From contig CAUJFL010000425.1 of NCBI GenBank assembly GCA_963169165.1, positions 1-53,340 on the forward strand: a stretch of 53,340 nucleotides of DNA. The letters are read 5' to 3'. This DNA is from Myxococcota bacterium (lineage in GTDB: Bacteria > Myxococcota_A > Polyangia > Polyangiales > Polyangiaceae). Positions 1-53,340 of the stretch are shown piece after piece. Position numbers and translations under genes: made by a program. The notes under the pieces were generated by a model. The model was not told the DNA's origin and did not search any database. It saw only the letters and a program-made list of their open reading frames with translations. How positions within the stretch are numbered: position 1 is the first letter of the stretch; every line of letters begins with the position of its first letter.

Positions 1-23
1 ATTGTGTGGTGAATGCGGGCGCG

Positions 24-1412
24 ATGCGCGTCGGTCACCTCATCGGCCCGGAGCTTCGGGAGGTCCTCCGCGAGAGCCCCGAGGACGCGCGCGCGGTCCA
101 CGACGAGTTCCACCCGGAGGACGTCGCCGACGACGTCGCCGAGCTGCCCGACGACGAGGCCGCGAAGATCCTCACGCGGATGCCGGCCTCCGACGCCGCG
201 ACGATCTTCGAGCGCCTCGAGGATCACGAGCAGGAGGGCATCGTCGAGGAGCTCGGCCCCGAGTCGACCGCGCAGATCGCGGCCGAGATGGCGCCCGACG
301 ATCGCGCCGACCTGCTCGAGTCGCTCGACGAGGAGACCAGCGAGGCCATCCTCGCGAAGCTCGAGAAGATCGATCCCGAGGCCGCCGAGGAGGTGGCCGA
401 GATGGATCAGTGGCCGCAGGCCTCCGCGGGCCGCCTCATGACGCCCGCGTACGTCTCGGTCGCGCCGGGCGGCACGGTCGACGACGCCGTCCGCGCCATC
501 CGCGAGAACCGCGAGGCCGAGACCGCGAACTATGTCTACCTCGTCAACGAGAAGGATCGCCTCGTCGGCGTCGTGTCGATCCGCGAGCTGTTGCTGGCCG
601 CGCCGCCGACGCCGCTCTCCGAGCTGTCGACCGAGAACTTCATCTCGGTGCCGCCGACGATGGACCAGGAAGAGGTCGCGCGGCGGATGGCGAAATACGA
701 TCTCACCGCCCTGCCGGTCGTCGGAGACCGCGGCGTGTTCCTGGGGATCATCACGGTCGACGACGTGATCGACGTCCTCACCGAGGAGCAGAGCGAGGAC
801 GTCCAGAAGCTCGGCGCCGTCGAGCCGCTCGAGGCGCCCTACTTCGCGACCAGCTTCGGGACGTTCATCAAGAAGCGCGCGTCGTGGCTGATGGCGCTGT
901 TCATCGGCGAGTTCTTCACGGGCACCGCGCTCCGCAGCTACGACAGCGTGCTCGAGGCCGTGACGACGCTCGCGTTCTATGTCCCCTTGCTCGTGTCGAC
1001 CGGCGGCAACTCGGGCGGGCAGTCGTCGAGCCTGATCATCCGTGGCATGGCCACCGGCGACATCCGCCTCTCCGACTGGCGGCGCGTGCTCGCGCGCGAG
1101 GTCGCCCAGGGGTTCGCGCTCGGCTTCATCCTCGCGACGGTGGGCATCGCGCGCGTGATGCTCTGGGGCGACGGCATCAAGTTCGCCATCGTGATCGCCA
1201 TCACGCTGATCGGGATCGTGATCATGGGTTGCACGGTCGGGTCGATGCTGCCGTTCGTGCTGAAGCGGCTGCGCTTCGATCCGGCGACCAGCTCGGCGCC
1301 GTTCATCGCCAGCCTCGTCGACGTGCTCGGGATCATCATCTACTTCAACGTCGCGCGCTTCGTCCTCTCCGACGTGATCGCCGCCGCGGCGAAGGCGGCG
1401 GCGCCTCACTGA
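24..1412 (+). CDS. mgtE: MgtE-type magnesium transporter (N domain, CBS pair, C-terminal TM domain)
   Basis: Translation has MgtE N-domain (DVAELPDDEAAKILTRMPASDAATIFERLE), CBS domains (RLMTPAYVSV..., LPVVGDRGVFLGIITVDDVIDV) and TM region with STGGNSGGQSSSLIIRGMATGDI. Start could be at 6 or 24. Confidence 0.95.
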   Translation: MRVGHLIGPELREVLRESPEDARAVHDEFHPEDVADDVAELPDDEAAKILTRMPASDAATIFERLEDHEQEGIVEELGPESTAQIAAEMAPDDRADLLESLDEETSEAILAKLEKIDPEAAEEVAEMDQWPQASAGRLMTPAYVSVAPGGTVDDAVRAIRENREAETANYVYLVNEKDRLVGVVSIRELLLAAPPTPLSELSTENFISVPPTMDQEEVARRMAKYDLTALPVVGDRGVFLGIITVDDVIDVLTEEQSEDVQKLGAVEPLEAPYFATSFGTFIKKRASWLMALFIGEFFTGTALRSYDSVLEAVTTLAFYVPLLVSTGGNSGGQSSSLIIRGMATGDIRLSDWRRVLAREVAQGFALGFILATVGIARVMLWGDGIKFAIVIAITLIGIVIMGCTVGSMLPFVLKRLRFDPATSSAPFIASLVDVLGIIIYFNVARFVLSDVIAAAAKAAAPH

Positions 1413-1488
1413 ATTCGGTGACAGGGTTGGCGCGCACGCCCCGGCTGTCGTAGGAAGCTCGGCCCGCCCCGTCAGCGCCCACAGAATC

Positions 1489-2127
1489 ATGCAGCAAGCC
1501 CCCGAGCCCTACGAGCCCGCCCTCGACGCGCCGCCCCCCGCCCCCGCGGCGGCCCAGCCGACGCCGCGCACCGGGCCGGGCTATTTGTTCCTCCTCGTCG
1601 TGTCGATGGTGTCGCTCGTCGCCGATCTCGGCACCAAGTTCTGGGCCGAGAAGACGCTGGTCGTCGGCGACACGCCCGCGCCCCGGCAGATCATCAAGGG
1701 CGTGTTCGGCTTCATCCTCGCGAAGAACAAGGGCGGCGCGTGGGGTCTGTTGCAAAATCACTCGGAGAAGATCCGCAAGCCCTTCTTCGTGATCGTGAGC
1801 GTCCTCGCGATCGTCTTCATCGTGTCGCTGTACAGGCGCCTGAGCCCCAAGCAGACGGCGCTGAAGTGGGGGCTGCCGCTCGTGCTCGGCGGCGCGCTCG
1901 GCAACCTGGTCGATCGCATCCGCTACGGCTACGTGATCGACTTCATCGATTTTCAGGCCACCTGGGACAACCTCCCGCACCACTGGCCGACGTTCAACGT
2001 CGCCGACATCGCGATCTGCGTCGGCGTCGCGCTGATGGCGCTCGACATGCTCTCCGGCAAGAGGCTCGCGCCGGTGACGCCGCCCGCGCCGCCCGCGCCC
2101 GCGCCCGAGCTGCCGCCGGTGGGGTGA
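1489..2127 (+). CDS. lspA: Lipoprotein signal peptidase (signal peptidase II)
   Basis: LspA motifs GNLVDRIRYGYVIDFIDF and FNVADIAICVG, multi-TM. Confidence 0.93.
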   Translation: MQQAPEPYEPALDAPPPAPAAAQPTPRTGPGYLFLLVVSMVSLVADLGTKFWAEKTLVVGDTPAPRQIIKGVFGFILAKNKGGAWGLLQNHSEKIRKPFFVIVSVLAIVFIVSLYRRLSPKQTALKWGLPLVLGGALGNLVDRIRYGYVIDFIDFQATWDNLPHHWPTFNVADIAICVGVALMALDMLSGKRLAPVTPPAPPAPAPELPPVG

Positions 2128-2133
2128 GCGCGC

Positions 2134-3069
2134 ATGCGCGGCACGCTGTTCCGGCTGTTCGACGTCGGCGCGCCCTCGTACTTCGTGCTGCTGCTGACGG
2201 GGTTCATCCTCGCCACGATCGTCGGGTGCGTCTGGGCGCGGCGCATCGGCGAGGACCCGGACGTGATGGTGGATCTCGCGCTCGCGATGCTGCTGTCGGG
2301 CGTGGTCGGCGCGCGGCTGCTTCATGTGCTCGCCGACGGCTATTTCTGGGACTACGTCCACCTCTGCACGGCGCCGTCGCAGGTCGACTGGCGCGTGACC
2401 GCGGCCGAGTGCGCGAGCCCGCGCTACAACGGCGTGTGGGACGCCGCGAAGAACGTCTGTCACCCGAAGGAGGCCGACTGCCTCGCGTGGGCCGCGTTCT
2501 GGGCGGGCGGGCTCGCTTACTATGGCGGGCTCGCGGGCGCGCTGCCTGCGGGCTACTGGCTGCTGAAGCGCGACAAGTTCCCCTTCTGGAAGGCCGCCGA
2601 CCTGGTCGGGATGGTGATGGCGCTCGGGCTGGCGTTCGGGCGGATGGGCTGCCTTCTCGCGGGCTGCTGCTTCGGCGTCGAGAGCCGCTCCACCTGGGGC
2701 CTCGTGTTCCCGCCGTTCTCGCCCGCGAGCGAGTGGCAGTGGCGTCACGGCATGCTCGCCACCAAGGCCGCGCCGTCGCTCGCGGTCGTGCCGACGCAGA
2801 TGCTCGAGAGCGCGGCGTCGCTCGGGATCTTCGCGTTCTGCCTGATGTGGCTGCACCCGCGCAAGCGCTACGACGGGCAGGTGTTCTTCGCGATGCTGGC
2901 GCTCTACTCGATCGCGCGGTTCGTGCTCGAGTTCTTCCGCTCCGACGATCGCGGGGGCGTCGGCCCGTTCTCCACGTCGCAGTGGATCGGGATCGGCCTC
3001 GTCGCCGCCGCTGCGCTCGCGCACCGCGCCCGGGCGCGAGGCGGCCTGGCGATCGTCACGACCGCGTGA
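2134..3069 (+). CDS. lgt: Prolipoprotein diacylglyceryl transferase, variant with Cys-rich periplasmic insertion
   Basis: Lgt-like topology, FGRMGCLLAGCCFG, WAGGLAYYGGLAGA, C-terminal RFVLEFFRSDDRGG; directly downstream of lspA. Confidence 0.88.
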   Translation: MRGTLFRLFDVGAPSYFVLLLTGFILATIVGCVWARRIGEDPDVMVDLALAMLLSGVVGARLLHVLADGYFWDYVHLCTAPSQVDWRVTAAECASPRYNGVWDAAKNVCHPKEADCLAWAAFWAGGLAYYGGLAGALPAGYWLLKRDKFPFWKAADLVGMVMALGLAFGRMGCLLAGCCFGVESRSTWGLVFPPFSPASEWQWRHGMLATKAAPSLAVVPTQMLESAASLGIFAFCLMWLHPRKRYDGQVFFAMLALYSIARFVLEFFRSDDRGGVGPFSTSQWIGIGLVAAAALAHRARARGGLAIVTTA

Positions 3070-4117
3070 CCGAGGCGAGCTGTCCGCACGCCGCGCCGAC
3101 GTCGCCGCCGCCGCTGTAGCGCAGGTGCGGGGTCGCGCCGCGGTCGCGCAGCACCTCGAGGAACCTCGCCGCGCGCGCGTCTCCCTGGCGTCGAAACGGA
3201 TCGGTCGCGTCGTCGGCGATGCGATTGTACGGGACCACGCTGACGCGCGGACGCACGCCGGTGGCCTGGTGGAAGCGAGCGACGAGATCCGCGAGCGCGC
3301 GCGCGTCCTCGTCGTGATCGTTGTGACCGTCGAGCGGCGTGACCGCGAACATCGGCGCGCTCCCCGACACGCGCGCGTGCTCGATCGCCGCGTCGAGCAC
3401 CTCGTCGAGCGGGTGCGCCCGCGCGATGGGCATCAGGCGCTCGCGCACCTCCTGGCGCGCGCTCCCGATCGACAGCCCGAGCCTCACCTTGGGCGCCTCG
3501 CGCGCGAGCCTGCGGATGCCCGACGGAACCCCCGCGGTGCAGACGGTGATGGCCTTGCGATCGATCGCGAGACCGGACGGCTCGGACAGCACGAAGATCG
3601 CCTCGAGCACGCGATCGAGGTTGCTCATCGGCTCGCCCATGCCTTGAAACACGACGCCGTGGACGCGCTCGCCCGCGCCGAGATCGAGCGTGCGACGCGC
3701 GACGCGCACCTGCTCGACGATCTCCCAGGTCTGCAGGTTGCGAACGAGGCCAAGGCGACCCGTCGCGCAGAACGCGCACGCGAGCGCGCAGCCGACCTGC
3801 GAGCTGACGCACACCGAGAAGCGCCCGGGCCTGTGCAGGGGGATGCGCACGGCCTCGATCAGCGCGCCGTCGGCGAGGCGCAGCACGAACTTGCGAAACG
3901 GATCGAGCTGGCTGCGCTCCTCGCGGACGAGGTCGAGCGACGGCGCCGTGTACATGGACGCGACGCGCTCGCGCGATGCCTTGCGGACGTGGGCGAGCGG
4001 CGCGTCGGGGGGCTCGTCGCGAAACAGCGACGCCAGGATCCGGCGCGCGCAAGGCAGCGGGACGCCCGCGTCGGCCGACAGGCGCGCGGGGGTCGTCGCC
4101 TGCAGAGCGCGCGTCAC
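3056..4117 (-). CDS. RlmN-like radical SAM RNA methyltransferase
   Basis: VCVSSQVGCALACAFCATG (CxxxCxxC), GMGEPMSNLD, DVGAACGQLA C-terminal Cys motif; GTG start overlaps the TGA stop of trmB. Confidence 0.82.
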   Translation of the reverse strand: MTRALQATTPARLSADAGVPLPCARRILASLFRDEPPDAPLAHVRKASRERVASMYTAPSLDLVREERSQLDPFRKFVLRLADGALIEAVRIPLHRPGRFSVCVSSQVGCALACAFCATGRLGLVRNLQTWEIVEQVRVARRTLDLGAGERVHGVVFQGMGEPMSNLDRVLEAIFVLSEPSGLAIDRKAITVCTAGVPSGIRRLAREAPKVRLGLSIGSARQEVRERLMPIARAHPLDEVLDAAIEHARVSGSAPMFAVTPLDGHNDHDEDARALADLVARFHQATGVRPRVSVVPYNRIADDATDPFRRQGDARAARFLEVLRDRGATPHLRYSGGGDVGAACGQLASVTRS

Positions 4118-4740
4118 GCGCGTCTCCACCGCATCCTGTGGACCGGCAGCCCGTCCTCGTCGGCGCGCTTCTCGCGGTTGGAGCGCGCGCCGTAGGGGTT
4201 GCAGGCGAGGCGCGGGTGCCCCTCGACCTCGCCGGCCGCGATCAGCCGCGGCTCGCGGGCGATCTCCGTCATGTACTGCGCCGCGCGATCTTCGACGTCG
4301 GTCTGCACGTACAGCTCGCCGCCGGACCGCAGCAGCCGCGTGATCTCGGCGATCAGCGCGTCGCCGATCACGAAGCGCTTCGCGTGGCGCTTCTTCCACC
4401 ACGGATCGGGGAAGTGAACGAAGAAGCGCGTGACCGAGGCGTCGGGCCGCAGCTTGGTCAAGGCGACGCGCGCGTCGTCGGCGAGCACGCGACCGCGGGC
4501 GCCGAGCCCCCGCGCGCGCACCTTCTCGTCGACGAGCTGCGACCACTTGCGCCGGATCTCGAGGCCGAGCACGCGCGCGGCGGGCGCCGCGACGAGCCGC
4601 TCGAGCAAGAACATCCCGCGGCCTGGGCCGATCTCGATCTCGAGCTCGCCCGTCTGCTGCGTGAGCAGCGACGCGACGTCGACCTCGTCGGAGTCGGGCA
4701 GGCGCGGCGCGTCGACGTACGGCGAGGCGACGCGGGCCAA
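4114..4740 (-). CDS. trmB: tRNA (guanine-N7-)-methyltransferase
   Basis: EIGPGRGMFLLERL, FFVHFPDPWWKKRHAKRFV, GGELYVQTDVEDRAAQY. Confidence 0.92.
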   Translation of the reverse strand: MARVASPYVDAPRLPDSDEVDVASLLTQQTGELEIEIGPGRGMFLLERLVAAPAARVLGLEIRRKWSQLVDEKVRARGLGARGRVLADDARVALTKLRPDASVTRFFVHFPDPWWKKRHAKRFVIGDALIAEITRLLRSGGELYVQTDVEDRAAQYMTEIAREPRLIAAGEVEGHPRLACNPYGARSNREKRADEDGLPVHRMRWRRA

Positions 4741-4741
4741 G

Positions 4742-5896
4742 TCAGAACGATCCGCTCACGCCGAGGCCCGCTCGTGTCTTGCCGACCAGCGGCGTGACCA
4801 CGGCGCGGCCGCGCGCGGACGTCGCCGAGTGCCCAGGCTTCGGTGAGGTGACGAGCAGGTAGGTGCCCGCGCCGGCGGCGAGCGCGCCGACGCCGAAGAA
4901 CACGTACTGCAGCGTCTGGAACTTGGACCCGGAGCTGCACACGCTGTCGGCGTCGGCGGGGCTCGCCGCGCCCGGGACACGGGACACCTTGCCCTGCGCC
5001 GCGGCGTCGCAGGCGTCCTCGTTGGGGCCGAACCCGCTGCGGTAGGCGGAGAAGCCCGCGTCGTCGTTGGCGCCCTTGACCTTCAGCATCGAGTAGAGGC
5101 CGCCCGCGATCAGCGCGCCGCCGACGCCGACGCCGACGAAGCCCGCGGTGCGCTTCCATGATTTACCCCCGGCGGAGTCGATCGCGATCGATCCGTCGCC
5201 GCCTCCCGACGCGGTGGGCGGCGCGAGCGTGATCTCGACGACGCCGGCCGCGCCGACCTTGCCCTCGGCCGTCGCGAGCAGCTTGTCGCCCTGCTTGACC
5301 TCGAACCTGTGCGCGCCGACCGGGAGGGACAGCTCGCGCCCGGCCGTGGCCTGGCCGGACGCCTTGCCGTCGATGAACAGCTCGCCCGCGACGCCGCCCG
5401 CGAGCGCGAGCTTCGCGGCGCCTATCTTGCCGAACAGCCGCTGGACCATCTGATCGGCCTGCTTGGCGAGCTCGGGCGCGGTCGCCGACGTGAGCGTGCC
5501 GGGGTAGGTGAACTGCTGGCGCGCCTCGGACTGGTTGCGTCGCCACAGGTGAAGATCGGCGACGACCTGTCCGTCGGGCTGCTTGCGCATCGTCCCCCAG
5601 ATGTAGGCGTCGGTCTTCAGCTTGTCGGCGATCTTGACCTGGCAGGCCGTGTCCGGGACGTCGCCGCACTTCAGCGCGAGGAGGATCACCTGGAGCGACA
5701 CGTCGCCGTCGCCGAGCGAGTGATCGGGCAGCGCCTTGATCGTGGTCTTCAGCGCGCCAGTGAGCGCCTTCGCCTGATCGTCGGAGTCTTCGGTGGAGAC
5801 CTCGAGCACGTGGAGCGCGGGGCCGGCGGCCAGGCAGACACGGGGGGCCAGCGCGGCGAACGAGGCGGCGGCGAGGGCGAGGCGAAGCGTACGCAT
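4742..5896 (-). CDS. Exported hypothetical protein with PEGA-like segment and C-terminal TM helices
   Basis: N-terminal signal peptide; GELFIDGKASGQATAGRELSLPVGAHRFEV resembles PEGA domain; two hydrophobic segments downstream. Confidence 0.7.
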   Translation of the reverse strand: MRTLRLALAAASFAALAPRVCLAAGPALHVLEVSTEDSDDQAKALTGALKTTIKALPDHSLGDGDVSLQVILLALKCGDVPDTACQVKIADKLKTDAYIWGTMRKQPDGQVVADLHLWRRNQSEARQQFTYPGTLTSATAPELAKQADQMVQRLFGKIGAAKLALAGGVAGELFIDGKASGQATAGRELSLPVGAHRFEVKQGDKLLATAEGKVGAAGVVEITLAPPTASGGGDGSIAIDSAGGKSWKRTAGFVGVGVGGALIAGGLYSMLKVKGANDDAGFSAYRSGFGPNEDACDAAAQGKVSRVPGAASPADADSVCSSGSKFQTLQYVFFGVGALAAGAGTYLLVTSPKPGHSATSARGRAVVTPLVGKTRAGLGVSGSF

Positions 5897-5925
5897 GCGT
5901 GCAAGAGCCTACTCCAACTCGCCGG

Positions 5926-7989
5926 TCAGCGCGCGAGATCGGTTCGGAGGACGACCGTCCTCGCGCGCTCGGGAACGATGAGGCCGACGAGCGCGCCGAA
6001 CGCAGGGAAGGGCGACAGCTCGTCGGACACGCCGTCGTCGCGCACGACCGTCGCGCGCATCGTCTCCAGGTAGTTCGTCGCGATCGTCAGCGGACACGGC
6101 CCCGGTCCGTCGAGCGACACCCGCATCGAGGCGTCGCGTGGCGCGACCTCGATCGCCCTCACCTTCAGCGCGCCGCAGTCCGGGTGGAGGGCGGGCAGCG
6201 CGGGCCTCCGAGGGTCGTCCTCGACCAGCAGCATCGTGCGCCTCGCCAGCGCGCGGGTCTGCTCGGGCTCGGCGCGCAGCGCGGCGCCGAGCGCGCCGAA
6301 CGTCGGGACCCACGCGACCCCGGCGCTCCGCCACGCCGGGCCCGCCGCGCGGGCCGTCTCGTACCACCGCGGGTCGCCCCGACGATCGCGATCGATGAGC
6401 ACGCGGACGTCGTAGAGCTGGCCCAGGACCGCGAGCTCGGGCGTCCGCGGCTCGAACTGAAAATAGGTGCCCGCCCCGTCGACGCGCGCGCCGACGCCGC
6501 GGACCAGGGCGTCGAACCGTCGCGTCGGGTACCCGTAGCCCTCGATCGTCGACAGCCCGTACGCGACCGCCGTGTTGATGCCGAACACCCGGTGCCGATC
6601 GGCCAGCAGCAGCCGCTCGACGGGCGAGGTGAGCCCCGGCACGAGCGCGGCGATGCGCGCGCCCTCTCGCGTCGGCGCCTCGACGAGGTCGCCGCGGGGC
6701 GCGAGCACGCGGGGCAGCTTCTCGCGGAACGCGCCGACCGACAGCGCCGCCAGCGCGACCGGCGCGGCGAGCGCGAGCGGCCGCGAGCGCCTGGAGCTCG
6801 AGCGCGCCGCCACCACGGCGCCGATCGCGACGCCCCAAGCGAGCGGGCCCGACCAGCTCGCAGGCAACAAACTCAACGCAACCAGCGAGCAGAGCGCCGC
6901 GAGCTCGAGCCTGGACGCGCCGCGGAGCCGCGCCTCTGCCTGGCGGAGCAGCGTCGCCGCCGCGATCACGAGCAGCGCGAGCGCGGGCACCATGACGGCG
7001 CGGTGAGGCACGCGAAAGGCGCGAACGAGCGGGAGCTCGAGCAGCGGCGCGGACATCCACCCGACGCCGCTCGCGAAGCCCAGCGCGACGACGAGCGAGG
7101 CCGTGACGGTGACGACCACGCCCGTCGCGCGCCGCGACGGCATCGCGAGGAACAGCAGCAGCGGCGGCCCGAACGCCAGATGAGTCTCGTGGACGAGCTC
7201 GCTCGGACGACCGGAAGGCAGGCGCGCGTGCGACCACGCGAGCGACGAGAGCCAGTCGCGCGCGCTCGCCTGAACGTACGAGTACACCATGTCCTCGGCG
7301 CCGCTGCGGAGGGCGTCGCTGCTCTTCACGAGGCGGAGCATCGCGCCGAGCTTCGGCCACGACACCGCGAGCGCGAGCGCGACGAGGAGCGCCGCGGGCC
7401 ACAGCGCGCGCGCTGCGGTCGAGCGCCGCCCGCCGCGCGCGTCTCCCCACGCGACCGCCAGCGCGATCGGCGCCCCGAACAGGCCCGAGTAGAGCAGCAG
7501 CTGGAACGAGTGAGACGTGAACGCGTGCGCGAACACGGCGAACGCGACGAGCGCGAGGCAGCCTGTCACGCGCCGCTGCCTCGCCGCGGCGATGAGCGCC
7601 AGCGCCGCGACGAAGGCGGTCGCGCCCCACAAGAGGTTGAGGTGCCCGTACGTCACGCGCCAGCCGACGATCGGCGCGAACGCGAACACCGGCGACACCA
7701 GGACGAGCAGGCCGACCCCGGGGCGGCGAGGCGGCGACCACGGCGTCGGCCGGTCGAGCCCCGTGGCCAGCGACGCGCTCGCGTGCGCGCAGAGGAAGCC
7801 GAGCGCGGCCTGCGTCGCCAGCACGGCGACGTCGTAGGCGACGACCGACGGCAGCCCCATCCACGCGCCGAGCGTGAACACCGGCGGCGCGCCGTAGACG
7901 CCGACGAGGCTCGCGCCCCCGAGCACGCCGGGCGAGTACCACGCCGCCCGCCAGTCGCCGCCGGCCGCGCGCAGCCGATCGCTCAGCAA
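5926..7989 (-). CDS. Large multi-pass membrane protein (possibly glycosyltransferase-like/YfhO-like)
   Basis: Many hydrophobic helices over 687 aa; frame stays open upstream of 7989 to about 8110, so the true start is uncertain. Confidence 0.65.
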   Translation of the reverse strand: MLSDRLRAAGGDWRAAWYSPGVLGGASLVGVYGAPPVFTLGAWMGLPSVVAYDVAVLATQAALGFLCAHASASLATGLDRPTPWSPPRRPGVGLLVLVSPVFAFAPIVGWRVTYGHLNLLWGATAFVAALALIAAARQRRVTGCLALVAFAVFAHAFTSHSFQLLLYSGLFGAPIALAVAWGDARGGRRSTAARALWPAALLVALALAVSWPKLGAMLRLVKSSDALRSGAEDMVYSYVQASARDWLSSLAWSHARLPSGRPSELVHETHLAFGPPLLLFLAMPSRRATGVVVTVTASLVVALGFASGVGWMSAPLLELPLVRAFRVPHRAVMVPALALLVIAAATLLRQAEARLRGASRLELAALCSLVALSLLPASWSGPLAWGVAIGAVVAARSSSRRSRPLALAAPVALAALSVGAFREKLPRVLAPRGDLVEAPTREGARIAALVPGLTSPVERLLLADRHRVFGINTAVAYGLSTIEGYGYPTRRFDALVRGVGARVDGAGTYFQFEPRTPELAVLGQLYDVRVLIDRDRRGDPRWYETARAAGPAWRSAGVAWVPTFGALGAALRAEPEQTRALARRTMLLVEDDPRRPALPALHPDCGALKVRAIEVAPRDASMRVSLDGPGPCPLTIATNYLETMRATVVRDDGVSDELSPFPAFGALVGLIVPERARTVVLRTDLAR

Positions 7990-8225
7990 GAGGTAGAGCT
8001 GAGAGTCCGCCGCGCCCAGCAGCGCGCCGCCGTCCCACCCGAGGGCGAGCGACCAGACGACGACGACGAGCGCGGCGATCCCGATCAGCTGCCGCGCATC
8101 GGGGCGATCGGCGCTCCTCCTCTCTCGAATGCGCCGCGGTTGGTACGACGATGCCGGCCGGCGGCGCGGGTCGGCGAGCCGCGCCGCCCCGCGCGCGGCA
8201 ACTTGTGCGACGCTCGCCCGCGCGA

Positions 8226-9560
8226 ATGAAGAAGAACTACGTCCTCGACACGAACGTCCTCATCTACGACCCGCACGCCATCTACAAGTTCGAAGACAAC
8301 GACGTCATCGTGCCGATCTTCGTCATCGAGGAGATCGACCAGTTCAAGCGAGAGGGGACGGAGCGGGGGCGCAACGCGCGGACGGTGACGAGGTTCCTCG
8401 ACGAGCTCCGCGCGCAGGGCGGCTCGCTCGCGAAGGGCGTCCCCTTGCCCGGCGGCGGCACGCTGCGGGTGGCCGTGCCGAAGGATCGCCCCGAGCTCGC
8501 GAGCGCCCTCGACAAGACCGCGCAGGACCAGGCGATCTTGCAGACCGCGATCCTCGAGATGGCCGCCGCGCGCGACCGGCCGACGATCTTCGTCACGATG
8601 GACACCAACCTCCGCATCCGCGCGGACGCGGTGGGCGTCGCCTCGCAGAACTACGAGAACCAGCGCGTCGAGGCCGACAAATTCGATCAAGGGATCGTCG
8701 AGCTGCCGGTCGCGCCCGAGCTGGTGGACCGCTTCTTTCACGAGGGGCAGCTCCCCGCGCCGAAGGGCGCCGAGCTGTCGGCCAACATGTGCGTGCTGCT
8801 GCGCGACGAGAACTCGCCGACGCACACCGCGCTCGGTCGCTTCCACGGAGACCGACAGCTGATCCTGCCGCTGCGCGTGCCCGCCGCTGGCGTGATGGGG
8901 CTGCGGCCGCGCAACAAGGAGCAGACGTTCGCGCTCGAGCTCTTGCTCGACAACTCGGTGCGCCTGGTCACCGTGCTCGGCAAGGCTGGCACTGGCAAGA
9001 CGCTGCTCGCCATCGCCGCCGGCCTGCGTCGCACCGTCGACGACGAGGTCTACACGCGCATGCTGGTGTCGCGCCCCGTGATCCCGCTCGGGCGCGACGT
9101 CGGCTACCTGCCAGGTGACATCGACGAGAAGCTCAACCCGTGGATGCAACCCATCTTTGACAACCTCGAGTTCTTGTATGGCTCGAAGGACAAGGGCGAA
9201 AAGAAGAAGGAGGGAGGCGGCGGGCGCGCGTTCATGGAGCTGCTCGACAACGGCACCGTGCACATCGAGCCGCTCACCTACATCCGCGGCCGCTCGCTCC
9301 CGCACCAGTACCTCATCATCGACGAGGCGCAGAACCTCACCCCCCACGAGGTCAAGACGATCATCACCCGCTGCGGCGAGGGGACCAAGATCGTGCTGAC
9401 CGGCGATCCATATCAAATTGACAATCCTTACGTTGACAGCGCCACCAACGGGCTGACGGTGGCGGCGCACAGGTTCAAGGGGCAGACCATCGCGGGGCAC
9501 GTGGTGCTGTCGAAGGGCGAGCGCTCCGACCTCGCCGAGCTGGCCGCGAACCTGCTGTGA
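8226..9560 (+). CDS. PIN domain-PhoH family ATPase fusion (YlaK-like)
   Basis: N-terminal PIN (NYVLDTNVLIYDPHAIYKFEDNDVIVPIFVIEEIDQFK) and PhoH ATPase with Walker A GKAGTGKT and LIIDEAQNLTPHEVKTIITRCGEGTKIVLTGD. Confidence 0.93.
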   Translation: MKKNYVLDTNVLIYDPHAIYKFEDNDVIVPIFVIEEIDQFKREGTERGRNARTVTRFLDELRAQGGSLAKGVPLPGGGTLRVAVPKDRPELASALDKTAQDQAILQTAILEMAAARDRPTIFVTMDTNLRIRADAVGVASQNYENQRVEADKFDQGIVELPVAPELVDRFFHEGQLPAPKGAELSANMCVLLRDENSPTHTALGRFHGDRQLILPLRVPAAGVMGLRPRNKEQTFALELLLDNSVRLVTVLGKAGTGKTLLAIAAGLRRTVDDEVYTRMLVSRPVIPLGRDVGYLPGDIDEKLNPWMQPIFDNLEFLYGSKDKGEKKKEGGGGRAFMELLDNGTVHIEPLTYIRGRSLPHQYLIIDEAQNLTPHEVKTIITRCGEGTKIVLTGDPYQIDNPYVDSATNGLTVAAHRFKGQTIAGHVVLSKGERSDLAELAANLL

Positions 9561-10567
9561 CGGCCGCGCGGCAGGCGCGCGTGGATCCGTCGCTGCGCGC
9601 GCTCGCGGTGCGCGTCGAGGCGCTGGCCTCGCGCGTGGGGCTCGTCGGTCGGGCGACCCCGCTCGGGTATGCGGCCGAGGTGACGCGGCTGATCCTGGCG
9701 GCGCGCGCGCGCAGCCCCGTCACGCCGCGGTTCGTGTATCGACCCTCGGACGATCTCGACCCGCTCGCGCGCGCGCTCGATCCGGTGATCTCGAGCCTCG
9801 GCGGCGCGCGCGGCTTCGCGGGTGAGATCGGCGCGCGCGCGGCCGAGGCGCGGCTCGAGACGGAGCTCGCCCGCGGCATCGGCGCGCCAGGCTTTGCGGC
9901 GCTCGCGGCCACGCGGTTCACCTCGACGCCCGACGACGACGCCCGCGCGGCGCGGTGGGCGCGCCTGTCGTCGAGCGACGACGACGAGCCGCGGTTCGTG
10001 AGCGACGACGGCGCCGAGCCGCGCTCGCTGCTCGCGACGATGCGGCGCGCGGTGGGCGCGCTGAGGTTGCCCGTCCGCGTCGTCGCGTGGCCCGATCTTG
10101 CGGCGCTCGCGGCGACCGGCGACGGCGTCGTGCAGATCGCCGAGGGCCGCCTCCACACCGAGCGGCAGGCGCAGCGGATCGTGGTCCACGAGCTCGAGGG
10201 GCACGTCTTGCCGCGGTTGCGACGAGCCGCCGACGGCGCGCCGATGCGGGCGGCGGGCGCGGTCGATCTCGAGGAGGGGCGCGCGCTGGTCGCCGAGCGA
10301 CGCGCCGGGCTGCTCGACCGGACGCGTCGCGCCGAGCTGGGCCGCCGCCACGTGGCCGCCACGCGCGCCCACGCGGGCGCGGACCTCTGGCAGATCGTCG
10401 AAGGGCTGGAGGAGCTGGGCGAGCGCCCCGACGGCGCCGTGCGGATGGCCGCGCGCGCGCTGCGTGGCGGAGGTCTCGGCCGCGAGCGGGTCTACGCCCC
10501 CGCGTATCGACGCGCGTCTGCCGAGGCCGCCCGCGAGCACATTGAATATTACCCGGACAAATCTTGA
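9557..10567 (+). CDS. DUF1704-like putative metallopeptidase (HExxxH)
   Basis: ERQAQRIVVHELEGHVLPRL then DLEEGRA; resembles DUF1704 (KIAA0895/MATCAP superfamily) arrangement of HExxxH followed by EEG. GTG start overlaps PhoH stop. Confidence 0.6.
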   Translation: MTAARQARVDPSLRALAVRVEALASRVGLVGRATPLGYAAEVTRLILAARARSPVTPRFVYRPSDDLDPLARALDPVISSLGGARGFAGEIGARAAEARLETELARGIGAPGFAALAATRFTSTPDDDARAARWARLSSSDDDEPRFVSDDGAEPRSLLATMRRAVGALRLPVRVVAWPDLAALAATGDGVVQIAEGRLHTERQAQRIVVHELEGHVLPRLRRAADGAPMRAAGAVDLEEGRALVAERRAGLLDRTRRAELGRRHVAATRAHAGADLWQIVEGLEELGERPDGAVRMAARALRGGGLGRERVYAPAYRRASAEAAREHIEYYPDKS

Positions 10568-10590
10568 CCTGATTATATCCGGGTGATAAT
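10549..10590 (+). promoter_or_regulatory. Candidate promoter/operator upstream of DUF2239 gene: imperfect inverted repeat TTACCCGGACAAATC ... GATTATATCCGGGTGA
   Basis: Left arm 10549-10563, right arm 10571-10586; core ACCCGGA/TCCGGGT is perfect. AT-rich -35/-10-like elements (TTGACC, TTATAT, GATAAT) in a GC-rich background. Confidence 0.55.
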
Positions 10591-10599
10591 GGTCGGCCC

Positions 10600-11163
10600 A
10601 TGACTGACACGACGTATGTCGCGTTCGCCGGGGCGCGGCGCGTGGCCGAGGGTTCGCTCGACGAGGTGCTGCCTGTGTTGAAGCGAAGGTTCGACGAGCG
10701 CGCGGGCGACCTCGTGCTGGTGTTCGAGCGGGAGACGGGGCGGCAGGTCGACTTCGATCTGCGGGGGACGCTGGCCGAGGCGTTCGCGAGGGTGGCGCCG
10801 AGCGCGCCGCGCGGACCGGGGCGCCCACGCCTCGGCGTCGCGAGCCGCGAGGTCTCGCTCCTGCCCCGCCACTGGGAATGGCTCGAGCAGCAGCCGACGG
10901 GAGCCTCGGCGGCGCTGCGGCGGCTCGTCGACGCCGCGATGAAGGCAGATCCCGAGGGTGAGCGCGCGCGGCAGCGTCGGGACGCGCTCTTCCGAGTGCT
11001 GACCGCGATCGCGGGCGATCGGCCGGGGTTCGAGGAGGCGTGCCGCGCGCTCTACGCCGGCGACGCCTCGGCGTTCGGGGCGCGGATCGCGCGCTGGCCT
11101 CGCGACGTGCGCGCGTACGCCGAGGCGCGCGTCGCCGACGCGCCGCGGGCGGAGGGCGCGTGA
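10600..11163 (+). CDS. DUF2239 family protein
   Basis: MTDTTYVAFAGARRVAEGSLDEVL... RGPGRPRLGVASREVSLLPRHWEWLEQQPTGASAALRRLVD matches the DUF2239 pattern as I recall it. Confidence 0.85.
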   Translation: MTDTTYVAFAGARRVAEGSLDEVLPVLKRRFDERAGDLVLVFERETGRQVDFDLRGTLAEAFARVAPSAPRGPGRPRLGVASREVSLLPRHWEWLEQQPTGASAALRRLVDAAMKADPEGERARQRRDALFRVLTAIAGDRPGFEEACRALYAGDASAFGARIARWPRDVRAYAEARVADAPRAEGA

Positions 11164-12005
11164 CCACCCGGCGTGGCGCACGCGCGCTCTCGGGGTTCGG
11201 GGCGGCCTCGACCGTCGCGCTGTCGTCCCTCGCGCTCACCGTGCCGGCCCAGACGCCGCCCGCGCCGCTCGCCACGGTGAAGATCGTCGACCTGACCAAC
11301 CTGACGCTGCCTGCGCCGGGTGATCCCGAGGGGGCGTATCGCGGAGGCCCCGTCGAGCTGGCGGTCGGCCTCGAGAACCTCGGCCCGGTCGCGGCGACGG
11401 TGACGCTGCGCGTGCGACGGGGGACCTTCGCGTTCTCGAAGGCGCTGACGGTGCCCCCGCGCACCAGCGTCGCGGCGGTCCCGGTGCGCCTCGTCGATCC
11501 GGCGGGCGTCGCGGGCTGCGCGCCGAGCGTGTACACGATGACGCTCGACGGAGAGGCCGCCGACCAGCGCGCGCGCGTCGCCAGCGTCGTGCCGACGTGC
11601 GCGTGGACCGGCGCCGTCGACGACGCCTGGGGCGGCCGCGCGCCCGACGCGGCGGCGCGAAAGAAGGCCGTGATCGCGGCGGTCGAGGTGGCGCAGCCCC
11701 CGAGCTGCGCGGCGCCGTCGAGGCTGAAGGTCGCGCTCGAGAACCGCGCGCCGAGGGCCGCGCGGTCGCTGGCCGTCGAGGTGAGGGCGGGCGATGACTC
11801 GCGAACGGTGTCCGCTCCCATCCGGCTGGCGCCCGGCGCCCGCGGGAGCGTGACCGTGCAGTCGCGGGGCGGAGACACGCCGCCCGAGCCGCGCCTCTCG
11901 CTGGTCGACCCGTCGGGCGCGTTCACGCCCGACATCGCCAACCGCGGCGTCGCGGTGAGGTGGCGGCGGCTGTGTCACCTCTCGGTGACGCCGGTCTCGC
12001 CGTAG
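11160..12005 (+). CDS. Exported hypothetical protein (CARDB-like/Ig-like repeats possible)
   Basis: GTG start overlapping upstream stop; signal-peptide-like N terminus; two beta-type segments (ELAVGLENLGPVAATVTLRV, LKVALENRAPRAARSLAVEV). Confidence 0.6.
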   Translation: MTTRRGARALSGFGAASTVALSSLALTVPAQTPPAPLATVKIVDLTNLTLPAPGDPEGAYRGGPVELAVGLENLGPVAATVTLRVRRGTFAFSKALTVPPRTSVAAVPVRLVDPAGVAGCAPSVYTMTLDGEAADQRARVASVVPTCAWTGAVDDAWGGRAPDAAARKKAVIAAVEVAQPPSCAAPSRLKVALENRAPRAARSLAVEVRAGDDSRTVSAPIRLAPGARGSVTVQSRGGDTPPEPRLSLVDPSGAFTPDIANRGVAVRWRRLCHLSVTPVSP

Positions 12006-12007
12006 CG

Positions 12008-13492
12008 TCAATCCATCGTCTCGCGGATGCGCGGCCCGTGCGTCGAGGCGGGAGGAGGGCGTGGGCGAGGCGACGCGGACGGGGCCGCGCCGTGGGCGGA
12101 GCGTGGCGTCGCGCTCTTCGCCTGCGGGGGCTTCGGCGCGGCGGTCACGATCGACGTCGCGCACGGCATCGGCGGCGTGTCACCCGACGTGGCCGCGGTC
12201 GCGCTGGGCGCGTCCTCGTCGGTGGGCGGCGGCTCGGGCGCGCGGGTGATCGTGATCGTGGCTCCGACGGCCGCGGTGACCAGCGCGAGCGCGGCGGTCA
12301 GCGCGACGACCCACCCGCGGCCCCGCGCGGGCGCGGTGTAGCCCGCGAACCTCGGGCGAGCCGCGGCCGTCGGCGACGCTCGCTCGGGCTCGAGCGCCGG
12401 TGTCTGACCGGGTGACAGCGCGGTGGCGGGAGGCGCTTCGACCGTGGACGGGCGCGGCCCTCCGAGGCCGCCGAGCTGCGCGAGGGCGGTCGGAGCGTCT
12501 GCGAGCACCTGGGGCGCGGCGAGCGCCAGCACCGGCACCGTCGCGGGTCCACGAGGGGGCACGCGGGCGGCCGCCCCGGCGCCGTCCTCGCGCCACGAGC
12601 GTCGAGAGCTCGACCCTGGAAGGCTGACGGCCTCGAGGGGCGCGCCCTCTCGCCAGGCGACGAGCGTGGAGCGGAGCGCGTCGGCGCTGGGCCAGCGATC
12701 CTCGCGACGCTTCGCCATCGCGCGCTGGACGATCAGCACGAGGCTTCGATCGAGCGCGGGCACGTAGGTGCGAGGATCGGGCGGCTCCTTCAGGACGACG
12801 TCGAACAGCACCTCGTTGACCGACGAGCCAGAGAAGGGAGCGCGACCCGTGAGCAGCTCGTAGAGCAGCACGCCCGCCGCGTAGACGTCGACGCGCGCGT
12901 CGATCTGCTTCTCTCCTCGCGCCTGCTCGGGCGCCATGTACATCGGCGTGCCGATGGCCATCCCCGTGCAAGTCATCCTGAGGTTCTCGAGGCCGCCGCC
13001 GACCATGCAGACGCCGAAGTCGAGGAGCTTGACGAAATCCGGGTGAGGTCCCTTGTCGCACACCCAGATGTTCTCGGGCTTGAGGTCCCGGTGCACGACG
13101 CCGACCGCGTGCGCGGCCGACAGCCCGTCGAGCACCTGCGTCGCGAGCGGCAGCGCGCGCTCCGGGGTGAGGCTCCCGGCCCGGGCGATGCGCGCGGAGA
13201 GCGGCTCGCCGGTCAGCAGCTCGAGCACCATGTACGACACCCCGTCGGAGGTGCGTCCAGCGTCGAGCACCTCGACGATGTGCGGCGAGCCTATCCGGCT
13301 CGCGACGGCCGCCTCCTGCTGGAAGCGCGCGACCGCGGTCGCGTCGGCGGCGATCTCGGCGTGGAGCACCTTCAGCGCGACCCGACGCCCGATGCGGACG
13401 TTCTCGGCCTCGTAGACCGCGCCCATGCCGCCGCTGCCGAGCTGGCGCACGATCTGGTACTTGCCGTCGAAGAGCTGGCCGATCTCTGGCAT
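12008..13492 (-). CDS. Serine/threonine protein kinase, PknB-type, with C-terminal TM helix
   Basis: YQIVRQLGSGGMGAVYEAEN, VVHRDLKPENIW, KLLDFGVCM, MYMAPEQARGE; TM VVALTAALALVTAAVGATITI. Confidence 0.93.
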   Translation of the reverse strand: MPEIGQLFDGKYQIVRQLGSGGMGAVYEAENVRIGRRVALKVLHAEIAADATAVARFQQEAAVASRIGSPHIVEVLDAGRTSDGVSYMVLELLTGEPLSARIARAGSLTPERALPLATQVLDGLSAAHAVGVVHRDLKPENIWVCDKGPHPDFVKLLDFGVCMVGGGLENLRMTCTGMAIGTPMYMAPEQARGEKQIDARVDVYAAGVLLYELLTGRAPFSGSSVNEVLFDVVLKEPPDPRTYVPALDRSLVLIVQRAMAKRREDRWPSADALRSTLVAWREGAPLEAVSLPGSSSRRSWREDGAGAAARVPPRGPATVPVLALAAPQVLADAPTALAQLGGLGGPRPSTVEAPPATALSPGQTPALEPERASPTAAARPRFAGYTAPARGRGWVVALTAALALVTAAVGATITITRAPEPPPTDEDAPSATAATSGDTPPMPCATSIVTAAPKPPQAKSATPRSAHGAAPSASPRPRPPPASTHGPRIRETMD

Positions 13493-13647
13493 CCCCGCGA
13501 CCACGCAGTCTAGCAGCGAGTTCGGGTGCTCGCGCTCCTGACCGCCGCACCTGCGGATGCATTCAGCGTGGCGCGAGGACGAGGCGCATGTCAAGTATGA
13601 CTGGATCGGGTCCCCGCGACCGCGCAGCGAATCAGCGGTCGAGGAGC

Positions 13648-14724
13648 TCATCCGACCAGCGACGACAGCATCGGTAGCCACGGCACGACGCGAGGGCCGC
13701 GGCCGCTCTCCGGGGGGGCGTCGGGTTCGGCGGACATCGCCACGCGCAGCCGGCGTTGCCGCTCGGCGAGGCGCGTCCCGGCGAGCTCATCGATGAACGC
13801 CGCGACCTCGGCGCTCGTCGCGAGCTCCCCCGCGAGGGCGCGTGAGAGATCATCGGCCAGCTCGTCCGCGCTCGAGTAGCGCTCGCCTGGCACGCGCTGC
13901 ATCGCGCGGACGACCACGGCGTCGAGATCGTCGGGCAGGCACGGACAGATGGCGCGCGGGGCGGGCAGCGGCGACGTCAAGAGTCGCTGCAAGGTCGCCA
14001 TCGTGTTGTTCGCGCGGAACGGGTGCTTGCCCGTCAGCAGCTGGAACAGCATCACGCCGATCGGGAACAGATCGGCGCGGCGATCGAGGTGCTCTCCGAG
14101 CGCCTGCTCCGGCGCCATGTAGCCGAGCTTGCCCTTGGCGTTGCCGGGCTCGGTGCGCTCGCCCGCGACCAGCGTGGCCTTCGCGAGCCCGAAGTCGAGC
14201 AGCTTCACCTGTCCGTCGCGCGACACCATCACGTTCTGCGGGGACACGTCGCGGTGCACGAGGCCGAGCGACGCGCCGTCCTCGCCCGTGAGCCCGTGGG
14301 CCGCGTGCAGCCCCGCGCAGACGTCGAGCATCAGCCGCCCGATGATCGGCAGCGGGAACCCGCGCCCCAGCGCGAGCACGTCGCGGGTGAGCGCGCTGAG
14401 CGGCTCGCCGTCCACCCACTCCATCACGAGGTACAAGAGATCGCCCGCCTCGCCGAGATCGAGGACGGAGACGACGTTCGGGTGGTGGATGCGCGACGCG
14501 TAGTGCGCCTCATCGAGGAACATGCCCACGAACGACGGGTCCTCCGCGAGCGCCGCCGAGATCGTCTTGATGGCGACGAGGCGCTCGAACCCGCGCGCGC
14601 CGAGCACCCTCGCGGCCCACACGTTGGCCATCCCGCCTTGCGCGAGCGGCAGGAGACATTCGTATCGCCCGAGCTTCACCGAGGGGCCTGGGGCGACGAG
14701 GACTGGGCGGGTTGGATCGGACAT
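13648..14724 (-). CDS. Serine/threonine protein kinase
   Basis: YECLLPLAQGGMANVWAAR, LVHRDVSPQNVMV, KLLDFGLAKA, GYMAPEQALGE. Confidence 0.93.
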   Translation of the reverse strand: MSDPTRPVLVAPGPSVKLGRYECLLPLAQGGMANVWAARVLGARGFERLVAIKTISAALAEDPSFVGMFLDEAHYASRIHHPNVVSVLDLGEAGDLLYLVMEWVDGEPLSALTRDVLALGRGFPLPIIGRLMLDVCAGLHAAHGLTGEDGASLGLVHRDVSPQNVMVSRDGQVKLLDFGLAKATLVAGERTEPGNAKGKLGYMAPEQALGEHLDRRADLFPIGVMLFQLLTGKHPFRANNTMATLQRLLTSPLPAPRAICPCLPDDLDAVVVRAMQRVPGERYSSADELADDLSRALAGELATSAEVAAFIDELAGTRLAERQRRLRVAMSAEPDAPPESGRGPRVVPWLPMLSSLVG

Positions 14725-14868
14725 GCCGTGTCGTTGAGCAACCCCCGGGCCACGCCTGATTCACCGAGAAAACAAGGCGGTTGTGGCCGCGCCGGGGTGA
14801 GCGGGCGGATCAGGGGAGTGATCGATCCGATCCTGGTCCCGCCCGCGGACGAGGGCCGCGCGCTCGGC

Positions 14869-16683
14869 TCAGGCGCCGCGCCAGTCGTCGCCCGCGTGGC
14901 GATCGAGCTCGCCGCGATCGGCCTCGAACTGCCGCTCGAGCTGCTCGCGCGCCGCCCGGGCGCGCTGCGTGCGCTCGCGCTGATCGAGGTCGGTGCCGCG
15001 CAGCTCCTCGAGCAGCTCGACGTTGTGTCGACGGAACTTGGCCGCGCGCTCGAACGCCTCGTGCGCGCCGACGCCGAGCGCCTCGAGCGCTCGCCGACCC
15101 GCCGAGAGCGCCGAGTCGAACGTCTCGCGCTCGACGACGACGACCCCGCGCCGCCGCAGCTCGAGCCAGTGCGTGACGTTGCGCGCGCGCGCGACGATCG
15201 TGAGGTGAGGAAAGTGATGTTGCGCGAGGTCGACCAGGGCGAGGCTCGCGGTCACGTCGTCGATCGCGTCGACCAGCACCTTCGCGCGAGAGGCGCCCGC
15301 GCTCTCGAGCAGATCGAGCCGCGTCGCGTCGCCATAGAAGACCTTGAAGCCGAAGCGGGAGAGGACGTCGATCGAGTCGGGATCGACGTCGAGCACGGTG
15401 GCGCGCAGCCCGCTCGCGAACAGCAGCCTCCCCACGATCTGCCCGAAGCGCCCGAACCCCGCGATGATCACCGGCGCGTCGTCCGCGTCGATCTCGTCTG
15501 GGGCGCGCGGCGCCGGGGCGCGTCGCCGCTGCCAGCGAGACACGGCGATCACGAGGAGCGGCGTGAGCGCCATCGACAGCGCGACCGTCAGCGTGAGGCG
15601 CTTGTCCCAGTCGCCGATCAGCAGGCGCGCCTCTGCGGCGACGCCGAACACGACGAACGCGAACTCTCCGCCCTGGGACAGCAGCGCCGCGAACATCGCG
15701 CCCTGGGGGCTCGGCCCGTCGTCGAGCCCCACGCGTCGCGCGACCAGCCACAGCGAGGCGAGCTTGACCGCGGTGAACCCCGCGACGAGCGCGAGCACCA
15801 CGAGCGGCTGGCGCGCGACCAGCCCGAAGTCGATCGACATGCCGACCGCGATGAAGAAGAGCCCCATCAGCAGGCCCTTGAACGGCTCGATGTCGGTCTC
15901 GAGCGCGTGGCGGTACTCGGAGCCGGCGAGCAGCACGCCCGCCAGGAACGCGCCGAGCCCCATCGACACGCCGACGCGCTCCATCAGCGACGCGATCCCG
16001 ATCACGAGCAGCAGCGCGAACGCGGTCGACACCTCGCGCAGGCCCGTCTTGGCGATCGCCCTCAGCAGCGGGCGCGTCGCGTAGCGCCCGAGCACGACGA
16101 CGCCGGCGATCGCCCCGACGACCTTCGCGAGGCCGAGCCAGCCCGAGCCATCGCTCTTCGCGCCGCCCTCGGCGAGCAGCGGCACGACGCCCACGAGCGG
16201 GATCGCCGCGAGGTCCTGGAACAGGAGCACGCCGAACGCCGCGCGCCCGACCGGCTGCGCGAGCAACCCACGCTCCCGCATCGTCTGCACCGCGATGGCC
16301 GTCGACGACAGCGCGACCGCGAGCCCCGCGACGAGCGCGCCCCTCCACGTGAGGCCCACGGCGAGGCCGCACCCGGCGAGCGCCGCGCCCGACGCGGCCA
16401 TCTGCAGCGCGCCCCCGCCGAAGACTGGTCCGCGCAGCTGCCAGAGACGTCGAGGCTCGAGCTCGAGCCCGATCAAGAACAGCATCAGGACGACGCCGAA
16501 CTCCGAGAAATGCAGGATGCTCTCGACGTCCGAGACGAGCCGGAGGCCGAACGGCCCTATCGCGCAGCCCGCCGCGAGGTAGCCGAGCACCGAGCCGAGC
16601 CGGAGCCGCGCGAAGATCGGGACGCAGACGACCGCGGCGCCCAGGTAGACGAGCGCGTCCTCGAGCAGGCCGCGCTCACTCAT
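14869..16683 (-). CDS. CPA2-family K+/H+ antiporter with RCK (TrkA-N) domain, KefB/KefC-like
   Basis: Multi-TM Na/H exchanger fold ([32 protein letters not shown]) followed by [17 protein letters not shown]...VLDVDPDSI. Confidence 0.9.
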
Positions 16684-17218
16684 CGGCCGAGGCCTCGCGC
16701 GCGCCGAGGGACACGAGCCGCGCGCGGTACTCCGCGCCCCGCTCGGCGAGCGCCGCGGCGGAGAGGTGGTGAGCGCCGTGGACGATGAGCGGCTCGAGCC
16801 AGCGCATCCCGCAGAAGCGCGCGGTCTGCCGCAGCGGCGGCGCGAACGCCTCGAACGGCTCGCCGTGCGGCCCGTCGTCGGCGTAGGCGTCGAGCTCGCC
16901 GCCCGTCGTCGTGACCCACAGGCACGCCTTGCCCGCGAGCGCGCGGCCGCCGCCGTACGCCCAGCCTCGCGCGAGGACCTTCTCGAACCACAGCTTCAAC
17001 AGCGCGGGCGCCGAGTACCAGTAGAGCGGGTGCTGCCAGACGACGACGTCGGCGCCCGCGAGCGCGCGCCGCTCGGCCTCGACGTCGATCGAGAGGTCCG
17101 GGTAGAGATCGTACAGCGGGCGGCGCTCGACCAGCTCGAGCTCCGAGATCGCCGCCGTGAGCGCGCGGTTCGCGATCGAGCGATCGGGGTAGGGGTGCGC
17201 GGAGACGACGACGATCAC
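16676..17218 (-). CDS. KefF-like NAD(P)H oxidoreductase (flavodoxin fold)
   Basis: [20 protein letters not shown]..., [28 protein letters not shown], overlaps the antiporter gene by 8 bp. Confidence 0.88.
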
Positions 17219-17305
17219 GCCGGGTGGGCGCGTATCTCGCTCACCCTGGCGACGCAACGCGCCGCCCGCTTGACCGGCCGCGCGGCGCCGTCGACGCTGG
17301 CCGCG

Positions 17306-18187
17306 ATGCGAGAGGAGCTCGAGCTGTCGTCGCTCGTCGTGTTCGTCGAGGTCGCGCAGCGCGGCGGGTTCTCGCTCGCGGCGCGCGCGCTCGAGCTGCC
17401 ACGCGCGACCGTGAGCAGAAAGATCGCGGAGCTCGAGGCGAGCCTCGGCGCGCGGCTCTTTCAGCGCACGACGAGGCGCGTGCAGCTGACGTTCGCGGGC
17501 CGAGAGCTGCACGCGCGGGCGGTTCGGATCATCGACGAGCTGGTCGACGCCCGCCGCGCGATCGCCGAGCTGTCGTCCGCGCCGCGCGGCACGGTCCGCG
17601 TGACGGCGCCGCTCGCGCTGTCGCTGATCGGCCCGCTCATCGCGGACTTTCTCGCGCGGCACGCCGAGGTCGCCATCGAGCTGGTCTGCACCGATCGCCG
17701 CGTCGACCTCGTCGAGGAGCGCTTCGACGTCGCGCTCCGCGCGGGCCCGAGTCCCGACTCGACCCTCGTGTCGCGCAGGGTGGGCGCGGTGCGGCGGCTG
17801 CTGGTCGCCGCGCCGAAGGTGGCCGCGGGGCTGCGGCGCGCGACGTCGCTCGAGGAGCTCGAGAAGCGCCCGTGCGTCGCGTTCGCGCCCGAGGGGTCGA
17901 CCTGGGAGCTCCTGCGCGAGGGGCGTCGGCGCGCGGTGAAGCTCCGCCCGCGCCTCGTGGTCAACGACTACCAGGTGCTGCACGAGGTCGCGCGCGCGGG
18001 CTTCGGCGTCGCGTTGCTGCCCGAGCACCTCTGCGCGGACGATCTTCGCGAGGGGCGCCTCGACGTGGTGCTGCCGTCGTGGTCGGCGCCCGAGGTGCCG
18101 CTGTTCGCGCTGTGGCCGTCCTCTCGACATCTGTCACCGGCGGTCGCCGCGCTCGTCACGCACCTCGCGGAGGGGCTGGGGAGCTGA
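17306..18187 (+). CDS. LysR family transcriptional regulator
   Basis: N-terminal HTH LSSLVVFVEVAQRGGFSLAARALELPRATVSRKIAELEASLGARLFQRTTR; divergent from the kefF-like gene. Confidence 0.92.
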   Translation: MREELELSSLVVFVEVAQRGGFSLAARALELPRATVSRKIAELEASLGARLFQRTTRRVQLTFAGRELHARAVRIIDELVDARRAIAELSSAPRGTVRVTAPLALSLIGPLIADFLARHAEVAIELVCTDRRVDLVEERFDVALRAGPSPDSTLVSRRVGAVRRLLVAAPKVAAGLRRATSLEELEKRPCVAFAPEGSTWELLREGRRRAVKLRPRLVVNDYQVLHEVARAGFGVALLPEHLCADDLREGRLDVVLPSWSAPEVPLFALWPSSRHLSPAVAALVTHLAEGLGS

Positions 18188-18279
18188 CGGGCCCGCCCGC
18201 CGACGGCGCGATCACAGGAGCGCGGGCGCCTCGCGCTCGAAGAGCAGTGGATACGGGTAACGGAGCTCGGGCAGCCCGG

Positions 18280-18592
18280 TCAGTCGACCCAGGGTGCGGC
18301 GCTGAGCGGGCGAGACGCCGTTCGATCGGCCCATCGCTCTCCTCTCGCGTGCAGCGCCGCGCGCCAGAACGCGAGCGTCCTGTCCGAGAGCTCGGGGTGG
18401 CCCTCGTCGCGCAGGAACCTGTGGACCTCGTCGCGGCCGTACGTCGCCAGCAGCCACCGCACGTCGACGAGGCGCCCGCGCTCGAGCCCGCGCGGGATCG
18501 CCGCGTCCGCGTGGGCGACGAGCTCGATCGACTCGAGCTCGACGTATCGGCCGGGATCGTCGCGGCGCGGCGTCGAGCCATGTCGCGGTCAC
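18280..18592 (-). pseudogene. DUF6922-like small protein, apparently frameshifted near its 5' end
   Basis: Frame ending at 18280 reads [66 protein letters not shown] but has no ATG/TTG start upstream, only an internal GTG at 18462; a GTG start with [12 protein letters not shown] lies in the adjacent frame at 18592. Confidence 0.45.
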
Positions 18593-18647
18593 CGTACCAT
18601 CTGGCGGTCGCGCGCGGCGAGGCGCGACCGGGCTCGACGCGCCGCGC

Positions 18648-19103
18648 TCAGCGGCGTCGCGGCGCCGTCGCCTCGATCGTCAGGCCGCGCCACTCGCCGT
18701 CGAGCACCCTCCCCGCGAGGTACTTCCATCGCCCCGCGTCGCGAGCGAAGTCGGAGAGCTCGGTGAACGAAGCGTCCCGGCCCTTCTGGAACACCTTCGC
18801 GCGAAACAGCACCTGCCCGTCGTCGCCCTCCGCGCGCGCGTCGAGCACGACGAGGCCCGGGAACTTGCACGACGACGTGACGCGCCTGAGGCTCGCGGCG
18901 AGCTCGTCGCGCGGCGCGGAGCCGTCGGGGTGCGAGGGGTGCGTCGTCGCGACGAGGTAGTCGACCTCGCCGAGCGCGAACGCCGCGTAGCGCGAGCGCA
19001 TCAGCGCCTCGACCGTCGGCGCGAGCTCGCCGCGGTGGAGCGGGCGGCAGCACGCCGCGTAGGACACACCCGACGAGCAAGGGCAGGGCGCGGAGCCTCG
19101 CAT
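18648..19103 (-). CDS. YchJ family protein (SEC-C motif)
   Basis: [51 protein letters not shown]; YchJ-like. Confidence 0.85.
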
Positions 19104-19190
19104 CGGCGCTCTGCTAGCCGACCGTCGCGGCGAGGAGAACCGCGTTCGGCGCTTGTCTCGCGCCGCGGGTCGGGGCTAGTGGAGCCGCAC

Positions 19191-20453
19191 ATGGACGCGA
19201 TACGAGTCCGGGGCGGCAAGCGCCTCGTCGGCACCATCCCGGTCAGCGGCGCGAAGAACGCCGCGCTGCCGATCCTCTGCGCGACCCTGCTCTCCGACGG
19301 CGAGAGCACGCTGCGCAACGTGCCCGCGCTCCGCGACATCGACACGACCGCCGCGCTGCTCGAGTTCATGGGCCGCAAGGTGTCGTGCGCGCCGCCGGTG
19401 GTCACGGTGGGCTCGCGCGGCCCTGTGCGGCCCGAGGCCCCGTACGAGTTCGTGAAGCAGATGCGCGCGAGCGTGCTCGTGCTCGGACCGCTGCTCGCTC
19501 GCTACGGCAAGGTGCGGGTCTCGTTGCCGGGCGGCTGTCAGATCGGCACGCGCCCCGTCGATCAGCACCTGAAGGGGCTCGAGGCGCTCGGCGCGACGAT
19601 CCAGCTGTCGCACGGCTACATCCACGCCGAGTGCGGGCGGCTGAAGGGCGCCGAGATCGTCTTCGACATGCCCACCGTCACCGGCACCGAGAACTTGATG
19701 ATGGCGGCGGCGCTCGCGAAGGGTCGCACGACGCTCGTCAACTGCGCCGAGGAGCCCGAGGTCGAGGAGCTCGGTCGCGTCCTCAACAAGATGGGCGCGC
19801 GGGTCGAGGGCGCCGGCACGCACGTGATGCACATCGAGGGCCGCGACGAGCTCGATCCGTTCGATCACGCGGTGATCCCCGACCGAATCGAGGCCGGGAC
19901 GTACATGGTCGCGGCGGCGATGACCCGCGGCGACGTGCTCGTCGACGGCGCGCCGCTCGAGCACCTCGAGGCGCTGGTCGCCAAGCTGAAGCAGGCCGGC
20001 GTCGAGGTCTCGCGCGAGGAGGGCGGCGTGCGCGTGCGGGTGACCGACGAGCTCCGCGGGGTCGACGTGACGACGGCGCCCCACCCGGGCTTCCCGACCG
20101 ACATGCAGGCGCAGCTGATGACGCTGATGACCCTCGCGAAGGGCAAGAGCGTGATCACCGAGACGATCTTCGAGAACCGCTTCATGCACGTCCCCGAGCT
20201 CGTCCGGATGGGCGCGAGCATCGACGTGCACGGGCACACCGCGGTCGTCACCGGCGTCGACTCGCTCGAGGGCGCGAGCGTGATGGCGACCGATCTGCGC
20301 GCCAGCGCGTCGCTGGTGGTCGCGGGCCTCGTCGCGAGCGGCGAGACCGAGGTGCGCCGCGTCTACCACCTCGACCGAGGCTACGAGCGCATGGAGGCCA
20401 AGCTCTCGCGCGTGGGCGCCGACATCGAGCGCGTGCGCGGCGCCGAGGGCTGA
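19191..20453 (+). CDS. murA: UDP-N-acetylglucosamine 1-carboxyvinyltransferase
   Basis: MurA hallmarks: [43 protein letters not shown] (fosfomycin-target Cys present), [23 protein letters not shown]. Confidence 0.96.
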
Positions 20454-21068
20454 GTGCTCACCGTCGCCGTCCCGAAGGGTCGCATCCTCGCGAAGCTCGG
20501 CGCCGTGCTGACGCGCGCGGGGCTCGACGCGTCGCCGCTCGAGAAGGACGACCGCAAGCTCGAGCGCGCGACCGTCGACGGCCGGGTGCGCTACCTGTTC
20601 CTGAAGCCCGACGACGTGCCGACCTACGTCGAGTACGGCGCGGCGGATCTGGGCTTCTCGGGGCGCGACGTGCTCGACGAGCGCGGCTACGATCTCTACC
20701 GGCCGCTCGATCTCGGCGTCGGCCGCTGCCGCATGGTCGTCGCGCGCCCCGACGGCGATCGCACGATCCCGGAGGTGCCGCGCGTCGCGACCAAGTTCGC
20801 CAAGATCGCCGAGCGCCACTTCGCGCAGAGGGGTGTGCAGACCGAGATCGTCTATGTCGGTGGCTCCGTCGAGCTCGCGCCGCTGGTCGGCCTCGCCGAC
20901 CTGATCGTCGATCTGGTCGAGAGCGGCGCGACGCTGCGCGAGAACCACCTCCACGAGGTCGAGACCGTGCTCGAGGTGGGCACGCTGCTCGTCGCGAACC
21001 GCGCCGCCTACAAGCTGAAGGCGGCCGAGATCGGTCCTTACGTCGACGCGCTCAGGCGCGTGACCTGA
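20454..21068 (+). CDS. hisG: ATP phosphoribosyltransferase (short form)
   Basis: LTVAVPKGRILAKLGAVL, GAADLGFSGRDVL, ADLIVDLVESGATLRENHL; GTG start immediately after murA TGA. Confidence 0.93.
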   Translation: MLTVAVPKGRILAKLGAVLTRAGLDASPLEKDDRKLERATVDGRVRYLFLKPDDVPTYVEYGAADLGFSGRDVLDERGYDLYRPLDLGVGRCRMVVARPDGDRTIPEVPRVATKFAKIAERHFAQRGVQTEIVYVGGSVELAPLVGLADLIVDLVESGATLRENHLHEVETVLEVGTLLVANRAAYKLKAAEIGPYVDALRRVT

Positions 21069-21192
21069 GCCGCGCGGGCGACCTGTCGGCGCGCTCGTCG
21101 GAGGATCGAGGCGGTGAACGCCGCCGCGATCTCGCTGCTCATCGCGCTCGTGGTGAGGGTCCGTCGAGCGGCGCGTCGTGGTGACCCCGTCG

Positions 21193-23673
21193 TCAGGCGC
21201 GCCCCGCGTGGACCTCACCGCTCGATCCGTCGACGATGACCCAGTCGCCGTCGCGCAGCGTCGTCGTGCCCGTACCCGTGCCCAGCACCGCCGGGATCCC
21301 GTACTCGCGGGCGACGATCGCGGCGTGCGACAGCGGCCCGCCCGTGTCAGCGACGACCGCGGCGGCGAGCCCGAACAGCGGCGTCCAAGTCGGATCGGTG
21401 TGCGGACAGACCAGCACGTCTCCCGCGCCGAGCGACGGGAACTCCCCGATCGAGCGAAGGATGCGCACAGGTCCCTCGGCGAGCCCGGGGCTCCCGGCGG
21501 CGCCCGCGACGACCGCGCCACCTCGGCGCGACGGAGGTCGTCGCTGGGCGCGCCAGGTGCTCACGGCCAGCTCGCGACGAGCGCGGCGTCGCGCCACGAC
21601 CTGCCGCAGGTCCGCGCTGTCTCCGTCGAGCGCCGCGATGAGCTCGTCCACCCGCGCGTACGCCGCGTGGCTCGGGGCGCCCAGCGCGCCGCGCGTCGTG
21701 AGCCGTATGGCCAGCTCATCGACCGCGCCACGCGCGGCGGCGAACGCCTCTTCGATCGCGTACAGCGACGCCTCACGCGCCACGTGCGCGCGGCGGTACG
21801 CGGAGAGCGTTCGGTCGAACGTCCCTCGCAGCGCAGCCGGGAGCCGCTCGCGCACGCGCGCGCGAAGCTCGACGTGCCGCGCGGCCGCGGCCTCCGCGCG
21901 CCGTCCGGCCGCGCCGCGCTCGCCCGTGCGCACCATCACCGCGAGCGCCGCGTGGAGCGGCCCTCGATCCTCGCGCCATGACCGCGTCGAGAACGGGACG
22001 TACGCCCCCGCGGCGCGCGCGCCGTGCTCCGCGAGCAGCTCGTCGACGAGGTGCGCCACGTCCGGCCCGCCGGGCGCCGTCGCGAGCGCGTCGCGCACCT
22101 CGTCGGGCGCGGTCGACAGGTACAGCTCGAGGACGGCGGGCCGATCCAGGATCGCGTCCGCCACCCGCTGCAGCGCGAGCTCGATCTCGAGCGTTCGGTA
22201 GGACAGCCCTCCCAGCCAACCGGTGGGCTGGACCGGCAGGCGCGCCAGCCTCGACAGCGCGCCGAGCCACGCGCCGCGCAGGCTCATCGGCGCGATCACG
22301 TCGGTGAAGCGAACGCGCCCGGTCAACGCCGCGAGGTCCAGCGCGCCGCGCAACTGCACCGCGAGCGCGGCGTCGTCGAGCGCGCGCGGCTCGCGCGAGA
22401 GGATCTCGGCGCGCGGGGCCGCGACGGCCTCGAGCCACGCGTCGGGATCGCGAGCCCACGCGGCCTTCAGCGTCGCCGGCAGCGCGAGCAGCCGCGAGGT
22501 CGGGCGCGTCGGTGGCGGCAGGACCCGGGTGACGCCGTCCGCGTCCATGCAGAGCACCTCGCGCGCGTGCGGCAGCGCGAGGCCCGCCGCGCGCAGCATC
22601 TCCTGAAGCGCCTCGTAGCCCTCGACGACCGGCGCCTCGTCGATCGGCAGCGGCGCCGTGGGGTAGTGTTCGAGGATGTCGTCGAGCACGCGGCGCTGCG
22701 CTCGGGAGAGGCGCGCCGCCGGCTGCGCGCGGGTCGTGATCGGGCGGGACTGGAGCAAGAACAGCTCGGTCCCCGTCCACGCGAACTCGAGATCCTGAGG
22801 CGCGCCGTACAAGGCCTCCACGCGCTCACCCAGCGAGACGAGCGCGCGCAGGGCCGGGGCGTCCAGGCACGCGCGCGCGCGGAGCGCCTCGGGGACCGGC
22901 TCGGTGACCGTCCCCCCGCCCGCGCGCGCGACGATCCGCGTCTCCTTGGAGCCAACGCGCAGCTCGCGCACGAGCGCGCCCGCGCGGCCGAGTCGCCAGG
23001 AGTCGGGCGTCACGACGCCGCTGACGACGCTCTCGCCGAGCCCCCACGACGCGTTGAGCAGCAGCTCATCCGCGCGCCCGCCCACGGGATCGCGCGTGAA
23101 GAGCACCCCGGCCACCAGGGGCTCGACCATCTCCTGCACCACGACGGCCAGCGCGACCTCGGCGTGATCGAACCCCTGTCGCGCGCGGTAGGAGATCGAG
23201 CGCGCGGTCCACAGCGACGCCCAGCACCGGCGGACGGCCTCGCAGATCGCGTCTGCGCCGAGGACTCCCAGGAAGGTCTCCTGCTGTCCGGCGAAGCTCG
23301 CGTCAGGGAGGTCCTCGGCCGTCGCCGACGACCGCACGGCCACCTGCCCGATCCCGTCCACCCGCGCGCGCAGCGGCACCTCGAGCGCGCCGAGCGGCAC
23401 GCGGAGGAAGACCTCGCGGATCATGGCCGCCGCGGCCTCGCACGCGTCCGCCTCTCCGCTCGCCACTCCGCGCGCGGAGAGCGCCGCCTCGATCGCCGGC
23501 CAGGCGTCGGCCGCGGCCACCGCGGCCCGGTACGCCGCTGCCTCGATGACGAACCCACCGGGGAGCGGGACGCCCGCGCGCAGCAGCTCGCCCAGGCTCG
23601 CGCCCTTGCCGCCCACCCGGCCCACGTCACCGCGTCCCACCTGATCGAGCTCGATGATCATTGCATGCACCAT
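21193..23673 (-). CDS. PEP-utilising/PPDK-like enzyme, rifampicin phosphotransferase-like domain order
   Basis: N-terminal ATP-binding domain (VGGKGASLGELLRAGVPLPGGFV, AVRSSATAEDLPDASFAGQQETFL, LLQSRPITT) and C-terminal swivelling His domain (TGGPLSHAAIVAREYGIPAVLGTG), no PPSA-type C-terminal PEP barrel. Alternative start at 23661. Confidence 0.75.
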   Translation of the reverse strand: MVHAMIIELDQVGRGDVGRVGGKGASLGELLRAGVPLPGGFVIEAAAYRAAVAAADAWPAIEAALSARGVASGEADACEAAAAMIREVFLRVPLGALEVPLRARVDGIGQVAVRSSATAEDLPDASFAGQQETFLGVLGADAICEAVRRCWASLWTARSISYRARQGFDHAEVALAVVVQEMVEPLVAGVLFTRDPVGGRADELLLNASWGLGESVVSGVVTPDSWRLGRAGALVRELRVGSKETRIVARAGGGTVTEPVPEALRARACLDAPALRALVSLGERVEALYGAPQDLEFAWTGTELFLLQSRPITTRAQPAARLSRAQRRVLDDILEHYPTAPLPIDEAPVVEGYEALQEMLRAAGLALPHAREVLCMDADGVTRVLPPPTRPTSRLLALPATLKAAWARDPDAWLEAVAAPRAEILSREPRALDDAALAVQLRGALDLAALTGRVRFTDVIAPMSLRGAWLGALSRLARLPVQPTGWLGGLSYRTLEIELALQRVADAILDRPAVLELYLSTAPDEVRDALATAPGGPDVAHLVDELLAEHGARAAGAYVPFSTRSWREDRGPLHAALAVMVRTGERGAAGRRAEAAAARHVELRARVRERLPAALRGTFDRTLSAYRRAHVAREASLYAIEEAFAAARGAVDELAIRLTTRGALGAPSHAAYARVDELIAALDGDSADLRQVVARRRARRELAVSTWRAQRRPPSRRGGAVVAGAAGSPGLAEGPVRILRSIGEFPSLGAGDVLVCPHTDPTWTPLFGLAAAVVADTGGPLSHAAIVAREYGIPAVLGTGTGTTTLRDGDWVIVDGSSGEVHAGRA

Positions 23674-23704
23674 GATTTCATGTCACTATACGTGCAATGA
23701 AATC
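23674..23704. promoter_or_regulatory. Candidate TetR operator: perfect 8-bp inverted repeat GATTTCAT-N15-ATGAAATC
   Basis: Arms 23674-23681 and 23697-23704; the right arm covers the TetR ATG. A second pair TGCAC (23666-23670)/GTGCA (23692-23696) interleaves. Confidence 0.5.
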
Positions 23705-24344
23705 CAGACGCAAGTCGAGGCGTGGTTACGAGAGCGCGCTCCGGCAGCGCCAGGAGGAGGAGACGAGGGCGCTGATCCTCCAGGCGTTCGGGGAGCAGGT
23801 CCGCGCGTCTCGCGCGGGCGAGTTCTCGCTCCCCGAGGTCGCGGCGCGGGCCGGGGTCTCCGTGCGCACGCTGTACCGTCACTTTGGCAGCCGTGAGGGC
23901 CTGTTGGACGCGCTGCAAGCGCACGCCGCGGCGCAGGTCACGCCGTCGCTCCCCACCTCTGTCGACGAGCTGCTCGGGCTCGCGCCGACGCTGTTCGCGA
24001 CGTTCGACGCCCACGCGCCGTGGGTCGAGGCCATGGTGCGGTCGGGCCCGGTGTCCGAGCTGCGGGCCGCGGGGAAGCCCCGGCGCGTCGCCTTGTTTCG
24101 CGCGCTCACGGCGCCGCTGGTCGAGGGGCTGCCGCAGGGCGACGCCGCCGCCGTGCAGGCGCTCATCAAGCACCTCGTCAGCGCCGAGACCTGGCTCGTG
24201 CTGCGCCGTGACTTCGGCGTCGACGGACCCACCGCGGGCCGCGCGGTGGCGCGCGCGCTCCGCGCCCTCGTCGCGCAGCTGGCCGAGGAGCACCGGGCCA
24301 CGTCACCCTCGCGCCGCGCGCGCCGGAAGGTGGCAGCAGACTGA
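23697..24344 (+). CDS. TetR/AcrR family transcriptional regulator
   Basis: SLPEVAARAGVSVRTLYRHFGSREGLLDALQAHAA HTH; divergent from the Rph-like gene. Confidence 0.88.
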   Translation: MKSRRKSRRGYESALRQRQEEETRALILQAFGEQVRASRAGEFSLPEVAARAGVSVRTLYRHFGSREGLLDALQAHAAAQVTPSLPTSVDELLGLAPTLFATFDAHAPWVEAMVRSGPVSELRAAGKPRRVALFRALTAPLVEGLPQGDAAAVQALIKHLVSAETWLVLRRDFGVDGPTAGRAVARALRALVAQLAEEHRATSPSRRARRKVAAD

Positions 24345-24393
24345 CATCCATCCATGCCCGCGCCGGCCGCACCCGTGGCAAACTTCGGAGACC

Positions 24394-26358
24394 ATGTCGC
24401 AACGCCTGGTCCGAGCCGTCGCCGCGCTCCCCGCCTTGCTGCTCGTCCAGGCGTGCGGCGCGGCGGACGATCCCGCCCGGGAGCTCGAGCAGCCGCCGAC
24501 CGCCGAGCGCTCCTCGGCGCTGGTCGCCTACGACTGCGGCGAATCGATGGACACCGGGTACAGCAACGGCAAGCCCTTCGCCATCACCGTGGTCACGGTC
24601 GACGGCGAGCCCGTCGAGGTGCAGACGGCCAACGCCTTCTTGACGATGGCGAAGGCCGCCGAGGGCGCCGGCGTCGACCTGCGCCTCAACAGCGGGTTTC
24701 GCACGATGGCCGAGCAACAGTATCTCTACGGTTGCTACATCAATTGCAACTGCAACAGCTGCAACCTCGCCGCGGAGCCTGGCTACAGCAACCACCAGAG
24801 CGGTCACGCGCTCGACATCGACACGAGCGGCGGCGCGGCCGCGTGGCTGTTCGCGAACGCGTCCAAGTTCGGCTTCGCCAACACCGTCCCGAGCGAGAGC
24901 TGGCACTGGGAGTGGTGGGGCGGAGGCTCGCCCCAACCCTACTGCGGGGCGCCGCCGCCGTGCGACCGCTCGGCCGGTGGGCTCACCTTCAGCTGCGACG
25001 GACCGCAGGCGGGCATGGAGTGCGTCAAGGTCGACGAGCCCGGGGATCCCGACTCGTGGGCCGACAACCACCTCTGCGGCCCCGCGGGGCTGGGGATGAA
25101 GTGGTCGTTCGCCGGCCCCCTCGCGGGGATGGACTGCACCCTGGTCGCCGAGGGGGCCGAGCCGCACGCCGCCGCCTGGGCCGACAACCACGTCTGCCTG
25201 CCGCCGCAGAGCCCGATCATCCTCTCCTGGTCGAGCGCGGGGCCGGTCGCCGGGCAGGCCTGCGTACAGTGGAACGAGCCCGCCGATCCCAACTCATGGG
25301 CTGACAACTACCTCTGCGTCGCCCCGCGCACGGCGTTCTCGAGCGGGCCGTTCACCTTCAGCGGCGCGGGGCCGGTCGCCGGCCTGACCTGCGAGAGCGT
25401 CGACGAGCCCGGCGATCCCGACACGTGGGCCGACAACTACCTCTGCAGCAGGGGCGATTTCGGGCTGCGCTGGTCGCACGCCGGCCCCGTGCCCGGGATG
25501 ACTTGCACCAACATCTACGAGCAGGCCGAGCAGGAGCCCGCGGTGTGGGCTGACAACTTTCTCTGCGCGCCCGACCAGACGCCGTGGACCTTCGCCTGGT
25601 CGACCGCGGGGCCGCTGGCCGGCAAGACCTGCGTCAGGTGGTACGAGGCCGCCGATCTCGCGGGCTCGTTCGGTGACAACTGGCTCTGCTACGAGCCAGT
25701 GCGCGACTTCTCGGCCGGAGGGTTCAGCTTCAGCGGAGACGGCCCCGAGCCGGGCGAGTCGTGCGTCAACGTCGCCGAACCCGACGATCCCGACTCCTGG
25801 GCTGACAACCACTTCTGCAGCGCCCAGCCGATCGGGATGAAGTGGTCGTCGAGCGGGCCCGTCGACGGCATGCGGTGCACGCCCGTGACCGAGCCAGCCG
25901 AAGCGGACGCGAAGGCCTGGGCCGACGACCACCTGTGTGTCCCGCCCGACGCGCCCTGGTCGTTCACGTGGAGCTCGGCGGGACCGCTGCCGGGCAAGTC
26001 CTGCGTGCGGTGGTTCGAGCACGCGGAGCCTGGCGTCACGTGGAGTGACAACTGGATGTGCGCCGAGCCCGCCCCGTCGAAGCCCGGCGGCGCCGCCGGG
26101 AGCGCTGGCTCGGCGGGCGCGGGCGCGGGGGGCGCCAAGGGGGGAGCGGGGGGCGCGGGCGCCGGGCACGCGCGGTCGGGCGCGCCGGGCGCGGGCGCCA
26201 CCGGAGGCAAGACGAACACGGTGATGAGCACGGAGCAGAGCGAGTCATCCGCCGCGTGCGGGGTGACCGCGCCGACCGGGCGATGGCGAGCTTGGCCGCT
26301 GATGGCGCTGGCTGGCGCGGTCGGCGCGGCGCGGCGCCGTCGAGCCCGCGGGCGGTGA
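24394..26358 (+). CDS. VanY-like D-alanyl-D-alanine carboxypeptidase lipoprotein with nine Cys-pair modules and MYXO-CTERM-like tail
   Basis: Lipobox LLLVQACG; M15 motif SGHALDID ... SWHWEWW; repeats of GPxxGxxC...WADNxLC; tail [35 protein letters not shown]. Confidence 0.85.
   Translation: MSQRLVRAVAALPALLLVQACGAADDPARELEQPPTAERSSALVAYDCGESMDTGYSNGKPFAITVVTVDGEPVEVQTANAFLTMAKAAEGAGVDLRLNSGFRTMAEQQYLYGCYINCNCNSCNLAAEPGYSNHQSGHALDIDTSGGAAAWLFANASKFGFANTVPSESWHWEWWGGGSPQPYCGAPPPCDRSAGGLTFSCDGPQAGMECVKVDEPGDPDSWADNHLCGPAGLGMKWSFAGPLAGMDCTLVAEGAEPHAAAWADNHVCLPPQSPIILSWSSAGPVAGQACVQWNEPADPNSWADNYLCVAPRTAFSSGPFTFSGAGPVAGLTCESVDEPGDPDTWADNYLCSRGDFGLRWSHAGPVPGMTCTNIYEQAEQEPAVWADNFLCAPDQTPWTFAWSTAGPLAGKTCVRWYEAADLAGSFGDNWLCYEPVRDFSAGGFSFSGDGPEPGESCVNVAEPDDPDSWADNHFCSAQPIGMKWSSSGPVDGMRCTPVTEPAEADAKAWADDHLCVPPDAPWSFTWSSAGPLPGKSCVRWFEHAEPGVTWSDNWMCAEPAPSKPGGAAGSAGSAGAGAGGAKGGAGGAGAGHARSGAPGAGATGGKTNTVMSTEQSESSAACGVTAPTGRWRAWPLMALAGAVGAARRRRARGR
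24964..26070 (+). repeat. Nine ~40-aa coding repeats in three-module periods (ABC)x3
   Basis: A: VDEPGDPDSWADNHLC / VDEPGDPDTWADNYLC / VAEPDDPDSWADNHFC; B: GLGMKW.. / FGLRW.. / IGMKW.. with GMxCT; C: CVQWNEPAD / CVRWYEAAD / CVRWFEHAE. Confidence 0.85.
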
Positions 26359-26401
26359 GCGGCGGCAGAGCGTCGCACCGGCGACGTCGTGCCCATAGGG
26401 T

Positions 26402-27604
26402 TCACGCCACCCCGCGCAGCGCCCACTCGAACCCCTGACGCACCTCCGCGAGGCCATAGCCGTTGCGCAGCATGACGAAGCGCGCGCCGCCCGCCCTCGC
26501 CGCTACCTGCAACGCCCGGGTCTCCTTGTGGCTCGCGAACCTCGTCGCGAGCACGAAGTCGAAGTTGCCCCCTTTGATGCGCTGGCAGAGGCTCTGAACG
26601 GCTCGTGGCTTGCCGGCCTCGACCCAATCGAGTGACACCAGCCGAAACGATGTCTCGAGCGCGGCGCGGCGCTCCTCTCGCAACGCCCCGCCGAAGATCA
26701 CGGCGCGCTGCCCCGCCACGCGGCCCCAGAACCGCCAGTCATCCCCGGGGCCGTCATCCTCCACGTCCGCGTCGACGTGCGGCGGCTCGACGACGTTCGC
26801 CCGAGGCTCCGTCGTCTTCAGACGACGCTCCGACTCCGCGCTGCGAGGGTCGAGTTCGTCGGCCAGCCTGGTGGCCTGGGCAAGCCAAGACCCCTCATCG
26901 GGCGAGTGCGCCCGCGCGAGGCCGTTGACCGTGCCGGGGCGTCGCGACGAGGAGTACGCGGCGAGAAGCGCGAAGACCCTCCCGGTCTCGCCGCGGCCCG
27001 CCTGGTCGTCGATGGCGCGCATCCACGCCGTCAGGTAGGCGAGCCAGCGGCGTCGACCCGAGTCGCCCATGCGATCCCAGCGTTTCCAGTTGTCAGCCTG
27101 GCATCCTTCCAGCAGGCGGGCCGCGTCTTCTTGCGGGGCGTTCGACGGACGCCCGACGTGCTGCAGCAGCGTCCGCAGGTAGGGCACGTCGTCCTGACGA
27201 GGCGCCGTCTCCTCTGCGGATCGACGCTGGAGCAGCCTGATTTGCCTGCTCAGCTCGTCCTGGGTCAGCGGCACCCCCACATCGTTCGCCCGCGCGGGCG
27301 GCCGCAGGTCGCCGTCCTCCACGAGCGTCGCGCGCGCGGGCGGCCCGTCGAGGGGCGCCGCGGCCGCCTCCTCTGCCTCGAGCGACAGGTCCTCTGACTG
27401 CGGAGCGTGCTGTTGGCTCGAGATGCTCGGGATGGGGCTCGAGGGTTCGACGCTCGCGGGCGCCGTGGCGCGCGGATCGGTCGTGGAGGCGTCGACGTTC
27501 GCGCCCCACGCGCGCCGCGCGCGGGAGAGACGGGCGAGCAGGCCACCGGAGAGAGCGTGGAGGAGGTGACGGAGAGTCGGCACGCAGTCCAGACGCCTGC
27601 ACAC
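26402..27604 (-). CDS. Hypothetical protein with DUF2325-like C-terminal domain
   Basis: C-terminal QRAVIFGGALREERRAALETSFRLVSLDWVEAGKPRAVQSLCQRIKGGNFDFVLATRFASHKETRALQVAARAGGARFVML resembles DUF2325. Start (GTG 27604) uncertain. Confidence 0.6.
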   Translation of the reverse strand: MCRRLDCVPTLRHLLHALSGGLLARLSRARRAWGANVDASTTDPRATAPASVEPSSPIPSISSQQHAPQSEDLSLEAEEAAAAPLDGPPARATLVEDGDLRPPARANDVGVPLTQDELSRQIRLLQRRSAEETAPRQDDVPYLRTLLQHVGRPSNAPQEDAARLLEGCQADNWKRWDRMGDSGRRRWLAYLTAWMRAIDDQAGRGETGRVFALLAAYSSSRRPGTVNGLARAHSPDEGSWLAQATRLADELDPRSAESERRLKTTEPRANVVEPPHVDADVEDDGPGDDWRFWGRVAGQRAVIFGGALREERRAALETSFRLVSLDWVEAGKPRAVQSLCQRIKGGNFDFVLATRFASHKETRALQVAARAGGARFVMLRNGYGLAEVRQGFEWALRGVA

Positions 27605-27759
27605 GCGCGCATCTGACAGCTAGTACCGCGCGAGCTCGGCCGCCGACCGGACCTGCTCCACCCGCGCGACGGACAATTCGTCGCCGCAAATTGGGCACCG
27701 AGGTGGCCCCCGTGCGAATCATTCGGTGCGGGCCAGGCCCCGCGCGGAGGCGAGTCATC

Positions 27760-28254
27760 ATGGCTACTTTCATCGGGAGTTGGGCGAGGCGCATGCTCTT
27801 CGGGGCGATCGCCGGCGGCGCGTTGAGTCTGGCGATGCCCAACGTGGCCCACGCGAAGGCGGACGACAGCAAGACCGAGAGCCACGAGAAGGCTCCGAAG
27901 AAGGCCGACAAGGCGAAGAAGGCGACCAAGAAGAAGGGCCACGCCAGCGGCAAGAAGTCCGCGTCTCACAAGAAGACGGACAAGAAGGCCGACAAGAAGC
28001 CCGCCGCCAAGGACGAGCCCAAGCAGGACGATAAATCGGACGACGACAAGTCCGAGCCGAAGAAGACCCCGGCGCTGTCGAAGGGCGCGAGCACCGCCGG
28101 TGACTTCGACGACGACAAGGAAGACAAGGCCGAGAAGGCCGAGAAGAAGCCCGCCGAGAAGAAGGCGAAGAAGACCGCGAAGAGCGGCCACGCCAAGGAC
28201 TCGAAGGGCAAGAAGCACGCTGCAAAAAAAAAGAGTGTCACCAAGACCCAGTAG
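27760..28254 (+). CDS. Exported lysine-rich protein; probable N-terminal part of the DUF882/M15 protein in the -1 frame
   Basis: Signal peptide MATFIGSWARRMLFGAIAGGALSLAMPNVAHA then Lys/Asp/Ala-rich tract; stop TAG 28252-28254 shortly after an A9 tract. Confidence 0.7.
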   Translation: MATFIGSWARRMLFGAIAGGALSLAMPNVAHAKADDSKTESHEKAPKKADKAKKATKKKGHASGKKSASHKKTDKKADKKPAAKDEPKQDDKSDDDKSEPKKTPALSKGASTAGDFDDDKEDKAEKAEKKPAEKKAKKTAKSGHAKDSKGKKHAAKKKSVTKTQ

Positions 28255-28910
28255 AGATCGTCAGGCAGACGGGTGAGGGCCTCAGCCTCTCTCTCACCCG
28301 CTGCGACGGCGCCCTCGAAGAGCGCGCGCGACAGGACCTGAGCGTCCTGTTGCGGCCGCTCTCGGCCGCCAGGCCCGCCGCGCTCGCCGCGCCGGGACCC
28401 AGGGGCGAGATCGCTCCGCAAGTGAAGCTCGTCGACGCGGGCCTCGTGACGAGGATGCAGGCGATCGCGCGCGAGTTTCGCGGCAAGAAGGTCCACGTGA
28501 TCTCTGGCTACAGGCCGCAGAGCGACGGAAGTCATCACAAGCTCGGCAAGGCGATGGATGTGCGCGTCGACGGCGTCGCCAACGAGCGCCTCGTCGCGTT
28601 CTGTCGGAGCCTCTCTGACACCGGCTGCGGCTACTATCCCAACAGCTCGTTCGTGCACGTGGACGTCCGACCGCGGGGCACGGGCCACGTCTACTGGATC
28701 GACGCGTCGGGGCCCGGCGAGCGCGCGCGCTACGTGGCCGCGTGGCCCCCTCCCAAGGGCTCGCCGGCCGCCGAGATCCCGCGGCCCGATCACGCCGCGC
28801 CCACCGACGAGCACCTCCACGACGCGGCGGACGGCAAGAGCGGGCACGGCGTCGGCGAGAGCGATCGCGACGTCGAGGCGAGCGAGACCCCGGTCGACAC
28901 GGCGGGATGA
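28233..28910 (+). CDS. DUF882/peptidase M15-like domain (YcbK-like), -1 frame continuation of the upstream ORF
   Basis: Coherent translation from the A9 tract onward: ECHQDPVEIVRQTGEGLSLSLTRCDGALEERARQDLSVLLRPLS...VHVISGYRPQSDGSHHKLGKAMDVRVDGV...GCGYYPNSSFVHVDVR. No ATG/GTG start at its 5' end; ORF track starts only at TTG 28350. Confidence 0.75.
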   Translation, partial: ECHQDPVEIVRQTGEGLSLSLTRCDGALEERARQDLSVLLRPLSAARPAALAAPGPRGEIAPQVKLVDAGLVTRMQAIAREFRGKKVHVISGYRPQSDGSHHKLGKAMDVRVDGVANERLVAFCRSLSDTGCGYYPNSSFVHVDVRPRGTGHVYWIDASGPGERARYVAAWPPPKGSPAAEIPRPDHAAPTDEHLHDAADGKSGHGVGESDRDVEASETPVDTAG

Positions 28911-29626
28911 GGCGCTTCGACTTTCCTGTCTCGTTCGACGTCCGCGATCGGCGCTGCGTGGTCATCGGCGGGGACGCCGAGGCGACCGACAAGGCAGGGC
29001 GCCTGCTGCGCGCGGGCGCCAGGGTGCAAGTGGTCGCCGAGGAGGTGACACAAGAGCTCGCCGCCCTCGCCGGAGCGGGCGCGATAGGCTGGGCGGCGCG
29101 ATCGTGGACGCCGAGGGATCTCGTCGGCGCGTTCGCCGTGATCGTCGCGCCCGACGAGCGCGCCAGCGCGGACGACGTCGCGGCGCGGCGGGATCAGCTG
29201 GGTTACTTGTTGTGCGTCATCGACGGCCCCGAGCCGTCTGATTTCGCGAGCCCGGCGCTGCTGCGCGCGGGAGATCTCACGATCACCCTGTCGACCGGCG
29301 GGCGCGCACCCGCGCTCGTGTCCCGGCTGCGGCGGGACCTCGAGACCGTGCTCGCGACGCCGCGGATGGCCGAGTTTCTGGAGGCGCTCGCCCGACGCCG
29401 TGAGGCCGCGCCACCCGGCGCCAGGAGCCGGGTGGGCAAGGAGTCGATCGAGGGATTCCGTGTAGACGCGACGATCACGTATCCAGCCTGGTTCGAGCGC
29501 GCCGCGAAGGCGCCCGCCGCCGCGGCGAAGACGGCGAGGGCGAAGAGACCAGCGAAGACGACCGAGGGCGCCGACGGCGCTCCGGCGACGAAGCGCCCGC
29601 GTCGCGCTGACCGTCCCGCGCGCTGA
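28907..29626 (+). CDS. Precorrin-2 dehydrogenase/sirohydrochlorin ferrochelatase-like (CysG N-terminal/Met8-like)
   Basis: FPVSFDVRDRRCVVIGGDAEATDKAGRLLRAGARVQVVAEE; DFASPALLRAGDLTITLSTGGRAPALVSRLRRDLE. Confidence 0.85.
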   Translation: MRRFDFPVSFDVRDRRCVVIGGDAEATDKAGRLLRAGARVQVVAEEVTQELAALAGAGAIGWAARSWTPRDLVGAFAVIVAPDERASADDVAARRDQLGYLLCVIDGPEPSDFASPALLRAGDLTITLSTGGRAPALVSRLRRDLETVLATPRMAEFLEALARRREAAPPGARSRVGKESIEGFRVDATITYPAWFERAAKAPAAAAKTARAKRPAKTTEGADGAPATKRPRRADRPAR

Positions 29627-29790
29627 GGCGGCGGACCGGACTCGGAGCGGCGCATGCCCCCGGCGACGGCGACGTCGTGAGCCACGCTCGAAGCGCTCGT
29701 GGGCGATCCGTCGCCGCCAGCGGCGAGACCTGAGTCGAGGGCTGGCTCCCCGAGCGCCGACGCGCGCGCCCGCCTCGAGGAGCCCTCCGC

Positions 29791-30900
29791 TCACAACAGC
29801 CGATCGAGCGGCGCGTACTCGAGCCCGTGCGCCTCGGCGACGCCCTTGTACGTGACCTGCCCCTTGTACACATTCATCCCCTTGGCGAGCGCCGGATCGG
29901 CCTTCATCGCGTCGACGACGCCGAGCCTCGCGATGGCCTCCGCGTACCGGATGGTCGTGTTGGTGAGCGCCCAGGTGCTCGTCTGGGAGACGGCGCCCGG
30001 CATGTTCGCCACGCAATAGTGTACGACACCGTGCACCTCGTAGGTGGGGTTGTCGTGCGTGGTCGGGCGGCAGGTCTCGATGCAACCGCCCTGGTCGACC
30101 GCGACGTCGACGACCACGGTCCCCTTTTCCATCTGGCCGATGAGCCCCTCGGTGACGAGCCTCGGCGCCTTCGCGCCCGGCACGAGCACGGCCCCGACGA
30201 CGAGATCGGCCCGGCGACACGACTCTTCGATGTTGACAGGGTTCGAGTACAAGGTCTCGATCGCGCCGCCGAACACGTCCTCGAGGTGCGCCATCGTCTC
30301 GGCGCGCACGTCGAGCACCGTCACCTGAGCGCCCATGCCGACCGCGATCGTCGCGGCGTTCTTGCCGACGACGCCGCCGCCCAGGATGACGACACGACCG
30401 CGCCGCGTGCCGGGGACTCCGCCCAGCAGGATGCCCTTGCCGCCGTGCTCCTTCTCGAGGTGCGTCGCGCCGACCTGCACCGCCATCCGCCCGGCGACCT
30501 CGCTCATCGGCTTCAACAGCGGCAGGGAGCCGTCGCCGAGCTCGATCGTCTCGTAGGCGACCGCGGTCACCCTCTTCTTCATCAGCTCGCGCGTCAGCTC
30601 GGGCTCGGGCGCGAGGTGCAGGTACGTGTAGAGGATCTGCCCCTCGCGAAAGTGGTCGAACTCGGCCGGGAGCGGCTCCTTCACCTTGACCACCATGTCG
30701 GCGGCCCACGCGTCGGCCGCGGTCTCCACCACGCGCGCGCCCGCGGCGACGTAGAGCTCGTCGCTGATGCCGCTGCCGAGGCCCGCGCCCCGCTGCACCC
30801 ACACCTCGTGCCCGCGCGACGTCAGCTGGCGGACGCCAGCCGGGGTCATGCCAACACGGTACTCGCGCGTCTTGATCTCCTTCGGAACACCGATCTTCAC
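29791..30900 (-). CDS. ald: Alanine dehydrogenase
   Basis: [40 protein letters not shown]...; [75 protein letters not shown]. Confidence 0.96.
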
Positions 30901-31037
30901 GGTTCGTCTCCTTGTGTGCGCGCGCTCGACGCGTCGCGCGCGCGGAACCTACACGAAGCACACGTACACGCGGAGCGAGTTCGCATGCCGCGCCGCGTAG
31001 AAACGCGCGAAATCTGCCGCGGACGCGACGCGTCGAG

Positions 31038-31607
31038 TCACGCGCTCTCGAGGAACGGCGCCCACGCGGGGTGGGCGTCACCGTGCCCCAGCAGGATGCG
31101 GGCGACGGTCGACCAGCGAGGTCGACCGGGCGCCTGTCGCAGGCGCATCCCCGCGTCGTCGAGCGAGCGCGCGCCCTTCTTCAGGTTGCACGGTTTGCAC
31201 GACGTCACGAGGTTCTCCCAGGTGTCGGCGCCGCCCCGTGAGCGGGGCACGACGTGGTCGATGTTGAGCTCGCGCATCGGCGGACGCTTGCCGCAATACT
31301 GACACTGGTGCCCGTCGCGCAGCATCACGTTGCGACGCGACAGTCGTACGACGCCGCGCGGCCGCTTGTCGTAGCGACACAGGTGGACGACGCGCGGGAC
31401 CTTCAGCACGCCCGACACGATCGGCACGGCTGGATGGTCGTCGGCGGGGCGTCTGCGCCAGGCGTCGAAGTCGTAGAGCTCGCCGTCCTCGAGGGCCATG
31501 GCGGTGCCTCCGTACAGGAGCACGAACGCGCGCCTGGCGCAGGTGACCTGCACCGGCTCGTAGAACCTGTTCAAGACCAGCACGGGGAGCGCCAACACGT
31601 CGGGCAT
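31038..31607 (-). CDS. HNH endonuclease family protein
   Basis: LVLNRFYEPVQVTCARRAFVLLYGGTAMA; RDGHQCQYCGKRPPMRELNIDHVVPRSRGGADTWENLVTSCKPCNLKKG. Confidence 0.9.
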   Translation of the reverse strand: MPDVLALPVLVLNRFYEPVQVTCARRAFVLLYGGTAMALEDGELYDFDAWRRRPADDHPAVPIVSGVLKVPRVVHLCRYDKRPRGVVRLSRRNVMLRDGHQCQYCGKRPPMRELNIDHVVPRSRGGADTWENLVTSCKPCNLKKGARSLDDAGMRLRQAPGRPRWSTVARILLGHGDAHPAWAPFLESA

Positions 31608-31724
31608 CGGGACCTCGTTCGCGGCGCGATTGTGTCACCAAACCGCGCGTTGGCCAGCGGCGTTCTCGCGCGATCGCCCCGCGCGCTGACGGCCGCCCGG
31701 CGCGCGTGCTATGGCGCGCGTTCG

Positions 31725-31919
31725 ATGCGTCTCTCGCCCTCGCTCGCCCTCGCCGCGCTCGCGCTCGTCGCGTGCGGAGGCTCGTCCAGCGAGACGCCGT
31801 TCCCTCAGAGCGTCGCCGACATGACGAGCGATCCCGTGCTGCGACGGCCTCGCCCCGGCGCGAGCGCGTCGCCGATGACGCCGGCCCGTCGTCGAGGCCA
31901 GCCCGTCGGCGCGCCGTGA
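31725..31919 (+). CDS. Small putative lipoprotein
   Basis: MRLSPSLALAALALVACGGSSSE lipobox; 64 aa; stop overlaps the start of the next gene. Confidence 0.6.
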   Translation: MRLSPSLALAALALVACGGSSSETPFPQSVADMTSDPVLRRPRPGASASPMTPARRRGQPVGAP

Positions 31920-32377
31920 GCGACGACGACGAGCGCCGCGCCGGCCACGCGTCGGCGTATCCGCTGTCGCGCCTCGCGCCGCCGTTCGCGCTCGTCGACG
32001 TCGCCCGCGAGATCGAGCAGGCCGACTCGATGCTCGGCGCGGTCGTCTCGGCCGAGCTCACGCTGCTCGCCGATCAAATCAGGGCGCTGCAGGCGCGCGC
32101 CGCGGAGGTGCTGAGCCGCGCGCAGCGAGACTCCGAGCTCCACCGCGTCGAGTGCCGCTTCAAGAAGCTGCCCGGAAAGAGCTACCACCTCTACGAACGG
32201 CCCGGCGGCGCGCGCTATTTCTCGCAGCTGTCGCCCGACGACTGGCGTGGCGCGCCGCCGCACGCGTTCGTCGGCACCTTCCGCCTCGAGGCGGACCTCT
32301 CGTTCAGCGAGTCCGGCGCGGCGCGCGAGAGGATCGAGCCCCGCGGGCTCGCCGACGCCCTCCGCGGGGACCGCTGA
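31916..32377 (+). CDS. DUF2452-like protein
   Basis: LVDVAREIEQADSMLGAVVSAELTLLADQIRALQARAAEVLSRAQRDSELHRVECRFKKLPGKSYHLYERPGGARYFSQLSPDDW. Confidence 0.78.
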   Translation: MSDDDERRAGHASAYPLSRLAPPFALVDVAREIEQADSMLGAVVSAELTLLADQIRALQARAAEVLSRAQRDSELHRVECRFKKLPGKSYHLYERPGGARYFSQLSPDDWRGAPPHAFVGTFRLEADLSFSESGAARERIEPRGLADALRGDR

Positions 32378-32458
32378 CGCCCTCCTCGAGCGCGCTCGTC
32401 GTGGGGCCGCGAAATCCTCGTTGAACGGCCGCACTGTCCAGGTCAGGATGGCGCGACC

Positions 32459-33559
32459 ATGAACCGTCCCACCTTTGTTGCCCTGATCTTCGCGCTCTCC
32501 ACCTCGGCCTTCGTCGCGTGCGGCAGCCGCGACGACGATCCGGCCGATCCCGGCGGCTCGTCCTCCGCGGGCACCTCGTCCGGCGGCTCGTCGAGCGGCG
32601 GCACGTCCGCGGCTGGCACGTCGAGCGGCGGCACGTCGAGCGGCGGCACGTCGAGCGGCGGCACGTCGAGCGGCGGCACGTCGGGCGGCGGCGAGAACAC
32701 CGCCGCGCTCTGCGCCGACAAGCTCGACAACGACGGCGACAAGTTCATCGACTGCGACGACAAGGACTGCTGCTCGCTCGTCGACTGCAAGGCGACCGCC
32801 CCGACGTCGTACTGCGGCAAGGGCGGCGGCACGGGCGGCAGCGGCGGCTCGTCGAGCGCGACCGGCGAGAACACCTTCGCGCTCTGCTCGAACGGCGGCG
32901 ACGACGACGGCGACAAGTTCGCCGACTGCGAGGACAAGGAGTGCTGCAAGCTCGTCGACTGCGCCGCCACCGCGCCGACCTCGTACTGCGGCAAGCAGGC
33001 GGCCAACGCGGAGAACACCGTCGCCAAGTGCACCGACGGCACCGACAACGACATGGACAAGTACACCGACTGCGAGGACAGCGGCTGCTGCGACGTGGTC
33101 GACTGCAAGACGTCCGCGCCGACCTCGTACTGCGGCAAGAAGGGCACGGGCGGCAGCGGCGGCAGCGGCGGCTCGTCGAGCGCGACCGGCGAGAACACCG
33201 CCGCGCTCTGCGCCAACGGCGCCGACGACGACGGCGACAAGTTCATCGACTGCGAGGACAAGGAGTGCTGCAAGCTCGTCGACTGCGCCACCAGCGCGCC
33301 GACCTCGTACTGCGGCAAGCAGGCGCTCAACGGCGAGAACACCGTCGCCAAGTGTACCGACGGCACCGACAACGACGGCGACAAGTACACCGACTGCGAG
33401 GACGGCAACTGCTGCGACGTGGTCGACTGCAAGACGACCGCCCCCGAGTCGTACTGCGGCAAGAAGGGCGCTGGCGGGTCGAGCGCGGGCGGCGCGGGCG
33501 GCTCGAGCGCGGGCGGGTCGAGCGCGGGCGGCTCGAGCGCTGCGGGCGCGGGCGGCTGA
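32459..33559 (+). CDS. Lipoprotein with five six-Cys, Asp-rich (TSP3-like) repeats and Gly/Ser/Thr linkers
   Basis: Signal peptide/lipobox FVACG; repeats ENTxxxCxDGxDNDGDKxxDCEDxxCCxxVDCxxxAPxSYCGK x5. Confidence 0.82.
   Translation: MNRPTFVALIFALSTSAFVACGSRDDDPADPGGSSSAGTSSGGSSSGGTSAAGTSSGGTSSGGTSSGGTSSGGTSGGGENTAALCADKLDNDGDKFIDCDDKDCCSLVDCKATAPTSYCGKGGGTGGSGGSSSATGENTFALCSNGGDDDGDKFADCEDKECCKLVDCAATAPTSYCGKQAANAENTVAKCTDGTDNDMDKYTDCEDSGCCDVVDCKTSAPTSYCGKKGTGGSGGSGGSSSATGENTAALCANGADDDGDKFIDCEDKECCKLVDCATSAPTSYCGKQALNGENTVAKCTDGTDNDGDKYTDCEDGNCCDVVDCKTTAPESYCGKKGAGGSSAGGAGGSSAGGSSAGGSSAAGAGG
32615..32689 (+). repeat. 15-bp tandem repeat GGCACGTCGAGCGGC, 5 units
   Basis: Consecutive units at 32615, 32630, 32645, 32660, 32675 (last with one substitution); encodes GTSSG. 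Confidence 0.85.
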
Positions 33560-33601
33560 TTCGCGCTGTCGGGGCGGCGCTCACCGTCGCCCCGATGTCA
33601 C

Positions 33602-34981
33602 ATGCAGGCACCCCTTCCAGACGATCCGGTCACGACGAGCGGTGAGCCCGCGCCGCAGCGTCGACGCACGCTCGCGGCGCTGCGGCGGCCGCTGGTGTTC
33701 ACGTTCTTCGTCGCGCTCGTGGTGCACACCCCGTTCACGCCGCTCTTCCCGCTCTTGCGCGTGCTGCAGCGGGCGGCGCTGCTGCGCGAGGACAAGCGCG
33801 ACTGGGACTACAAGGACGAGTCGAAGCCCGATCTGTCCGTCCCCATCGAGCTCGTCCAGCTGCCGCCCAAGCCCGACGCGCCCGGCGGCGACGCGGTCGC
33901 GCTGCCCGCTGACAAGCCCGCACCCAAGGCGCCGCAGCAGCCCGACTCACCCCCCCAGAAGTCCGAGGTCAAGCTCGGCGCCGGCAAGACTGCAGAGAGC
34001 CCGCCGAAGGACGGCGATGACAAGGCTGTGGGGCCCGGCGAGAAGGAGAAGAAGGCCAAGCTCGACGACAAGAAGCGCAAGGACGGCGACGACAGAAAGG
34101 ACGAGGTCGGCCTCAAGGGGACGACGGCCAAGCTCGCCGGAAAGCCCAACGTCTCCCTGGCCCTGTGGTTCGAGCCGATCCGCACGCACGAGCTCGCCAA
34201 GGTCGCCGACAAGCTGTTCGCGTGCGCGCCCGAGTGGCGACCCTTCATCGCCGAGGGGATCTCGCCGCTCTCCGATCTCGAGGGGGTGCTCGTCGTCGGG
34301 CCCAAGCTGTCGGACGCGTCGAAGATGACCGCCGCGGTGCAGCACAGGCTCGAGCCGGAGCGCATGAAGGGGGTCGCGGACGCCATCGTGCAGCGGACGG
34401 GAGGCGGCTGGTACGAGCCCGAAGTCGCGCGCGTGCGCCTGATGAAGCACGATCGCGCGATGTTCACGCACCCAACAAGCATGATCTTCCTGACACCGAA
34501 GGATTCTTACAAGGCGATCCACGCCTCCAGGGATCCAATGTCGCTGCCGCCCTCTGGTGGCCGCGCGCTCGCCGTGTCGCTGCAGAAGCCGGCGCGCCCG
34601 CTGAAGAAGCTCGGCCTGCGCCTGCCCGACCGCCTCACCGAGCTTCGCCTCGACGTCTTCGCCAACCCCGACGGGTCGGCCGACATGCAGCTCGATTTCG
34701 AGGACGTCGGCGAGGCAGAGGCTCGCGCCGACGCGAAGCTCGTGACGGCGACGGTGCAGAGCCTGTTCGCCGATCTGTCGAGCGTCACGCGCACGGTCGA
34801 CGCGCTCGTCGACGACGGGGGCAACGACGCGACGCTGCGGCTGCCAGAGGTGTCGTTCGACGCCGTCGAGAAGCGCCTGACCGCGACCGCACACTTCGAC
34901 ACGCGCCAGACCAGCAAGATGCTGTCGCTGCTCGGACGCGTCGTGTGCGCGAAGCCGAAGGCGAAGGCGACGAAAGAGTGA
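33602..34981 (+). CDS. Hypothetical membrane-anchored protein with Lys/Asp/Pro-rich linker
   Basis: N-terminal TM PLVFTFFVALVVHTPFTPLFPLL, charged linker, C-terminal globular region. Confidence 0.7.
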   Translation: MQAPLPDDPVTTSGEPAPQRRRTLAALRRPLVFTFFVALVVHTPFTPLFPLLRVLQRAALLREDKRDWDYKDESKPDLSVPIELVQLPPKPDAPGGDAVALPADKPAPKAPQQPDSPPQKSEVKLGAGKTAESPPKDGDDKAVGPGEKEKKAKLDDKKRKDGDDRKDEVGLKGTTAKLAGKPNVSLALWFEPIRTHELAKVADKLFACAPEWRPFIAEGISPLSDLEGVLVVGPKLSDASKMTAAVQHRLEPERMKGVADAIVQRTGGGWYEPEVARVRLMKHDRAMFTHPTSMIFLTPKDSYKAIHASRDPMSLPPSGGRALAVSLQKPARPLKKLGLRLPDRLTELRLDVFANPDGSADMQLDFEDVGEAEARADAKLVTATVQSLFADLSSVTRTVDALVDDGGNDATLRLPEVSFDAVEKRLTATAHFDTRQTSKMLSLLGRVVCAKPKAKATKE

Positions 34982-35000
34982 ACGGGGTGTCCAGCCTGGC

Positions 35001-36272
35001 CTAGCCTCCGTCGCCGCTGCCAGCGTCGCTGTCGTCAGGTCGTGTAGGACTGGACGGGGTGACCGTGAGCTTGGTGAACGCTCCCACGAAGTAGAGCTCG
35101 TGGTCCAGGCTGGCGCCCATGAAATCCGCGTCGCGGCTGTCCGGGCTGCGCTCGCCGACGATAGACCATGTGTTGGTCGTCATGTCGAACCTCCAGAGCT
35201 TGCCCGAGGCGGAGACCTGCGTGGCGGAGACCTTGTCGGCGAGCACGAGCAGGTAGAGCGCGTCGTCGTGGACGATGGAGGTGTAGACGCCCGGATCGAG
35301 CTTCAGCTGCGGCTCGGGCGCGGCGGACCAGGCGCTGGTAGCGGGCGCGTAGCGCTCGAGCAGCGGGCCCGCGGCGATGCCGAGGAAGACCGCCAGCTCG
35401 CCCCTCAGCGTCGCCGAGCCGAACAGCCAACGCGGCGACGGCATCTGTGGCGCGAGCGACCAGCTGTCGCCGACCGGATCGTAGACGAGCATCTGGCGCT
35501 CTTCGTCCTTGGCGCTCGAGGTCCAGTCGGTCGAGTAGCCGCCGACGACGTAGAGCTTGCCCCCGAGGGCGTGGACGGCGCTGCCGCCCCGGGGCGCGGG
35601 GAGCTTGGCGAGGGAGGTCCACGTGTCGGTCTTCGAGTCGTAGACGGCGGCAGAGTCGAGGGGGCGAAACAGGTCCTCCGTGGTGTTGTGAACGCCGCCC
35701 AGCAAGTAGACCTTGTCACCGACGACCGCGGGCCAGACGCCGTCGCGGTCGTCGGGGATGGGGGCGCGGATCGACCAGCTGTCGGCCGCCACGTCGTAGC
35801 ACTCGACCTGAGGCGTCCCGCGGAGGAGGTTGGCTCCGTTGAACCCGCCGATGGCGCACACGAGCCGGTCGCCCACCGAGCGGAGCCAGGCGGAGCGGGG
35901 CTTGGGCCACGCCGCCCCCCGCGTCCACGTCTTCGTCGCGGGATCGTACAGCTCGACGGCGCTGGCGTAGTTGCCGCGGGGGTCGAGGCCGCCCATCACG
36001 AGGAGCTTGCCCGCGGCGGCCAGCAACGTCGTGCCGACTCGCTCGGTCGGCGGCGGGGTCAGCGCCTCGAGGGATCTCGTGCCCTGGTCGAAGCGCTCGA
36101 AATGCATCTCGAACGACGCCGAGAGCGTGCCGCCGTCCGCGAGGTCTCCGGCCAGCTTCGTCAGCTCTTCTTGCTCGGCGGGGGTGCAGCGCCCGAGCAG
36201 CAAGGGAAGGATGACGCCAGCCGCGGTCACCGCCAGAGCTCGCCCGGGACGCGTGCGGAGGGTGTCGCGCAT
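35001..36272 (-). CDS. Kelch-repeat exported protein
   Basis: Repeated kelch blades (KLLVMGGLDPRGNYASAVELYDPATKTWTRGAAWPKPRS; DKVYLLGGVHN...AAVYDSKTDTWTSLAKLPAPRGGSA; KLYVVGGYS). Confidence 0.85.
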   Translation of the reverse strand: MRDTLRTRPGRALAVTAAGVILPLLLGRCTPAEQEELTKLAGDLADGGTLSASFEMHFERFDQGTRSLEALTPPPTERVGTTLLAAAGKLLVMGGLDPRGNYASAVELYDPATKTWTRGAAWPKPRSAWLRSVGDRLVCAIGGFNGANLLRGTPQVECYDVAADSWSIRAPIPDDRDGVWPAVVGDKVYLLGGVHNTTEDLFRPLDSAAVYDSKTDTWTSLAKLPAPRGGSAVHALGGKLYVVGGYSTDWTSSAKDEERQMLVYDPVGDSWSLAPQMPSPRWLFGSATLRGELAVFLGIAAGPLLERYAPATSAWSAAPEPQLKLDPGVYTSIVHDDALYLLVLADKVSATQVSASGKLWRFDMTTNTWSIVGERSPDSRDADFMGASLDHELYFVGAFTKLTVTPSSPTRPDDSDAGSGDGG

Positions 36273-36333
36273 CAGGCCAGTGTAGCGTGGGCTCCCCGCC
36301 GCGCGCGAGAGCCGTCGGCGACGCCCGCGGGAC

Positions 36334-37254
36334 CTACTTGCGGTAGAGCTGGCGGACGATCGTGTAGGGGCGGTGCTTGACCTCGTGGTGGATCTTGGAC
36401 AGGTACATTCCGAGCAGGCCGAGGCAGAAGATCGTGATGCCGCCGAGCAGCCAGATCGAGACGATCAACGACAACCAACCCTCGAGCAGGGCCTCGAAGA
36501 AGAGCGCGCGGATCACCATCCAACCCGCCGCGCCCGTCGCCCCCAAGGTGATCAGGCTGCCCAGATAGAAGATCAAGACCAGCGGGCGGCTGCTGAAGGA
36601 GGTGATGGAGTCGATCAGCAACGTCAGCTTGCGCGTGAACGTGTAGGTCGAGGGCGAGTGCGAGCCCTTCACGATCGGCATGGGGCTCTGCGCGAAGCCC
36701 GTGATCACCCACAAACCTCCCATCACCGCCTCGCGCTCCTGGTGCTGGACCAGCGCCTCTACGTAGCGGCGCCGCATGAGCCGCGCGGTCACCACGTTGC
36801 GCGGCAGAGGGTGGGTCGAGAGCCAGTTGAAGATCGTGTAGAAGAACCAGCCTGTGACGCGCTCGAAGGTCCTCCCCTTGCGAGTGGTCTGCACCCCGTA
36901 GACCACATCGGCGCCCGTGGCCTCCAGCGCCTCGTGGAAGCGGGCGAGCCACTCTGGCTCCTCTTCGAGGTCGACGTCGAGCAGGTAGACCAGCTCGCCG
37001 CGCGCGTGCATGAGGCCCGTCATCATCGCCTTGGCGTGCCCGAAATTGCGGGAGAGATCGACGACCGTGACGCGAGGGTCCTCGAGGTGGAGCGCGACCG
37101 CGAGGTCGAGCGCGTCGTCGGGTGAGCCGTCGTTGACGAAGACGATCTCCCAGTCGGACCCGACCAGCTGCTCGGCCGCCGCCCGCGCGCGTGCGTAGAA
37201 CTCACGCACGCAGGGCGCCGAATAGTACAGCGTGGCGACGATGGAGAGCCTCAT
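36334..37254 (-). CDS. Glycosyltransferase family 2 with C-terminal TM helices (GtrB/ArnC-like)
   Basis: MRLSIVATLYYSAPCVREFYARA...WEIVFVNDGSPDDALDLA; VVDLSRNFGHAKAMMTGLMHARGELVYLLDVDLEEEPEWL. Confidence 0.92.
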   Translation of the reverse strand: MRLSIVATLYYSAPCVREFYARARAAAEQLVGSDWEIVFVNDGSPDDALDLAVALHLEDPRVTVVDLSRNFGHAKAMMTGLMHARGELVYLLDVDLEEEPEWLARFHEALEATGADVVYGVQTTRKGRTFERVTGWFFYTIFNWLSTHPLPRNVVTARLMRRRYVEALVQHQEREAVMGGLWVITGFAQSPMPIVKGSHSPSTYTFTRKLTLLIDSITSFSSRPLVLIFYLGSLITLGATGAAGWMVIRALFFEALLEGWLSLIVSIWLLGGITIFCLGLLGMYLSKIHHEVKHRPYTIVRQLYRK

Positions 37255-37278
37255 CGGCCGGGCTTCCGGGGAGCTGGG

Positions 37279-37911
37279 TCAGCGATAGACGTAGACGGTG
37301 AAGTCGTAGGTCCCGTAGTCCTGCCTGATCACGATGTTGCGCGAGAGATCGCGCTTGAGGAAGGCCGCCGCCGAGTCGAAGGGCAGGTGGAACAGATCCT
37401 CGCGCTCCCAGTCGACGTGCTTGGTCATCGCGTTGAACGCCAGTCCCCGGCGCGCGTGCGGCCACAGCTTTCGGAGCAGGGTCTGGGCGTAGTCGAAGCA
37501 GGTCTCGAAGCTCAGCGCGCCCTTGTTCGTGAAGAGGCCGTTGACGACGACGTAGTCGTACTCGCCGAGCTGGGCCTCGGGCTGCAAGAAATCCATCTGG
37601 ATATAGGGCACGCCCGGGAACTTGGCGCGCGAGAGCGCGAGGAACTTCTCGGAGATGTCGAGGCCGGTGTAGTCGATGCCCTCGACCCCCTTGTCTCGCA
37701 GGTAGGCGAGCAGGGCCGAGGCGCCGCACCCGAAGTCGAGCAGCGAGACTCGCTCCCCGGGGTGAGGCTTTATCAAACCCATCATGACTTCGTAGCGCGT
37801 CTCGGCCGCCTGTGCGCTCGACCAGTCGACCCCGCGGTGGGTGTCGCCGTGCTCGTCGAGGCAGCGCTCGCAGTGGTCACGCTGGAGGATCTGAGGGGAG
37901 GGGGTGGTCAT
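37279..37911 (-). CDS. Class I SAM-dependent methyltransferase
   Basis: VSLLDFGCGASALLAYLRDKG...YTGLDISEKFLALSRAKFPGVPYIQMDF. Confidence 0.85.
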   Translation of the reverse strand: MTTPSPQILQRDHCERCLDEHGDTHRGVDWSSAQAAETRYEVMMGLIKPHPGERVSLLDFGCGASALLAYLRDKGVEGIDYTGLDISEKFLALSRAKFPGVPYIQMDFLQPEAQLGEYDYVVVNGLFTNKGALSFETCFDYAQTLLRKLWPHARRGLAFNAMTKHVDWEREDLFHLPFDSAAAFLKRDLSRNIVIRQDYGTYDFTVYVYR

Positions 37912-38273
37912 CGGGCGCGTGCCTCGGGGTTGGAAGGTGTTGGCAGGTTGGGAGCGTGAGCGCGGAGCCACATTCAGCGCGTCGACTCGAGCGGCGCCCG
38001 GACCGGTGTGCAAATGCAGGTCGGGGCGAGTTCGGCATACGCGTGAAGTGGGAGCGGAGCTGGCAGTCGCTGGCTGGCTCGGAGGTAGCGCATGGCTCCC
38101 ATCGGGCCAAGCGGATTCGTGCTCGGTACGCGGTCCTCGGCGGGCCCGCGCGGCCCGGCGCGCGCGACGGCGCTGGAGCCCATGCGCGCTAGCTCGGCGT
38201 TCGCGACCGAACACTGTGGTGGCGCCGGGGCGGTGACGGCGAAGGCTCCGAGCTGGTCTGAGCCTTCGCCTCG

Positions 38274-38678
38274 TCACCGCAGCGAGAACGTCCATCCGAG
38301 CGCGACGTCGTCGCCGCAGAACGCCTCGAACCTCGCGCTCTCGAGCGCCTTCGTCGCGCAGTCGGCGGCCTCTCTCCTGGACGAGGGGCTCCCGGTCAAG
38401 CTCACTTTTTTCACGCGGCCGTCGTCCGACACCAGCAGCTCGGTCTTCAGCGTGACCGCCTCGTCGGTGCGGCCGCCCAGCAGGTAGCAACGCTTCACGT
38501 CGTCGCCGAGCTTCGACATCTTCTCGCGCACGCCGGGCGGCTGGCGCGGGGTCCCGGGCGCGCAGGGCGCGGGGCCGGTCGGCTTGGGCGGGGGCGCGGC
38601 AGGTGGTTGGGCCGGCGGCGGCGTCGACGAGCAGGCGGCGAGCCACAGCGAGCAGGCGAAGATCCGCGCGGGCGACAT
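38274..38678 (-). CDS. Small lipoprotein with AgmX/PglI-C-like (TonB-C-like) domain
   Basis: Lipobox LWLAACSS; VKRCYLLGGRTDEAVTLKTELLVSDDGRVKKVSLTGSPSSRREAADCATKALESARF. Confidence 0.65.
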   Translation of the reverse strand: MSPARIFACSLWLAACSSTPPPAQPPAAPPPKPTGPAPCAPGTPRQPPGVREKMSKLGDDVKRCYLLGGRTDEAVTLKTELLVSDDGRVKKVSLTGSPSSRREAADCATKALESARFEAFCGDDVALGWTFSLR

Positions 38679-38726
38679 CCCCCGACGAGAGCGCGGATCG
38701 CGCCGCGCCTCAACGCCCTCCTCCGC

Positions 38727-39734
38727 TCAATCGCGCGCGGCCAGCGCGACCACCCGGGCCCAGGCGTCGGGGACGGGATCCTCGCCGTCGGCGACCGAGT
38801 AGCCGCAGTCGCCGCGCTCGGCGGCCGCGACGAGGGCCTCTCGCGGCGCACCGATCAAGACTGTTGCGCTGTCGCAACGTTCTTCCGGTGAGGTCGTCAC
38901 GACGAAGGTGCGGGCGTCGGCCACCACGCGCGGGGCCTCTCCCGCCGCGAGCCGCGCCCGCGTGACCTCGAAGCCCACGGCGTCCAGCAAGGCGCCGAGC
39001 GCGCTCCACGCCGCCTCTGGCCCCTCTGTGAAGAGCGTCACGCTCCGGCCGAGGCGCGGCGCTCGCCGAGAGGCGACCCACGCGAGCCTCGGGCGCGCGT
39101 CGGACCGGAGCGGACGAGCGTTGCCGTCACGCAACGACACGCTGAACAGCTCCGGCGGCGTCGCCCTGGTCGACCACGACACCCACGCGCGCGTCCCGTC
39201 CGGGCCGAGGCACGCGCCGTGGCTCGCGCCCACGGGCAGCCTGGCCTTCAGCGGCTTCTGCGCGCCGACCCACAGCTCGTGCGCGCCGCCCACCACGCGC
39301 AGCTCCACGCCCAGCCCCCGCGCGCCCTTCACGCGCGCGCCCGGCGCCAGCGGCTGTCGGCAGGGCTCGTCGGGCTCGGCCGGCGCGGGCGGGTGGTGCA
39401 GCCCCATCGTCGGCGACTCGACGAGCGTCCACGCGCCCGGCGTGCGGCGATCGGTGCGGTACTGGACGGTGGTCACCTGCGCGAAGCCGCGCTCGACGGG
39501 GCGCGGCTCGACGTTGGAGACGACGCCGCGGAGCGCGCGCGAGAGCCGCGCCACCTCCGCGTCGACCGTCAGCTCGACCTCGTGACCTCGCGGGGGGACA
39601 GCGGCGGGCGGCGGCGCGGCCGACGCGATCACCTCGGCCGAGCTCGCCGCCGACGGGAGGGTGGCGGCGATCGGCGCGGGCGGCGGCGGCGGCGCGCACG
39701 CGGCGAGGAGGCAGGCGGCGAGCGCGCCCCTCAC
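38727..39734 (-). CDS. Hypothetical lipoprotein
   Basis: [18 protein letters not shown] lipobox; start overlaps stop of downstream-listed FKBP gene by 4 bp. Confidence 0.65.
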
Positions 39735-40198
39735 TTCACGTCGAGCAGCTCGATGTCGAAGTAGAGCGTCGCCTTGCCGGGGATCTTCGGCGGGCTGCCG
39801 CGGTCGCCGTACCCGAGGTCGCTCGGGATCACGAGCTTGCGCTTGCCGCCCACCTTCATGCCCACGAGGCCCTTCTCCCAGCCCGCGATCACCTGACCCT
39901 GACCGATCGTGAGCTCGAACGGATCGCGGCCTACGCTGCTGTCGAACTGCTCTCCGTTCTTGAGCTTGCCCGTGTAGTGGACCTTGACCTTGCTGCCTTG
40001 CTTGGCCTCGGCGCCGGTGCCGACCTTCTCGTCGATGGCCTGAAACTCATCCTTGACAGGCGGCGCCTTGACGGTGGGCTTGGTGTCCGGCTCTTCGACC
40101 TTCTTGGCGCAGGCGACGAGCGACAGCGAGAGGAGCAGCGAGGCACCCAGGAGCGCGCGGGGAGACATGGGCGCAGGCATAGGCCAGACGTGCCCCAC
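39731..40198 (-). CDS. FKBP-type peptidyl-prolyl cis-trans isomerase lipoprotein
   Basis: [87 protein letters not shown]. Start may be an internal ATG. Confidence 0.93.
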
Positions 40199-40208
40199 CG
40201 AGAAGCGC

Positions 40209-43034
40209 TCACCGCGACTTCTTCGCCGTCGCGAGGACGTCGCGGAGGGCGCGCCCGGTGTGCGAGCGCGCGACCTTCGTGATGTCCTCCGGCGTGCCGA
40301 CCGCGACGATCTCGCCGCCCCTGTCGCCGCCCTCGGGGCCCACGTCGATCACCCAGTCGCTGACCGCGACGACGTCGAGGTTGTGCTCGATCACGAGCAC
40401 CGTGTTGCCCTGATCACACAATTCTGACAGGGCGCGCACCAGCTCCTCGATGTCGGAGAAATGCAGGCCCGTCGTCGGCTCGTCGAGCACGTAGACGGTG
40501 CGGCCCGTCGCGCGCTTCGCGAGCTCGCGCGCGAGCTTCACGCGCTGCGCCTCCCCGCCCGACAGCGTCGTCGCGGCCTGCCCGAGCACCAGGTAACCGA
40601 GGCCGACCCGCGCGAGCGCCTCGAGCTTGTCGCGCAGCTTGGGCACCGACTGGAAGAGCTCGGCCGCGCGCTCGACGGTGAGCTCGAGCACGTCGGAGAT
40701 CGACAGGCCGCGGTACATCACCTCGAGCGTCTCGCGCCCGTAGCGGCGCCCCTGGCACGCCTCGCACTTGACGAAGACGTCGGGCAAGAAATGCATCTCG
40801 ACCTTGGCGACGCCGTCGCCCTGGCACGCCTCGCACCGCCCGCCCTTCACGTTGAACGAGAAGCGGCTGGCCTTGTAGCCGCGCGCGCGCGCCTCCGGCA
40901 GCCCGGCGAACAGCTCGCGCAGCAGCGTGAACATCCCGGTGTAGGTGGCCGGGTTCGAGCGCGGCGTGCGGCCTATCGGCGCCTGATCGATGCTGACAAC
41001 CTTGTCGACATGCGACAGCCCCTCGACGCGATCGCAGTCGCCGATCGGCGCGCCGGCCCCGTACAGCGACGCGCGCAGGGCCGGCAGGAGCGTGTCGACG
41101 ACGAGGCTGCTCTTGCCGGAGCCCGACACGCCCGTGACGCAGGTGAACAGGCCGAGCGGCACCTCGACCGTGACGTCGCGCAGGTTGTGGGCGCGCGCGC
41201 CGGACACGCGCAGCACCTTCTTGGTGGGCTTGCGGCGGCGCGGCAGCTCGAGGCGCTTCTGACCCGAGAGATAGGGTCCGGTCACGCTGCGCGGATCGCG
41301 GGCGACGTCGGCGGGCGTGCCCACGGCCACGATCTCGCCGCCGTGCACGCCGGCCTTCGGGCCCATGTCGATCAGCCAGTCGGCGGCCGCGATCGTCTCC
41401 TTGTCGTGCTCGACGACCAGCACCGAGTTGCCGATGTCGGCGAGGCGCCGCAGCGCCGTGATCAGGCGCGCGTTGTCGCGGGCGTGCAGGCCGACCGAGG
41501 GCTCGTCGAGCACGTAGAGGACGCCGACGAGCGCCGCGCCGATCTGCGTCGCGAGGCGGATGCGCTGCCCTTCGCCGCCCGAGAGCGTCGCGCCGCCGCG
41601 ATCGAGCGTCAGGTAGTCGAGCCCGACCTCGAGCAAGAACCCGAGCCGCGCGATCACCGCGGCGAGCAGCGGCGCGGCCACCTTGCGCGCCTGCCCCCCG
41701 AGCTCGTCCGAGTCGCCCAGCGCGCGGAGGAAGTCGCGCAGCGCGCCGAGCGGCAGCGCGCCGAGCTCGGCGATCGAGCGATCCCCCAGGCGCACCGCGA
41801 GCGCCTCCTTGCGCAGCCGCTTGCCGCCGCAGTCGACGCAGGTCCGCACCGCCGCGAAGCGAGCCGCGTCGTCGTCCGCGTCGTCGTCGTCGAGCTCTCC
41901 GTCGTCGTCTGGCGAGTCGCCGTCGAGGCGCTGCGAGAGCCGCGCGACCAGCCCCACGTACGCGCGCTTGCCCTTCTTCGCGGGGGCGCCGTCGAGGATC
42001 GCGCCGCGCGCGGCCTCGGGCAAATCGCGCCAGGGGACGTCGGGCGGGACGCCGAGCGCCTCGACCGCGCGCCCGAGCTCGGTCGCGTACGCCACCGAGC
42101 CGCGCCGCCCCCAACCGAGCACGACGCCCTCGCGCAGCGTGAGGGCGGGGCTGCCGACGCAGCGCTCGGGATCGATCACCCGTCGCTCGCCGAGCCCACC
42201 GCAAGACGGACACGCGCCGTGCGGGCCGTTGAAGGAGAAGAGCCGCGGCTCGATGGGCGGCAACGACACGCCGCAGGCGACGCAGGCGAACCGCTCGCTC
42301 AGCACCTCGGGCTCGCGCGCGCCCTCCTCGAGGACGTACAGCACGCCGGAGCCGAGCTTGAGCGCGAGCTCGACCGAGTCGGCCACGCGGCCCGCGAGGC
42401 CATCCTTCAGCACGACGCGATCGACGACGACCTCGAGATCGTGCGCGCGTGACTTGTCGAGCACGAGCTCGTCGCCGAGGTCGATCACCTGGCCGTCGAT
42501 CCGCGCGCGGACGAACCCCTCGCGGCGGAGCTTCTCGAGCTCGAGCTTCAGCTCGCCCTTCCGGTGGTGCGCGATGGGCGCCAGCACCGACAGGCGCGCC
42601 CCTGGGCCGCGCGACAGGATGCGGTCGACGATCTCTTGCACGGTCTGCGCGGCGATCCTCGCGCCGCACGACGGGCAGTGCGGCGTGCCGGCCCGCGCGA
42701 ACAGCAGGCGCAGGTAGTCGGCGATCTCGGTGACGGTGCCGACGGTCGAGCGCGGGCTCTTGCCGAGCGCGCGCTGCTCGATCGCGATCGCGGGAGAGAG
42801 CCCGGTGATGAGCTCGACGTCGGGCTTGGCCAGCTGCTCGAGGAACTGCCGCGCGTACGCCGACAGCGACTCGACGTAGCGTCTCTGCCCCTCGGCGTAG
42901 ATGGTGTCGAACGCGAGGCTGCTCTTGCCCGAGCCGGAGGGGCCGGTGATGACCACCAGCTTTCCGCGCGGGATCTCGCACGAGACGCCCTTCAAATTGT
43001 GTTGACGGGCGTTGCGGACGACGAGGTGCTCCAC
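40209..43034 (-). CDS. uvrA: Excinuclease ABC subunit A
   Basis: Two ATPase halves ([56 protein letters not shown]), zinc-binding [25 protein letters not shown]. Confidence 0.97.
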
Positions 43035-43274
43035 GAGGGCCCGCGACCCTAGGGCGAGCGAGCGACGAGTGGAAGCCTCATGCGACGACGCGGCGCGGCG
43101 TTGTGTGCGCTGAGCGCGTCACCTCCCGCATGTTGGGCTTGATGAAATGCGTAGAATCGGGCGGACCGCGGCCACCGGGCCGGGCATGGCGGGCGCGGCA
43201 CGGCGATCACCTCGCGCGGGGAGACGCAAGCCGCTCGCGTTGACATACAGGCGAAGCGCGTATGAACTGCTGGC

Positions 43275-44336
43275 ATGCGCCCTCTCTCTCTGCTGGTGCT
43301 CGGCCTCGGTGTCGCTGGCGTCCTCGCGGTGGGCTGTGGCGGCGGTGAAGGCTCCTCGGAGAGCGGCGCCCAGCCCGGCGGCGACGCGGCTGGCGGCGGT
43401 CAGGCGGGTCAAGCGGGGGGCGTCGGCGGCCACGCTGCTGGCGCCGCTGGCGCGCACGACGCCGGCGCCGGTGGGGGCGGCGCGGCGGGATCGTCGGCGG
43501 GCGGCAGCGGCGGCGCGGGAGCCTCGGCCGGCGCGGGGGGGACGGCCGGCAAGCCCGCCGCGGGCGCGGGAGGCAAGGGCGGCGGGGGAGCCGGGTCCGC
43601 GGGCAAGGCAGGAGGGCCTCCAGCGCTCCCGGTCTGCGACTGCTTCGTCAAGGAGGCATGGTGTGGCGCAGGCGTCGCGAAGGAGGCCGAGAAGCGAGGC
43701 TGCAGCGTGCCCCTCCTGCCCGCGCACGCCGACGACATCCTCGCGTGCCCGGGCGGCGAGTGGGGCGTGAAAGAGAGCTGCGACAAGGGCTGCGTCGAGG
43801 CCGCCGCGGGGACCGCCGACACTTGCAAGCTCGATCCGTGTGACTTCGCCGCCGTGAAGGACGCGCCGTACATCAAGTATGGCCTGCACCCCGACGCCTC
43901 GGACGCGCTCGCGGCGATCGGCCTCGACGCGGGCGACATTTCCCAGACGATCGGCAGCGCCTCGGCCTCGGCGGGCACGCACGCGAAGGACGGCGCGGCC
44001 GAGGGCAAGGACTACTCCGCGGCGACCGATCTCCGCGTGGTGGGCCTGAGCCAGGCGCAGATCAAGGACCGCCTCGAGAAGCTGGCCTCGGTCGGCTTCG
44101 TCGCGTGGTACCGCTGGCCTGGCCACGACGGCTGGCCGAGCGACGAAGCGCCACACATCCACGCCGTCTGGGTCGGCGCGAAGATGAAGCTGTCCTTGCG
44201 CGACCAGGTGCGTGACTGGGTAGCCGGGAAGAACGGTCTCGCCAGTCACACGAAATACACATTCTACACGTGGAAACAGTGTCGCATCGACGCCATCTGG
44301 CAGCGGTACCTGGAGCACAACCCCGCGCAGGGGTGA
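43275..44336 (+). CDS. Exported lipoprotein with long Gly/Ala-rich linker, unknown C-terminal domain
   Basis: Lipobox GVLAVGCGGG, ~100 aa G/A/S-rich linker, Cys-rich domain PVCDCFVKEAWCGAGVAKEAEKRGC. Confidence 0.7.
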   Translation: MRPLSLLVLGLGVAGVLAVGCGGGEGSSESGAQPGGDAAGGGQAGQAGGVGGHAAGAAGAHDAGAGGGGAAGSSAGGSGGAGASAGAGGTAGKPAAGAGGKGGGGAGSAGKAGGPPALPVCDCFVKEAWCGAGVAKEAEKRGCSVPLLPAHADDILACPGGEWGVKESCDKGCVEAAAGTADTCKLDPCDFAAVKDAPYIKYGLHPDASDALAAIGLDAGDISQTIGSASASAGTHAKDGAAEGKDYSAATDLRVVGLSQAQIKDRLEKLASVGFVAWYRWPGHDGWPSDEAPHIHAVWVGAKMKLSLRDQVRDWVAGKNGLASHTKYTFYTWKQCRIDAIWQRYLEHNPAQG

Positions 44337-44479
44337 TCGCGGGGCGCGCGTTCAGCTGTCATCGTCTCCGCGAGGGAGGACGTGGCGCGCGTGAAGGGTG
44401 GCAGGCGGCGCGCCAGGCGCGGGTGAACCGCCGCGACCGACGGCTCCCACGGCTCCCCCCCCCCGAGCCCCCGCGGTCC

Positions 44480-45049
44480 TCAGGGGCAACACTGGAGCTG
44501 CGTGTGATCCTCGCGGAGCGAGGCGAAGGGCTTGTCGCAAGGCAGATTTTGCTCGTTGTCCTTGCACACCCAGGCCGCGTCGTAGGTCACCCCAAGCACG
44601 GTGGCGCCGCAGCGGTCGTCGTCGGCCTGCGAGCGCACACAGTTGTCACCGGCGCCGGCGCCACCTTGCCCGGCCTGGCCGCCAGCGCCCGTGAGGGGCT
44701 CCGACGCGCCGACGCACGTGGTCGTGTCACCCGGCGGGAAGTAGTACACATACGTGACCTCGCGCTCCGCGGCCCCGTCCTCGCTGACCTTCACCTTCTG
44801 GGTACACTTGCGCTCGTAGCCTGCGGTCGGGCAGCTGCCGGTCGACCACTTGCTCCCGACGGCCTCGCACTCGCCCTTGACGTCGTAGTCGGCGGGGTCG
44901 GCCACGAAGTAGCACGCCTTGGCGGAGGTGCAGTGTCCGCCGGTCAGGCTGCCACCCGCGCTGCCCGCGGGCGATGAGTCGCTTCCCCCGCAGGCGGCCG
45001 CGACGAGCACACAGAAGACTCCCAGGACACTCCCTCGACGATGCATCAT
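44480..45049 (-). CDS. Putative Cys-rich lipoprotein
   Basis: MMHRRGSVLGVFCVLVAAACGGSDSS lipobox; Cys-rich body. Confidence 0.65.
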   Translation of the reverse strand: MMHRRGSVLGVFCVLVAAACGGSDSSPAGSAGGSLTGGHCTSAKACYFVADPADYDVKGECEAVGSKWSTGSCPTAGYERKCTQKVKVSEDGAAEREVTYVYYFPPGDTTTCVGASEPLTGAGGQAGQGGAGAGDNCVRSQADDDRCGATVLGVTYDAAWVCKDNEQNLPCDKPFASLREDHTQLQCCP

Positions 45050-45324
45050 CGGCAGCTAGGCTTTCCGCCACAAGGGCGACGTGGCTGTGGACGAGACCCC
45101 AGGCCCGAGCCGTGCATGCAGGGGGCGCCGCGCGGCTCGTCGTGGGCGAGAGCGCCTTCTAGCACGCGCACGCCGGTCTCTGCAATGCCCAGGGAGGGGC
45201 AGGGCGCACGCCGACGAGACGACGCTGGCGACGATATCGCAGGGCGGACGCATGGTGGCCTCGCGACAATGGTGCGCCATGACGAAGCAGCAGACGAGCC
45301 GCGGAGCGGCGAGGCAGCGCCGTC

Positions 45325-45669
45325 ATGCCCATGGTGCGGCAAGGAGCTTCGGGTCAGGAGGGTCAGGAGGACGCAAGTACCCAAGGGACGCAGGCCGTCG
45401 GCCAGCTGGTCGCGGACGTCGCGCCCGCGCTCGCCCGCATCGCGGAGGCGGCGCTGGCGCCCGCAGCGTCGCCGTCGGCGTCATCCCTGGCGGTGGACGC
45501 GAGCGGGAAGAGTGTGCCGATGCCGGAGCTCGCGAACGACATCGAGAACCTGGGCGTGGTGACGGAGGCCGCGGCAGAGGAGGGAGGCGACCTCGATGTC
45601 GGGGCCGCCCTGCACTCCAGGCTCTCTGACCGTCTGTCAGGCTCCACCTTCGGGACAGCCGTTGTGTGA
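45325..45669 (+). CDS. Low-confidence small ORF
   Basis: 114-aa ORF; acidic/Ala-rich, no recognised domain; neighbouring frames also open. Confidence 0.2.
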   Translation: MPMVRQGASGQEGQEDASTQGTQAVGQLVADVAPALARIAEAALAPAASPSASSLAVDASGKSVPMPELANDIENLGVVTEAAAEEGGDLDVGAALHSRLSDRLSGSTFGTAVV

Positions 45670-45849
45670 TCCGGCCAGTTTCGGCGACAGGTGCTTCGGT
45701 ACGTGGTGGTCTGCCTATGCGCCTGAATGGGTCCTTCACGCGGCTGATCGATGCGGGGTACTCCGCGAACCTCCGCGAACATGTGTCAATAGCCTTGGGT
45801 CGGCGGTCCGGACGTAGCGTTCGATCGCGTGCACGCCCCCTTGGGCGCT

Positions 45850-46095
45850 TCAGTCGGTGTGGGTGTGGGTGGTCTTGTCCTTCCTGCGGGTGTGTCCGCC
45901 CAGCTCGAGCTCGTACGCGTTGTTGACGAGGCGGTCGAGGATTGCGTCGGCGACCGCGGAGGCGAGCGGGGAGAGCGCCGGCTGTCCGCCACCGACGCTC
46001 CGCCACGAGGCCTCCGGCGCGCGCGGCCTCTGCCACAGGTAGAGCGGCACGGGGATCAGCACCCGCCCGGCCACAACCGCCACCGCCATCAGCAC
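45850..46095 (-). pseudogene. IS21-family IstB ATPase C-terminal remnant
   Basis: ADAILDRLVNNAYELELGGHTRRKDK matches the conserved IstB C-terminus; N-terminal Walker region absent. Confidence 0.55.
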
Positions 46096-46246
46096 CCGCC
46101 GCGGGCGGGTGCTGCGCCCCGTGCCCAGTCGTCGGCTCTGGGTCGGCTCACGAAGCCTGGCGTCGGCGAGGCGATCGCGCCCGCGAGCGCCGCTTCATGC
46201 GCCGCGGGTCGGGCGCGGCCCGGTGTTCACCCGAGCTGAGCGCGCT

Positions 46247-47881
46247 CTATTCGTACCAGATGGGCGCCGAGACGAGCGCGTCGCCGTCGGTCTGCCGCGC
46301 GACCACGAAGTAGTAGGTCGGCTGCTTCACCTGCACCGAGAAGCTCAGGGTGCAGGGGTTGTCGCCCTTGCACGCGCCCTCGCCGACCTTGCCGCCCTTG
46401 GGATCGTACACGATCACGCTCGCGAAGCCGTCCTTCGGCTGCTTGTCCTTCAGCTTGACGGTGAGCTTCGTGGCGCCGAGCCCCTCGAGCGCCGAGCCCA
46501 TCCAGCACTTGTCATCGGCCAGGAGGGCGATGCTGGCCGTGTCGTCGTTGGTCGCCGCGGTGCGGTTGGCCGCGACGCCCGCCCGGATCGTGATGCGGCT
46601 GAGCGAGGGCGCCCACACGATCGTCGCCCTGGACGAGTCGCCCCAGCCTCCGTGGTGGTTGTCCTCGTTCCACGACGGCGAGACCCTCCAGCCGTTGTTG
46701 AGGATCAAGCGATACTTGTCGAGGTGGGTGGCGAAGGACGCGCCGCCGTTGAATTCGACCAGGCGCACCTTGTCCTCGGCGACCGGGTAGTACTTGTACC
46801 CGTGCATGTCGGCCGGATCTGGCGGGTGGTTGAACTGCGCGAGGCACGGCGCGCACTTCGCCACCTCCTGATAGATCTCGGGGATGTTGATCGCCATCTT
46901 GTAATATTTGTCAGGGAAGAGCACGTTGAAATGGCCCGTCCACTTGCTGTACTGCGCGCCCTCGAAGATTCCGTTCTCCCAGCCGCAGCCCGCGACGAAG
47001 GTGCCGGGATCGTTGTGTTTGTTGGCGGCGTCCTGACAGCTCTTGTACTGGGTCGGGGTCAGGTGGTTGTGGTGGTCGGAGAGCCACAGAAAGTCGAGCG
47101 GCGGGCTGCTCTTCTTCGCGTGGTCGAAGGCCTCTCCGGGCGGCCCGCTGTCGCTGCCCGCGGCGTCGGGAGACAGGTGCGTGTGCGCGTGCAGCCCTCC
47201 CCAGTAGGGCTGAAAGTCACCCACCACACAACCCTTGCGATCAGCCGTCGTCGCGCAGTCCTTGGCGCAGCTGGCCGGCGTCTCTCCCGCCTCGCACGCG
47301 CCGTCGCCGCACTTGTCGCAGCCGCCGCAGTCCTCGGGGCATCCGGCGCAGGTCTCGCCGCTCGCGCACACGCCGTCGCCGCACGGCTTGCAGGCGCCGC
47401 AGTCCTTGGCGCACGACGCGCAAGTCTCGGCCGCGCCGCACACGCCGTCGCCGCACCCCGCGCACGCGCCGCAGTCATCGGGGCAGCTCGTGCAGGCCTC
47501 GCCCGAGGCGGCCGAGCACGCTCCGTCTCCGCACGCCGAGCAGGGGCCGCAGTCCTTGGCGCACGACTCGCACGACTCGAGCCCTCCCGTGAGCTGCGCG
47601 CAGACGCCGTCGCCGCACACGGGGCACTCTCCGCAGTCTGAAGCGCAGGTGCCGCACTGCTCTCCCGACTCGTGGTCGCATCGCCCGTCGCCGCAGGACT
47701 CGAGCGCCTGTCCTCCGGCGCCGCCCGACGCGCTCCCACCGGCGCCGGAGGCGCCTCCGGCCGCCACGCCGGTGTCGACCTCGGACGAGCCGCCCGAGCA
47801 GCCGCTGGCGGGCAACAGCAACGAACCAGCGCCAGCAGAGGCCGCGAGCGTGAGGAGGAACCACGGGGGGCGTCGCCGCAT
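46247..47881 (-). CDS. Exported PHP-domain (CehA/McbA-like) metallohydrolase with six N-terminal Cys-rich repeats
   Basis: Lipobox-like LLLPASGCSGG; CGDGVC..ETCxSCxxDCGxC repeats x6; PHP motif YWGGLHAHTHLSPDA...LDFLWLSDHHNHLT. Confidence 0.82.
   Translation of the reverse strand: MRRRPPWFLLTLAASAGAGSLLLPASGCSGGSSEVDTGVAAGGASGAGGSASGGAGGQALESCGDGRCDHESGEQCGTCASDCGECPVCGDGVCAQLTGGLESCESCAKDCGPCSACGDGACSAASGEACTSCPDDCGACAGCGDGVCGAAETCASCAKDCGACKPCGDGVCASGETCAGCPEDCGGCDKCGDGACEAGETPASCAKDCATTADRKGCVVGDFQPYWGGLHAHTHLSPDAAGSDSGPPGEAFDHAKKSSPPLDFLWLSDHHNHLTPTQYKSCQDAANKHNDPGTFVAGCGWENGIFEGAQYSKWTGHFNVLFPDKYYKMAINIPEIYQEVAKCAPCLAQFNHPPDPADMHGYKYYPVAEDKVRLVEFNGGASFATHLDKYRLILNNGWRVSPSWNEDNHHGGWGDSSRATIVWAPSLSRITIRAGVAANRTAATNDDTASIALLADDKCWMGSALEGLGATKLTVKLKDKQPKDGFASVIVYDPKGGKVGEGACKGDNPCTLSFSVQVKQPTYYFVVARQTDGDALVSAPIWYE
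47260..47700 (-). repeat. Six Cys-rich coding repeats CGDGxCxxxxETCxSCxxDCGxC
   Basis: Read directly from the translation of 46247..47881. Confidence 0.8.
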
Positions 47882-47932
47882 GAATGGAGAGAGTAGTCGA
47901 GCGCGGCGCGCGCGCGAAGCGACACGTCGACG

Positions 47933-48214
47933 CTACGCCCCGCGCGGAGGGCCGAACCGTCGCTGGCTCCTCTCCCTCGCGCGCGCCGCCTCGACGGCGC
48001 GGTCACGCTTCTTGGAGGTCGTGGTCAGCGTCGCCACGAGCCGCTCGGTCGCGGCCGTCACCTCGTCGACGGCCCGCGAGAAGCTCGCGAGGTTGGCCGC
48101 CGAAGGCCGCGTGGACCCGCTGATCTTGCGGACGTACTGCAGCGCGGCGGCGCGGATCTCGTCGTCGGTCGCGGGTGGTTCGAAGTGCGAGAGGGTTCGG
48201 ATGTTACGGCACAT
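47933..48214 (-). CDS. DUF2277 family protein
   Basis: MCRNIRTLSHFEPPATDDEIRAAALQYVRKISGSTRPSAANLASFSRAVDEVTAATERLVATL. Confidence 0.88.
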   Translation of the reverse strand: MCRNIRTLSHFEPPATDDEIRAAALQYVRKISGSTRPSAANLASFSRAVDEVTAATERLVATLTTTSKKRDRAVEAARARERSQRRFGPPRGA

Positions 48215-48370
48215 GCGCGGGCGCATGATAGACGGCGCCCCGGTCACGCGGGGAGGCCGAGCGCGGGAGACTGGCGAAGCTGGGCGAGGGAGGACGGGAC
48301 GCGGGCGCCGAGGTCGACGCCGACGCTCCCTCCCCTCCCCCTCGGCCGCGAGAACCTGTACAGCTCACCC

Positions 48371-49186
48371 ATGAATGTCCTCGTGTACGGCGCCGGCAAG
48401 GTCGGCGCCGCGCTCCACCACGCTTCGCGGGCGGCGGGCGTCCCCTCCACGCTGCGCGCCGCGCGCCGTGGCGTCCCGCCCGACCTCTCACGGTACGATT
48501 TCATCGTCGTCGCGACGCGAGACGGCCACATCGCGCGCGCGGCGGCCGAGCTCGCGGCGACCGGGACGCTGCGCCGTGACGCGGTCGTCGTCCATGTGGC
48601 GGGCGCGCAGTCGGCCGACGCGCTCGCGGCCGCTCGCCCGGCGTGCGCGGGGGTGGCGCAGCTGCACCCGATGATCGCGTTCGCCGATCCGCGCTTCGCG
48701 CCGCGGCTCGCGGGCGGGCACGCGCACGTGCAGGGAGACCCCGCGGCGGTGAAGGCGGCGCGTCGCTATGCGGCCGCGCTCGGCCTCCGTCCGCGCACCT
48801 TCCCCGGCCTGAACCCGGTGTTGTACCACGCGGCGGCGGGCCTCGTGGCGAACGGCGCCGCCGCGCTCGCCGCGGCCGGGACGGAGGTGCTGGAGCGCGC
48901 CGGGGTGCCGCGCGACAAGGCCAGACTGCTGCTGGGACCCCTGCTGCGCAGCGTCGGTGACAACGTCGAGGCGCTGGGGATGCCAGGCGCGCTGACCGGG
49001 CCCGTTCGCCGCGGCGACGCCGCCGCCGTGTCGAGGCACCTTGACTTGTTGTCAAGAGAAGGCAAACACCTCTCCTCCCTGTACGCCGCCATGGCGTCGG
49101 CGCAGCTCCCGCTCGCGCGCGCCGTCGGCGACGCGCTGCCCGAGGCGCTCGACCAGGTGGAGCAGATCGTGGCGCGGCATCGCTGA
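48371..49186 (+). CDS. Rossmann-like/DUF2520 domain protein
   Basis: MNVLVYGAGKVGAALHHASRAAGVPS...HPMIAFADP...YHAAAGLVANGAAALAAAGTEVLERAGV. Confidence 0.85.
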   Translation: MNVLVYGAGKVGAALHHASRAAGVPSTLRAARRGVPPDLSRYDFIVVATRDGHIARAAAELAATGTLRRDAVVVHVAGAQSADALAAARPACAGVAQLHPMIAFADPRFAPRLAGGHAHVQGDPAAVKAARRYAAALGLRPRTFPGLNPVLYHAAAGLVANGAAALAAAGTEVLERAGVPRDKARLLLGPLLRSVGDNVEALGMPGALTGPVRRGDAAAVSRHLDLLSREGKHLSSLYAAMASAQLPLARAVGDALPEALDQVEQIVARHR

Positions 49187-49209
49187 CCTCGCGCCATGAG
49201 CGCCAACGC

Positions 49210-51555
49210 TCAGAACGCCTGCCCCACCGCGATGTTGACGGCCACTGGCAGCCCGAACACGGTCGACGGCTGCCCCTCGGTCAGTCGATCGAGGTCGCCG
49301 TCCACGCGCTGCAACCCGGGGATGGCGTAGCCCACGTCGAGCCGCACCGGACCCACCGGGGTGTCGTACCGCAGGCCGCTGCCCGTCGAGAGGTGCGGGT
49401 ACGTCAGCCGGAGGGTGAAGCGCTGGCGGGTGACGTCGCTCGCGTCCAGGAACACGAGCGTGGACAGCTTGTCAGTGATCTGCACGCGCAGCTCCGTCGA
49501 CCACTCCCACAGCGAGAGGCCACCGAGCGGCACGAAGCACAGCGCCTCGAGCGTCTCCTGGTTGACGGGCGGCAGCGCCGCCACCTGCGACGCCGCGCCC
49601 GGCACGCCGCCGCCGCCCTGCGCGCGCCCGACGCACTCACGCAGCGCTCGGGCGCCGCCGCCGAGGGTGAACGGCGCGACGCCGCGCGGACCGACGCCGC
49701 GCAGGGGATAGCCGCGGTTCGAGCTGGGCCCCCCCGAGAAGAACGCGCGAAAGAACAGCAGCTGGAGATCACGGTTTCGGTCCCGACCGAACAGGAACGC
49801 GCCCTCGGGATCGGTCGCCGGATCGGGGGTCGGCTTCGAGAGCGTGTCGCCGTACGATCTCGGGAACAAGAACCCCACGCTCCCGCGGAGCGCCGCGGTG
49901 ATGCGAGACGACACCGGCGCGTAGAGGCGGATCTCGGGCTGCACGCGCACGTCGTCCGCGTCGCCTCGCAGCGCCCCGCCCGCCACTTGCACCTCGTTAC
50001 CGAGGTACACGCCCCGCCGCGGGTTGACGCGGTTGTCCCTCAGATCGAGCGACTGTGTGAACGACAGGCTCGAGATGACGACCCGCCGCAGCCCCTCGTC
50101 GAACTGGCCAAAGTAAGAGAACGGAAACGACAGCTGAAGGTTGTAGAACCACGACACCGACACCCTGCTGTCGAAGAACGAGCGGTCGAGCCCCACCCCC
50201 TCGCGCACCTCGTAGTAGCCGACGACCGCGTCGGGCACCTCGGTCCGCGAGCGCGCCGCCAGCAGCACCGGGTACACGAAGAACTCGCTGCGGAGCGTGC
50301 CGCGCGTGCGCGCCTCGAGGAACTGTGGTTGTTGCAACTCGGCGCGTGACCGGACGCCGAAGAGCGGGCGCTCGGGCGGCAGGGCGTTGTGAAGATTGGT
50401 AGGAAATAGCACGAAGCCAGGCCGCGCCTGCATCGTCAGGCGGCGCAGCCCCCCGAGGAAGTTCTGGTTCTCGAAGCCGGCGACGAAGTGCGCGTCGGTC
50501 TGCAGCACGTCGGCGCGGAGGCCGCCGCCGATCGTGACGGTGTGCAGCGGCGCCTGCGTCACCTTGAAGGTCACGGGGACCACCTGGCTGTCCTTGGTGA
50601 GGGCGGACGAGTACTCGACCGACGAGAACACCCCCAGCTCGAGCAGCGCGAGGCGGGCGGACTCGAGCTCGGAGGTCGAGTAGGGCTGCCCCGGCCGCAG
50701 GCCCGTCGCCGCGCGCAGCTGCCCCACCGGGAGGCCGTCGGCGCCCTCGAAGTACACCGATCCGAACTCGCAGAGCTGGCCGGGCTCGACGCGGAGGAAC
50801 ACCTCGGCCGTGGCCTGGACGGCGTCGACGCGCACTCCGAAGCGCTTCGAGGTGGCGGGCTGCTCCGGCGCGGTCCTGGCCTTCTCGGCCGCCTCGAGGC
50901 GCTCGAAGTCGTGCAGCGGATCGAGGGCCACGGCGCCGCCGCCGTCGGGCGCGAGCTCGGCCTCGGTGAAGCCGCCCTCGACCGACGCGTGCGCGTAGCC
51001 GTGATCGGTGAGCGCCTGGGTGACGCTCTTCTTCATCTGCTGGTAGCGCTCCTCGTCGAACGGATCGCCGGGCCTGAGGAGCTCGGCCTTGGCGAGCGCG
51101 CGGCCCGCGTCGGCGTCGAGCACGGGCGGACGATCGAGGCGCACCGCAGTGATCCTGGCGACGGGCCCCTCGTCGACGATGAACTCGACGTCGACCGCGT
51201 TGCCCGGCAAGAGGTGGACGCGCCCAGCGACGACGCGCGCCCGGACGAAGCCGCGCGCCCGGTAGTAGCGCTCGAGCCTCCGCACGTCGCGGTCGACGAC
51301 GAAGCGATCATAGGTCTCGTAGCTGAGGTGCGTGCCGAACATCCGCGACGACTCGCGCGTCGCGAGGTGCTCGATCGCCTTCTCCGCGTCGACCTTCTGC
51401 GCGCCGGTGATGCGGACGTGCTCGACGATGGGACGATCGGGCCGCGTGGCGCAGCCGGTCACCCCCCCGAGGGCGAGGAGCATCGCGAGGGCCGACCGCG
51501 GGAGCGACACGTGGTCCACGGTTACCACGGCGAGCCGCTTGCGATAGAACGTCAT
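49210..51555 (-). CDS. Omp85-family outer membrane assembly protein (BamA/TamA-like, POTRA + beta-barrel)
   Basis: Lipobox-like GVTGCATR; POTRA segments (VEFIVDEGPVARITAVRLD, VFLRVEPGQLCEFGSVYFEG); barrel with RGYPLRGVGPRG and GSGLRYDTPVGPVRLDVGYAIPG. Confidence 0.9.
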   Translation of the reverse strand: MTFYRKRLAVVTVDHVSLPRSALAMLLALGGVTGCATRPDRPIVEHVRITGAQKVDAEKAIEHLATRESSRMFGTHLSYETYDRFVVDRDVRRLERYYRARGFVRARVVAGRVHLLPGNAVDVEFIVDEGPVARITAVRLDRPPVLDADAGRALAKAELLRPGDPFDEERYQQMKKSVTQALTDHGYAHASVEGGFTEAELAPDGGGAVALDPLHDFERLEAAEKARTAPEQPATSKRFGVRVDAVQATAEVFLRVEPGQLCEFGSVYFEGADGLPVGQLRAATGLRPGQPYSTSELESARLALLELGVFSSVEYSSALTKDSQVVPVTFKVTQAPLHTVTIGGGLRADVLQTDAHFVAGFENQNFLGGLRRLTMQARPGFVLFPTNLHNALPPERPLFGVRSRAELQQPQFLEARTRGTLRSEFFVYPVLLAARSRTEVPDAVVGYYEVREGVGLDRSFFDSRVSVSWFYNLQLSFPFSYFGQFDEGLRRVVISSLSFTQSLDLRDNRVNPRRGVYLGNEVQVAGGALRGDADDVRVQPEIRLYAPVSSRITAALRGSVGFLFPRSYGDTLSKPTPDPATDPEGAFLFGRDRNRDLQLLFFRAFFSGGPSSNRGYPLRGVGPRGVAPFTLGGGARALRECVGRAQGGGGVPGAASQVAALPPVNQETLEALCFVPLGGLSLWEWSTELRVQITDKLSTLVFLDASDVTRQRFTLRLTYPHLSTGSGLRYDTPVGPVRLDVGYAIPGLQRVDGDLDRLTEGQPSTVFGLPVAVNIAVGQAF

Positions 51556-51564
51556 GCCCCCGCC

Positions 51565-52077
51565 ATGAACGCCTGGCTCCTCCCGCTCACCGCGGCGCTC
51601 GCGCTCTCGGCCGCGTCGTGCGGGGGCGGCGCGACGTACGACGGCGTGCGGTACCGCGCGGACGATCTCGTCTTTCGCGCGGGGCCCGCGCCCGCGTCGT
51701 GGCGCCGCCTCGAGACGTCCCACGGGCGGCTCGCGTTCCGCGACGACGCGGCGAGGGCGACCGTGATCGTCAACGGACGATGCGGCAGGGACGGCGACGA
51801 CACGCCGCTCATCGCGCTCACGAACCACCTATTTTTGCAGTTCACCGAGCGCGAGATCGAGTCGGAAGAGACCGTGCCGTTCGACGGGCGCGAGGCGCGG
51901 CGCACCGTGCTCACGGCCAAGCTCGACGGCGTCGCCCTGCGGTTCATGGCCGTCGTCATGAAGAAGGACGGCTGCGTCTACGATCTCGTGCTGATGTCCG
52001 AGCCGTCGACGTTCGCGACCGCGCGCGGCCCGTTCGAGCGGTTCGTCGCGACGTTCTCGGGCGAGGGACAGCCGTGA
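51565..52077 (+). CDS. Hypothetical lipoprotein
   Basis: ALALSAASCGGG lipobox; stop overlaps start of mlaE. Confidence 0.7.
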   Translation: MNAWLLPLTAALALSAASCGGGATYDGVRYRADDLVFRAGPAPASWRRLETSHGRLAFRDDAARATVIVNGRCGRDGDDTPLIALTNHLFLQFTEREIESEETVPFDGREARRTVLTAKLDGVALRFMAVVMKKDGCVYDLVLMSEPSTFATARGPFERFVATFSGEGQP

Positions 52078-52937
52078 GCGCGTCCTCGACCCCCGCGGGC
52101 CCCGAGAGCGGCCGCGTCTCGATGCCGCCGGCGTCCCGCTTGCCCGATCGCGAGCCGCCGAGACGCACCGCCGTCGAGGAGCAGGCCGCCGCGTTCGTCG
52201 AGCACGTCGGCGCGGTGGCGCTCCTGTTCTCGGGCTCGCTGCGCGCGCTCGCCAAGCGCCCGATCGAGCTGCGCGAGATCGCCAACCAGATCGAGGCGAT
52301 CGGCGTGAAGAGCGTGCCGCTCGGCTTGATCACCGGGCTCTTCGTGGGGATGGTGATGGCGCTGCAGTTCGCGCTGTCGCTGACGCAGTTCGGCGGGCTC
52401 GAGTACACGGGCCGCATCATCGGGCTGTCGTTCAGCCGCGAGCTCGCGCCCACCTTGACCTCGACGATCGTCGGGAGCCGCATCGCCGCCGGCATCGCCG
52501 CCGAGCTCGGCAGCATGGCCGTCACCGAGCAGGTCGACGCCATCCGCGCGCTGGGCGCGGATCCGATCAAGAAGCTCGTGATGCCGCGGCTCGTCGCCGC
52601 CACGATCGCGATGCCGATCCTGTGCGTGCTCAGCCTGACGGTTGGCATCCTCGGCGCGATGGCCGTGTGCGATCTGCAGTTCAGCCTGCCCGCGGGGTTC
52701 TTCTTGTCGACGGCGCTCGACGCGACGTTCCTCGCCGACTTCTGGAACGGGTACCTGAAGACGCCGATCTTCGGGATGATCATCGCGCTGGTCGGATGCC
52801 ACTACGGCCTCTCCACGCGCGGCGGCACGCAGGGCGTCGGTCGCTCGACGACGCACGCGGTCGTCGTGACGTCGGTGTCGATCCTGCTCGCCGACTTCGG
52901 CCTCACCAATTTCTTCGCGTTCTTGATCCCCAAGTGA
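52074..52937 (+). CDS. mlaE: MlaE-family ABC transporter permease
   Basis: SVPLGLITGLFVGMVMALQFALSLTQFGG...LSFSRELAPTLTSTIVGSRIAAGIAAELGSMAVTEQVDAIRALGADPIKKLVMPRL. Confidence 0.94.
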   Translation: MSASSTPAGPESGRVSMPPASRLPDREPPRRTAVEEQAAAFVEHVGAVALLFSGSLRALAKRPIELREIANQIEAIGVKSVPLGLITGLFVGMVMALQFALSLTQFGGLEYTGRIIGLSFSRELAPTLTSTIVGSRIAAGIAAELGSMAVTEQVDAIRALGADPIKKLVMPRLVAATIAMPILCVLSLTVGILGAMAVCDLQFSLPAGFFLSTALDATFLADFWNGYLKTPIFGMIIALVGCHYGLSTRGGTQGVGRSTTHAVVVTSVSILLADFGLTNFFAFLIPK

Positions 52938-53242
52938 ACGCGCGCGCTCTCTCGCTGTGCCTGCCGATCGCGGCGCTCGCGGTGATCGTCGCGCTGCCGC
53001 TCGACGCGGCCAGGCGGCGCGCGGCCCGCTCCGGCGAGCTCGCGGTGACCGTGGGGCGCGTCCTGCCGTCCCCCGATCTCGCGATCGCGCCGGGCGCGCG
53101 CCACCTGCGTCACCCCGCTCACGAAGAGCCGTGGGCCGCGTTCTCCGACGGACCCGCGACGCGCGACGTCGACCCGTCGGGCGGGATGCTCGCGGCGCCA
53201 GCGGCCGCGTACGTCGAGCACGCGGCGAGGAGCGGGCGGTGA
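52934..53242 (+). CDS. Small hypothetical protein with N-terminal TM/signal
   Basis: GTG overlapping mlaE stop; VNARALSLCLPIAALAVIVALPLDAARRR. Confidence 0.55.
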   Translation: MNARALSLCLPIAALAVIVALPLDAARRRAARSGELAVTVGRVLPSPDLAIAPGARHLRHPAHEEPWAAFSDGPATRDVDPSGGMLAAPAAAYVEHAARSGR

Positions 53243-53340
53243 GGCGGGCCGCGTCGCTGGCGGGCTACGCGCTCGGATCGCTCGTGAGGCGAGGGCGCCG
53301 CGCGCTCGCGACACGTACTACGCCACGACGCCCATCTTCT

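Follow-up and report, generated by a model that had tools for sequence, protein, structure and literature searches.

A shared frame break at an A9 tract in the gene of a putative exported M15 (DUF882) peptidase of Polyangiaceae, probably inherited and expressed by transcriptional slippage

We describe the gene of a putative exported M15 (DUF882) peptidase in a Polyangiaceae bacterium whose reading frame is broken at a run of nine A's, and we put the probability at roughly two in three that the disruption is inherited and that the gene is expressed through transcriptional slippage on this A9 tract. The gene lies in the 53,340-nucleotide stretch of DNA that we analyzed (hereafter the window; 72% GC). 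We propose that RNA polymerase would insert one A at A9 in a fraction of the transcripts. The resulting A10 mRNAs would be read straight into the peptidase to give a 383-aa exported protein composed of a signal peptide, a Lys-rich linker, and a zinc peptidase, and from the A9 mRNAs would come an exported Lys-rich protein of 164 aa that lacks the peptidase.

Results

Two frames joined at a run of nine A's

The zero frame begins at ATG 27760 and reads ...AAG CAC GCT GCA AAA AAA AAG AGT GTC ACC AAG ACC CAG TAG across the tract. The features of the locus are as follows:

27760..28254, + strand: zero-frame ORF of 164 aa, the unslipped product, ending with TAG at 28252-28254; based on dN/dS
27760..27855, + strand: predicted signal peptide MATFIGSWARRMLFGAIAGGALSLAMPNVAHA, by inspection; also present in the congener G001 and in one-frame family orthologues
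28224..28232, + strand: A9 tract, the proposed transcriptional slippage site; identical in G001 (L002:1492-1500)
28227..28233, + strand: A_AAA_AAG heptamer in zero-frame phase, the alternative ribosomal -1 site
28233..28910, + strand: -1-frame segment with the M15_2/DUF882 peptidase domain, 225 aa; based on profiles, conserved residues, and dN/dS
28265..28304, + strand: hairpin with extended stem, GCAG-A-CGGGTGAG...CTCACCCG-CTGC; role doubtful
28350..28352, + strand: TTG, the first possible -1-frame start, at domain residue 40, within the predicted fold; a poor start
28536-28538, 28557-28559, and 28656-28658, + strand: probable zinc ligands His102, Asp109, and His142, from conservation

The initial annotation had given the coordinates, the frames, the A9 tract, and the zero-frame phase of A_AAA_AAG, and these proved exact to the base when the sequence was re-read. 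A second in-phase slippery heptamer, A_AAA_AAA, occupies 28224-28230. The -1 frame, entered at 28233, translates as ECHQDPVEIV... and ends with TGA at 28908-28910. In computed translations, one added A at the tract (A10) yields a fusion of 383 aa, in agreement with the length of ~383 aa anticipated earlier, while two added A's lead to a 172-aa dead end and three give the short product with one more Lys. The predicted fusion peptide over the junction is KKKECHQDPVEIVR; a junction-spanning peptide such as KECHQDPVEIVR would be expected from the fusion, and the C-terminus of the short form is SVTKTQ. The GC-position frame plot of the window is consistent with a switch of frame at about 28.1-28.4 kb, at a resolution too coarse for an audit of the assembly.

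We also considered the peptidase as a separate gene and rejected this. As the initial annotation had observed, the -1 frame has no ATG or GTG start of its own; no ATG, GTG, or TTG occurs between A9 and 28350, and the first candidate, TTG 28350, is a poor start because it falls inside the predicted fold. The 39 residues from A9 to this TTG (28233-28349) include a conserved Cys, DPVEI, and LTxCDG, and residues 1-50 of the peptidase domain are predicted to be part of the fold (pLDDT ~96). Since this segment is conserved and predicted to be folded, its translation must come from the upstream ORF. Export of the fusion likewise requires the upstream ORF, because the signal peptide is encoded there.

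Products of the gene

The claim that the -1 frame holds a full DUF882 domain was borne out by a Pfam match to PF05951 (Peptidase_M15_2/DUF882; E 9.8e-13, 48.5 bits against a gathering score of 27), with the domain intact to the TGA; PF08291 is its second match. H102, D109, and H142, which form an H-x6-D pattern with a downstream His, are invariant in 33 sequences. A sequence search of solved structures with the domain returned no match, and a fold search gave weak matches only, to the Streptomyces zinc DD-peptidase 1LBU and the related hedgehog N-domain. By family, the fusion is probably a zinc-dependent peptidase, with peptidoglycan as its putative substrate. It shares the family profile and the H-x6-D...H pattern with M15 peptidases of PF05951/PF08291 (E. 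coli YcbK/MepK type; Streptomyces 1LBU), but differs from them in its long exported Lys-rich linker and in an N-terminal Cys...CDG segment, which is typical of Polyangiaceae homologues and unlike the YcbK/MepK type and 1LBU. The fusion may be exported, perhaps with the basic linker tethering or targeting the enzyme. Lys accounts for 44 of the 164 residues of the zero-frame product; this short form would be exported as a basic chain that lacks the enzyme.

About 1.4 kb upstream (23884-26358, + strand) lies the gene of a VanY-type (PF02557, M15B) D-Ala-D-Ala carboxypeptidase in which WADN-x-LC segments recur, so that two distinct M15 peptidases are encoded close together. Downstream, a siroheme-synthase-like gene (PF13241; 28907-29626, + strand) overlaps the stop codon of the peptidase gene by ATGA, so slippage could also influence its translation. 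The corresponding gene of G001 starts ~100 nt further downstream, without overlap.

The tract and the break are shared with a congener

We searched relatives first and 108 family genomes next, and obtained one congener with the gene, G001 (JADLFU010000229.1), a metagenome-assembled genome of Polyangiaceae bacterium isolate SJ398. The peptidase domains of the window and G001 are 81% identical in protein sequence, and the DNA alignment spans the entire gene and continues into the following one. The A9, its codon phase, the frame break, and the zero-frame TAG are identical in both. The two junctions have GCAAAAAAAAAGAGTGTC in common, differ over the next five bases (ACCAA versus GAAGA), and agree again in GACCCAGTAGAGATC. 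Every indel 5' of the tract has a length divisible by three, which is the pattern that translation of the Lys-rich frame would predict. In both congeners the frame break lies at the exact border of the linker and the folded domain. A second peptidase paralogue (~46% identity) is found in both (L031, G000:C269; G001:C232) and has no long A tract; that of the window's genome (L031) is in a single frame.

The frame break is thus known from two genomes only, both metagenome-assembled. No further frame-broken homologue was found among the distinct family homologues fetched, a tally that covers the readable sequences, as a few fetched pieces ran off the end of a contig or had no unique motif placement. 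In these homologues the signal peptide, the Lys/Ala-rich linker, the Cys...CDG segment, and the M15 domain follow one another in one frame; the nearest outgroup (L058, 52%) is also one ORF, and A runs in the vicinity of the homologues' genes do not exceed 7. The ortholog alignment proposed in the initial annotation, which asked whether relatives are fused or keep the A tract, thus gives a divided answer: orthologues in the family read through in one frame and lack the tract, and the congener has retained both the tract and the break.

Long A runs are rare in these genomes. The 5.8-Mb assembly has five sites of at least nine A's, one of them an A10 (L101), and only ten sites of at least eight; its 6.6-Mb sister assembly has two sites of at least nine. 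In each genome one such site is the orthologous peptidase junction, in the same codon phase. The codons of the Lys-rich ORF tell a similar story: Lys is encoded by AAG 41 times and by AAA three times (40 and 2 in G001), and two of the AAA codons sit in the A9 tract, in the window and G001 alike. The tract opens with the sole GCA among 29-30 Ala codons, again in both congeners. Given the rarity of such tracts, the shared orthologous site, and the choice of codons, the A9 at the junction is more than chance. We also looked for other slippage genes in the genome and rejected this prospect, since by ORF inspection the remaining sites of at least nine A's appear to be intergenic or 5' of genes; one of them (L104, G000:C345:1682-1690) lies directly 5' of a lexA-like ORF. 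The longest homopolymer of the window is a C10 at 44455-44464.

Both halves are under purifying selection

Between the window and G001, the peptidase part in the -1 frame has a dN/dS of 0.21 (dS 0.69), and about 66 of its 142 differences are nonsynonymous (p ~6e-13 against a simple neutral expectation). For the Lys-rich ORF, dN/dS is 0.37 in the zero frame, against 0.77 and 1.09 in the two alternative frames (p ~0.001 for the zero frame against a simple neutral expectation), although this sequence is of low complexity and its alignment uncertain. Among the columns that are at least 90% conserved in homologues, the window keeps 45 of 45 and G001 44 of 45, and neither congener has further stops or frame breaks in the peptidase domain. 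As judged from the substitutions, purifying selection is shown to act on both halves, each in its own frame, with the Lys-rich figure to be taken lightly. That both halves are preserved despite the break implies that the whole protein would be made by slippage on A9.

Three options had been left open by the initial annotation: recoding, a frameshift mutation, or an A lost in assembly. The identical A9, break, and stop in the congener, together with the purifying selection on the two halves, clearly favour recoding over error or decay, so that the first option gains and the other two lose ground in this sequence comparison.

Transcriptional versus ribosomal slippage

We infer that slippage occurs in the cell, and that it is transcriptional rather than ribosomal. 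Transcriptional slippage is the most likely mechanism and fits the length of nine A's, the bias of slippage towards insertion of A, the need for a single A, and the two tRNA-Lys species. In many bacteria, selection against slippage begins to show at runs of nine (PMC1088944). Slippage at A runs mostly adds A's (PMC5574713), and an addition is what the peptidase frame calls for. E. coli dnaX frameshifting has been linked to a sole tRNA-Lys, and RNA polymerase slippage in T. thermophilus dnaX to two tRNA-Lys (PMC5009743); both genomes studied here encode tRNA-Lys(CUU) and tRNA-Lys(UUU). Against transcriptional slippage stands the preference of E. coli RNA polymerase for T runs (PMC6260861).

The same two proteins would arise if ribosomes underwent a programmed -1 shift at A_AAA_AAG or A_AAA_AAA, as they do on E. 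coli dnaX, and it was this kind of heptamer that the initial annotation stressed, mentioning transcriptional slippage on A9, now the preferred mechanism, only in passing. The heptamer is exactly in phase and conserved in G001, and ribosomal slippage may contribute, but as the main mechanism we consider it unlikely. Frameshifting at the E. coli site relies on there being just one tRNA-Lys, whose pairing with AAG is weak (PMC5009743), whereas here AAG is not left to tRNA-Lys(UUU), as tRNA-Lys(CUU) is present in both genomes. The conserved tract is longer than the 7 nt needed and includes the rare GCA codon. By inspection, no good Shine-Dalgarno-like motif is seen at the usual distance. A hairpin does lie downstream, with core arms at 28270-28277 and 28293-28300, and one of its pairs is compensatory (G28271-C28299 to C-G in G001, a single case). 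Yet no stimulatory structure occurs within a few nt of the heptamer: the stem starts 36 nt away (31 nt if its extension is counted), its folding energy is unexceptional, with z-scores that rank 9-10 among 60 homologous regions, and it is no stabler than the corresponding region of one-frame homologues. We therefore rejected the hairpin as a ribosomal stimulator, being too distant and unexceptional in rank, with one compensatory pair in two sequences too little to support it; that its arms lie too far off for a classical stimulator had been recognized from the start.

Phase variation, error, and decay

If the DNA itself switched between A9 and A10, the peptidase fusion would be turned on and off in subpopulations. 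A 9-nt homopolymer at a frame junction has the anatomy of a contingency locus, and a minority of A10 would be hidden by consensus assemblies. However, both consensus sequences have A9, the tract itself is short, and the genomes contain practically no other long ones, which makes phase variation improbable.

We give slightly less credence still to an assembly or sequencing error, in which the real tract would be A10 and the gene an ordinary single ORF. Homopolymers are the usual site of indel errors, both genomes are metagenome-assembled, and all more distant homologues read as single ORFs. Nevertheless, the tract has equal length in two genomes of different species, and the assembly contains an A10 at another site of this genome (L101) as well as the C10 of the window, so runs were not simply cut at 9. 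Independent recent A10-to-A9 changes in the two species are possible but less likely. A true pseudogene, with the peptidase inactivated by the break, is hardly credible: the break itself speaks for it, and the dN/dS of 0.21, the lack of more lesions, and the intact catalytic and conserved residues in both species speak against it.

Discussion

By its sequence, the peptidase gene is one of the '9A' disrupted genes (PMC1088944), with cross-species conservation in addition: a run of at least nine A's stands at the frame junction, an added A restores the frame to the homologous domain, and tract and break are conserved between species with the downstream frame under selection, albeit in two genomes only. 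Like the 9A/9T pseudo-pseudogenes (Baranov et al. 2005, PMC1088944), it is an ORF broken at 9A that slippage could restore and that has one-ORF homologues. Those cases are single mutations, perhaps not shared by isolates (PMC1088944), whereas the peptidase break and tract are common to two species and both halves are selected. Thermus thermophilus dnaX (PMC5009743, PMC1088944) likewise has a coding-strand A9 and two tRNA-Lys species. Its mRNAs with added A's are proven, where those of the peptidase gene are presumed, and its long product is zero-frame with slippage leading to the short one, while in the peptidase gene slippage is needed for the long product. In this respect the gene resembles Citrobacter rodentium tssM1 (PMC4256274) and Shigella mxiE, in which the full-length protein needs slippage and a short form is also made, although the tssM1 tract is longer (A11) and both forms were shown to be needed there (PMC4256274). 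With the ribosomal frameshift of E. coli dnaX it has the A_AAA_AAG heptamer and its phase in common, but E. coli dnaX combines a sole tRNA-Lys with close stimulators, in contrast to the tRNA-Lys(CUU) of the peptidase gene's host and the lack of any close stimulator found.

The main text of the GeneTack survey (PMC3711429) mentions no DUF882, M15, Myxococcus, or Sorangium, and we found no description of slippage in the DUF882/M15 family in the open-access literature. Slippage on A runs is known but uncommon, and the peptidase gene is a well-supported new example.

Slippage efficiency, and any role of the short product, are things that we infer. It is conceivable, if rather doubtful, that the ratio of slipped to unslipped transcripts serves as a genus-specific control of an exported cell-wall peptidase against a separately functional Lys-rich protein. 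If true, slippage in this GC-rich bacterium would have been selected as a means to regulate cell-wall hydrolysis and would not be a tolerated accident.

When a homopolymer breaks a reading frame in a metagenome-assembled genome, the usual verdict is an error or a pseudogene. In the present case, comparison of the two species indicates an inherited break and suggests that the peptidase is still made despite it. Few cellular genes are known to use transcriptional slippage, and our findings would add to them that of a Polyangiaceae cell-wall peptidase, in the setting of a high-GC genome nearly without long A runs.
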